In this document: positions 1-26,685 of the stretch, piece after piece
Layout: every line of letters starts with the position of its first letter
Numbering within the stretch: the first letter of the stretch is position 1
Origin: a virus
DNA length: 26,685 nt
Virus record (IMG/VR): IMGVR_UViG_3300045119_000245
Location: 1 to 26,685 of that record
Direction: 5' to 3' (one strand)
Notes under the pieces: model-generated
Databases searched by the model: none
Told to the model about the DNA's origin: nothing
Seen by the model: the letters and a program-made list of their open reading frames with translations, nothing else
Made by a program: the position numbers and the translations under genes

Positions 1-127
1 GGTGTCCCAGTCCGGGCACAGCCACCCGTCAACCTCGATCCGGCCGTCGGGGAGCGGCGCCGCGACAGCGACCGCCGCGCCACGACCGAAATGATCCTCG
101 ACCGCGACAAACATCGGGCCGTCACCC
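1..127. repeat. Terminal redundancy, left copy (circular contig)
   Basis: Bases 1-127 are identical to bases 26559-26685. The terminase reading frame continues without interruption from base 1 into base 26558, so this is an overlap of one circular molecule and not a gene-disrupting repeat. A 127-base overlap equals a common maximum assembler k-mer. It is therefore probably an assembly artefact of a circular or circularly permuted genome and not a biological terminal repeat. Confidence 0.95.
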
Positions 128-1437
128 GTCAAACCCGGCTCCGACAGGAACCCCCACAACCCCGCAGGCAACAGCGGCTCGCCGACGCCGGTCGGTACCG
201 ACCTCGACGGCCACCGGTTCAGCCACTGCGCCTGGAACGCCTCGACCGGGTCCGCCTCGTCCTCGACCAACTCGGCCTCGCCCGCCTGGACAGCCTCGAG
301 TTGTTTACTCACGAGCCGCTGCCGCTGCGGCGTCCAGTGCGGCGACGCCTGCCGCCACCCATCCACGTCATCCAGCGCGCACGACCTCGGGGCCGACCAC
401 TCGATCAGCAGATCCCCATCACCGACCTCGAGGTTATTGAGCGCGACCTGCCGCCGGCCCAGCATCAACGCCGTCGCCTCACGGTGCGCCGTCGAGACCA
501 GCCAGAGCTGCGGCTGTTCCCGCTCGACCATCGTCGGCGCCAGCCCCTCGTCGATGATCTCGGGTTTCACCTTCCACGCCTCATCGACGGCACCGACCGA
601 GACCGAGTAGCCGTACACCGCGCCGCGGGCACGCAGCAGCCAACGGGAATGATCCTCGAGCCGCTCGATGTACTGCTCCCCCGCCGCCCGGCCCACCTTG
701 TAGCCCGGCCGGTCATCGGCCCAGTACAACGCCGGCCGCAGCACCTCCTTGCACACCTGCAAATCCTTCCCGGTATGAAGAACGTCCTGGGGCTCGCCGA
801 ACCGGTCGCCCTGATGGACACGCCACAGCAGCAACTCACGCAACAGCCACGACTTCCCGAGCTGCCGCGCCATCGTCAGGATCAGCGTCTCCCACACAAG
901 CCGGCCGTCCGCGTCGACCTCGAGCAACCTGGTCGCGACGAGCCGCTGCCACCACCGGAGCGCCCGGCCCTCCCGCGCCTCCGCCCACGCGATGAACGCC
1001 GGGCCGATCGACCCGACAGCCCGCGGATGCGGAACCGTCATGTACCTCGGCCACGTCGCATCCGCCGGCATCCTCCGCAGCCCCTTCAACCACGGAACCC
1101 GCCACCGCTCATCACCCGCCGGCACCCCTTCGCGCTCAGGCTCGACCTCGACCGCCGCCGGCGGCGACCAGCGCATCCGGTTCGTGATCGCCGCACCAGC
1201 AACCCCGGCCGCGTACAGGTTGCAGCCAGCGTGCTCGGGCCCCGAGTACCGCGACCGGTCATCGTCTACATGCCCGAGGTGCCACTCCTCGCCCGGCACG
1301 ATCGGCTGCCCACACCGCGCGCACCGCACCCCCCCGGCCAGCACCAGAGGCTCGAGCCGACGGCGTATCGCCTTATGCTTCGAATCGTAACCCCGATCCG
1401 CCGTCCTCGGCCGCATCCTTGTCGCCTCGCGTGACAT
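1..1437 (-). CDS. HNH-terminase large subunit fusion (5' part; continues at 26558)
   Basis: The gene crosses the contig cut: codons 1-479 are here and the rest runs from 26558 down to 26184, giving 603 aa. Residues about 35-80 form an HNH/zinc fold (CARC at 39-42, HLGH at 53-56, GPEHAGCN at 66-73). This is followed by a TerL ATPase with Walker A ARQLGKS (190-196), Walker B VGAVDE (281-286), a coupling-type motif LVSTAHR (313-319) and FQAQWLNRWP (401-410). The RNase H-like nuclease opens at VAVEDHFGRG (444-453). TerL pumps DNA into the prohead and cuts it. In HK97-like phages the HNH protein is usually a separate gene next to the terminase; here it is in frame with it. ATG 1437 is chosen because the 13-codon frame before it ends in TGATG. 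ATG 1416, preceded by GAGG, and GTG 1491 are alternatives. Confidence 0.9.
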   Translation of the reverse strand, partial: MSREATRMRPRTADRGYDSKHKAIRRRLEPLVLAGGVRCARCGQPIVPGEEWHLGHVDDDRSRYSGPEHAGCNLYAAGVAGAAITNRMRWSPPAAVEVEPEREGVPAGDERWRVPWLKGLRRMPADATWPRYMTVPHPRAVGSIGPAFIAWAEAREGRALRWWQRLVATRLLEVDADGRLVWETLILTMARQLGKSWLLRELLLWRVHQGDRFGEPQDVLHTGKDLQVCKEVLRPALYWADDRPGYKVGRAAGEQYIERLEDHSRWLLRARGAVYGYSVSVGAVDEAWKVKPEIIDEGLAPTMVEREQPQLWLVSTAHREATALMLGRRQVALNNLEVGDGDLLIEWSAPRSCALDDVDGWRQASPHWTPQRQRLVSKQLEAVQAGEAELVEDEADPVEAFQAQWLNRWPSRSVPTGVGEPLLPAGLWGFLSEPGLTGDGPMFVAVEDHFGRGAAVAVAAPLPDGRIEVDGWLCPDWDT

Positions 1438-1478
1438 CAGCCAGAGAGGGTGGAAATCCTGAGGGAACCGGGGGTCAT
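1437..1478 (-). CDS. 13-codon linking micro-ORF before TerL
   Basis: This short frame (MTPGSLRISTLSG) begins in an ATGA overlap with the stop of the upstream zinc-finger gene. It ends in a TGATG overlap with the TerL ATG at 1437. It may be only a ribosome relay that couples TerL translation to the gene before it. No independent peptide function is evident, and chance cannot be excluded for so short a frame. Confidence 0.35.
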   Translation of the reverse strand: MTPGSLRISTLSG

Positions 1479-1681
1479 GTCCCGCCGCCACCAAAAAACG
1501 CGGTCGGAGGATCGTTGTCAACTGTGGCGACAGGACGTGGCGTCGCGTGGCTCGACGTATACCAGGTGGCGAAGCGGGCCGTCTCGATGAGGGCCGGGTG
1601 GGTGCGTTGGTAGTGGCGCATCAGCCCGCCGAACGTCCATGTCTGGCGGCCGCACGTTGAGCAGCGACGCCGGCGCATCAT
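1475..1681 (-). CDS. Small C2H2-like zinc-finger protein
   Basis: The product is 68 aa. Near its N terminus it carries CSTC (7-10), followed about 12 residues later by HYQRTH (23-28), a spacing typical of a classical C2H2 finger. A basic MMRRRR start and a low-complexity tail flank it. It starts in an ATGA overlap with the 26-aa membrane gene and ends just before TerL. A small terminase subunit is expected here, but I see no TerS fold. A DNA- or RNA-binding accessory role is inference from the finger alone. Confidence 0.6.
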   Translation of the reverse strand: MMRRRRCSTCGRQTWTFGGLMRHYQRTHPALIETARFATWYTSSHATPRPVATVDNDPPTAFFGGGGT

Positions 1682-1758
1682 CGGAGGACGGAGCGGAGGG
1701 CGGCGAGGGCGATGATCCCGACCTCGACGATGAGGATCCAGGCCTGGCTGCTGGTCAC
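1678..1758 (-). CDS. 26-aa single-span membrane protein
   Basis: The GTG start overlaps the stop of the fibre-like gene (GTGA) and the TGA stop overlaps the ATG of the zinc-finger gene (ATGA). The product is essentially one hydrophobic helix (WILIVEVGIIALAALRSVL) with no charged domain. Both junctions fit the coupled-gene pattern of this genome, which is the main support for it. The function is unknown; a holin-like or membrane-modulating micro-protein is possible. Confidence 0.5.
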   Translation of the reverse strand: MTSSQAWILIVEVGIIALAALRSVLR

Positions 1759-2303
1759 GTTGCGGCTCCGACGCTGAACGTGATCGGTGTGAGCGTGAAC
1801 CAGTCGATCTGGCCGCCGCCGATGAGGAGGCCGTTGAACACGATCTGGCCGTCTGCCATGACGTCGAAGCGGGCGTTGTTGCCGGGGTTGCCGGAGCAGC
1901 CGAACAGCAGCGTCGCGTCGGGTAGCGAGTCGGGGTCGAACTTGGCGAGCACCTTGCCGACGTCGTCTTCGGTCAGTGGTGGTGTGCAGGCGACGAGGCC
2001 TTCGGTGTGGACGACGTTGTTGAGTGTGAGGCGGTAGCGCGGGTCGGCGTAGCCCTGGCCGAACGGCGCGAATCCGGGGTTGAGGTTGAGTGTGCGCCAG
2101 TCGACCTGGGCGACCGAGGCGAGGATCGCGTCGAGGTCTTGTTGGGTGACGACGGGGACGAGCGGCGCGTTGCCACTGCTGTCGTAGACGGGGCCGGTGC
2201 CGGGGCTTGGTTGGCCGGTGACGTCGGTGAGCCCTGACAGGGTCGTGGATCCGCCACTGCCGGGTGGTGGTGGTTCGCGGCCGGCCCAGTGCGGCTCAGG
2301 CAT
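1755..2303 (-). CDS. Fibre-like protein with receptor-binding-type C-terminal domain
   Basis: The product is 182 aa. Residues 20-55 resemble the LDDLTDV-type linker of phage tail fibres (LSGLTDVTG, then PVYDSSGNAPLVPV). Residues 69-178 follow the repeating plan of small fibre-tip beta domains: WRTLNLNPGF, a YADPRYRLTLNNVV strand pair, a SLPDATLLFG strand, RFDVMADGQI, and a closing DWFTLTPITFSV. Such domains bind host receptors or act as head or tail decoration. The gene is separated from the main fibre genes and lies just before TerL. ATG 2303 follows 4 bases after the preceding stop, with GAGG upstream. The structural role is inferred from the domain pattern. Confidence 0.6.
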   Translation of the reverse strand: MPEPHWAGREPPPPGSGGSTTLSGLTDVTGQPSPGTGPVYDSSGNAPLVPVVTQQDLDAILASVAQVDWRTLNLNPGFAPFGQGYADPRYRLTLNNVVHTEGLVACTPPLTEDDVGKVLAKFDPDSLPDATLLFGCSGNPGNNARFDVMADGQIVFNGLLIGGGQIDWFTLTPITFSVGAAT

Positions 2304-2307
2304 CTAC

Positions 2308-2403
2308 TCAGGCCTCGTCGTCCTCGTCGGTGTCGGGCTCGTCGGGCTCGGGCTGCGGTTCCGGCTCGGGGTCGGGTTGCGGCTCGGTCGGTGTTTCGGT
2401 CAT
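2308..2403 (-). CDS. 31-aa acidic proline/glutamate-rich protein
   Basis: ATG 2403 is preceded by AAAGGGG at suitable distance. The product is almost entirely Pro, Glu, Asp, Gln and Thr and is surely disordered and highly acidic. It ends 4 bases before the fibre-like gene. Small acidic peptides of this type occur in actinophages without assigned function. It could act as a DNA mimic or a linker peptide, but nothing here proves that. Confidence 0.5.
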   Translation of the reverse strand: MTETPTEPQPDPEPEPQPEPDEPDTDEDDEA

Positions 2404-2441
2404 CTAGGTGCGCCCCTTTCGGGTGGGCTATGGGGTTCCGT

Positions 2442-2477
2442 GCTGAGAGGCCGGCGGCCGCCAGGAGATCTCTCAGC
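2442..2477 (-). terminator. Inverted repeat in the only sizeable gap of the early operon
   Basis: GCTGAGAG (2442-2449) pairs exactly with CTCTCAGC (2470-2477) around a 20-base GC-rich loop, and flanking bases allow a partial extension. It lies in the 96-base gap between the 68-aa zinc-binding gene (stop at 2500) and the acidic-peptide gene (start at 2403). No T-run follows, so an attenuator, RNA-processing site or operator is as likely as a terminator. Confidence 0.4.
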
Positions 2478-2499
2478 GGAACACGTTTCGCGGGTAAGA

Positions 2500-2706
2500 C
2501 TACACACGTTTGCGGACCACCCGTGGGTTCGTGCAGTCGGTGTGCCATGCGTGTTTGACGCCGTTTTCCCAGTGGTGCTGGAACGACTCCCGGCTGGTGT
2601 AGATCCGTTGGCCGCACTTGGCGCAGGTGGTTGGGTAGCCGGCCGCGGGGGTCGCGTGACTGCCTTCGGTGTAGGTGGTGCCGTGCTTCGAGGTGCGGCG
2701 GGTCAT
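2500..2706 (-). CDS. Small zinc-binding protein (CxxC...H...C)
   Basis: The product is 68 aa, starting MTRRTSKHG at ATG 2706 in an ATGA overlap with the coiled-coil gene. CAKC, then SFQHHWENGVKHAWHTDC, gives two Cys, several His and a closing Cys, suitable for one zinc ion. The protein is basic at both ends (MTRR and VVRKRV). It ends the replication cluster. A nucleic-acid-binding role is plausible but not demonstrated. Confidence 0.6.
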   Translation of the reverse strand: MTRRTSKHGTTYTEGSHATPAAGYPTTCAKCGQRIYTSRESFQHHWENGVKHAWHTDCTNPRVVRKRV

Positions 2707-2882
2707 CGTTTCCGCCAGCGGCCGTTGATGCCGGTGGTGAGCCACCGGTCGCGCCACGCGTCGCGTTGCCGCCGCATCGTGTAGAACCGCTGCCGCCACT
2801 TCTCGGCGCGTGCGGTTGCGGCGTCGCGCTCGTCGGCGACCTGGTCGATCCGTTCACGCAGCCGGTGCTCTCGGTCGTTCAC
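2703..2882 (-). CDS. 59-aa basic coiled-coil protein
   Basis: The GTG at 2882 overlaps the stop of the replisome-organizer-like gene (GTGA). This start is preferred to the upstream ATG 2918, which would overlap the earlier gene by 40 bases. The sequence is one charged amphipathic helix (NDREHRLRERIDQVADERDA), followed by a very basic W/R-rich segment ending NGRWRKR. It probably binds nucleic acid or a partner through the helix. No family is recognised. Confidence 0.55.
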   Translation of the reverse strand: MNDREHRLRERIDQVADERDAATARAEKWRQRFYTMRRQRDAWRDRWLTTGINGRWRKR

Positions 2883-3370
2883 GTCTTCGGCCTGCGGGCC
2901 GATTGGTTCGCAAGCCATTGCTTCGCCTGCTCGAGCGCGGCCTGGTCGATCGTGATGTCTTCGCTTAGGCCGTTGCCGGCGGTGTAAGCCGTCTGGTTCG
3001 CCCGAGAGTTTGTGACACCTACGACTCGGCCTACGTAGCTCTCGTTGGTCCCTAAGAGCTCTTCTTCTAATTCTAATTCTACTTCTGGGCTAGCAGCAAA
3101 GTGGATGAAACCCGCATGGTTGAGCGCATCGAGGGAACGTTTGTGGACCTTTTGCGTAACGTTTCTGGGAAGATTCCCGACCGTTAGCCGGCGCTTTGAC
3201 CTGGCGTACTCGAGCCAGATTGTGACAAGCAGGCCGCGTTCCGCGAACGTCAACTCGTTCCACGCGTCGTGGCTGTTCAGGCTGGTGTAGATCTTGATCC
3301 ACGCCGGCAGGCGTCGGAGCCCGTAATGCTGGAACCGGTCCCAGTTGGGCACCACGATCCACTCGTTCAT
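2879..3370 (-). CDS. Replisome-organizer-like (DnaD/winged-helix) protein
   Basis: The product is 163 aa. The N-terminal half (NEWIVVPNWDRFQHYGLRRL, then WIKIYTSLNSHDAWNELTFAERGLLVTIWLEYA, then NLPRNVTQKVHKRSLDALNHAGFI) has the layout of phage replication-initiator winged-helix domains. The C-terminal part is acidic and then a short helix. Proteins of this type bind the phage origin and recruit the host helicase. The start is ATG 3370, in an ATGA overlap with the HNH-like gene. It sits just downstream of the RecT-like gene, as in many replication/recombination clusters. The assignment is from pattern only; no loader or polymerase gene is present, so replication would rely on the host. Confidence 0.55.
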   Translation of the reverse strand: MNEWIVVPNWDRFQHYGLRRLPAWIKIYTSLNSHDAWNELTFAERGLLVTIWLEYARSKRRLTVGNLPRNVTQKVHKRSLDALNHAGFIHFAASPEVELELEEELLGTNESYVGRVVGVTNSRANQTAYTAGNGLSEDITIDQAALEQAKQWLANQSARRPKT

Positions 3371-3849
3371 GCTGCGCCATCTGAAGGCGGGAAGACGGCT
3401 TTCATCGTGAGTGCGGAGCCTGTGGCTTGCCGCAACGCGGTGATCATCGGGTGGCACGGCTGGGAACAGGCCCACGACAGGTAGACGAGCTCGTCCGGCG
3501 CGTACCCGGCATCAATCAGCAGCGCACGGTCGATCATGTGGTGCGCGACAAGCGTCCTGCCGAGTAGTCCAGCCTCCATGCGCGTCGCGGAGCAGATGAG
3601 GCAGCGGTCCTCGTCAAGGCGCCTGAGGACGCGACGTGGCCTTCTGGTCTTCTGTTCCTGCTTCGTGCGTGGTTTTGGCATCCAGTCTTCGTAGGCGCCG
3701 CAGTACACACAGTTGAGCCTCGCGAACTTGGACGAATCGTCCTCGGGGCCAATGAACACGAGCCCCGTATGACCACACTTGTTTTCGTGGTGATCGAGCC
3801 ATTCGCCGAGCGCCGCGATGTCGTCGTATCCGGGGAACGGTTCATTCAT
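3367..3849 (-). CDS. HNH-like zinc-binding nuclease domain protein
   Basis: The product is 160 aa with two metal-binding parts. An N-terminal CVYC (47-50) is preceded by CGH (25-27). The C-terminal part reads CLIC (83-86), then LVAHHMIDRALL (100-111), then WACSQPCH (126-133), which is the cysteine/histidine order of HNH nucleases. The segment between them is very basic (KQEQKTRRPRRVLRR). ATG 3849 overlaps the RecT-like stop (ATGA) and the stop overlaps the next ATG. It may be a Holliday-junction or packaging nuclease, or a zinc-binding protein without activity. Confidence 0.6.
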   Translation of the reverse strand: MNEPFPGYDDIAALGEWLDHHENKCGHTGLVFIGPEDDSSKFARLNCVYCGAYEDWMPKPRTKQEQKTRRPRRVLRRLDEDRCLICSATRMEAGLLGRTLVAHHMIDRALLIDAGYAPDELVYLSWACSQPCHPMITALRQATGSALTMKAVFPPSDGAA

Positions 3850-4511
3850 GGCTCGTCCTCGGCCATCTCCTGCAACGCCTCGACGACGGCGTTCTCGTCG
3901 TTGTCGTTCAGGTACTCCGACTCGAGCTCGTACTCCTCGACCGCGTCGATCCCTTCGGGGTTCCCGAACGGGATCTCGTCATCCACAAGATCGTCGGGCA
4001 AGGGTGGCGGGACGATCTCCTGGAGCTCGTCGTCCAACGCCAAGCCGAGCGCGACCTCGGGGGCGAAGTCGATGATCGCGTTCTTCGACGCCCTCGCCCA
4101 CAGCATCCTGCTCGGATGGGTCGTCCACGGCGACCCGGCACGGATCAGCCCGGCTTTCTTCGCGTGCTCGAGCGTGAACGTCGACTCGCCGAGGACGCGG
4201 CCTTCGTGGTCGACGATCCGGGCGGTGCACGTCTCGTCGGACAGGTCGACGCGGAAGATGCGGTAGCCGCGCTGCACCGCCAACGCCCGCAACAGCTGCG
4301 CCCCGACGTACAGCCGGCCTTTGATCATCGACAGCTCCGCGACCGCGAGCGGGGTGAGGCCGAGCTCGGTCGCGTAATACAGGCGCAGCGCAGCGGTGGC
4401 GCCCTTGGCGTTCGGGCTGCTGTCACCCGACTCGGCCGCGGCGAGCCACTGCCCCAACCTGGCGATCTCGTCGAGGCGGCCGGGTTGTTTCTTCGCGATG
4501 TCCTTCGTCAT
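3846..4511 (-). CDS. RecT-like single-strand annealing protein
   Basis: The product is 221 aa. Its core matches the RecT-type annealing family: ALRLYYATELGLTPLAVAELSMIKGRLYVGAQL (41-73, a helix then a beta hairpin), RVDLSDETCTARIV (87-100), a FTLEHAKKAGLI segment (112-123), and PWTTHPSRMLWARASKNAIIDFAPEVALG (128-156). The C terminus is strongly acidic. Such proteins anneal complementary strands during phage recombination and replication. ATG 4511 has a strong AAAGGAG at 7 bases and an ATGA overlap, so it is preferred to ATG 4541. No partner exonuclease is visible. Confidence 0.8.
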   Translation of the reverse strand: MTKDIAKKQPGRLDEIARLGQWLAAAESGDSSPNAKGATAALRLYYATELGLTPLAVAELSMIKGRLYVGAQLLRALAVQRGYRIFRVDLSDETCTARIVDHEGRVLGESTFTLEHAKKAGLIRAGSPWTTHPSRMLWARASKNAIIDFAPEVALGLALDDELQEIVPPPLPDDLVDDEIPFGNPEGIDAVEEYELESEYLNDNDENAVVEALQEMAEDEP

Positions 4512-5050
4512 CGTGTCGCTCCTTTCACAGACACGCGCCACGGCGTGTCAACAACCGTCCGGGATTTGTCAACAGCCGTCCTGTAGGCGGGGTTCGCGGC
4601 CGCGAGCTGCCTCAGGACGCGCTGGTCGACCTTGTACGACACCGTCTGCACGACCGCCTCCGCGATCCGTTCTTCGGGGAGGCCGGCGTCACGGAGACGC
4701 TCGGTCAGCAGCTCCGCGTCGAACTCGGACCGTTCCCCGCCGCTGATCACCGCGTCCAACGGGCCGAGATGGAGCGTCTTCGTGCCCTGCCGCAACGCCT
4801 CCAACCGGAGCACGCCCTCGAGGAGCGCGCGGAGCTCGTCGAGCTGGCGTTTCACCTCGCGGACGTCCTGCAACGCCCCGGCGACCTCCACCGGCCTGGT
4901 GAGGTCGATCACCTGGCCCGTCAACGGGACCACGATCGACGGGGTGTCCGCGACCTGCGCCTCGACAAGTGAGAGAGTGGTGTCCGGCGCCTGACCGCCT
5001 GTCGGGCTAGGCGGGGGTGACGGCGCAGGCGCCGGATCCTGGGCGGACAT
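4508..5050 (-). CDS. Conserved phage protein of unknown function next to RecT
   Basis: The product is 180 aa. A Pro-rich disordered leader (1-22) precedes a short beta element (PLTGQVIDLTRPVEVAGAL). A helical segment (EVKRQLDELRALLEGVLRLEA) follows, then a mixed C-terminal domain with LTERLRDAGLPEERIAEAVVQTV. Proteins of this layout are often found beside annealing proteins in actinophages, but I know no function. The ATG directly follows the TAG of the transglycosylase gene. The stop overlaps the RecT ATG, and the RecT ribosome-binding site lies inside its last codons. Confidence 0.65.
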   Translation of the reverse strand: MSAQDPAPAPSPPPSPTGGQAPDTTLSLVEAQVADTPSIVVPLTGQVIDLTRPVEVAGALQDVREVKRQLDELRALLEGVLRLEALRQGTKTLHLGPLDAVISGGERSEFDAELLTERLRDAGLPEERIAEAVVQTVSYKVDQRVLRQLAAANPAYRTAVDKSRTVVDTPWRVSVKGATR

Positions 5051-5392
5051 CTAGATCAGCCCGCACAATCTCGCGCTGTTCGGCCACGGGTAGAACCCGC
5101 GGCCCGACAGATACGCCCTCATGGCGACCGCGATCTGCACCGCGGGCGGCCAATGATCCGCCGTCCCCCACGCTTTCAGGTAATCCGGCCCGTAGGTGTT
5201 CATGAACGTCCAGTCCATCTGCAGGCCGCCGTAGTACGGGGCGCCAGGGTCCGTCCACGAGCCCTCGAACCGGTGGATGCACATGAACCCCCGCATGAGC
5301 GCATCCGGCGAAGAGCGCGTCGTTTTCGCGGTGACGGCCAGGGCGAGCGCGAGGAGGTAGAGGGCGAGGATGAGGTGGGCTGCACGGTTCAG
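5051..5392 (-). CDS. Transglycosylase-like lysin with N-terminal signal, probable CTG start
   Basis: The domain reads CIHRFEGSW, GAPYYGGLQMDW, YGPDYL, HWPPAVQIAVAMRAYLSGRG and YPWPNSARLCGL. This is the Rpf/lysozyme-like fold with the expected catalytic Glu in RFEG. The first ATG (5296) would remove everything upstream, but the frame stays open above it and encodes a hydrophobic segment LILALYLLALALAV. CTG 5392 (NRAAHL...) has AAGGG 9 bases upstream and lies 1 base after the stop of a 19-codon frame. From CTG it is 113 aa, an exported or signal-anchored muramidase acting on peptidoglycan. It may be a lysin or an entry enzyme. The start codon is inference. Confidence 0.7.
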   Translation of the reverse strand: MNRAAHLILALYLLALALAVTAKTTRSSPDALMRGFMCIHRFEGSWTDPGAPYYGGLQMDWTFMNTYGPDYLKAWGTADHWPPAVQIAVAMRAYLSGRGFYPWPNSARLCGLI

Positions 5393-5393
5393 A

Positions 5394-5453
5394 TCACCGA
5401 TCCCTTCGTGAGATTGAGATGGCCTCGCCGGACGGTTCGCCGGCGGCTTTCAA
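5394..5453 (-). CDS. 19-codon linking micro-ORF before the transglycosylase
   Basis: A TTG in a TTGA overlap with the 35-aa membrane gene opens a 19-codon frame. Its TGA ends 1 base before the proposed CTG start of the transglycosylase. It would carry ribosomes to a weak start. The peptide itself (KAAGEPSGEAISISRRDR) shows no known feature. Confidence 0.3.
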   Translation of the reverse strand: MKAAGEPSGEAISISRRDR

Positions 5454-5557
5454 CGGTCGTCCCGGTACAGGTCGAGGAGCTCCCAGATGTCCGCCCACAA
5501 CGCGTTCAGCAGGGCGCCGAACGCGACCCCGAACAGGAACATCAACGCCGCGGTCAC
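5450..5557 (-). CDS. 35-aa membrane protein, holin-like
   Basis: The GTG at 5557 overlaps the stop of the 23-aa gene (GTGA). One hydrophobic helix (AALMFLFGVAFGALLNALWA) is followed by an acidic, charged tail ending YRDDR. It lies just before the transglycosylase, so a holin or export-helper role is suggested by position. The overlap and codon pattern support it as a gene; the function is not certain. Confidence 0.5.
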   Translation of the reverse strand: MTAALMFLFGVAFGALLNALWADIWELLDLYRDDR

Positions 5558-5625
5558 CGGCGACCAACCAGCAGCAGCGTGAGGACGAGCACGATGACGA
5601 GCGTCCCGATCAGCGCAGTGGTCAC
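5554..5625 (-). CDS. 23-aa single-span membrane peptide
   Basis: GTG 5625 has GGAGG 4 bases upstream and overlaps the stop of the 39-aa gene. The product is one helix (TTALIGTLVIVLVLTLLLVG) with a terminal RR. The longer frame to ATG 5772 reads through unrelated sequence and is not favoured. It may pair with the following 35-aa membrane protein in a lysis or membrane role. Confidence 0.5.
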   Translation of the reverse strand: MTTALIGTLVIVLVLTLLLVGRR

Positions 5626-5741
5626 TTGACCTCCGCGGCGGCGCTCGAGTTCACCCAGCTTCGATCCACGGGCAGTGCTCGATACGGCAAGGTCGCCCAC
5701 GCCGCCGCCGGAGGTCGGTAACTGGGGCTCGAGTCCCTCAA
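5622..5741 (-). CDS. 39-aa protein with degenerate NPSKR-type start
   Basis: The TTG at 5741 overlaps the stop of the 47-aa gene (TTGA), and the TGA overlaps the GTG of the next membrane gene. The first residues RDSSPSYRP match the repeated DSNPSKRP start of its neighbours, both in protein and DNA. This is the best evidence that the frame is real. The remainder (AAAWATLPYRALPVDRSWV) has no known motif. Confidence 0.4.
   Translation of the reverse strand: MRDSSPSYRPPAAAWATLPYRALPVDRSWVNSSAAAEVK
5706..5741 (-). repeat. NPSKR gene-start repeat, degenerate copy
   Basis: GGGACTCGAGCCCCAGT, then TACCG, matches the repeat consensus with several changes and with two codons missing at the 5' end. 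It again sits exactly at an overlapping stop/start (TTGA), and encodes RDSSPSYRP. Confidence 0.55.
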
Positions 5742-5881
5742 TGCTTCTCCAGCGCCCATCCGGCCGGGACAAGCAGCACGGTGAGCGCGAGACGAATCTG
5801 GCCGCGTCGTAGACAGATGAGCGCGGCGTCGCGCCGAATCTTCTTCGACCGTTTTCTGGGGTTCGAGTCCGGAAGGGTCAC
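5738..5881 (-). CDS. 47-aa basic protein with NPSKR-type start
   Basis: GTG 5881 lies in a GTGA overlap. The product begins TLPDSNPRKRSKKIRRD, a copy of the repeated gene-start element, followed by a basic stretch and a hydrophobic segment (LALTVLLVPAGWAL). It may be membrane-associated with a positively charged N terminus. No family is recognised. Confidence 0.5.
   Translation of the reverse strand: MTLPDSNPRKRSKKIRRDAALICLRRGQIRLALTVLLVPAGWALEKH
5846..5881 (-). repeat. NPSKR gene-start repeat, copy 1
   Basis: This is a 36-base element spanning the start of the 47-aa gene. On the minus strand it encodes TLPDSNPRKRS. It shares the block GAACCCCAG...AAACGG with the copies at 6300, 6515, 6635 and 6749. 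Confidence 0.8.
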
Positions 5882-6048
5882 GATACGGGGCGTTCGTAGC
5901 GAGCTTCTAGGTCTGCGACGCGGAGCGCCTCGATCTGGCGCTCGACCTCCTGCATCCACTCGGACAGGTGGTGTTTGAAGTTGGCCTCACCCTCGATGAC
6001 GAAGAACCGAAGTTCCTCTAGCCGCTCTCCGGGCGTCCTCTCAGTCAC
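5878..6048 (-). CDS. 56-aa helical protein of unknown function
   Basis: GTG 6048 overlaps the MazG-like stop (GTGA), and the stop overlaps the next GTG. The product is charged and mostly helical (GERLEELRFFVIEGEANFKHHLSEWMQEVERQIEAL), with no metal or catalytic motif. Unlike its neighbours it lacks the NPSKR start. No family is recognised. Confidence 0.55.
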   Translation of the reverse strand: MTERTPGERLEELRFFVIEGEANFKHHLSEWMQEVERQIEALRVADLEARYERPVS

Positions 6049-6335
6049 AACGCATCCCTGAGCACGCGGAGGGCAACGGCGGCGACCTGTAGCACCTCGG
6101 CGCGGGTGTTCTCGAACGTTGGGGCGCGGCGCTCCTCGCGCCATGCTTGCAACGCTTCGGCGACTTCGTCTTCCAGGCACGCGAGTCCGAGCCGCGAGCG
6201 ACCGAGTTGCGTCGTGCCGCTGAACCGGCCGTGCTTGTCGTCTTGTCGCGCGATCTCCTGAAGAAGCCGGTAGACCAGCGGATCGATAACTTCGCTCTCC
6301 GGCCGTTTACTGGGGTTCTGATCCGCAAGGCTCAT
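6045..6335 (-). CDS. MazG-like nucleotide pyrophosphohydrolase with NPSKR tag
   Basis: The product is 96 aa. Residues 1-12 are the repeated tag (SLADQNPSKRP). The rest follows the all-alpha NTP pyrophosphohydrolase plan: LLQEIARQDDKHGRF, then GLACLEDEVAEALQAW with the acidic metal-binding residues, then RAEVLQVAAVALRVL. Such phage enzymes hydrolyse NTPs or dNTPs to monophosphates, for example to shape the nucleotide pool. ATG 6335 is in an ATGA overlap with the excisionase-like gene. Catalytic activity is inferred from the motif pattern only. Confidence 0.6.
   Translation of the reverse strand: MSLADQNPSKRPESEVIDPLVYRLLQEIARQDDKHGRFSGTTQLGRSRLGLACLEDEVAEALQAWREERRAPTFENTRAEVLQVAAVALRVLRDAL
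6300..6335 (-). repeat. NPSKR gene-start repeat, copy 2
   Basis: Located at the start of the MazG-like gene, this copy includes the ATGA stop/start overlap. It encodes SLADQNPSKRP and is nearly identical to copy 5 (6749-6784) except around the D-S/Q codons. Confidence 0.85.
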
Positions 6336-6784
6336 TCGCGCCGCCCCACCAGGTATGCCTCGAACGCGGCCTCGGGGATGCGAACAGCCTTCTCGCCAAC
6401 CCTGATCGAGGGCAACACACCGTCGGCGCACATCCCATAGACAGTGGTGATGTTCAGGCTCAATCTTTCGGCGACCTCGCTGGCCTTCAAGTAACCGGCG
6501 TCTTTCTCGTCGTCCGGCCGTTTACTGGGGTTCGAGTCCGCCAAGCCGGTCGGTGTATACTCTGACCGTTCACCGCCGGGGATCAGCGGGGCCGGGAAAC
6601 CGGCCCTTTCCTTTTCGCCAGGTGCGACACCCGTCCGCCGTTTTCCGGGGTTCTGATCCGCTAGGCCGCCCGGTGAGACAGGCCCGAATGCGTTACCCGA
6701 CGCAGCCGCGGACTGGTCGGTGCCCGGACGGTTTCCTGTCTCACCTGACGGCCGTTTACTGGGATTCGAATCCGGAAGGCTCAT
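6332..6784 (-). CDS. Excisionase/AlpA-like HTH protein with three NPSKR repeats
   Basis: The product is 150 aa. The N-terminal two thirds is disordered and carries three copies of the L(A/P)D(S/Q)NP(S/G)KR motif (start, about residue 40, about residue 80). The C-terminal domain (YLKASEVAERLSLNITTVYGM, then LPSIRVGEKAVRIPEAAFEAYL) is a MerR/excisionase-type winged HTH. Such proteins act as recombination directionality factors or small regulators. Since the phage has an integrase, a role in excision is reasonable. ATG 6784 overlaps the previous stop (ATGA). Whether the tags are functional is unknown. Confidence 0.65.
   Translation of the reverse strand: MSLPDSNPSKRPSGETGNRPGTDQSAAASGNAFGPVSPGGLADQNPGKRRTGVAPGEKERAGFPAPLIPGGERSEYTPTGLADSNPSKRPDDEKDAGYLKASEVAERLSLNITTVYGMCADGVLPSIRVGEKAVRIPEAAFEAYLVGRRE
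6515..6550 (-). repeat. NPSKR repeat, copy 3 (internal)
   Basis: This copy is inside the excisionase-like gene, in the same reading frame as the copies at gene starts. It encodes GLADSNPSKRPDD and retains the DNA block GAACCCCAGTAAACGGCCG. Confidence 0.85.
6635..6670 (-). repeat. NPSKR repeat, copy 4 (internal)
   Basis: A second internal copy in the excisionase-like gene, encoding GLADQNPGKRR. It is 120 bases from copy 3 and 114 from copy 5, both multiples of three. Confidence 0.8.
6749..6784 (-). repeat. NPSKR gene-start repeat, copy 5
   Basis: This copy is at the start of the excisionase-like gene across its ATGA overlap. It encodes SLPDSNPSKRP. Confidence 0.85.
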
Positions 6785-6996
6785 TGGGCCTCCCGTTCGA
6801 CGATCTCGACGCCGCCGGCGAGGATCACGTCGACGATTGAGTCGTCGAGGTAGCGGACGATGTAGACCTTCGCGGGCTCGGCGACCTTCAGATCGATCAC
6901 GACGCGGGCGACGTCCTTCGGGTCGTCCGCGAACACGCCCGCCGCGTGCAGCGCCTGATAGATGCCGTCGCTGAGCGACCCGACGACGATCTTCAC
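6781..6996 (-). CDS. 71-aa conserved-type phage protein, unknown
   Basis: GTG 6996 overlaps the stop of a 16-codon frame (GTGA). The product reads KIVVGSLSDGIYQALHAAGV, then ARVVIDLKVAEPAKVYIVRYLDD, then VDVILAGGVEIV, a compact alpha/beta layout. Short proteins with this pattern are frequent in actinophage early regions; the function is not known to me. Its stop overlaps the ATG of the excisionase-like gene. Confidence 0.6.
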   Translation of the reverse strand: MKIVVGSLSDGIYQALHAAGVFADDPKDVARVVIDLKVAEPAKVYIVRYLDDSIVDVILAGGVEIVEREAQ

Positions 6997-7043
6997 ATCG
7001 GCCGCCGATTACGCTGGTTAACATCCGATAGCCGAGCGGTCAC
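6993..7043 (-). CDS. 16-codon linking micro-ORF
   Basis: It starts at a GTG within the stop of the 31-aa gene and ends within the GTG start of the 71-aa gene, with GTGA overlaps at both ends. The likely role is ribosome relay across what would otherwise be a gap. The peptide has no recognisable feature. Confidence 0.3.
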   Translation of the reverse strand: MTARLSDVNQRNRRPM

Positions 7044-7135
7044 AGATTGACCCGCTCGATCAGGTGCGGCTCGAGGACGGCTGGTAGTCGCCACCGGCCC
7101 CAACGGTCACGAGTGAATCCGGCCTCCTCTATCAT
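7040..7135 (-). CDS. 31-aa small protein after the DUF5131 gene
   Basis: ATG 7135 is in an ATGA overlap with the stop of the HTH-DUF5131 gene. The sequence (IEEAGFTRDRWGRWRLP, then LEPHLIERVNL) is amphipathic and W/R-rich. It is coupled to the cassette above and could be its fourth member. No family is recognised. Confidence 0.45.
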   Translation of the reverse strand: MIEEAGFTRDRWGRWRLPAVLEPHLIERVNL

Positions 7136-8196
7136 CGCGGCCACTCCCGCACGGGTTGCATGCCTGGGCCACGGCCGTGGACCGAGCCGAACAGGTTGTG
7201 CTTCAGGTAGACGCGGCAGCCGGCCTTGCGGGCCTGCTCGTACAAGTCAACGACCCACTCGAACGGCGGCGCGAACGGCTCCGCGTGAGCCGATCCGGTC
7301 GAGGCGCCGATCACGACCCAGTCGAACATCGCGAGGCTCTCGAACTGGAGCGGCTCGAGGAGCGGCTCGCAAGAGAGCCACTTCACCCCGGCAGTGACGC
7401 CGGCGAAAGCGCGTTCAGCTACAGCGACCTTGTGCTGCCTGTCAACGGTAGTACCTGCCCACACGTTGTCGGGCCACTCCAGTTGGGCCAAGCGCTGGGG
7501 GAACTTCGTCAGACAGAGGTACTCCCATTGGCGGTGTTGATCGATCGCGTTGAAGACCGCTGTGATCCACTCCTGCGGCACCCATTTGCCGAACAAGTCC
7601 GCCATCGAGCACGTGAAAACTCGGCGCCATTCGGGATCGTCGTCAGCGGTTTTAGGCAATCGCGTATTTGCCGGGGCATCGAGTCGTTCCGGCAGAAACG
7701 TCGGCTCGAACTTCTGCGGGTAGAACCGCTCGGCGAGGTCGCGGGCGTAGCAGTAGTCGCAGTTGTGCAAGCAGCCGGTGACGGGGTTCCACGACCACCG
7801 CGCCCAACCGATGTTGTCGTTGACCCTGTTGAATGTGGCTGGTGCATTTGCACCATTCGATTCGCCCGCGCCCACTTCGAGAGCGGCATCGAGAAGCAAT
7901 GCTGGTGCATTTGCACCACCGTTGTTGTCTCGCACGATCGTCGAGTGATCGACGCCAAGTACTGCGCCGATCTCCCGAGTTGTCATTCCTTCCTCGGTGA
8001 GCTCGGCGACTGCGTCACGGCGATCGTCGATCTTCAAGCGCATGTGGCCACCGACGTATTTCTCCGCCCACTCCTTGAGCTCGAGGCCGAGGGCATCCGG
8101 GATGCCCTCGCGGTGCGCCCAAGCGACCTGACGCCACCACCCCGCGCCAATCTGACCGAAGGCCTCCGAGAACTCTTCCGCTGCTTCGCGATCCAC
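7132..8196 (-). CDS. HTH domain fused to three-Cys-motif (phage Gp37/Gp68, DUF5131) protein
   Basis: The product is 354 aa. Residues 58-90 form a resolvase/ParB-type HTH (DDRRDAVAELTEEGMTTREI and GVDHSTIVRD). Residues 128-354 match the DUF5131 family: WSWNPVTGC, then C-x3-C-x2-C at 142, 146 and 149, FTCSMADLFG, WEYLCLTKFPQRL, VWAGTTV, WLSCEPLLEPL and DWVVIGAST. The triple-cysteine arrangement resembles a radical-SAM 4Fe-4S site. GTG 8196 has AAGGAG 5 bases upstream and a 1-base overlap with the HNH gene. The linker between domains carries two identical DNA dyads. The reaction and substrate are unknown; the HTH fusion suggests a DNA-linked job. Confidence 0.8.
   Translation of the reverse strand: MDREAAEEFSEAFGQIGAGWWRQVAWAHREGIPDALGLELKEWAEKYVGGHMRLKIDDRRDAVAELTEEGMTTREIGAVLGVDHSTIVRDNNGGANAPALLLDAALEVGAGESNGANAPATFNRVNDNIGWARWSWNPVTGCLHNCDYCYARDLAERFYPQKFEPTFLPERLDAPANTRLPKTADDDPEWRRVFTCSMADLFGKWVPQEWITAVFNAIDQHRQWEYLCLTKFPQRLAQLEWPDNVWAGTTVDRQHKVAVAERAFAGVTAGVKWLSCEPLLEPLQFESLAMFDWVVIGASTGSAHAEPFAPPFEWVVDLYEQARKAGCRVYLKHNLFGSVHGRGPGMQPVREWPR
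7840..7855. promoter_or_regulatory. 16-bp dyad, copy 1, inside the HTH-DUF5131 gene
   Basis: TGGTGCATTTGCACCA has 7-base perfect arms around a TT centre. It is identical to the copy 63 bp away. It encodes GANAP in the linker. It could be an operator for the HTH of the same protein, or simply a repeated linker peptide. Confidence 0.45.
7903..7918. promoter_or_regulatory. 16-bp dyad, copy 2, inside the HTH-DUF5131 gene
   Basis: This is an exact second copy of the dyad at 7840, also preceded by GC. The 63-bp centre distance is about six helical turns. I found no third copy in the window. Confidence 0.45.
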
Positions 8197-8420
8197 TACC
8201 GCTCCTTGCCATGCTCGGCGGCATGGCAGGACTGGCAGATCGGCTCGAGGTTCTCGACGACGTCGAAGGTGCCCCACGGGGGGTAGCGAAGATGGTGCAC
8301 CTGAGTCGCTCGACCGCCGCAGCGTTGGCAGCGCCAGCCGGCGCGTTCCATCGCCTCACGCCGAACAGCACGGAACCGCGGGTGAGCAAGGTACTCGGCG
8401 TAGGAGCGGTAAGCGATCAT
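8196..8420 (-). CDS. HNH endonuclease
   Basis: The product is 74 aa and a complete small HNH fold: WRCQRCGG (28-35), QVHHLRYPPWGTFDVVENLEPIC (39-61) and CQSCHAAEHG (61-70). All zinc and catalytic residues are in place. ATG 8420 overlaps the TcmP-like stop (ATGA), and its TAG shares a base with the GTG of the DUF5131 gene. It could be the nuclease of this cassette, or a homing-type nuclease. Confidence 0.8.
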   Translation of the reverse strand: MIAYRSYAEYLAHPRFRAVRREAMERAGWRCQRCGGRATQVHHLRYPPWGTFDVVENLEPICQSCHAAEHGKER

Positions 8421-9223
8421 GCGGTCTCGAAGAGGCGTGGGTGGTCGCGCTCATAGAGCTCCTGCAGCGTCCGGTCGAGCTCAGCGAGTCGCTCAAACGC
8501 CGGCTCGCCGGTGATGAACCCACGCACGCCCCAGCGTGAATTCTCGAGGTGGTTGGTGTCGGAGCCGAGCGCCATCACCCACTGGTGCGCGGTGTTCGCC
8601 TCGCGGACGTGCCAGTAGCGTTTGCCGATCGCCTTGACGTCGTCGACGAGTGAGCGTTCGTGGTAGCCGGCGCGCCGCGGCCGCTTGTAAGCGCTGTTCG
8701 CGGAGACGTGCAGGAGCACGTCGAGCCTGTCGAGGCCAGGGGTCGCGAGTAGCCCTCTGATCGTGTCGCAGGGGATCAGGCCGCCGCCGTCGAGGTCGAC
8801 GTAGATCAGGCCGAGCGAGCGGCGCGGCGGCGGTGTGAGGACGTACTCCTTGATCTCGGCGAGCGTGTCCCCGTCGTTGTGGTCGCCGGTGACGATCGCT
8901 ACCGGGTCGTGTTCGTGGCCGTTACGGTCGAGCCACTCGCTGAGGTCGGCGACGTGGTCGGGGTCGCGCTCGACGAACACGACCCGGTAGCGGGTGTTCA
9001 GTCCGTTAAGGAGACGCAGCAGGATCGTGGGGCTGCCTTCGTGCATGTCGCCGTTCCGGTCGGGGAATGCGTGACGACCGGCGGTGAGGTCGACCACGGT
9101 GATCTCGTTCCACACCCACGGCTGCCGGCGGGCGTTGTGCGCGATCCCGAACACAGCGCCCGCGAGCGCACGGAGGTCGTCCTGCTTCTTCGGCGTGTTC
9201 TCCGGGCTCGCGTGGAAAGTCAC
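8417..9223 (-). CDS. TcmP-like (three-Cys-motif partner) protein
   Basis: The product is 268 aa. ITVVDLTAGRHAFP (41-54) followed by HEGSPTILLRLL (61-72), then YRVVFVERDPDHVADLSEWL (79-98) and LGLIYVDLDGGGLIP (about residues 137-151), follows the Rossmann-like plan of TcmP proteins. These are named for occurring next to DUF5131 three-Cys-motif proteins. Exactly that partner lies one gene downstream, which strengthens the call. GTG 9223 is used; the hairpin 9221-9251 covers it. Biochemical function is unknown; a methyltransferase-like fold is possible. Confidence 0.65.
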   Translation of the reverse strand: MTFHASPENTPKKQDDLRALAGAVFGIAHNARRQPWVWNEITVVDLTAGRHAFPDRNGDMHEGSPTILLRLLNGLNTRYRVVFVERDPDHVADLSEWLDRNGHEHDPVAIVTGDHNDGDTLAEIKEYVLTPPPRRSLGLIYVDLDGGGLIPCDTIRGLLATPGLDRLDVLLHVSANSAYKRPRRAGYHERSLVDDVKAIGKRYWHVREANTAHQWVMALGSDTNHLENSRWGVRGFITGEPAFERLAELDRTLQELYERDHPRLFETA

Positions 9224-9251
9224 AAAACCCGCCTGTTTGCAGGGTTTTGTG
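9221..9251. promoter_or_regulatory. Inverted repeat covering the TcmP-like start
   Basis: CACAAAACCC (9221-9230) pairs perfectly with GGGTTTTGTG (9242-9251) around an 11-base loop. It lies between the integrase/attP block and the TcmP-like gene, and its lower arm contains the GTG start. It might be a terminator for integrase transcription, a translation-blocking hairpin, or a protein-binding site of the attP region. No T-run follows on the minus strand. Confidence 0.5.
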
Positions 9252-9275
9252 GTTTTCGGGCTTTATGCCTGTAAC

Positions 9276-9292
9276 AGCGGATGGAATCCGCT
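9276..9292. repeat. Short inverted repeat near attP
   Basis: AGCGGA and TCCGCT (6-base arms, 5-base loop) lie between the larger hairpin and the attP direct repeats. This may be one of several protein-binding elements of the site. Confidence 0.3.
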
Positions 9293-9300
9293 AGGCGAAA

Positions 9301-9331
9301 ATCCCTGCTGAGCGCGCTTTCGGGATGTGAC
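9301..9331. repeat. attP-flanking 31-bp direct repeat, copy A
   Basis: ATCCCTGC (9301-9308) and GGGATGTGAC (9322-9331) start 21 bp apart. The same two blocks with the same 21-bp offset recur at 9364. The repeats bracket the tRNA-like core, as integrase or Xis arm sites would. Confidence 0.7.
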
Positions 9332-9336
9332 GGAAC

Positions 9337-9361
9337 GCGGGTTCGATTCCCGCCGCCTCCA
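9337..9361 (+). other. attP core: 3' end of a tRNA or tmRNA gene
   Basis: GCGGG (9337), loop TTCGATT (9342-9348) and CCCGC (9349-9353) form a perfect T-arm. It is followed by the acceptor strand CGCCTCC and A at 9361, with no encoded CCA. There is no 5' half of the RNA in the window. Tyrosine integrases commonly recombine at such 3' ends so that the host gene is restored on insertion, and the integrase gene stops 37 bases away. A tmRNA target is possible, since upstream bases also look tmRNA-like; which RNA is not decided. Confidence 0.8.
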
Positions 9362-9363
9362 TA

Positions 9364-9394
9364 ATCCCTGCAAATACGCTCGCCGGGATGTGAC
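9364..9394. repeat. attP-flanking 31-bp direct repeat, copy B
   Basis: This is the second copy of ATCCCTGC and GGGATGTGAC with 21-bp offset, starting exactly 63 bp after copy A on the other side of the T-arm core. Confidence 0.7.
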
Positions 9395-9397
9395 ACT

Positions 9398-10597
9398 TTA
9401 CAAAGCCTCTTTTTCGGCGTTGTCTTCGTAGACGCCGAAGTCGTCGGCGCGGTTCATCTCGCGGAGGGCGGTCGCCAGGTCGAGCGTGTCGAGATCGCTG
9501 TAGATCGACGTCGTCCCGACGTCTCTGTGGCCGAGCATCAACTGTGTCAGCTTCAGGTCGTGGTGTGCGCGCTGAAGGTCCCGGCCGGCGGTGTGGCGAC
9601 CGCGGTGCATGTTGGCTCCGGACGTGACACCCGCCTCGACATGCCCGGCGAGCTGCAAGCAGCGGTACCACCACCGGTGCACCGCCTGCACGCTCAGCCG
9701 TTCCGGGCCGTGGGCGCGAGTAGTGACGTTCGCGTACCCGACCCGCTGCCTACCGACCTGCAGCACCTCGTCGGCGGCGTCGAGCGGGACCTTCCGGCGG
9801 CGGGTGTCCTGCCGGTACAGAAGGTAATCCTCCTCGCTGAGTTGGGCCTCGAGTTGGAGCTCGGCGAGGCGCCGCCAGAAGTGGGCCTCGACGATCGGGA
9901 GCGGGTACACCCGTCCGCCCTTGGTGCGGACGATCAGCTCGCGTTTCTCGAAGTCGAAGTCTCCGAGCCTGATGTTCCGGATCCCGGAGCGACGCAGCCC
10001 GTACCGGAGCACGAGGAAGCAGAGAACCCAGTCAGCGACGTACTCCTGCCGGCCAAGGACCTGCTTGACGGTGTTCTCGGTGAACGTCTTCCGTTCGACG
10101 TCGCGGGCCTTCGGGACGGTAAGCGCACGGGACGGGTTGCCCGGCAGGCCGCATTCACGGATCGCCCAGTCGAAGAAATCGTTCCAGATCGACCTGACTT
10201 TCTTCTTCGTGCGGGGCGACCGGTCGCGCCAGTGACGGGCGAGGCATTCCCGGCAGAGCTCGATTCCGGCCGGCGGGGTGAAGTCGAGGATCCCGACGGT
10301 GGGGTTGTCGAGCGCGAGCCACGCCAGTGGGGGCTCGTAGTCGCGGAGCGTGTCCTCGGCGGCGCCCCATTCGTGCTCTTTCCAGCTGAGATACCGCGCG
10401 ATGTCCCAGCCGAGCGGTGTCTGCTGGTAGCGCTTGTCAAGCACGGGGTTGTCCAGGATCGCCCTGGCCTCCGCGAGCGTGAATAGCGCCTGCGTAAGAT
10501 CGTTGCCGCATGGGAGCTGAACCCTCCTGTGCCGTGCCCGGGCCGTTTCGGCGGCGCCGGGCTTCTTGTTGTCGGCCAGGAGGATACTCCCGTTCAC
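9398..10597 (-). CDS. int: Tyrosine integrase
   Basis: The product is 399 aa. The core-binding domain (about 35-165) is followed by a catalytic domain with Arg202 in RYGLRRSGI, Lys226 in RTKGGR, box HRGR at 331-334, LGHRD with His357, and nucleophile Tyr366 in SIYSDLD. All residues of the family are present, so it should be active. It catalyses site-specific integration and excision at the adjacent attP. GTG 10597 overlaps the XRE-gene stop (GTGA) and is preferred to the ATG at 10642. Co-transcription with the regulator couples integration to the lysogeny decision. Confidence 0.92.
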   Translation of the reverse strand: MNGSILLADNKKPGAAETARARHRRVQLPCGNDLTQALFTLAEARAILDNPVLDKRYQQTPLGWDIARYLSWKEHEWGAAEDTLRDYEPPLAWLALDNPTVGILDFTPPAGIELCRECLARHWRDRSPRTKKKVRSIWNDFFDWAIRECGLPGNPSRALTVPKARDVERKTFTENTVKQVLGRQEYVADWVLCFLVLRYGLRRSGIRNIRLGDFDFEKRELIVRTKGGRVYPLPIVEAHFWRRLAELQLEAQLSEEDYLLYRQDTRRRKVPLDAADEVLQVGRQRVGYANVTTRAHGPERLSVQAVHRWWYRCLQLAGHVEAGVTSGANMHRGRHTAGRDLQRAHHDLKLTQLMLGHRDVGTTSIYSDLDTLDLATALREMNRADDFGVYEDNAEKEAL

Positions 10598-10845
10598 GGC
10601 AGCAGGTCTCCGAACATCAGGTAGGCGGCGCTGGCACGACACGCTTTCGCGACCCGGACCAGATGATGATCGCTGGGGAAGCGTTGCTCGGCCTCCCAGC
10701 GGCAGACGGTGGCGTACGTCACCTCGACCGTCTCCGCGAGCTCGCGTTGGGTCTTGTTGACGGCGAGCCTCGCGGCCCGGATCCGGCGCCCGTACCCGGG
10801 GGTGGGGTCGGTCGCGTTCGCGGACGCCTCAGCCAGCATCTCCAT
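10594..10845 (-). CDS. XRE/Cro-CI-type HTH regulator, repressor candidate
   Basis: The product is 83 aa from ATG 10845, which has AGGAGG about 10 bases upstream; a longer start at 10926 would run through the promoter region. The HTH is RIRAARLAVNKTQRELAETVEVTYATVCRWEAEQRFPSDHHLVRVAKA, a classical XRE helix-turn-helix. A short hydrophobic tail ends at FGDLLP. There is no protease or dimerisation domain of the LexA-like CI type. It is first in an operon with the integrase and divergent from the HTH gene at 11077, so it is the best immunity-repressor candidate. Confidence 0.75.
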   Translation of the reverse strand: MEMLAEASANATDPTPGYGRRIRAARLAVNKTQRELAETVEVTYATVCRWEAEQRFPSDHHLVRVAKACRASAAYLMFGDLLP

Positions 10846-10893
10846 CCCTTCTCGCCCTCCTACTGCCGCATGTCGCAAGTCAGTGTATGGCTT

Positions 10894-10922
10894 TTTGTAT
10901 GCAAGCTGGACGCCGATCGCAA
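10894..10922 (-). promoter_or_regulatory. Putative promoter for regulator-integrase operon
   Basis: On the minus strand TTGCGA (10922-10917) and TACAAA (10899-10894) are 17 bases apart. They lie about 50 bases upstream of ATG 10845. Only the sequence pattern supports this. Confidence 0.4.
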
Positions 10923-10961
10923 CCAAGTTTTCTCGCTATGTGCGGAAACTTCCCCGCGACC

Positions 10962-10991
10962 TTGCAACTAAACGTACATAGGTGGTAACTA
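10962..10991 (+). promoter_or_regulatory. Putative promoter for the rightward HTH gene
   Basis: TTGCAA (10962-10967) and TAACTA (10986-10991) are separated by 18 bases. The -10 lies within an imperfect 11-bp palindrome (10982-10992), which could be an operator overlapping the promoter. Confidence 0.4.
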
Positions 10992-11022
10992 CGCGTCATA
11001 TCGAGGGATGTGAGAGGCTCTC

Positions 11023-11059
11023 CGTTCGTGAACGCGGACACTCACGTCATCGCCGTGAG
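11023..11059. promoter_or_regulatory. Two inverted repeats upstream of the rightward HTH gene
   Basis: CGTTCGTGAACG (11023-11034, 5-base arms) and CTCACG/CGTGAG (11041-11046 and 11054-11059) lie between the putative promoter and ATG 11077. They are candidate operators for the XRE or HTH protein. The rest of the 231-base divergent gap holds no gene that I can support. Confidence 0.4.
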
Positions 11060-11076
11060 CGGGTAGGAAAACTGCC

Positions 11077-11277
11077 ATGGGCATGGCGCGGAAACATCTG
11101 GACGCCATCCGGGAATACGCCCGCCGGAAGGCCGCCGATCAGGTGCATTACGAGGACGCGATCCTCGAGGCGCACGAGTCCGGCGAGAACCCCAAGGACA
11201 TCGGTGAGGCCGCCGGGATCGGACGGACGAAGGTGTACGACCTGATCCGAAAAGCAAAGGAACGGCGGCAGAGGTAG
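11077..11277 (+). CDS. Small HTH protein divergent from the repressor
   Basis: The product is 66 aa. After a charged helix (RKHLDAIREYARRKAADQVHY) comes an HTH: DAILEAHESGENPKDIGEAAGIGRTKVYDLIRKAKE. ATG 11077 is preceded by TAGGA at 8 bases; ATG 11083 is an alternative. It lies opposite the XRE regulator across a shared control region, the position of Cro-like or early-control proteins. It might also be a DNA-binding accessory of the secreted-protein gene downstream. Confidence 0.65.
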   Translation: MGMARKHLDAIREYARRKAADQVHYEDAILEAHESGENPKDIGEAAGIGRTKVYDLIRKAKERRQR

Positions 11278-11446
11278 CCGGCCGGCGCCAAGCACTGGAC
11301 AGAGCTCGGCAGCCGGCCGACCCCTGACGGTAGCCCAGGTGAGCACACCCCAGATGGGGGATACGTGCCGTCGAGCAAGGCCGGTACCTTCCCGTGTGAA
11401 CCCCGGCGGGTCTTCCGGCGGGGGAACTGGACAAAAGGAGTTTTCA
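11278..11446 (+). other. Intergenic region between HTH gene and secreted-protein gene
   Basis: 169 bases without a supported gene. They contain two CCGGCCG blocks (11279-11320) and a CCGGCGGG direct repeat near 11405-11420, both rich in potential stems. The promoter of the secreted-protein gene is expected here, but I cannot place a convincing -35/-10 pair. Confidence 0.4.
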
Positions 11447-11821
11447 GTGACTCGTTTTGCTGTTCTTGCTGTGCTCTGCCTCGCCGTCGCGGCGAGCGCT
11501 GGCAACGCTGGCGCCACATCAACTCTGATCTCGCCGAACTCGGCAAATCTACACTGCAGCTCGTTCCGCAACACCCCACTCGTGGTCGAGTTCGCGAGGA
11601 AAACGCTGATCTACAACGGCTTCCATCCGAACATTCAGTTCACGTGCCTGAGCGGAAACATCTTTTTCCTCGGGGTCGTGGACGGTGAGGAGTATCAGGG
11701 TGCCGTCACGCGACTCGGGACGCGCAAGATCAGGATCGGGATTGTTGAGCATCCCGCGTCTCCGCCTGGACGCGCTCTCTACACCGACAGCAGCACGTTC
11801 AATCTGCCGTTCAACGCCTAG
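11447..11821 (+). CDS. Secreted protein, probable moron (lysogenic conversion)
   Basis: The product is 124 aa. GTG 11447 has a strong AAAGGAG 6 bases upstream. A textbook signal peptide (TRFAVLAVLCLAVAASAGNAGA) is followed by a mature domain of about 100 aa with two cysteines (LHCSSF and FTCLSG) that could form a disulphide. Beta-rich stretches follow (TLIYNGF, FFLGVVDG, RKIRIGIVE). It has its own strand and ribosome-binding site, and its stop overlaps the opposing gene. These are typical marks of a prophage-expressed moron; superinfection exclusion or host-surface alteration is inference. Confidence 0.7.
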   Translation: MTRFAVLAVLCLAVAASAGNAGATSTLISPNSANLHCSSFRNTPLVVEFARKTLIYNGFHPNIQFTCLSGNIFFLGVVDGEEYQGAVTRLGTRKIRIGIVEHPASPPGRALYTDSSTFNLPFNA

Positions 11822-11889
11822 CGGCGCAGCGACGCGAGCACCGCGAGGGCGAGCAGCACGACGAGCACCCACAGGACCGTCTCGATCAA
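11818..11889 (-). CDS. 23-aa membrane peptide at the end of the lysis cassette
   Basis: The TTG at 11889 overlaps the 91-aa gene stop (TTGA). The product is a single helix (IETVLWVLVVLLALAVLAS) with terminal RR, closely similar in design to the 23-aa peptide at 5554. Its TAG overlaps the TAG of the opposing secreted-protein gene. A holin partner or antiholin is possible. Confidence 0.5.
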   Translation of the reverse strand: MIETVLWVLVVLLALAVLASLRR

Positions 11890-12161
11890 ACGTCGGGTGT
11901 CTTGGGCGGGTCGCCGGGCTCGGGCTGCGGCTCGAGCCCGGCGGTCGTGTCGGGCCACCGCGGCAGCGTCCGCTCCACGGGCGGGTGCAACTCGGGCCAG
12001 CCCGGCTCCTGGTCGTAGCGGTCGCGTTCGACGAAGAACCCGTACCGGGTGCGGCGCACGTCAGGGTCGCGGCTCATCATCCGGTACAGCAGCACCATCG
12101 CGACCAGCAAGAGCACGGCGGCGATGCTGAGAATCTTCCAGTCAACCGTGGCGGCGATCAC
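11886..12161 (-). CDS. 91-aa single-span membrane protein
   Basis: GTG 12161 overlaps the 59-aa gene by 20 bases. An N-terminal helix (ILSIAAVLLLVAMVLLYRMM) is followed by an Arg/Asp-rich and Pro-rich cytoplasmic-type tail ending PKTPDV. It lies third after the CHAP endolysin, as expected for a holin or spanin-like accessory. The specific role is not clear. Confidence 0.6.
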   Translation of the reverse strand: MIAATVDWKILSIAAVLLLVAMVLLYRMMSRDPDVRRTRYGFFVERDRYDQEPGWPELHPPVERTLPRWPDTTAGLEPQPEPGDPPKTPDV

Positions 12162-12321
12162 GTTCCTGCTGCTCCTCCTCTTTTTTGCCTTCGAGCTTCC
12201 CTTCCATCCTTGCGATCTTCTCGCGGAGGAAGCTGACCGCGACCGCGAGGTAGATGATCCCGATCAGCTCGAGGCTGTTGACGGTGATCAAAGCTTCGTC
12301 GCTGATGCGGGCGACGATCAC
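12142..12321 (-). CDS. 59-aa membrane protein, holin candidate
   Basis: GTG 12321 overlaps the endolysin stop (GTGA). A hydrophobic helix (LELIGIIYLAVAVSFL) is followed by a highly charged coiled tail (REKIARMEGKLEGKKEEEQQ). One membrane span plus a charged C terminus directly after the endolysin is a common holin arrangement in actinophages. Its end overlaps the next gene. Confidence 0.6.
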   Translation of the reverse strand: MIVARISDEALITVNSLELIGIIYLAVAVSFLREKIARMEGKLEGKKEEEQQERDRRHG

Positions 12322-13196
12322 TCGGCGACCCGGACGAACACCACCGAGGCCTGCGAGCTCGACCGTTGCCGCCGCATCACCTCGCCGCCGTTGCTGTCGC
12401 TCGAGGTGGAGGTGTTCCCCTCGACCGCTGTGAACGAGCTCGGGGTGCCGGACTCGAACAGGCCGACGTGGTCGAAGGTGCCGTCCCGTTCCCAGTCGTA
12501 CGCGACGAGGTCACCGGGGATAGGCGCCTGGGTGATCGTGAGGCCGTTCGTCGCTTTGGCGGCGTCCGCGACGATGTACGGGACGTACGCGTACCGGGTG
12601 CCGCGGACGAAGCTCGGGGAGCCGCCGGCCTCGACCTCGTAGCAGTACGTAACGAACATCGCGCACCAGGGTTGGAGGTCCATCCCGTACCACTCGCCGT
12701 AGGTGGTGTGGTTCGACCCGGCGGGGTTCTCGGTGTAGCCGAGCCACCCGGTCGCCCCGTCGAGCGCGCGTTCCCGCGTGGTCGTCTTCGCTATGGGTTT
12801 CGGGTGGAACTGGGCGTACGCCTCCGCGATGAGGTTGGCGGCGTTCGCGTCCATCGCCATCTCGCCGGCGTGGGGTTTCCCTTCGGGGACACGGATCGAG
12901 CGGAGCGTGTTGAACGTCTTCTCGTCGACGATCCCGTTGTCGGGCATGTTCTGCTGCCGTTGGACACCCGCTATCCCAGTGTCGACCACGTTGGGGCCGG
13001 CGCCGGCCGCGAACGCCTGCGAGAACGAATCGTCGAACCTCGAGGCGGGGCCTTGCCAGCGGCCGGCACGCCAGACGGTACGTTTATAAGCGACCGCGTC
13101 CGGGGCGTCCTGGTCGCCGACGTGGAGCTCGCGGGGGAAGCCGGGGACGGGAACCATGGGCCCGCCCTTGTACGGTTGCTGCCACCAGTCGCTCAT
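12318..13196 (-). CDS. CHAP-domain endolysin
   Basis: The product is 292 aa. Residues about 30-105 resemble a peptidoglycan-binding domain (TGIAGVQRQQNMPDNGIVDE, then KTFNTLRSIRV). Residues 140-290 form a CHAP amidase/peptidase: GWLGYTENPAGSNHTTYGEW, catalytic Cys178 in QPWCAMFV, GDLVAYDW, His243 in FDHVGLFE, and Asn261 in EGNTS. It cleaves peptidoglycan to release virions or to enter cells. ATG 13196 overlaps the fibre stop (ATGA). No signal peptide is visible, so release would need the small membrane proteins that follow. Confidence 0.85.
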   Translation of the reverse strand: MSDWWQQPYKGGPMVPVPGFPRELHVGDQDAPDAVAYKRTVWRAGRWQGPASRFDDSFSQAFAAGAGPNVVDTGIAGVQRQQNMPDNGIVDEKTFNTLRSIRVPEGKPHAGEMAMDANAANLIAEAYAQFHPKPIAKTTTRERALDGATGWLGYTENPAGSNHTTYGEWYGMDLQPWCAMFVTYCYEVEAGGSPSFVRGTRYAYVPYIVADAAKATNGLTITQAPIPGDLVAYDWERDGTFDHVGLFESGTPSSFTAVEGNTSTSSDSNGGEVMRRQRSSSQASVVFVRVAE

Positions 13197-14584
13197 CGGC
13201 CGTACACGATCAGCCTGGAGCCGATCTTCAGGTTCGTGCCGGGCGCGATCCTGATCCGGGTGACCGCGCTCGTGGAGCGGTACCCGAGTGTCGCCATCTC
13301 GGTCAGCATGTTCGCGCTCGTCCCGTCCGAGGTTTGCGCGAACACCGACGCGACCTTGTTGAACGTCGTCCCGGCGTACCCCGGGATCGTCATCACGACA
13401 ACGGTCGGGTAGCCGGTGGTGCCTGAGTCGCCGTGCATGTCGAGGTTCCAGCCGTTGCTGCCGCCGGCGCTCTGCGTGCCGCCCGGGGCGCCTGTACCGA
13501 GCTTCGAGATCATGATCTGGTCGTAGTTCGCGCCGGTGTCGTTGTTGAGGCGAACCTGGAGCGTCGCGAACGCGGACGCGACGTCGCTGCGGACGATCAT
13601 GAAGACCTCGAGGACGTCCCAGCCGGCGAAGTTCGCGACGGTGGTCCCGTCGACGTTCGTGTCGATCGACGCCTTCACGGAACCAGCGACGGTGTAGTCG
13701 TACAGTTTCGCGCCGCCGCCACCACCGGCAGCAGCGGCCCATTTCACGCCGAGGGTCTGGGTTGAGTCGGCCGTCAAGACCTGCCCGTTCGACCCGACCG
13801 GAAGCTTCGATGCTGCGTCGGCGCCGCTCGCCACTGCAAGGTCGCCCTTGGTGTCCCAGATCGCGTCGGTCGCGACGAACCCGCCGCCGGGGGCGGCAGC
13901 CCACTTGATCCCGGTCGTCTGCGTCGAGTCGGCGATGAGGATCTGGCCGTCCGACCCGACCGGGAGCCGCGAGAAATGGTTGGCGCTCGGCGCGGCGACC
14001 AGGTCGCCTTTCGCGACGGCCTTGTTCTGAAGCACCGCCTGCCTCGAGCCCCAGACGCCGGTGCCGGCGTCCCAGTAGACGACGTCCTCGTCGGCCGGGG
14101 AGGGTGCGGCGACGTCACCGACGTCGTCGAGGTGCGCGACCGTCGCCGACGGCGTCGTCCATGTTCCGGCGCCACTCAGGTAGTGCGCCGCGTTCCCGTC
14201 GGTGTTGACCTTCACCTGGTCCGACGCGACAACAAGGGTGGTGCCGTCGACGTTCACGGAAAGCACGTCCGACGCCTCCGTGAGGCCCGCCCCAGCGACG
14301 GACGCTGCCAGCCCGGGATTCGGGTAGGAGCCGTCCAACGCGCCGCCGGCGGCGCCCGTGGGCGCCCCGCCGCCTCCGCCCGAGGGGGTTTCCCAGTCGG
14401 TGTCGTAATCCGTCCCCGACGCTTTCGTGAGCACCTGGCCGGTGGTGCCGCCCGCGGGGACACCGACACCCTCCGCCCCGGAGCCGCCGCCGGCGTCGAC
14501 GCGGATCACGGTCGGGTCGTCGACGTCGGGGGTGACGGTGAGGCCGTCGCCCCACTGGATCTTCGAGAACCTCGTCGTTGGCAT
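13193..14584 (-). CDS. Tail fibre with internal repeats
   Basis: The product is 463 aa. Two near-identical 43-residue units (GDLVAAPSANHFSRLPVGSD and GDLAVASGADAASKLPVGSN, each continuing to IKWAAA or VKWAAA) lie in the middle; the N-terminal GGTTGQVLTKASG is a degenerate third. A Gly-rich hinge (AAAAGGGGGA) precedes a C-terminal domain (VAGSVKASIDTN to IVYGR) likely to bind the host. ATG 14584 is in a TGATG overlap. The fold is inferred as a trimeric fibre. Confidence 0.75.
   Translation of the reverse strand: MPTTRFSKIQWGDGLTVTPDVDDPTVIRVDAGGGSGAEGVGVPAGGTTGQVLTKASGTDYDTDWETPSGGGGGAPTGAAGGALDGSYPNPGLAASVAGAGLTEASDVLSVNVDGTTLVVASDQVKVNTDGNAAHYLSGAGTWTTPSATVAHLDDVGDVAAPSPADEDVVYWDAGTGVWGSRQAVLQNKAVAKGDLVAAPSANHFSRLPVGSDGQILIADSTQTTGIKWAAAPGGGFVATDAIWDTKGDLAVASGADAASKLPVGSNGQVLTADSTQTLGVKWAAAAGGGGGAKLYDYTVAGSVKASIDTNVDGTTVANFAGWDVLEVFMIVRSDVASAFATLQVRLNNDTGANYDQIMISKLGTGAPGGTQSAGGSNGWNLDMHGDSGTTGYPTVVVMTIPGYAGTTFNKVASVFAQTSDGTSANMLTEMATLGYRSTSAVTRIRIAPGTNLKIGSRLIVYGR
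13712..13847 (-). repeat. Tail-fibre coding repeat, unit 2
   Basis: Encodes the second GDLx...LPVGSxGQ...DSTQT...KWAAA unit of the fibre. It is closely similar at DNA level to 13881-14008. Boundaries are approximate. Confidence 0.6.
13881..14008 (-). repeat. Tail-fibre coding repeat, unit 1
   Basis: First unit of the in-frame fibre duplication (see 13712-13847). Such units can expand or contract to change fibre length. Boundaries are approximate. Confidence 0.6.
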
Positions 14585-15093
14585 CAGCCTGCGCTCACCT
14601 TCAACGTGCCGCTGCTCGACCACACCTGCCCGACAACGTGCGGATCTGCGGTGGGGAGGTTCGGCATCAGCACGAACCCGTCCGGTGACACGATCACGTT
14701 CCCGTTGTGGCTTCGGAGCGTGAGGTCGTCGTGCGACCAGACTGTCCCTGCCCCGTTGCTGCTTCTCAGGTCGAAGTCGCCGCCGCCGAGCTCCTGCAGG
14801 AGGAGATCGCCGGTGCCGTCGTTGATGATGCGGAGGTCGGCGTCGCCTTCCTGCCGGAACTCGATCGGGGCGTCGGTGTTGCTGCGGATCGAGACGCTGG
14901 TGCCGCGGAGCGGGTCGGTGCCGCTGCCGTTCGCGTCGATCGAGATCCAGTCGCCGTTGTTGTCGACGCCGAACTGGATGAACCCTGTGCCGCTGCCGCC
15001 TGTCCCGACCGACTCGTAGTGGATCCGGACGGGGTCGGCGCCGCCGTGCTCGTGGTCACGGTTATGGATGATCGGTTTCGAGGTCCTGGTCAC
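14584..15093 (-). CDS. Minor tail/fibre protein, beta-rich
   Basis: The product is 169 aa, rich in Gly, Asp, Asn and short beta strands (GFIQFGVDNNGDWISIDANG, then TSVSIRSNTDAPIEFRQEGD, then ADLRIINDGTGDLLLQELGG), as in fibre or baseplate beta-solenoid pieces. A polar N terminus (KPIIHNRDHEHGGADPVRI) is a motif seen in several phage minor tail proteins. GTG 15093 overlaps the previous stop. The role in the tail tip is inferred from position. Confidence 0.6.
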   Translation of the reverse strand: MTRTSKPIIHNRDHEHGGADPVRIHYESVGTGGSGTGFIQFGVDNNGDWISIDANGSGTDPLRGTSVSIRSNTDAPIEFRQEGDADLRIINDGTGDLLLQELGGGDFDLRSSNGAGTVWSHDDLTLRSHNGNVIVSPDGFVLMPNLPTADPHVVGQVWSSSGTLKVSAG

Positions 15094-16439
15094 GACGTCG
15101 GGAACGGGTTGTCGGTGTAGTAGGCCTTCGGGGACAGGTCGAGGGTGAGGGTGACGTCGTCGTAGGTTTCGCCGAGCGGCTGCACCTGCTCATGAACGCC
15201 TTCGACGTAGTAGGGCTCGAGGATGAACCCGCCGCCGCCGGGTGAGCCGACGGTGAGGTCGACCTGGTCGGAGATGTCGATCAGCGAGAGGAGCCGCCAC
15301 GTCTCGTGGGCGCCGACCTGCGCTGGGGCCATCGTGCGGAACCCGCACAACGTGACGCGGTTCTTCGGGGCCTGGTAGTTCTCGACGTAGTACGTCGCGA
15401 ACCGTTGCGTCTCCTCGAGCGCTGTGGAGCTGTCGAGGATCCCTGTCTTCGTGATCAGGTTCTGCGCCGACCACGAGCGGATCCCGTACAGCGCGATCGA
15501 GTCGGCGTCCTGGACGGTCTGCCCGGCGACGTCGGCGTCGTCGATGTTGACCGGGGTCGCGAGGCCGCTGTTGATGACCTTGGAGAGGCCGCGGTTGAAC
15601 GCGAACTCACGGAGGTGCGCGGTGTCGGATGGTGATGCGTTGACGGCGTCGCCGTCGCCGGCCTGCCAGTGGTGCCAGTCCCACGCGCCGGGGCTCGCGC
15701 CGGCGAGGACACCTGCGGGGTCGAACTTCGCGAGCCGGCCGTGCACCGCGAGCCTCCCTGTCCGGTCGGTGAACACGTTCGAGACGCCGGGGAACTCGGC
15801 GTCTGCGGCCTCCTGCACCGCCGTCATCGCGGACTCGGCGGGGCTGTAGGTCGACTCGTACAGGTGGACGTTGCCGCTGAACACGACGTAGAACGCGTCC
15901 GGGATCCCGGCGTTCGTCAACACCTGCGTGATCCGGTCGCCCATGACCGCGTTGTCGAAGAACACCTGCCCCTCCGACCCCGCCGGCGGTGTGTCGCCGA
16001 ACACGTTGGGGAGCATCTCGACCGCCGACAGGATCTCGAAAATGTCGATCAGCGTCACCGTCAGCCGGTTGAACCGCTGCGACGGGTCGAACGTGTAGTC
16101 GAGCTCCTCGATGAAGCCGCGGTACCGCGTGTACCAGGTGTCGGTGACGGGGTTGTACCGCCCCAACGTGGCCTGGAGCAAAGGGCGGATCTTGGTGTCG
16201 TGCGCGGTGTCGTCCCAGAACGGGCCGAACGGGTTCGTGGGGTCGAGGATCCCGTCGGGGTCGGCGACCTGGACGGTCGCCCTACCGGTGTCGGTGCGGT
16301 CGAGCTCGTACTGCCGGCCCCGGTCGATCGTGTAGCTCGTGACGAGGTTGGGGTAGCTATCGATCCGCGTCCACGTGGGGGTGGGCTCCAACGTGGGATC
16401 GTCGAACGCGATCAGGAACCTCCCGGTCGGGTCCGCCAC
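15090..16439 (-). CDS. Minor tail protein (tail tip/hub)
   Basis: The product is 449 aa from GTG 16439. N-terminal ADPTGRFLIAFDDPTLEP, then WTRIDSYPNLVTSYTIDRGRQYELDRTDTG with RATVQVADPDGILDPTNPF, is a recurrent start of actinophage tail-tip proteins. The middle contains the segments AAGSEGQ-type loops and VTLIDIFEILSAVEMLPN; the C terminus ends with PYYVEGVHEQVQ and VTLTLDLSPKAYY. It directly follows the tape measure, the place of distal-tail and hub proteins. A GGGG stretch precedes the start. Confidence 0.7.
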   Translation of the reverse strand: MADPTGRFLIAFDDPTLEPTPTWTRIDSYPNLVTSYTIDRGRQYELDRTDTGRATVQVADPDGILDPTNPFGPFWDDTAHDTKIRPLLQATLGRYNPVTDTWYTRYRGFIEELDYTFDPSQRFNRLTVTLIDIFEILSAVEMLPNVFGDTPPAGSEGQVFFDNAVMGDRITQVLTNAGIPDAFYVVFSGNVHLYESTYSPAESAMTAVQEAADAEFPGVSNVFTDRTGRLAVHGRLAKFDPAGVLAGASPGAWDWHHWQAGDGDAVNASPSDTAHLREFAFNRGLSKVINSGLATPVNIDDADVAGQTVQDADSIALYGIRSWSAQNLITKTGILDSSTALEETQRFATYYVENYQAPKNRVTLCGFRTMAPAQVGAHETWRLLSLIDISDQVDLTVGSPGGGGFILEPYYVEGVHEQVQPLGETYDDVTLTLDLSPKAYYTDNPFPTS

Positions 16440-16440
16440 C

Positions 16441-18909
16441 TCACGCGCCCCGTCTCGTGTGCGGCCTCGCCTTCGCGCGTTTCGTGATCTGGTTCTCCAA
16501 TCCGGCGACGTCCTGGACGCCGTGCATGTGGACGCCACCATGAATCACGATCCCGGCGTTGAACTGCCCGGAGCTGCCCGCGGGGACGGTGCTGCGGGCG
16601 CCGACCGTGCTGAACCGTGCTTCGATCGCGCGGCGCTGCGCAAGGGTGAGGTTCAGCCCCAACGAGTCGACGAACCCCTGCGACGACAGATGGGCGAACT
16701 TGGTCTGGTCGCCCTGATGGGACTTCAGCTTGTCGCGGATGTCCTTGTACATCTGGTCGATCGCCGACCTGACCGACTCGCTGACCGCGCCGAACTTGCC
16801 GCTCAGGATCTGCGCGATGTGGTCGAGCTCCGACCCGGTTTTGCTGGTGTCGAGGAACGTTCCTTTGACGGCGTCTCGGATCCCGGTGAGCCGCTTCTGC
16901 AGGTTCGCGGTGCCGGGCACGAGGGCGCCGCCGGTGGGGCCGAGCCCGAGGAGCCGGAACTGGCGGGCGTTGCGGAGCGCCAACGCTCTCGCCTGGGCGG
17001 CCTGGTAAGCCTCTTTTGCTCGTTGTGCCGCTTCCTGCGCTGCTTGTTTTGCCTGTTCCCGTTCTTGCCTTGCCTGCTCGGCAGCCTGCTGCCGGTTCGA
17101 CGCGATCTGCCCCTGAACACCCTTGATGTTCATCTCCACCGACAGGAGCTGCTGCTGCAACGCCAACGTCGAGCCCTGCGTCGCGATGATCTGTTTCACG
17201 ACCGCCTGGTAACGCTGCAACGCTTTCAGGTCATCCTGGAGCGTGTCGGTGAGGCCGGCCTTGTCGACGTTGAACTGGAGCCGGTCGAACAACGCCTGTT
17301 GCGCGTCCGCGCGTTTCTGCGCCGCCGCCTGCGCCGCAGCCTTGACCTTCTCCGCGGCCGCGGTGGCTGCGTCCTTCGCGTTCTGCGCCGCGGTCTGCAG
17401 GATCCCGTTGATCGTCGCGTTCGTCTGTTGCAGATCGGACGCGTACGCGGTCACCTCGGTCACGTACTTCGCGTTCGTGATCCGGCCGGACGAGCGGAGC
17501 TTCTTCGCGAACTCGAGCGCGGCCTGGTCGTGCGCGGCCTGCTGCCGGAGCAACCCCAGGTTGCTCGGATCGGCGGCTAACCCGATCGCGCGCTGCTGCC
17601 CGGCGGTGAGCGCGTAGTTCTGGATCCCCGAGACGCTGCCGGGGACAGAGACCGGCGCAGGGACGGGGCCGGTGAGACCGGAGAAGGCGCCGCGGCTGGG
17701 TGTACCGAGTGGCCCCTGCAGCCCCGGCATCCCGCCGCTGCTGCCCCCGCCGCCGCCCCCGCCGATCCCGACGAGCCCGAGAAGCGACGGGATGATCCCT
17801 TTCGTCGCGAACCCGAGATGGTGGCTCTTGAGCCAATCGTCGACCGGCTTCTTGTTGATCAGCGCCTCGAGGATGATCGTCGTCCCGACAGTGGCCGGCA
17901 GGTTGCCCAGGGCTCGGCCGAAAGCGACCGTTCTCCCCCTGGCGGTCTCCGCTTCAGCGCCGACGGTTTTGAACCCGCCCGCGATCGATTGAAGCTTTAA
18001 CGCGATCCCGAGGCCGAGCAGGAGCTTCAGCTCGTTCTTGGTTCCGCCGACCGCGTCGCCGAGCGCCTTGAACACCCCGACGAGCGGACCGACGATCGCT
18101 TTCAAGTCCTGGAAGAGCCCGGTCGCGGTCTTCACCGCGGAGTTGACGTCTTTCTGCAGCTGCCCGGACCGGTTCATCTTGTCGAGCCATTTCCCGAGCT
18201 CGCCGAGGTACTTGTTCAACGTCGGGAGCAGGGCGGTTCCGACGATCACCTCGGTGTTGTGCAGGATCGCGTGGAACTTCTCGGCCTCGGTCGTCCCGGC
18301 CTTCGCCTGCCCCGCCAAGCGTTGCTGCGCGTCCGCGATCAGCTGGAGGCCGTGGGCGTTCTTGTCGAGCCCCGGCACCGCGCGGCGCAGTGCGGTCTCC
18401 TGCCCGCCGAACACCTTCGCGAGCACGTTCGCGGCGGAGGCGAGGTCGATGTTCTTCGCGCGAGCCAGGTTGGCGGCGACGCCTTGGAGGCTGATCGCGC
18501 GGGTGATGTTCCCGGTTCCGCGCTCGAGTACGGTGAGGGCTTTCGCGGAGTCCTCCGACGTGAACCCGTACTTCTCCAGGGACAGCTCGGCTTTCCCGAT
18601 CGCGCCCTGGTTCGCGGCGAACGAGTCGCCCGACGCTTTGATCTGCGCCGCCAGGGAACGTTGCGCGACACCCGCGTCCCTCGCGGCGTTGACGGAGTCC
18701 TCGAGGAACCGGCTGACACCCTCGAACGCGACGAACCCCCCGGTCGCGAGCGCGAACGAGCGGCCGAGCCCCTTGACGCTCGCGCTGACCCTGGCGGTCA
18801 TCGCTTCGGTCTCGGCGCCGAACAGCTTCGTCTGCTTCGCGGCTGTTTGGAGGCCGGCGGTGTAAGCGCGCGGGTCCGCGATCAGTTCGACGACGAGTTT
18901 CCTGGCGAT
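16441..18909 (-). CDS. Tape measure protein, probable non-AUG (ATC) start
   Basis: The product is 822 aa from ATC 18909, or 786 aa from the first ATG (18801). The frame between them is open and reads as a typical tape-measure N terminus (ARKLVVELIADPRAYTAGLQ, then TAAKQTKLFG), with no ATG, GTG or TTG. AGGG lies 7 bases before the ATC. The body has long helices (TNATINGILQTAAQNAKDAA, then QAAEQARQEREQAKQAAQEA), a Gly-rich hinge (GIGGGGGGGSSGG) and a C terminus HGGVHMHGVQDV. It sets tail length and passes into the host during DNA entry. Its frame equals that of the chaperone extension just upstream. Confidence 0.8.
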   Translation of the reverse strand: MARKLVVELIADPRAYTAGLQTAAKQTKLFGAETEAMTARVSASVKGLGRSFALATGGFVAFEGVSRFLEDSVNAARDAGVAQRSLAAQIKASGDSFAANQGAIGKAELSLEKYGFTSEDSAKALTVLERGTGNITRAISLQGVAANLARAKNIDLASAANVLAKVFGGQETALRRAVPGLDKNAHGLQLIADAQQRLAGQAKAGTTEAEKFHAILHNTEVIVGTALLPTLNKYLGELGKWLDKMNRSGQLQKDVNSAVKTATGLFQDLKAIVGPLVGVFKALGDAVGGTKNELKLLLGLGIALKLQSIAGGFKTVGAEAETARGRTVAFGRALGNLPATVGTTIILEALINKKPVDDWLKSHHLGFATKGIIPSLLGLVGIGGGGGGGSSGGMPGLQGPLGTPSRGAFSGLTGPVPAPVSVPGSVSGIQNYALTAGQQRAIGLAADPSNLGLLRQQAAHDQAALEFAKKLRSSGRITNAKYVTEVTAYASDLQQTNATINGILQTAAQNAKDAATAAAEKVKAAAQAAAQKRADAQQALFDRLQFNVDKAGLTDTLQDDLKALQRYQAVVKQIIATQGSTLALQQQLLSVEMNIKGVQGQIASNRQQAAEQARQEREQAKQAAQEAAQRAKEAYQAAQARALALRNARQFRLLGLGPTGGALVPGTANLQKRLTGIRDAVKGTFLDTSKTGSELDHIAQILSGKFGAVSESVRSAIDQMYKDIRDKLKSHQGDQTKFAHLSSQGFVDSLGLNLTLAQRRAIEARFSTVGARSTVPAGSSGQFNAGIVIHGGVHMHGVQDVAGLENQITKRAKARPHTRRGA

Positions 18910-18912
18910 GGC

Positions 18913-19409
18913 TCAGCCCTGCGCTTTCACCCAGTCGTGACAGGCTTCGAGCTGCCCGGGGGTCATACGGCCGAGATCCTCGGGGCGGAGATGGCACCAG
19001 TGGCCGAGCCAGGGCCGCCAGAACCGTTCCCCTCGCTGGGTGCCGGGGCCGGCTCCCCAGTGCTCGAGGAATCCTCGCCAGAACCGGTGCTCGGCGAGGT
19101 CACGTCTGGCTCGTTGGGAGGAGGGAGCTCGTCGACCTCTTCGCTGATGTCCTGGAACACGTCCTGCAGCTCGGTCATCTTCAACCGGCCGACCATCTCC
19201 CGGATCGTTTTCGCGGTCTCGCCGGCCTCGCCCCTAGCGACCGCGATGTGGATGAGGGCTTTGACGACGCCGGGGTGCATTCCTTCGAGGTCGGGGATCT
19301 GGTCGAGCGAAACGTGCGCGTAGTCCCAGACGATGATCGCTTCGTCGATCGTGACGTCGTCCAGCGTGACGAGCTCGTAGGGTTTCCCGTTGAACGTGAT
19401 CACCGGCAT
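18913..19409 (-). CDS. Tail assembly chaperone with -1 frameshift extension
   Basis: The short product is 148 aa ending at 18963: an alpha/beta N-terminal domain (VITFNGKPYELVTLDDVTID to LQDVFQDISEE), then a Ser/Gly/Pro linker. The -1 frame is open under the linker and ends at 18913 with a Trp-rich coding-like stretch (ERFWRPWLGHWCHLRPEDLG, then MTPGQLEACHDWVKAQG). Slipping at GGGGAAC (19026-19032) would give a 165-aa G-T type protein. Such pairs chaperone tape-measure and tail-tube assembly in many long-tailed phages, and the position before the tape measure fits. Start ATG 19409 is a TGATG overlap. Confidence 0.75.
19026..19032 (-). promoter_or_regulatory. Candidate -1 slippery site GGGGAAC
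   Basis: On the minus strand G GGG AAC lies in the chaperone frame (Glu-Gly-Asn). The GGG codon can re-pair on the overlapping GGG one base back, leading into the Trp-rich -1 frame. No other good heptamer was seen in the open overlap. Confidence 0.55.
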
Positions 19410-19798
19410 CAGACCGGCCCTCCGTGGTTGAAGTCGTCAGCGGCACGGTCGAGGAGCTCCTCGAGGCGGGCCTCGACCTCGGCTTCGTGCTGGTCGAGCG
19501 CGGGTTGCATCGCGCGGTCCATCAGCAGGTCGGCCAGGTTCGGCCGCCGCCGCGGTCCGCGGCCACGGGTGCCTTTCTGCCTGGGCGCGACGTACACGAG
19601 GTTGCGTGTGACCCCGACCCGCATCCTCGACCACTTGGGCCCGATGTTGCGGATGTTCGTCTGGGCGAGCTCCTCGGCGCCGCGTTGGACGGGCTCGGCG
19701 GCCTGCCGGAGCCCGCGGCGGACACCGAGCCGCACCGAGCGGTCGGCGTGGGCTAGTGCGGCCTGCAGCTCATGCAACCCCCGGACGACGATCGGCAT
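19409..19798 (-). CDS. HK97 gp10-like tail-completion protein
   Basis: The product is 129 aa with the family layout: a helical start (RGLHELQAALAHADRSVRLG, then LRQAAEPVQRGAEELAQ), a strand VGVTRNLVYVAP, then a basic loop and a terminal helix (MQPALDQHEAEVEARLEELL). Proteins of this family act at the head-tail joining or tail-terminator complex. It is unusual in lying after the major tail protein, not before it. The Shine-Dalgarno sequence is weak and the gene lies 7 bases after the previous stop. Confidence 0.65.
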   Translation of the reverse strand: MPIVVRGLHELQAALAHADRSVRLGVRRGLRQAAEPVQRGAEELAQTNIRNIGPKWSRMRVGVTRNLVYVAPRQKGTRGRGPRRRPNLADLLMDRAMQPALDQHEAEVEARLEELLDRAADDFNHGGPV

Positions 19799-19805
19799 GA
19801 CGGGG

Positions 19806-20237
19806 TCAGCTCGGCGGGACGGTGCCCCAGCTGAACAGGGATCCGGGTGCCGGTTTGAAGTTGACGGTCATCTGCGCGTCCGCGTTCAACGCCCCGGACA
19901 GGCCGTTGTAGTCGTACATCGTCGCGGAGCCGCCGAACACCGGGTTCGTCGCGGACGGCGTCGCCGACGTCGGTTGCACGTAGATCGGGAACACCGACCC
20001 GCTCGAATAGAGAGGCTGCAGCGTCGCGTGCACCGAGTTGGCCTGGAAGTCCGAGCGAAACTGGACGGTGATCGTCTGGTCGGCGAGGCCGGGGAGGAAC
20101 TCGGTGGTGCGGGTCGGGTTGAACCCGGACACGTCGACCTGCGGTTTCGTTTCGGGGGTGTCGATGTTGAACGCGTGGTCGGAGAGGTCCTTGCCTGCGA
20201 CGACCACTTTGACGTCGGTGAGGAGGAACTTGCTCAT
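19806..20237 (-). CDS. Major tail protein
   Basis: The product is 143 aa. Its Lys/Val-rich N terminus (SKFLLTDVKVVVAGKDLSDH), the TTEFLPGLADQTITVQFRSD segment and the final VNFKPAPGSLFSW are typical of tail-tube proteins. ATG 20237 has AAAGGAG upstream and an ATGA overlap, suggesting strong expression as expected for a tube subunit. It lies before the gp10-like protein and chaperone genes, giving the usual tube-chaperone-tape measure order. Confidence 0.75.
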   Translation of the reverse strand: MSKFLLTDVKVVVAGKDLSDHAFNIDTPETKPQVDVSGFNPTRTTEFLPGLADQTITVQFRSDFQANSVHATLQPLYSSGSVFPIYVQPTSATPSATNPVFGGSATMYDYNGLSGALNADAQMTVNFKPAPGSLFSWGTVPPS

Positions 20238-20887
20238 CGTGCTCCTTTCGTGGCGTGTTGCGGGGTGAGTTCGCGCATCACCTGCGCCCTCGTCGAGATC
20301 GGGTTCCCCGGGGCGGCGTGGACGATCCGGAGGCCGGTCAGGTCGAGGTCGTGGCCGGGCAACGCGAGCGTGTTCCATTCGAGGCCGAGCCAGTGGGTGC
20401 GCCGGTACACCTCGGTCGGCCGGTCGAGGCGGACGGGCAACAGGTTCGGGGTGTACCCGAGCAGGTGTTGAAGCGCGGCCTGTTCCCACCAGCGGTGGTG
20501 GAGGTATTCGTCGTGCCGCCAGATCGCCTCCAGGACGGGCTGGAGGGGCTGCCGGACATACCAGACCCCGGCGGAGGGGACCTCGCCTTCGGGGGTGTGG
20601 TGCACGGTGATCGCCTGCCACGCGTCCGCGGGGATCTCGCCGGCAAGGTCGAGGGTGGGGTCGACGATGACGGTGTCGCAGTCGACCCAGAGCGCCTCCT
20701 CGTACTCGTCCAACGCGGCCAGCAGGACGGTGATCTTGTGCCACGACGGCGGCCGTTCGAGCAGCGCGGGCGGGTCGGTGATCAGGGTGTAGCCGTGCCG
20801 GTCGGCGTACTCCTCGAGCCCCGGTTGGGCGAGCTCGAGGAGCGGTTGGAACCCGCCGACCGCGAACGTCAGGAGGACGCGGTTCAC
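20234..20887 (-). CDS. Glycosyltransferase (GT-A, GT34-like)
   Basis: The product is 217 aa. NRVLLTFAVGGFQPLLELAQ and EEYADRHGYTLI open a nucleotide-sugar-binding fold; ALWVDCDTVIVDPTLDL carries the DxD metal motif, with SAGVWYVRQPLQPVLEAIW and WWEQAALQHLLGY downstream, as in galactosyltransferase-like GT34 enzymes. GTG 20887 overlaps the first glycosyltransferase (GTGA). It probably transfers a sugar to a virion protein or to sugars placed by the gene upstream; the acceptor is not known. Confidence 0.75.
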   Translation of the reverse strand: MNRVLLTFAVGGFQPLLELAQPGLEEYADRHGYTLITDPPALLERPPSWHKITVLLAALDEYEEALWVDCDTVIVDPTLDLAGEIPADAWQAITVHHTPEGEVPSAGVWYVRQPLQPVLEAIWRHDEYLHHRWWEQAALQHLLGYTPNLLPVRLDRPTEVYRRTHWLGLEWNTLALPGHDLDLTGLRIVHAAPGNPISTRAQVMRELTPQHATKGAR

Positions 20888-22092
20888 GCCAACGCTTTCT
20901 TCCGGCGGGCGCGGCGTTGCGCGCGGTTCATGCTCGCCGGCGGTGTGGCGCCGCCGGCGAGCTCGGTGAGCGCGGGGCGCCAGTAGCGGTCGACGACGAG
21001 GTCGGCGTCGTACCCCCGGGCGAACTCGGTCGCGGCGGCCCGCAGCACCTGGTCGTGGCGGGCCTGGTAGGCGGCTTCGAGCGCGTCGGTGATCGCGCCG
21101 ACCGACGGGACGATGAAATCGGCTTTCTGGACGGGGTCGTCCCACGGGTCGCCGCCGACGAGCCAGCCGGCGTGCGTGAGCTCGGTCATCGCGGAATGGT
21201 CCGACGCGATCACGGGGACACCGCACGCCTGCGCCTCGACCAGCGGGATCCCGAACCCCTCACCCATCGAGCAGAGGATCAGGGTGTCGAGGGCCTGGTA
21301 GACGGTGAACGCGAGGAACTCGGCGGGGATCCCGAGATGCCAGGCTTTGTCGGCGGGGATCCGGATCCGGCCCTGAGGTAGGCCTCGCCGTTCGGCGAGC
21401 TCGTACAGGTTGATCCCGCCGGTACCCGGGCGGGGGTTGCCTTCGCTGTGGCAGTAGAACCACGCGTCGGGATGGGTGGCGGCGAACCGGGCGAACCCCG
21501 TGAACGTCTGCGCGAACGCTTTCCTGGGGACGTTCTGGTTGCCGACGTTCGCGGCGACCATCCCGACGAGGAACGCGTCCCTGGGGACGCCGAGCTCGTC
21601 GCGGGCCTGATCACGTAGCTCCGGCCTGGGCTTGAAGAGGGTGGTCTCGATCCCGTGCGGCACGTACAGCGGCTCCAGGCCGGCGTCGCGCATCATCCGT
21701 TCGCCGAACCGCGACATCGCGACCGGCCGAACACGGTCGTTCCCGAGCGTCTTGTGAACCATCGCCGGGAGCGGGGTGTGGTCGACCGGCGCCCACACCG
21801 CCGCGCTCAGGTCGGGCCATTCGTCGGGGTTCAGCACCCACGCGTCGCACAACGCGATCACCTGGTCGGCGTGGAAATCGTGGGCGTAGGTGGAGAGGGT
21901 GCGGTTCCCGTAGACCCCGTCGGCGGGGTAGCAGCGGAGGCCTTTCCAGTTGAGCTGGGCGTCGTGGAACCCGTAGTTCGACGCGACCGCCAGCTCGTGC
22001 CCCAGCTCCGCGAGTTTGGGGACGAACAGCGCGGTCTGTTGCCCGTACCCGGAACCGACCCACGGCGGATTGCTGAGCCAGAGGATCCTCAC
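20884..22092 (-). CDS. Glycosyltransferase family 4-like
   Basis: The product is 402 aa from GTG 22092 (GTGA overlap with the tail terminator). VRILWLSNPPWVGSGYGQQT is an N-terminal Rossmann fold with a Gly-rich loop; VPHGIETTLFKPRP and FLVGMVAANVGNQNVPRKAF lead to the C-terminal domain with the EX7E motif (GEGFGIPLVEAQACGVPVIA). It would transfer an activated sugar, retaining type. A basic tail (NRAQRRARRKK) may hold nucleic acid or membrane. Its position inside the tail module suggests virion glycosylation. Confidence 0.85.
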   Translation of the reverse strand: MRILWLSNPPWVGSGYGQQTALFVPKLAELGHELAVASNYGFHDAQLNWKGLRCYPADGVYGNRTLSTYAHDFHADQVIALCDAWVLNPDEWPDLSAAVWAPVDHTPLPAMVHKTLGNDRVRPVAMSRFGERMMRDAGLEPLYVPHGIETTLFKPRPELRDQARDELGVPRDAFLVGMVAANVGNQNVPRKAFAQTFTGFARFAATHPDAWFYCHSEGNPRPGTGGINLYELAERRGLPQGRIRIPADKAWHLGIPAEFLAFTVYQALDTLILCSMGEGFGIPLVEAQACGVPVIASDHSAMTELTHAGWLVGGDPWDDPVQKADFIVPSVGAITDALEAAYQARHDQVLRAAATEFARGYDADLVVDRYWRPALTELAGGATPPASMNRAQRRARRKKALA

Positions 22093-22472
22093 TGGACCCA
22101 CCTGACCGTCCATTCGCAGCCGAGCAGGCCACCCGGATAAGGGACGTATCCGGTCCGCTCGTCAATGGCGAACCTCGAATCGGTTTTCAGGGCGGCGATC
22201 ACGCTCGACGGCCCGGAGACGTCCATCAGGCCGAGCAGCACCATCTGCCCGGCGACGTCGTCGGGGGTTGTTACACGGGCACGGATGGTGAGTGTTTCGT
22301 CAAACCCGTTTTGCGCTATGGGCACCGCCGAGACCGGCGCGGGGTACATGTCGATCGACGGTGGTGTCGGGGCGTCGTTCGCGAACGGTGTGATCTGCAA
22401 CTCGGCGACCGCTTGAGTGAGCGGGGCGAGGCTCGCAGCGATATCGGTCATCATCGCCGCGAGCCCCGCCAC
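22089..22472 (-). CDS. Tail terminator-like protein
   Basis: The product is 127 aa. The central TLTIRARVTTPDDVAGQMVLLGLMDVSG, followed by PSSVIAALKTD and a closing GLLGCEWTVRW strand, is the usual plan of siphovirus tail-terminator proteins. It caps the tail tube and joins it to the head. GTG 22472 follows 3 bases after the connector stop; ATG 22454 or 22451 are alternatives. No separate head-closure gene is visible between the connector and this gene. Confidence 0.6.
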   Translation of the reverse strand: MAGLAAMMTDIAASLAPLTQAVAELQITPFANDAPTPPSIDMYPAPVSAVPIAQNGFDETLTIRARVTTPDDVAGQMVLLGLMDVSGPSSVIAALKTDSRFAIDERTGYVPYPGGLLGCEWTVRWVQ

Positions 22473-22475
22473 CGT

Positions 22476-22805
22476 TTACGCGATCCCTTCGTGGACGCGG
22501 AGCGGGTCCAGCATGCGGTGCCAGCGCATCCACGAGTCGTTCCCGGCGTACGCCAACAAATCGGACGCCAACAGGGCAGCGCCGAACGTGGCGTACCCGA
22601 GGTTCCACAGCTCCCTCGCCCTCCCGTAGTTCACGATCGGGAGCAGTGCCGGCACCGGCGCCGGCACGTCCACCTCGTAGTCGAGGTCCCAGTTGATCTC
22701 GGACGCTGCGGCGTCGAGGCACATCTGGGCCTGCTCGAGCTGCACCGTGGTCGCCCCGGTGATGTTGAGCCGGCGGAGGAGCTCGTCAGTGGTGCCGTAC
22801 GCCAT
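22476..22805 (-). CDS. Head-tail connector (adaptor) protein
   Basis: The product is 109 aa. GTTDELLRRLNI, then TTVQLEQAQMCLDAAASEINWDLD, and INYGRARELWNLGYATFGA-type helices, fit the alpha-helical gp6-like adaptor that docks beneath the portal. It begins in a TGATG overlap (ATG 22805) after the disordered protein and lies two genes after the capsid, as expected. The assignment is by order and helical pattern. Confidence 0.65.
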   Translation of the reverse strand: MAYGTTDELLRRLNITGATTVQLEQAQMCLDAAASEINWDLDYEVDVPAPVPALLPIVNYGRARELWNLGYATFGAALLASDLLAYAGNDSWMRWHRMLDPLRVHEGIA

Positions 22806-22975
22806 CAGGCCGCCTCGGTCGTCTCCTCCGCGGGTTCGTCCGCCGGTGCCGTCTTCTTGTTGTTGGGCTTCTTCGGCTCCGGGTTCTGCGAGCCGCCGTC
22901 GCCTTCTTCCCACGGCGCCGACCCGTCAGGCCGGACGGCCTGCTGGTTCGGCGCGTCCATCAGCTCGTCGGCCAT
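22805..22975 (-). CDS. 56-aa disordered acidic/lysine-rich protein
   Basis: ATG 22975 overlaps the capsid stop (TGATG) and the TGA overlaps the adaptor ATG. The sequence is Pro/Glu/Lys/Asn-rich (GSQNPEPKKPNNKKTAPADE, then PAEETTEAA) and without fold. Short disordered proteins after capsid genes may decorate the head or be linkers. No family is recognised. Confidence 0.6.
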   Translation of the reverse strand: MADELMDAPNQQAVRPDGSAPWEEGDGGSQNPEPKKPNNKKTAPADEPAEETTEAA

Positions 22976-24174
22976 CACGCGACCGTGACTTTCACGATCC
23001 CGCCGGCCTCCGTGACAAGGTCGGCGAAGTACCCGGCGTACGCGACCTGGATCCCGAGCACGGACGGCTCCACGACTTGGAGGCTGCCGATCCGGTCTTC
23101 GTACACCTCGCCGGCGGCCGTGCTCATGATCATCAGGCGTTTCGTGGCGCCGAACCCGGCGGTGACGTAGACGGGGATCCCGCCGATCGCCCCGACCATC
23201 CCGGTACCGAACGTCGAGGCGGTGAACCCGGTGGATTGCGCGTCGATCGGGTTGACCGGCGCGAACAGCCCGCCGAGCGATCCGAGCACGTCCGGGGACG
23301 CGGCCGCGATCAGGCGGCCCTGCCCCTTCGTGGCGGTGTACACCTGCCCCGCGGCGCCCCAGAACGCGGCCGCGACGTTGTCCGCGGACGGCGTCCCAGG
23401 AATGCTCACGGCTGCGGCTGTGCCGGCGGTGTAGAACGCCTGCACCGCCGTCGCTTCGGTCAGGATCGCGTACTGCGCCGCGAGGTCCTGGATGATGATG
23501 TCCATCACCTGCGGCTGCGACCAGTCGACGGCCTGACGGCTCACGTTGACATAACCGCCGAGCGTGACGGGAGTGACGGTCAGCTTCGTGATCGTCATCG
23601 CCTGCGACGTCAGCTCCGCCTTCTCCGCCGACTGTGCTGCGACGGCGGTGTGGACGGTCACCTTCGGCCGGCTGAACCCCGTTCCGGGCAGCTGACGCGG
23701 CCCGAGGGCGGTGACGACGGGGCGGGCCGCGTCGATGAAGTTCAGGACCGGCCCGAGGATCGGGGTCGGCAGCAGCCCCGAGATACTCGCGGTCGTCTCG
23801 TGCGCGGCCGCGCGGTTGTACGTCTCGAGCCGGCTGCGGGCCTGCTCGTTGCCGAGGCCGGCCTGCCACATGTCGATCGCGTACTCCCCGGCGGACCGGT
23901 ACTCGACGTCCTTCGGGGGGCCCGGCTTCGTGTTCATGTACTTCGCGATCTGCGCGATCCGTTCCGCGCTGTCACCGCTGATCCGCCGTGACTCCTCCAA
24001 CGGTTTCATCAGCTCGTTCACCTTCTCGATCCGGTTCCGGGTCTCGGTGACGAGCTCGAGCTGATCGTCGCTCAGGTCCTTGCCGCCGGCGGCCTCGACG
24101 ACGCCGTCGATGAAAGTCTGTCGTTCCTCGATCTCCGCGACGTATCTCGCGAGCATCTGATCGGTTGCGCCCAT
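22975..24174 (-). CDS. Major capsid protein, HK97 fold
   Basis: The product is 399 aa. A helical delta-domain (QMLARYVAEIEERQTFIDGV to NELMKPLEESRR) is followed by the mature shell: SISGLLPTPILGPVLNFIDA, RPKVTVHTAVAAQSAEKAEL, QAMTITKLTVTPVTLGGYVN, VSRQAVDWSQPQVMDII, and a terminal VLGIQVAYAGYFADLV. AGGAG lies 7 bases before ATG 24174, a strong site fitting a major product. It is preceded by a 124-base gap, and the adjacent prohead protease would remove the delta-domain. Confidence 0.92.
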   Translation of the reverse strand: MGATDQMLARYVAEIEERQTFIDGVVEAAGGKDLSDDQLELVTETRNRIEKVNELMKPLEESRRISGDSAERIAQIAKYMNTKPGPPKDVEYRSAGEYAIDMWQAGLGNEQARSRLETYNRAAAHETTASISGLLPTPILGPVLNFIDAARPVVTALGPRQLPGTGFSRPKVTVHTAVAAQSAEKAELTSQAMTITKLTVTPVTLGGYVNVSRQAVDWSQPQVMDIIIQDLAAQYAILTEATAVQAFYTAGTAAAVSIPGTPSADNVAAAFWGAAGQVYTATKGQGRLIAAASPDVLGSLGGLFAPVNPIDAQSTGFTASTFGTGMVGAIGGIPVYVTAGFGATKRLMIMSTAAGEVYEDRIGSLQVVEPSVLGIQVAYAGYFADLVTEAGGIVKVTVA

Positions 24175-24298
24175 AGTGGGGCTCCTCTCTTGGGTTGCGC
24201 GAACACGGGAATCGGGATCCCTGCTCGAGCGCCTTCCCCATCTACAGCGCGCCCCGCCCTGCGGTTTAGTCTCTGGCGGCTGGAGGCAGACGAAATCT
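24175..24298 (-). other. Gap between protease and capsid genes
   Basis: 124 bases that break the chain of overlapping late genes. They hold the capsid ribosome-binding site and a GGGATCCC palindrome (about 24214-24221). A capsid promoter or a translation control site would be expected, but I see no clear -35/-10 pair. Confidence 0.45.
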
Positions 24299-24931
24299 CT
24301 AGCGACCGACAGAATACCGGTTGTCGAGGACGGCCATCTGAGCGCGTAGCTCGTCGAGCCGTAACCGGTCGAAGTTCGGTTTACCCTCGACCGTCTCGGG
24401 TGGCTCTGGGGCGTTGTGGTGAGCCCTGACGGTCAGCACGCGAGCGTCCTGGTAGGCGGGGTCAGGAACCATCGCGATGTGGTCGAGGAACAGGTGGTTC
24501 AGCCGCCGCCGGTTCCGGTTTTCCCACACCTCGGCGTCCGGGATCACAGGACCGGTCCGGCCGTGTTTGCGCATCAGCGCGAACCCGGCAGACGCGTCGA
24601 GGAGCCCGTCCTCGGCGAGTATCAGCGTTTCTTCGCCGAGGTCGGTGCGGCTGATCCGCAGCTCGGCGACGAGACCCTCGACCCTCGAGGGGTGCAGTGC
24701 GACCGCGCGACCGACGACCCTGTCGAGCTGGTGGCCGCGGTTGACTTTGACCTGGCTGGTCCGTTTTTCGACGCCGTTGAACGCGCCGCGAGACACGATC
24801 TCGGTGACGGCCCTGCCACGAACCTCGGCTTCTTCGGCCTCGGACTCGTACGGCATCACTACCAGCTCGATCAGCCGTTTCGGGTAGTTGACATCGGCGA
24901 GCTGGGAGGAACGGAACTCGATTTCGCTCAT
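24299..24931 (-). CDS. Prohead (capsid maturation) protease
   Basis: The product is 210 aa. ELVVMPYESEAEEAEVRGRA with VTEIVSRGAF and VKVNRGHQLDRVVGRAVALH contains the catalytic His, and LLDASAGFALM carries the catalytic Ser, as in the HK97/U35 protease family. RRLNHLFLDHIAMVPDPAYQ is a family signature. It cleaves scaffold/delta domains during capsid maturation. ATG 24931 overlaps the portal stop (ATGA). The order portal-protease-capsid supports the call. Confidence 0.85.
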   Translation of the reverse strand: MSEIEFRSSQLADVNYPKRLIELVVMPYESEAEEAEVRGRAVTEIVSRGAFNGVEKRTSQVKVNRGHQLDRVVGRAVALHPSRVEGLVAELRISRTDLGEETLILAEDGLLDASAGFALMRKHGRTGPVIPDAEVWENRNRRRLNHLFLDHIAMVPDPAYQDARVLTVRAHHNAPEPPETVEGKPNFDRLRLDELRAQMAVLDNRYSVGR

Positions 24932-26184
24932 CTGAGTACCCCGCTTGATACGTCGGATGGTGTGCTGTTGTCCAACCGTTCGGAGTCACGGATCTCGTCG
25001 ACCTCCAGGGCGCGCTTCCCGGTGACGGGGTCCTGGATGCCGAACAGGATTTGCGCTGTCTGCGCCCTTTCGAGCGGTTCGGCGGCGACGTACTCGTCGC
25101 GGTTCAGCTCCACGCTCGTTCCGCGCGGCAACGCCCACCCGGAGAGGGCGGCCATGATCGCCTGCGCTTTCGGCCGGAGCCCGGAGCGCCAGTGCAGGTC
25201 GAACCACATCGTCACGTTCTTGTACGTCATCGGGTCCGTGCTGGTGGGGATCCCGACGAGCTCCGACGGCACACCGAGCAGGTGGGCGATCCGGCCCTCC
25301 TCCCTGTCCAACAGGGTTGTGAGGCCGAGGTCGTTCGGGTTGATCTGGGTGGGTGTCCACTTGATCCCGCCGGACAGGACGGCGGGCTCGCCGATCCCTG
25401 ACAGCCTCGCGGCGACCCAGTCGGCTTTCAGTTGCGCGGCCTGCGCCGGTGTCTGCTCCGCGGGATGCTCGAGCACCCCGGACGGGATCCCGCCGCCGCC
25501 GATCAGCTTCGACGCGTACTGGATCAGCATCCTGGCGGCGAGCATCCGGTACCTGCCGGCATCCAAGGGGCCTTCGCCGTGCGCGTACCCGACCTGGGAG
25601 CGGTACCGGATGTGGAGGAGGTCACCGTTGACGTCCTCCCCGCCGATCGTGTAGGAGCGGAGCCCGTTCATGATGTCGATGTTCACCATCCACGGCGGCA
25701 CCACGTGGAAACGCGCCGGCCACCCGGTCGCGTACCTCGCGGTGGTGAGGATGAACGTTTCGCCCATCTGGTAGTCCCACGCCGCCTGTTTCAGGAACTC
25801 CCCGAAGTCGGTGTACACGTCCGGGTCGGGGTTGTTGATCCAGTCGGCCTGCAACGAGGGTGCCGCGTCCTTCAGATACGGCGGCATCGCGGCGAGGGTG
25901 GACGCGTTGTAGTCGATGCACATCCACGCGGTGTCCGTCAACGTTTGCGGGATCGCGCCGCCCGACCAGTTCGGAACCCACCAGTCCTCGGGCCACCCAG
26001 ACCACGCCGACGGGGTGATCCTCGGCGGCGACCAGCCGACATCGTCGCCGGTCAGCGTCACGCCGTCCGGGTCGCCGGGTGTCGCCGAGGGCGGCCCGAC
26101 CGTCGCGGGCGGGACGTCGGCGGGGTCGTTCGCGTTCGGGACGGTGTCGTCCGGCGGGCGGATCGACCTGGTGAACAGGCTCAT
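24928..26184 (-). CDS. Portal protein
   Basis: The product is 418 aa. A disordered N terminus is followed by VGWSPPRITPSAWSGWPEDW and the portal core: TAWMCIDYNASTLAAMPPYL, LLHIRYRSQVGYAHGEGPLD, ARMLIQYASKLIGGGGIPSG, LLDREEGRIAHLLGVPSELV and KNVTMWFDLHWRSGL, matching the HK97-type portal family. It forms the dodecameric DNA gate and contacts TerL. ATG 26184 starts in TGATG overlap with the terminase stop. Confidence 0.88.
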   Translation of the reverse strand: MSLFTRSIRPPDDTVPNANDPADVPPATVGPPSATPGDPDGVTLTGDDVGWSPPRITPSAWSGWPEDWWVPNWSGGAIPQTLTDTAWMCIDYNASTLAAMPPYLKDAAPSLQADWINNPDPDVYTDFGEFLKQAAWDYQMGETFILTTARYATGWPARFHVVPPWMVNIDIMNGLRSYTIGGEDVNGDLLHIRYRSQVGYAHGEGPLDAGRYRMLAARMLIQYASKLIGGGGIPSGVLEHPAEQTPAQAAQLKADWVAARLSGIGEPAVLSGGIKWTPTQINPNDLGLTTLLDREEGRIAHLLGVPSELVGIPTSTDPMTYKNVTMWFDLHWRSGLRPKAQAIMAALSGWALPRGTSVELNRDEYVAAEPLERAQTAQILFGIQDPVTGKRALEVDEIRDSERLDNSTPSDVSSGVLR

Positions 26185-26685
26185 CAGTACACCGCCGCCA
26201 CCGGCACGGGCCTATGCGCCGCGTTCACGGCCCAGCACAACGCCTTCACCAGATGCGTCGCCCCGGTCGGCACCAGCGTCAGTCCGGTCGAGAGCTCTTT
26301 CACCTGCGCCTGCGCGACCGCCTGGTCGAGGGTCACGTTGGTGTCGTCATGGACGACCATCCCGGTTGTTTCGTCGTGGGCGAGCACGCCGCCCGCCGCG
26401 AGATCGCGGAGCAGCGGCAATCCCACCCTCGTCTCGATGCTCCCCGCCGGCTCAGGGGGCGGGACCATCCCGGGCGGCACCCTGTCGAGCAGGCTCGCCC
26501 CGACGAGCAGCTGCCGGATCTGCCGGGACACGCCGAGCCGGTCAACGTCGTCGATCGCGGTGTCCCAGTCCGGGCACAGCCACCCGTCAACCTCGATCCG
26601 GCCGTCGGGGAGCGGCGCCGCGACAGCGACCGCCGCGCCACGACCGAAATGATCCTCGACCGCGACAAACATCGGGCCGTCACCC
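26184..26685 (-). CDS. HNH-terminase large subunit fusion (3' part)
   Basis: C-terminal continuation of the gene starting at 1437; 26559-26685 duplicates 1-127. It contains the rest of the RNase H-like nuclease (AAPLPDGRIEVDGWLCPDWD, then VSRQIRQLLVGASLLDRVPP) and the final acidic-residue helix region ending PVPVAAVY. The TGA overlaps the portal ATG. Residues about 441-603 of the fusion are encoded here. Confidence 0.9.
   Translation of the reverse strand, partial: GDGPMFVAVEDHFGRGAAVAVAAPLPDGRIEVDGWLCPDWDTAIDDVDRLGVSRQIRQLLVGASLLDRVPPGMVPPPEPAGSIETRVGLPLLRDLAAGGVLAHDETTGMVVHDDTNVTLDQAVAQAQVKELSTGLTLVPTGATHLVKALCWAVNAAHRPVPVAAVY
26559..26685. repeat. Terminal redundancy, right copy
   Basis: Exact copy of 1-127; remove one copy to obtain the 26,558-bp circle. 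Confidence 0.95.

Follow-up and report, generated by a model that had tools for sequence, protein, structure and literature searches.

How does a row of unrelated small genes in one phage come to begin with the same sequence? The DNA analysed here, a viral contig of 26,685 nt (the window), carries on its minus strand an array of small genes in which one short sequence recurs, mostly at gene starts. A preliminary description of these copies had proposed that they could be a mobile translational-start cassette, a protein tag recognised by a common partner, or a DNA or RNA site that happens to be coding. The ends of the contig, 1-127 and 26559-26685, are identical over 127 bp, so it is likely to be a complete phage genome, either circular or terminally redundant.

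The description of the copies themselves, five strong and one degenerate, held up on analysis. Scanning the minus strand for GAACCCCAGTAAACGG with at most two mismatches gave five matches (6752, 6638, 6518, 6303 and 5849), whereas 0.16 would be expected by chance at up to three mismatches, and all five GAACCCCAGTAAACGG-type cores lie between 5849 and 6767. A repeat search independently recovered the element as a 37-nt family (D3). The PWM scan of the window ranked the degenerate copy sixth, the weakest match at 14 bits, and found no copies beyond the array at 5713-6784, for example none near the repressor. Direct reading showed the stop/start overlaps ATGA (6784), ATGA (6335), GTGA (5881) and TTGA (5741), as had been claimed for four of the copies, and placed the other two in frame inside the excisionase-like gene. 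A single frame encodes L-x-D-x-N/S-P in 6/6 copies, also in agreement with the preliminary description.

Table 1. Copies of the element, genes of the array and its surroundings in the window.
Feature	Positions	Strand	Observations
Copy 1	6748-6784	minus	ATG start overlaps stop of 6781-6996; core GGATTCGAATCCCAGT at 6773-6758; MSLPDSNPSKRP
Copy 2	6635-6671	minus	Internal, in frame; core GGATCAGAACCCCGGA at 6659-6644; GLADQNPGKR
Copy 3	6515-6551	minus	In frame within ORF; core GGACTCGAACCCCAGT at 6539-6524; possible TTG start 6544; immediately before HTH_17/excisionase-like domain
Copy 4	6300-6336	minus	ATG 6335 overlaps preceding stop; core GGATCAGAACCCCAGT at 6324-6309; MSLADQNPSKRP
Copy 5	5846-5882	minus	GTG 5881 overlaps preceding stop; core GGACTCGAACCCCAGA at 5870-5855; VTLPDSNPRKR
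Copy 6, degenerate	5713-5741	minus	TTG 5741 overlaps preceding stop; GGACTCGAGCCCCAGTTACC; LRDSSPSYRP
Left anchor gene of array	6781-6996	minus	G033 has a homolog (49% aa identity) ahead of its array
Tagged ORF with three in-frame copies and C-terminal HTH_17/excisionase-like domain	6332-6784	minus	Reads as fused cassettes
Tagged ORF, 96 aa	6045-6335	minus	Weak match to phrog_2831 (unknown function)
Untagged small gene within array	5878-6045	minus	Direct reading
Tagged ORF, 47 aa	5738-5881	minus	No family match
ORF with degenerate tag, 39 aa	5622-5741	minus	PWM scan
Right anchor small gene	5444-5557	minus	G001 and G007 have homologs immediately behind their arrays
Transglycosylase-like gene after array	5051-5390	minus	Untagged in window; tagged in G030
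RecT-like single-strand annealing protein	3846-4541	minus	Candidate recombinase
Tyrosine integrase	9398-10642	minus	

The HTH_17/excisionase domain, the sole recognisable domain of the ORF at 6332-6784, is confined to aa 98-145, so all three copies in this ORF are N-terminal to it, in otherwise unrecognised sequence; the TTG within the ORF offers an alternative start. Viral relatives of the ORF were searched for and none was found, and the ORF comparison found no homologs of the window's own tagged genes in the other element-bearing records. A search of the array region for sigma-70-like promoters found none, and the accessory genes of the array are apparently promoterless. Within the excisionase-like ORF, at 6588-6607, we noted a strong plus-strand terminator-like hairpin followed by TTCCTTTTC, where a plus-strand gene is not evident. 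The gene at 7132-8277 encodes a DUF5131 protein, which gives a weak radical-SAM signal and has an additional HTH region at its N-terminus.

The preliminary description suggested looking for the element and its motif in related phages. Pattern scans of IMG/VR with GGA-N4-AAYCCC[AC]G, combined with reads of whole records, gave 68 matches, 66 of them non-redundant, in 25 viral records, compared with 1.8 expected from dinucleotide shuffles. By all-against-all ORF comparison these records fall into at least three lineages and some unplaced contigs: A, whose members have the window's structural genes, B, an unrelated group, and C, a third. The lineages have few or no structural genes in common, and apart from a lysin-like ORF and a handful of accessory genes there is little overlap between A and B. 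Several lineages nevertheless contain identical cores (alleles). When k-mers lying downstream of overlapping starts were counted, no other start-associated sequence in these phages was as widespread as the element. Several unrelated uncultured soil phages, in short, start many small accessory genes with the same DNA stretch of about 30 bases. The copies recur across independent metagenomes, which speaks against misassembly. Recent local duplication, which had been proposed from conserved synonymous sites, does not explain them either, because the resemblance among cores of one genome does not significantly exceed that to cores of other genomes (0.839 versus 0.821, p=0.087) or of other lineages (p=0.47).

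Pattern searches of the isolated phages in INPHARED, of PLSDB plasmids and of GTDB genomes did not find the element, and its sequence had no match in the phage literature searched. A host search of GTDB genomes with the element pattern and a tmRNA 3'-end pattern gave zero matches. The nearest matches of the MCP are those of Mycobacterium phages, with aa identity reaching about 50%, and from this similarity an actinobacterial host is likely.

What is conserved in the element is its nucleotide sequence and not its peptide. The consensus is CTWSCGGA-N4-AAYCCCAGT, often followed by AAACGGCNG, and the positions between about -5 and +24 relative to GGA carry high information content (CTWSCGGANNNNAAYCCCAGTAAACGGCNG), with the caveat that positions within the search core are biased. 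To avoid this bias we used a peptide-led scan for in-frame [DE]xNP within 7 codons of a start. The Pro codon was CCC in all clear family members, the exception being a frame variant in G001 with CCA. Among the 66 cores, the Ser codon is AGT in 47 of the 48 cases in which Ser occupies that place, while the codon between D/E and N takes 8 forms, encoding Ser, Gln, Gly, Ala, Pro or Arg. In the genes of the window AGT accounts for only 1% of Ser codons, GAT for 11% of Asp and AAT for 5% of Asn. Fixation of CCC and AGT against codon bias, next to a free codon, indicates constraint or common descent at the nucleotide level. To this extent the proposal of a DNA or RNA site that happens to be coding is supported, but no RNA structure or hairpin conserved across copies, no inverted repeat foldable in all of them, no promoter and no binding protein was found.

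Fifty-one of the 66 copies start an ORF with at least 20 codons past the D/E codon, 7 start mini-ORFs, and 8 are internal or without a near start; ATGA, GTGA or TTGA is used by 46 of the 58 copies having a near start. The mini-ORFs, such as MTLPDSNPGGRP (G001), VTDQNPRKRP (G006) and MIRLPDQNPRRST (G012), each ending there in a stop codon, begin on the previous stop and finish over the next start. The tagged proteins include an MT-A70 methylase, DUF1643, a transglycosylase-like protein, CxxC-containing small proteins and an HTH_17 protein. For two of these, untagged orthologs exist. The MT-A70 methylase begins VTLPESNPS before YRTIVADPPW when tagged (G028) and VK before the same residues when untagged (G001), showing that the tag replaces the first two codons of the gene; the transglycosylase-like protein carries the tag in G030 and lacks it in G010, G025, G033, G034 and, by reading of its sequence, the window. 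The seven free mini-ORFs, together with orthologs that occur with and without the tag, imply that the peptide is not a required tag. Relatives lacking the tag had been named in the preliminary description as grounds for refutation, and for the tag reading these grounds apply. A functional peptide, L-[PA]-[DE]-x-N-P-[SR]-K-R, to which one shared partner binds would account for the frame kept in all copies and for the conservative D/E alternation. We nevertheless consider it highly improbable, because the codons are fixed against codon bias although one residue is free, the mini-ORFs carry nothing to tag, orthologs do without it, and the proteins that it precedes are unrelated.

Other start-associated sequences were seen in these phages. 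In lineage B a second recurrent start tag, DKAGY/HKAGY (ATAAGGCCGGTTA), is found in frame close to gene starts (L097, G003 at 19616 and 20089; L181, G031 at 11289 and 11391), and G031 has it joined to the NPSKR element head to tail. In G001 (L092), 8183-8357 holds a repeated sister start tag, MTGRRDANPSS, with the GATGCGAATCCCAGT core in common.

In lineage A the array lies between the integrase and a block made up of a conserved small gene, the transglycosylase and the RecT-like gene, and its contents differ from phage to phage. It is downstream of the integrase (scored by presence of PF00589) in lineages A and C, while in lineage B the integrase is 13-15 kb from the array. In most records of lineages A, C and D an annealase gene lies at the far side of the array, and G004 has an Erf-type annealase in the position corresponding to the RecT-like gene; in lineage B no annealase was detected with the models used.

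Just downstream of the window's integrase, at 9310-9370, TGGAGGCGGCGGGAATCGAACCCGCGTTCCGTCACATCCCG resembles an antisense tmRNA 3' end and is likely an attP, judging from this resemblance; the exact 35-mer of the site was found in no GTDB genome. The adjoining block at 9223-9303 is 80-90% identical to post-integrase sequences of G007, G027 and G028, and the att-adjacent block of G007 has CCTAGCGGATTCGAACC in common with the start element, a possible origin of the latter. An origin in a tRNA T-arm or att site was also considered, as GGANTCGAACC is the reverse complement of a tRNA T-arm and attP-like. However, with the alleles CAG, GGT and CCT the T-loop is lost, and lineage B arrays are far from the integrase, so we retain it only as a possible origin. 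Mimicry of CCCCAGTAAACGGCGG, which we take to be a 23S rRNA sequence, was rejected, the full sequence being present in 0 of 68 copies. So was a phage-encoded tRNA array, for which there was no tRNA, one implausible tmRNA* call and no Rfam match.

Do genes move at the element? One clear case is the comparison of G025 and G034 (G032 is a duplicate of G034 from another sample). Between -500 and +15 of the element the two have 99.6% identity; a different gene follows in each (442 versus 187 bp), after which identity returns, at 97%. The left breakpoint is at the end of the core and the right edge is without a clear element. The swapped gene of G034 has 79% nt identity to a tagged gene of G007, from lineage A, only over -6 to +197. 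A second case comes from the contig ends of G009 (L110/L108), which overlap by 133 bp and then diverge. They represent a single locus that has a 110-bp cassette in one version and not in the other; one end lacks exactly one inter-element cassette, with the junction in shared CGGATTCGAATCCCAG. This difference could be a chimeric read or contig end. Among all pairs, blastn HSP ends were not enriched at elements (7 observed versus 7.6 expected). Between the left and right flanks of the element there is no association (mean z 0.00), while neighbouring positions are associated, as are, strongly, the middle codon and the third base of AAY. Since association inside the flanks also drops off beyond about 5 nt, this assortment test cannot place crossovers. 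The case for shuffling depends on few clear events.

The explanation that we put forward, giving it about an even chance of being right, is that small genes are shuffled by means of the element, which would be a translated recombination linker that preserves the frame. The linker, of about 30 nt with the core CGGA-N4-AAYCCCAGT, begins just past a start codon that usually overlaps the previous stop, and small accessory genes of a hypervariable locus have it at their 5' edge. Its repeats may provide short homology for cassette exchange, deletion or fusion between phages, probably mediated by RecT-like or Erf-type annealing proteins. Because frame and stop/start overlap are kept in every copy, an incoming gene would automatically be in frame and translationally coupled. 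Cassettes losing their body would persist as mini-ORFs, and those losing their stop would turn into fused ORFs, such as the window's excisionase-like gene. The mobile translational-start cassette of the preliminary description comes closest to the evidence, given the overlapping starts, the occurrence in unrelated phages and at least one clean gene swap at an element edge. Taken together, the three proposals of that description are partly supported. Tentatively, one may go further and imagine that uncultured soil phages possess a dedicated system of gene cassettes, with the coding, frame-locked linker as its recombination site; cassettes behind it would automatically be in frame and translationally coupled to the preceding gene, and a linker/cassette pool would circulate among phages without common structural genes.

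Use of homology alone does not account for the strict retention of CCC and AGT, which is better explained if the core is read as DNA or mRNA and sets translation initiation or reinitiation, or transcription, with shuffling as a by-product. Such a regulatory element would also fit the strict nucleotide conservation in general, the locking of the copies to starts and the coding strand, including the frequent ATGA, GTGA and TTGA overlaps, and the start-associated repeats on unrelated genes of Cluster K phages (PMC3203893). It is rather unlikely, given that neither a conserved RNA structure nor a sigma-70-like promoter in the region was found, that 8 of 66 copies are internal to ORFs or without a near start, that orthologs survive without the element, and that the window has no copies beyond the array, for instance near the repressor. 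The regulatory role and the linker role are compatible, and both may be true.

A more specialised form of exchange, at a site-specific recombination site of an integron-like gene-cassette system using the phage integrase or an unknown recombinase, would explain why the swap edge falls exactly at the core end, why arrays adjoin the integrase in lineages A and C, why the middle codon varies like an overlap region, and why the att-adjacent block has a sequence in common with the element. We find it distinctly unlikely in view of the distance between integrase and array in lineage B, the failure to find a serine recombinase, the presence of the attC box GTTRRRY near just 4 of 68 copies, and the lack of a foldable inverted repeat common to all copies. 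The internal copies, the presence or absence among orthologs and the in-frame position within unrelated proteins recall instead a selfish coding repeat inserting near gene starts, like the Rickettsia palindromic elements in genes. Restriction to one locus and to gene starts speaks against such a repeat; terminal inverted repeats and target duplication were not seen, and in the MT-A70 gene the tag substitutes for the first two codons instead of inserting. There is little chance that this reading is correct.

Among known systems, the linker appears by analogy to behave most like the PeSLs of T4, boundary sequences and the repeats of Cluster O, without the tested defining features of PeSLs, SAS and attC; as these features fail, we rate it as a translated, frame-locked junction linker. 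The PeSLs (promoter early stem-loops) of T4-like phages are said to have been presented by Arbiol in 2010 and Comeau in 2014 as 'mobile regulatory cassettes' (cited in PMC4503421). They too are short sequences recurring at gene junctions in a hyperplastic region and proposed for gene shuffling. PeSLs consist, however, of a noncoding promoter and stem-loop, whereas the element is translated, in one frame, without promoter or conserved hairpin. In a model for phage recombination, homology in short conserved gene-boundary sequences targets the exchange (PMC3233612); the element differs in recurring at many junctions per genome and in unrelated lineages, inside coding sequence. The SAS of Cluster K mycobacteriophages, GGGATAGGAGCCC, precedes the start codon by a few bases, at the place of the RBS, with function unknown and a regulatory role guessed (PMC3203893). 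It resembles the element in being short, in a single orientation and at the starts of unrelated accessory genes of actinobacterial phages, of which orientation and different gene families hold for the element, but the element is longer and begins downstream of the start codon. The consensus GGGATAGGAGCCC had one 2-mismatch match in the window (12517), which is chance level. Recombination between the 17-bp repeats of Cluster O mycobacteriophages appears to lie behind gene insertions and deletions (PMC4351075); unlike the element, these repeats are palindromic, genome-wide and fixed in neither orientation nor frame. Integron gene cassettes with attC have been reported in phages as well (PMC9892861) and share with our arrays the small genes and a recurrent junction per gene, but the element is 5' and coding, without attC boxes (GTTRRRY/RYYYAAC) or fold. 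The stoperators of Cluster A, finally, which the phage repressor binds, are spread genome-wide, including the early promoter region, while all copies in the window are at 5713-6784.

For annotation, these results warn that conserved N-termini on unrelated phage proteins are not necessarily functional tags. They also bear on the old question of whether mosaic joints at gene boundaries arise from targeted boundary homology or from blind recombination followed by selection. If our explanation is true, targeted joints would have a direct case, open to testing, in a repeated, translated and frame-preserving linker that unrelated phages share, and it would show how tiny accessory genes remain expressed during swapping.

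Follow-up and report, generated by a model that had tools for sequence, protein, structure and literature searches.

A phage-borne TcmP-like, HNH and DUF5131 cassette as a possible DNA-directed modification and cleavage module

We identified a three-gene cassette in a 26,685-base virus contig (IMG/VR virus record IMGVR_UViG_3300045119_000245; this whole stretch is referred to as the window) that encodes a TcmP-like protein, an HNH nuclease and an HTH-DUF5131 protein (Table 1). The same cassette recurs in dozens of phages, which rules out a chance origin. The analyses directly support the gene anatomy, the conserved association, the predicted enzyme folds, an exclusive HNH subfamily and the joint exchange of TcmP with the N-terminal domain of DUF5131. 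From these we infer catalytic activity, DNA as the substrate, a combination of marking and cutting, and a biological role. We put the probability of a phage-borne module for DNA-directed modification plus cleavage, akin to restriction-modification and with an unusual chemistry, at roughly 40%.

Table 1. Coordinates of the cassette and adjoining features in the window.
Feature	Position	Strand	Basis or remark
Whole cassette	7040-9223	-	TcmP-like, HNH and HTH-DUF5131 genes plus 31-codon frame
tcmP-like gene, 268 aa, GTG start	8417..9223	-	TIGR04474 match; predicted SAM-methyltransferase fold, RlmJ best
HNH nuclease gene, 74 aa, ATG start overlapping tcmP stop	8196..8420	-	PF01844
HNH domain, two CxxC pairs and HH motif	8211..8330	-	Pfam and alignment of relatives
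HTH-DUF5131 gene, 354 aa, predicted radical-SAM enzyme	7132..8196	-	PF07505; GTG at 8196 overlaps HNH stop TAG
HTH region of DUF5131 N-terminal extension	7930..8028	-	weak HTH_38 match
CX3CX2C [4Fe-4S] site	7750..7773	-	three cysteines invariant in 83 relatives
31-codon frame overlapping DUF5131 stop, doubtful gene	7040..7135	-	not conserved
Tyrosine integrase adjoining cassette	9398..10642	-	context
Excisionase/HTH-like protein, downstream of cassette	6335..6760	-	context
Probable attP core, 25 bp, GCGGGTTCGATTCCCGCCGCCTCCA	9337..9361	+	identical to 3' end of actinobacterial tmRNA (ssrA) genes

The three genes lie on one strand with overlapping junctions, as the original prediction of a coupled set had it: an ATGA overlap joins TcmP to HNH, and a TAGTG overlap joins HNH to DUF5131, whose start is most likely the GTG listed in Table 1. 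Third-position GC is high, 0.77-0.88, in all three frames. Start/stop overlaps are also common at the junctions of other cassettes, with the ATGA type the most frequent. A 31-aa gene had been predicted at the end of the set; its frame does overlap the DUF5131 stop by ATGA, but no convincing relative was found in the fetched loci, and it is a doubtful, unconserved gene. We also observed two perfect copies of GGTGCAAATGCACC (7841-7854 and 7904-7917, 63 bp apart, arms GGTGCA/TGCACC) in the linker-coding part of the window DUF5131 gene, where shuffled sequences lead one to expect 0.11. This repeat is absent from the other loci and is a possible operator.

The contig, from a soil-type phage, carries genes for an integrase, a repressor, an excisionase-like protein, RecT and an endolysin, which together indicate a temperate phage. 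The cassette had been placed next to an integrase, and a tyrosine integrase does adjoin it, with the probable attP core between integrase and tcmP. Of 100 genomes from the phylum to which locus L034 belongs (record named Actinomycetes), 13 contain this 25-base core, which corresponds to the 3' end of the tmRNA gene in all four loci examined. Integration is thus probably in ssrA, which would put the cassette at one edge of the prophage. A permuted tmRNA called by ARAGORN at 745-1239 (- strand) has no Rfam support and is a probable false positive.

The TcmP family model TIGR04474 matches residues 38-202 of the first protein with 45.2 bits (E 1.1e-11), below the curated cut-off of 53; the protein is a divergent TcmP-like protein and is not filed as a TcmP equivalog. 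Structure prediction and comparison, proposed as a check of the original prediction, were run for this protein and for DUF5131. The AlphaFold2 model of TcmP (pLDDT 91.5) has RlmJ as its best structural match (Foldseek E 3e-8; Z 15.9 over 206 residues, 14% identity). RlmJ is an RNA enzyme, the 23S rRNA A2030 N6-methyltransferase, with the catalytic motif DPPY. This motif was sought in TcmP and is absent: across 59 relatives, motif I (DLxAGxG) is kept and the Asp of motif IV is invariant, but this second motif reads DPN in most of them. The window protein deviates in both motifs, with DLTAGRHA in motif I (GRH, the second glycine lost) and DLDG in place of DPNG in motif IV. It may therefore be a weak or inactive methyltransferase, and this copy may bind rather than methylate. 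No close relatives of the window TcmP were found in viral contigs by peptide pattern, and tblastn did not find the TcmP-like query genes in 50,697 records of isolated phages; the TcmP-like family was reached solely through neighbours of DUF5131. In the papers found to name TcmP it appears as an annotation, and a search of the literature found no mechanism.

The third protein matches PF07505 (DUF5131) at 141.2 bits against a gathering score of 28.9, and the cysteines of its CX3CX2C site, noted in the original prediction, are invariant in 83 of 83 relatives. The radical SAM model PF04055 scores 23.1 bits, under its cut-off of 29.5; the CX3CX2C site and the predicted barrel fold are the features that place DUF5131 in the radical SAM superfamily. 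The structural model (pLDDT 81 overall, above 90 in the core, low in the N-terminal part) matches spore photoproduct lyase (SplB) best, with Z 13.9 over 204 residues (rmsd 3.2, 13% identity; next family 11.5), and RlmN is also among the matches. Spore photoproduct lyase is a DNA enzyme, whereas RlmN is a radical-SAM enzyme that acts on RNA. DUF5131 shares with SplB the predicted core fold and the CX3CX2C site, but differs in its fused DNA-binding domain and its methyltransferase-like partner.

An HTH fused to DUF5131 had been predicted. HTH_38 is detectable in the extension (E 5e-5), but it falls under the Pfam gathering score, and the HTH-only form is an exception among phage-type relatives, most of which have a ParB-like extension. 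Compared by profile, the aligned N-terminal region of DUF5131 gives matches to ParB/Noc structures (E 2e-5), and a weak ParB_N match is present in L078/L009. Most phage-type proteins resemble the ParB/Noc CTPase family at their N-termini, but no ParB_N was found in the window protein, whose extension is HTH-like only.

These folds bear on two further explanations. TcmP and DUF5131 could modify rRNA or tRNA, for example to counter RNA-targeting defences, with the N-terminal domain regulating expression. RlmJ as the closest solved fold of TcmP and RlmN among the matches of DUF5131 are consistent with this; the ParB/HTH fusion, the spore photoproduct lyase match and the exclusive HNH point instead to DNA, and TcmP lacks the catalytic DPPY of RlmJ, so we regard action on RNA as quite improbable. 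DUF5131 could alternatively be a phage DNA-repair enzyme for photoproduct-type lesions, assisted in repair by TcmP and HNH. Its closest fold and the RecT-type recombination genes found close to some cassettes would fit, but repair does not account for the methyltransferase partner, the joint exchange of TcmP and the DNA-binding domain, or the chromosomal pairs that are candidate defence systems; we consider repair very unlikely.

The middle gene encodes a complete HNH nuclease, as predicted (PF01844, 29.4 bits; gathering score 21.4). Across 22 cassette HNHs, the cysteines and the HH of its CxxC...HH...CxxCH pattern show little or no variation, and the cassette subfamily has the signatures YxxYxEYLxHP... 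and HHxxYPxWGxFDxxENL. The original prediction had called for a survey of conserved neighbourhoods for HNH with the pair. We searched 2.9 million viral contigs with the HNH alignment alone and identified 60 loci (near-copies included, frames called mechanically), all in the cassette, with DUF5131 in 58 and TcmP in 59; the exceptions are at contig ends. Because the signature motif Y[PC]xWGx[FY]DxP served as the anchor of the scan, the exclusiveness is that of this subfamily. A profile of cassette HNHs separates them (at least 76 bits) from all others (at most 55 bits). The same search in 296 genomes of one phylum returned other HNHs only, with no DUF5131 or TcmP in the fetched stretches. By sequence, the cassette HNH is a dedicated, cassette-specific subfamily. 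Its members (74-100 aa, no separate DNA-binding module) occur in three gene orders: between TcmP and DUF5131 as in the window, after DUF5131, or before TcmP.

Scanning with DUF5131 returned 80 loci in viral contigs and 31 in genomes, from which redundancy was removed. Excluding loci at contig edges and counting extensions of at least 120 residues, a TcmP-like gene lies upstream of DUF5131 in 48 of 48 non-redundant viral loci with the N-terminal extension and in 0 of 11 without it. Of the 48 cassettes, 19 have HNH and 29 lack it. The pair is thus common without HNH, and HNH was not seen without the pair. This asymmetry is expected of a partner-dependent nuclease, as in restriction-modification; a homing HNH bound to this locus would give the same. 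Absence of HNH and HTH from all relatives, which the original prediction had named as the result that would speak against it, was not found: the nuclease and the DNA-binding extension both recur in phages, whereas the chromosomal pairs carry HNH in 0 of 35 loci and ParB in 1 of 35. Lone DUF5131 phage genes (L011, L013, L017, L021) tend to precede ASCH-domain genes, which is not the rule beside the cassette.

In many phages the cassette is surrounded by genes for replication or packaging, frequently with replication, terminase or portal genes as neighbours, and not by cargo genes. This placement, the folds, the DNA-binding fusion and the absence of HNH from most cassettes would also fit a cassette that hypermodifies DNA and so protects the phage genome against host restriction, with HNH as an optional packaging or replication nuclease. 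Among 117 neighbouring proteins we found no further recurrent partner, and in particular no recurrent gene for nucleotide biosynthesis or other modification. Hypermodification also leaves the dedicated HNH unexplained, and the ParB-like or HTH domain points to action at specific sites and not across all DNA; we give this alternative a low probability.

In a tree of 142 DUF5131 sequences, the phage-type proteins form one clade of 79 (support 100/100), apart from the clade of the chromosomal pairs (100/100). Two cyanobacterial loci (L026, L027) have extension-less TcmP-DUF5131 pairs inside the phage-type clade, and their TcmP has DPNG. Among 69 phage-type rows, a set enriched in HNH by the HNH scan, the tree calls for about 15 changes in the presence of HNH. 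The correlation of distances is r = 0.70 between HNH and DUF5131 core, 0.61 between TcmP and core, and 0.46 between TcmP and HNH.

Close relatives of the window reveal an exchange of modules. The window shares 80-83% identity with L002, L004 and L014 in the DUF5131 core and 58-62% in HNH; its TcmP has 21-30% identity to theirs over half its length, and those three are mutually 58-63% identical in TcmP. The pattern is general. We compared 152 pairs with a core identity of at least 72%, which are not independent, so that the figures describe the set and are not probabilities. TcmP and the N-terminal domain were both replaced in 43 of these pairs, neither in 72 and one only in 37, and the similarities of the two are correlated (Spearman 0.65). 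N-terminal domain similarity is 0.10 in close pairs where TcmP differs, versus 0.48 otherwise. HNH similarity stays at 0.76 of its maximum in the 27 close pairs with HNH present and TcmP replaced, compared with 0.78 where TcmP is kept and 0.47 in distant pairs. We read these patterns as two linked halves, in which TcmP and the DNA-binding domain appear to be exchanged jointly while HNH and the radical-SAM core stay.

The same patterns bear on whether HNH is a free-standing homing-type endonuclease that cuts HNH-less alleles near the radical-SAM gene and so spreads, the function of TcmP and DUF5131 being unrelated. Its patchy presence, with the changes on the DUF5131 tree, its three insertion positions around the same genes, its exclusiveness to one locus and a similarity that tracks the conserved core are what a homing gene would produce. 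Its small size with no separate DNA-binding module, junctions that are start/stop overlaps, and an HNH-core correlation above that of TcmP with the core argue against it. We hold homing to be unlikely.

TcmP and DUF5131 were described in the original prediction as a known, unexplained pair, and PADLOC indeed carries them as the candidate defence systems PDC-M41 and PDC-M30. The two genes have no known mechanism and are present in about 9% of sampled genomes from two bacterial phyla (TIGR04474 matches in 37 of 396 and 17 of 199). We read 35 chromosomal TcmP loci; DUF5131 is adjacent in 34. Chromosomal TcmPs mostly have DP[YFW], whereas the phage type has DPN. The window DUF5131 matches PDC-M41B (E 2.5e-39). 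The A-models of PDC-M41 and PDC-M30 do not match the TcmP of the window and four phage-type relatives, save for one weak match (2e-4), and the window, having the B component only of the two required, falls outside both systems. The phage cassette thus has the same two families adjacent, but adds an HTH or ParB domain and often HNH, with its DUF5131 in a separate clade. Proteins around 12 chromosomal-pair loci include type I restriction-modification and MADS components. PDC-M30 was reported in 32 of 100 P. aeruginosa strains, 68.8% of which were phage-resistant, a correlation (PMC10855318). The S. meliloti TcmP gene SMa2243 is listed beside the defence gene Hna (PMC12445080).

Several observations make a module for DNA modification and cleavage the best explanation: the DNA-binding fusion, the radical-SAM fold like that of a DNA enzyme, the co-exchanged methyltransferase-like partner and the nuclease that occurs only with the pair. 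The status of the chromosomal pairs as candidate defence systems and their neighbours lend further support. The degenerate motifs of the window TcmP and the RNA substrate of RlmJ count against this reading, as do the frequent placement among replication and packaging genes and the patchiness of HNH, which also fits a mobile nuclease. The predicted DNA-directed system stands insofar as the parts are of DNA-directed kinds and HNH and the DNA-binding fusion recur together.

In the modification-plus-cleavage module, DUF5131 would be a radical-SAM enzyme of the spore photoproduct lyase structural type, tethered to DNA by its HTH in the window or by a ParB-like domain in most relatives. TcmP would be a Rossmann methyltransferase-like partner matched to the N-terminal domain, and the two together would set the target or complete the modification. 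HNH would cut unmarked DNA, or DNA that the complex selects. As a prophage or early in lytic growth, the phage would in this way shield its own genome, with competing or host DNA as the target. Like restriction-modification systems, the cassette has apparent specificity, modification and nuclease parts, its nuclease is not found without the partners, and the joint swap of TcmP and N-terminal domain resembles specificity exchange. It differs in its radical-SAM component, and the likeness carries no claim of sequence kinship to restriction-modification components. It is possible, if doubtful, that the cassette represents a novel type of modification-restriction system: a radical-SAM enzyme on an exchangeable ParB or HTH domain and a matched, exchangeable methyltransferase would mark DNA, and HNH would cut what is unmarked. 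If true, phages would carry a system that marks DNA by radical chemistry and has a nuclease of its own. The phage form reveals the nuclease and DNA-binding domains that accompany the pair and the parts exchanged jointly, and so makes the function directly testable.

Related genes are also present on plasmids. A phage-plasmid of Streptomyces sp. NBC_01238 (plasmid unnamed3, L237), which has terminase, capsid and tail genes, carries a complete TcmP-HNH-DUF5131 cassette; its HNH gene at 4184-4409 has no entry in the plasmid's gene table. An S. caniferus linear plasmid encodes TcmP with a ParB-DUF5131 protein and no HNH. On the P. aeruginosa plasmid pF046 (L238, 3937-7094), adjacent integrase, DUF5131 and TcmP genes of the PDC-M30 type form what looks like a mobile unit.
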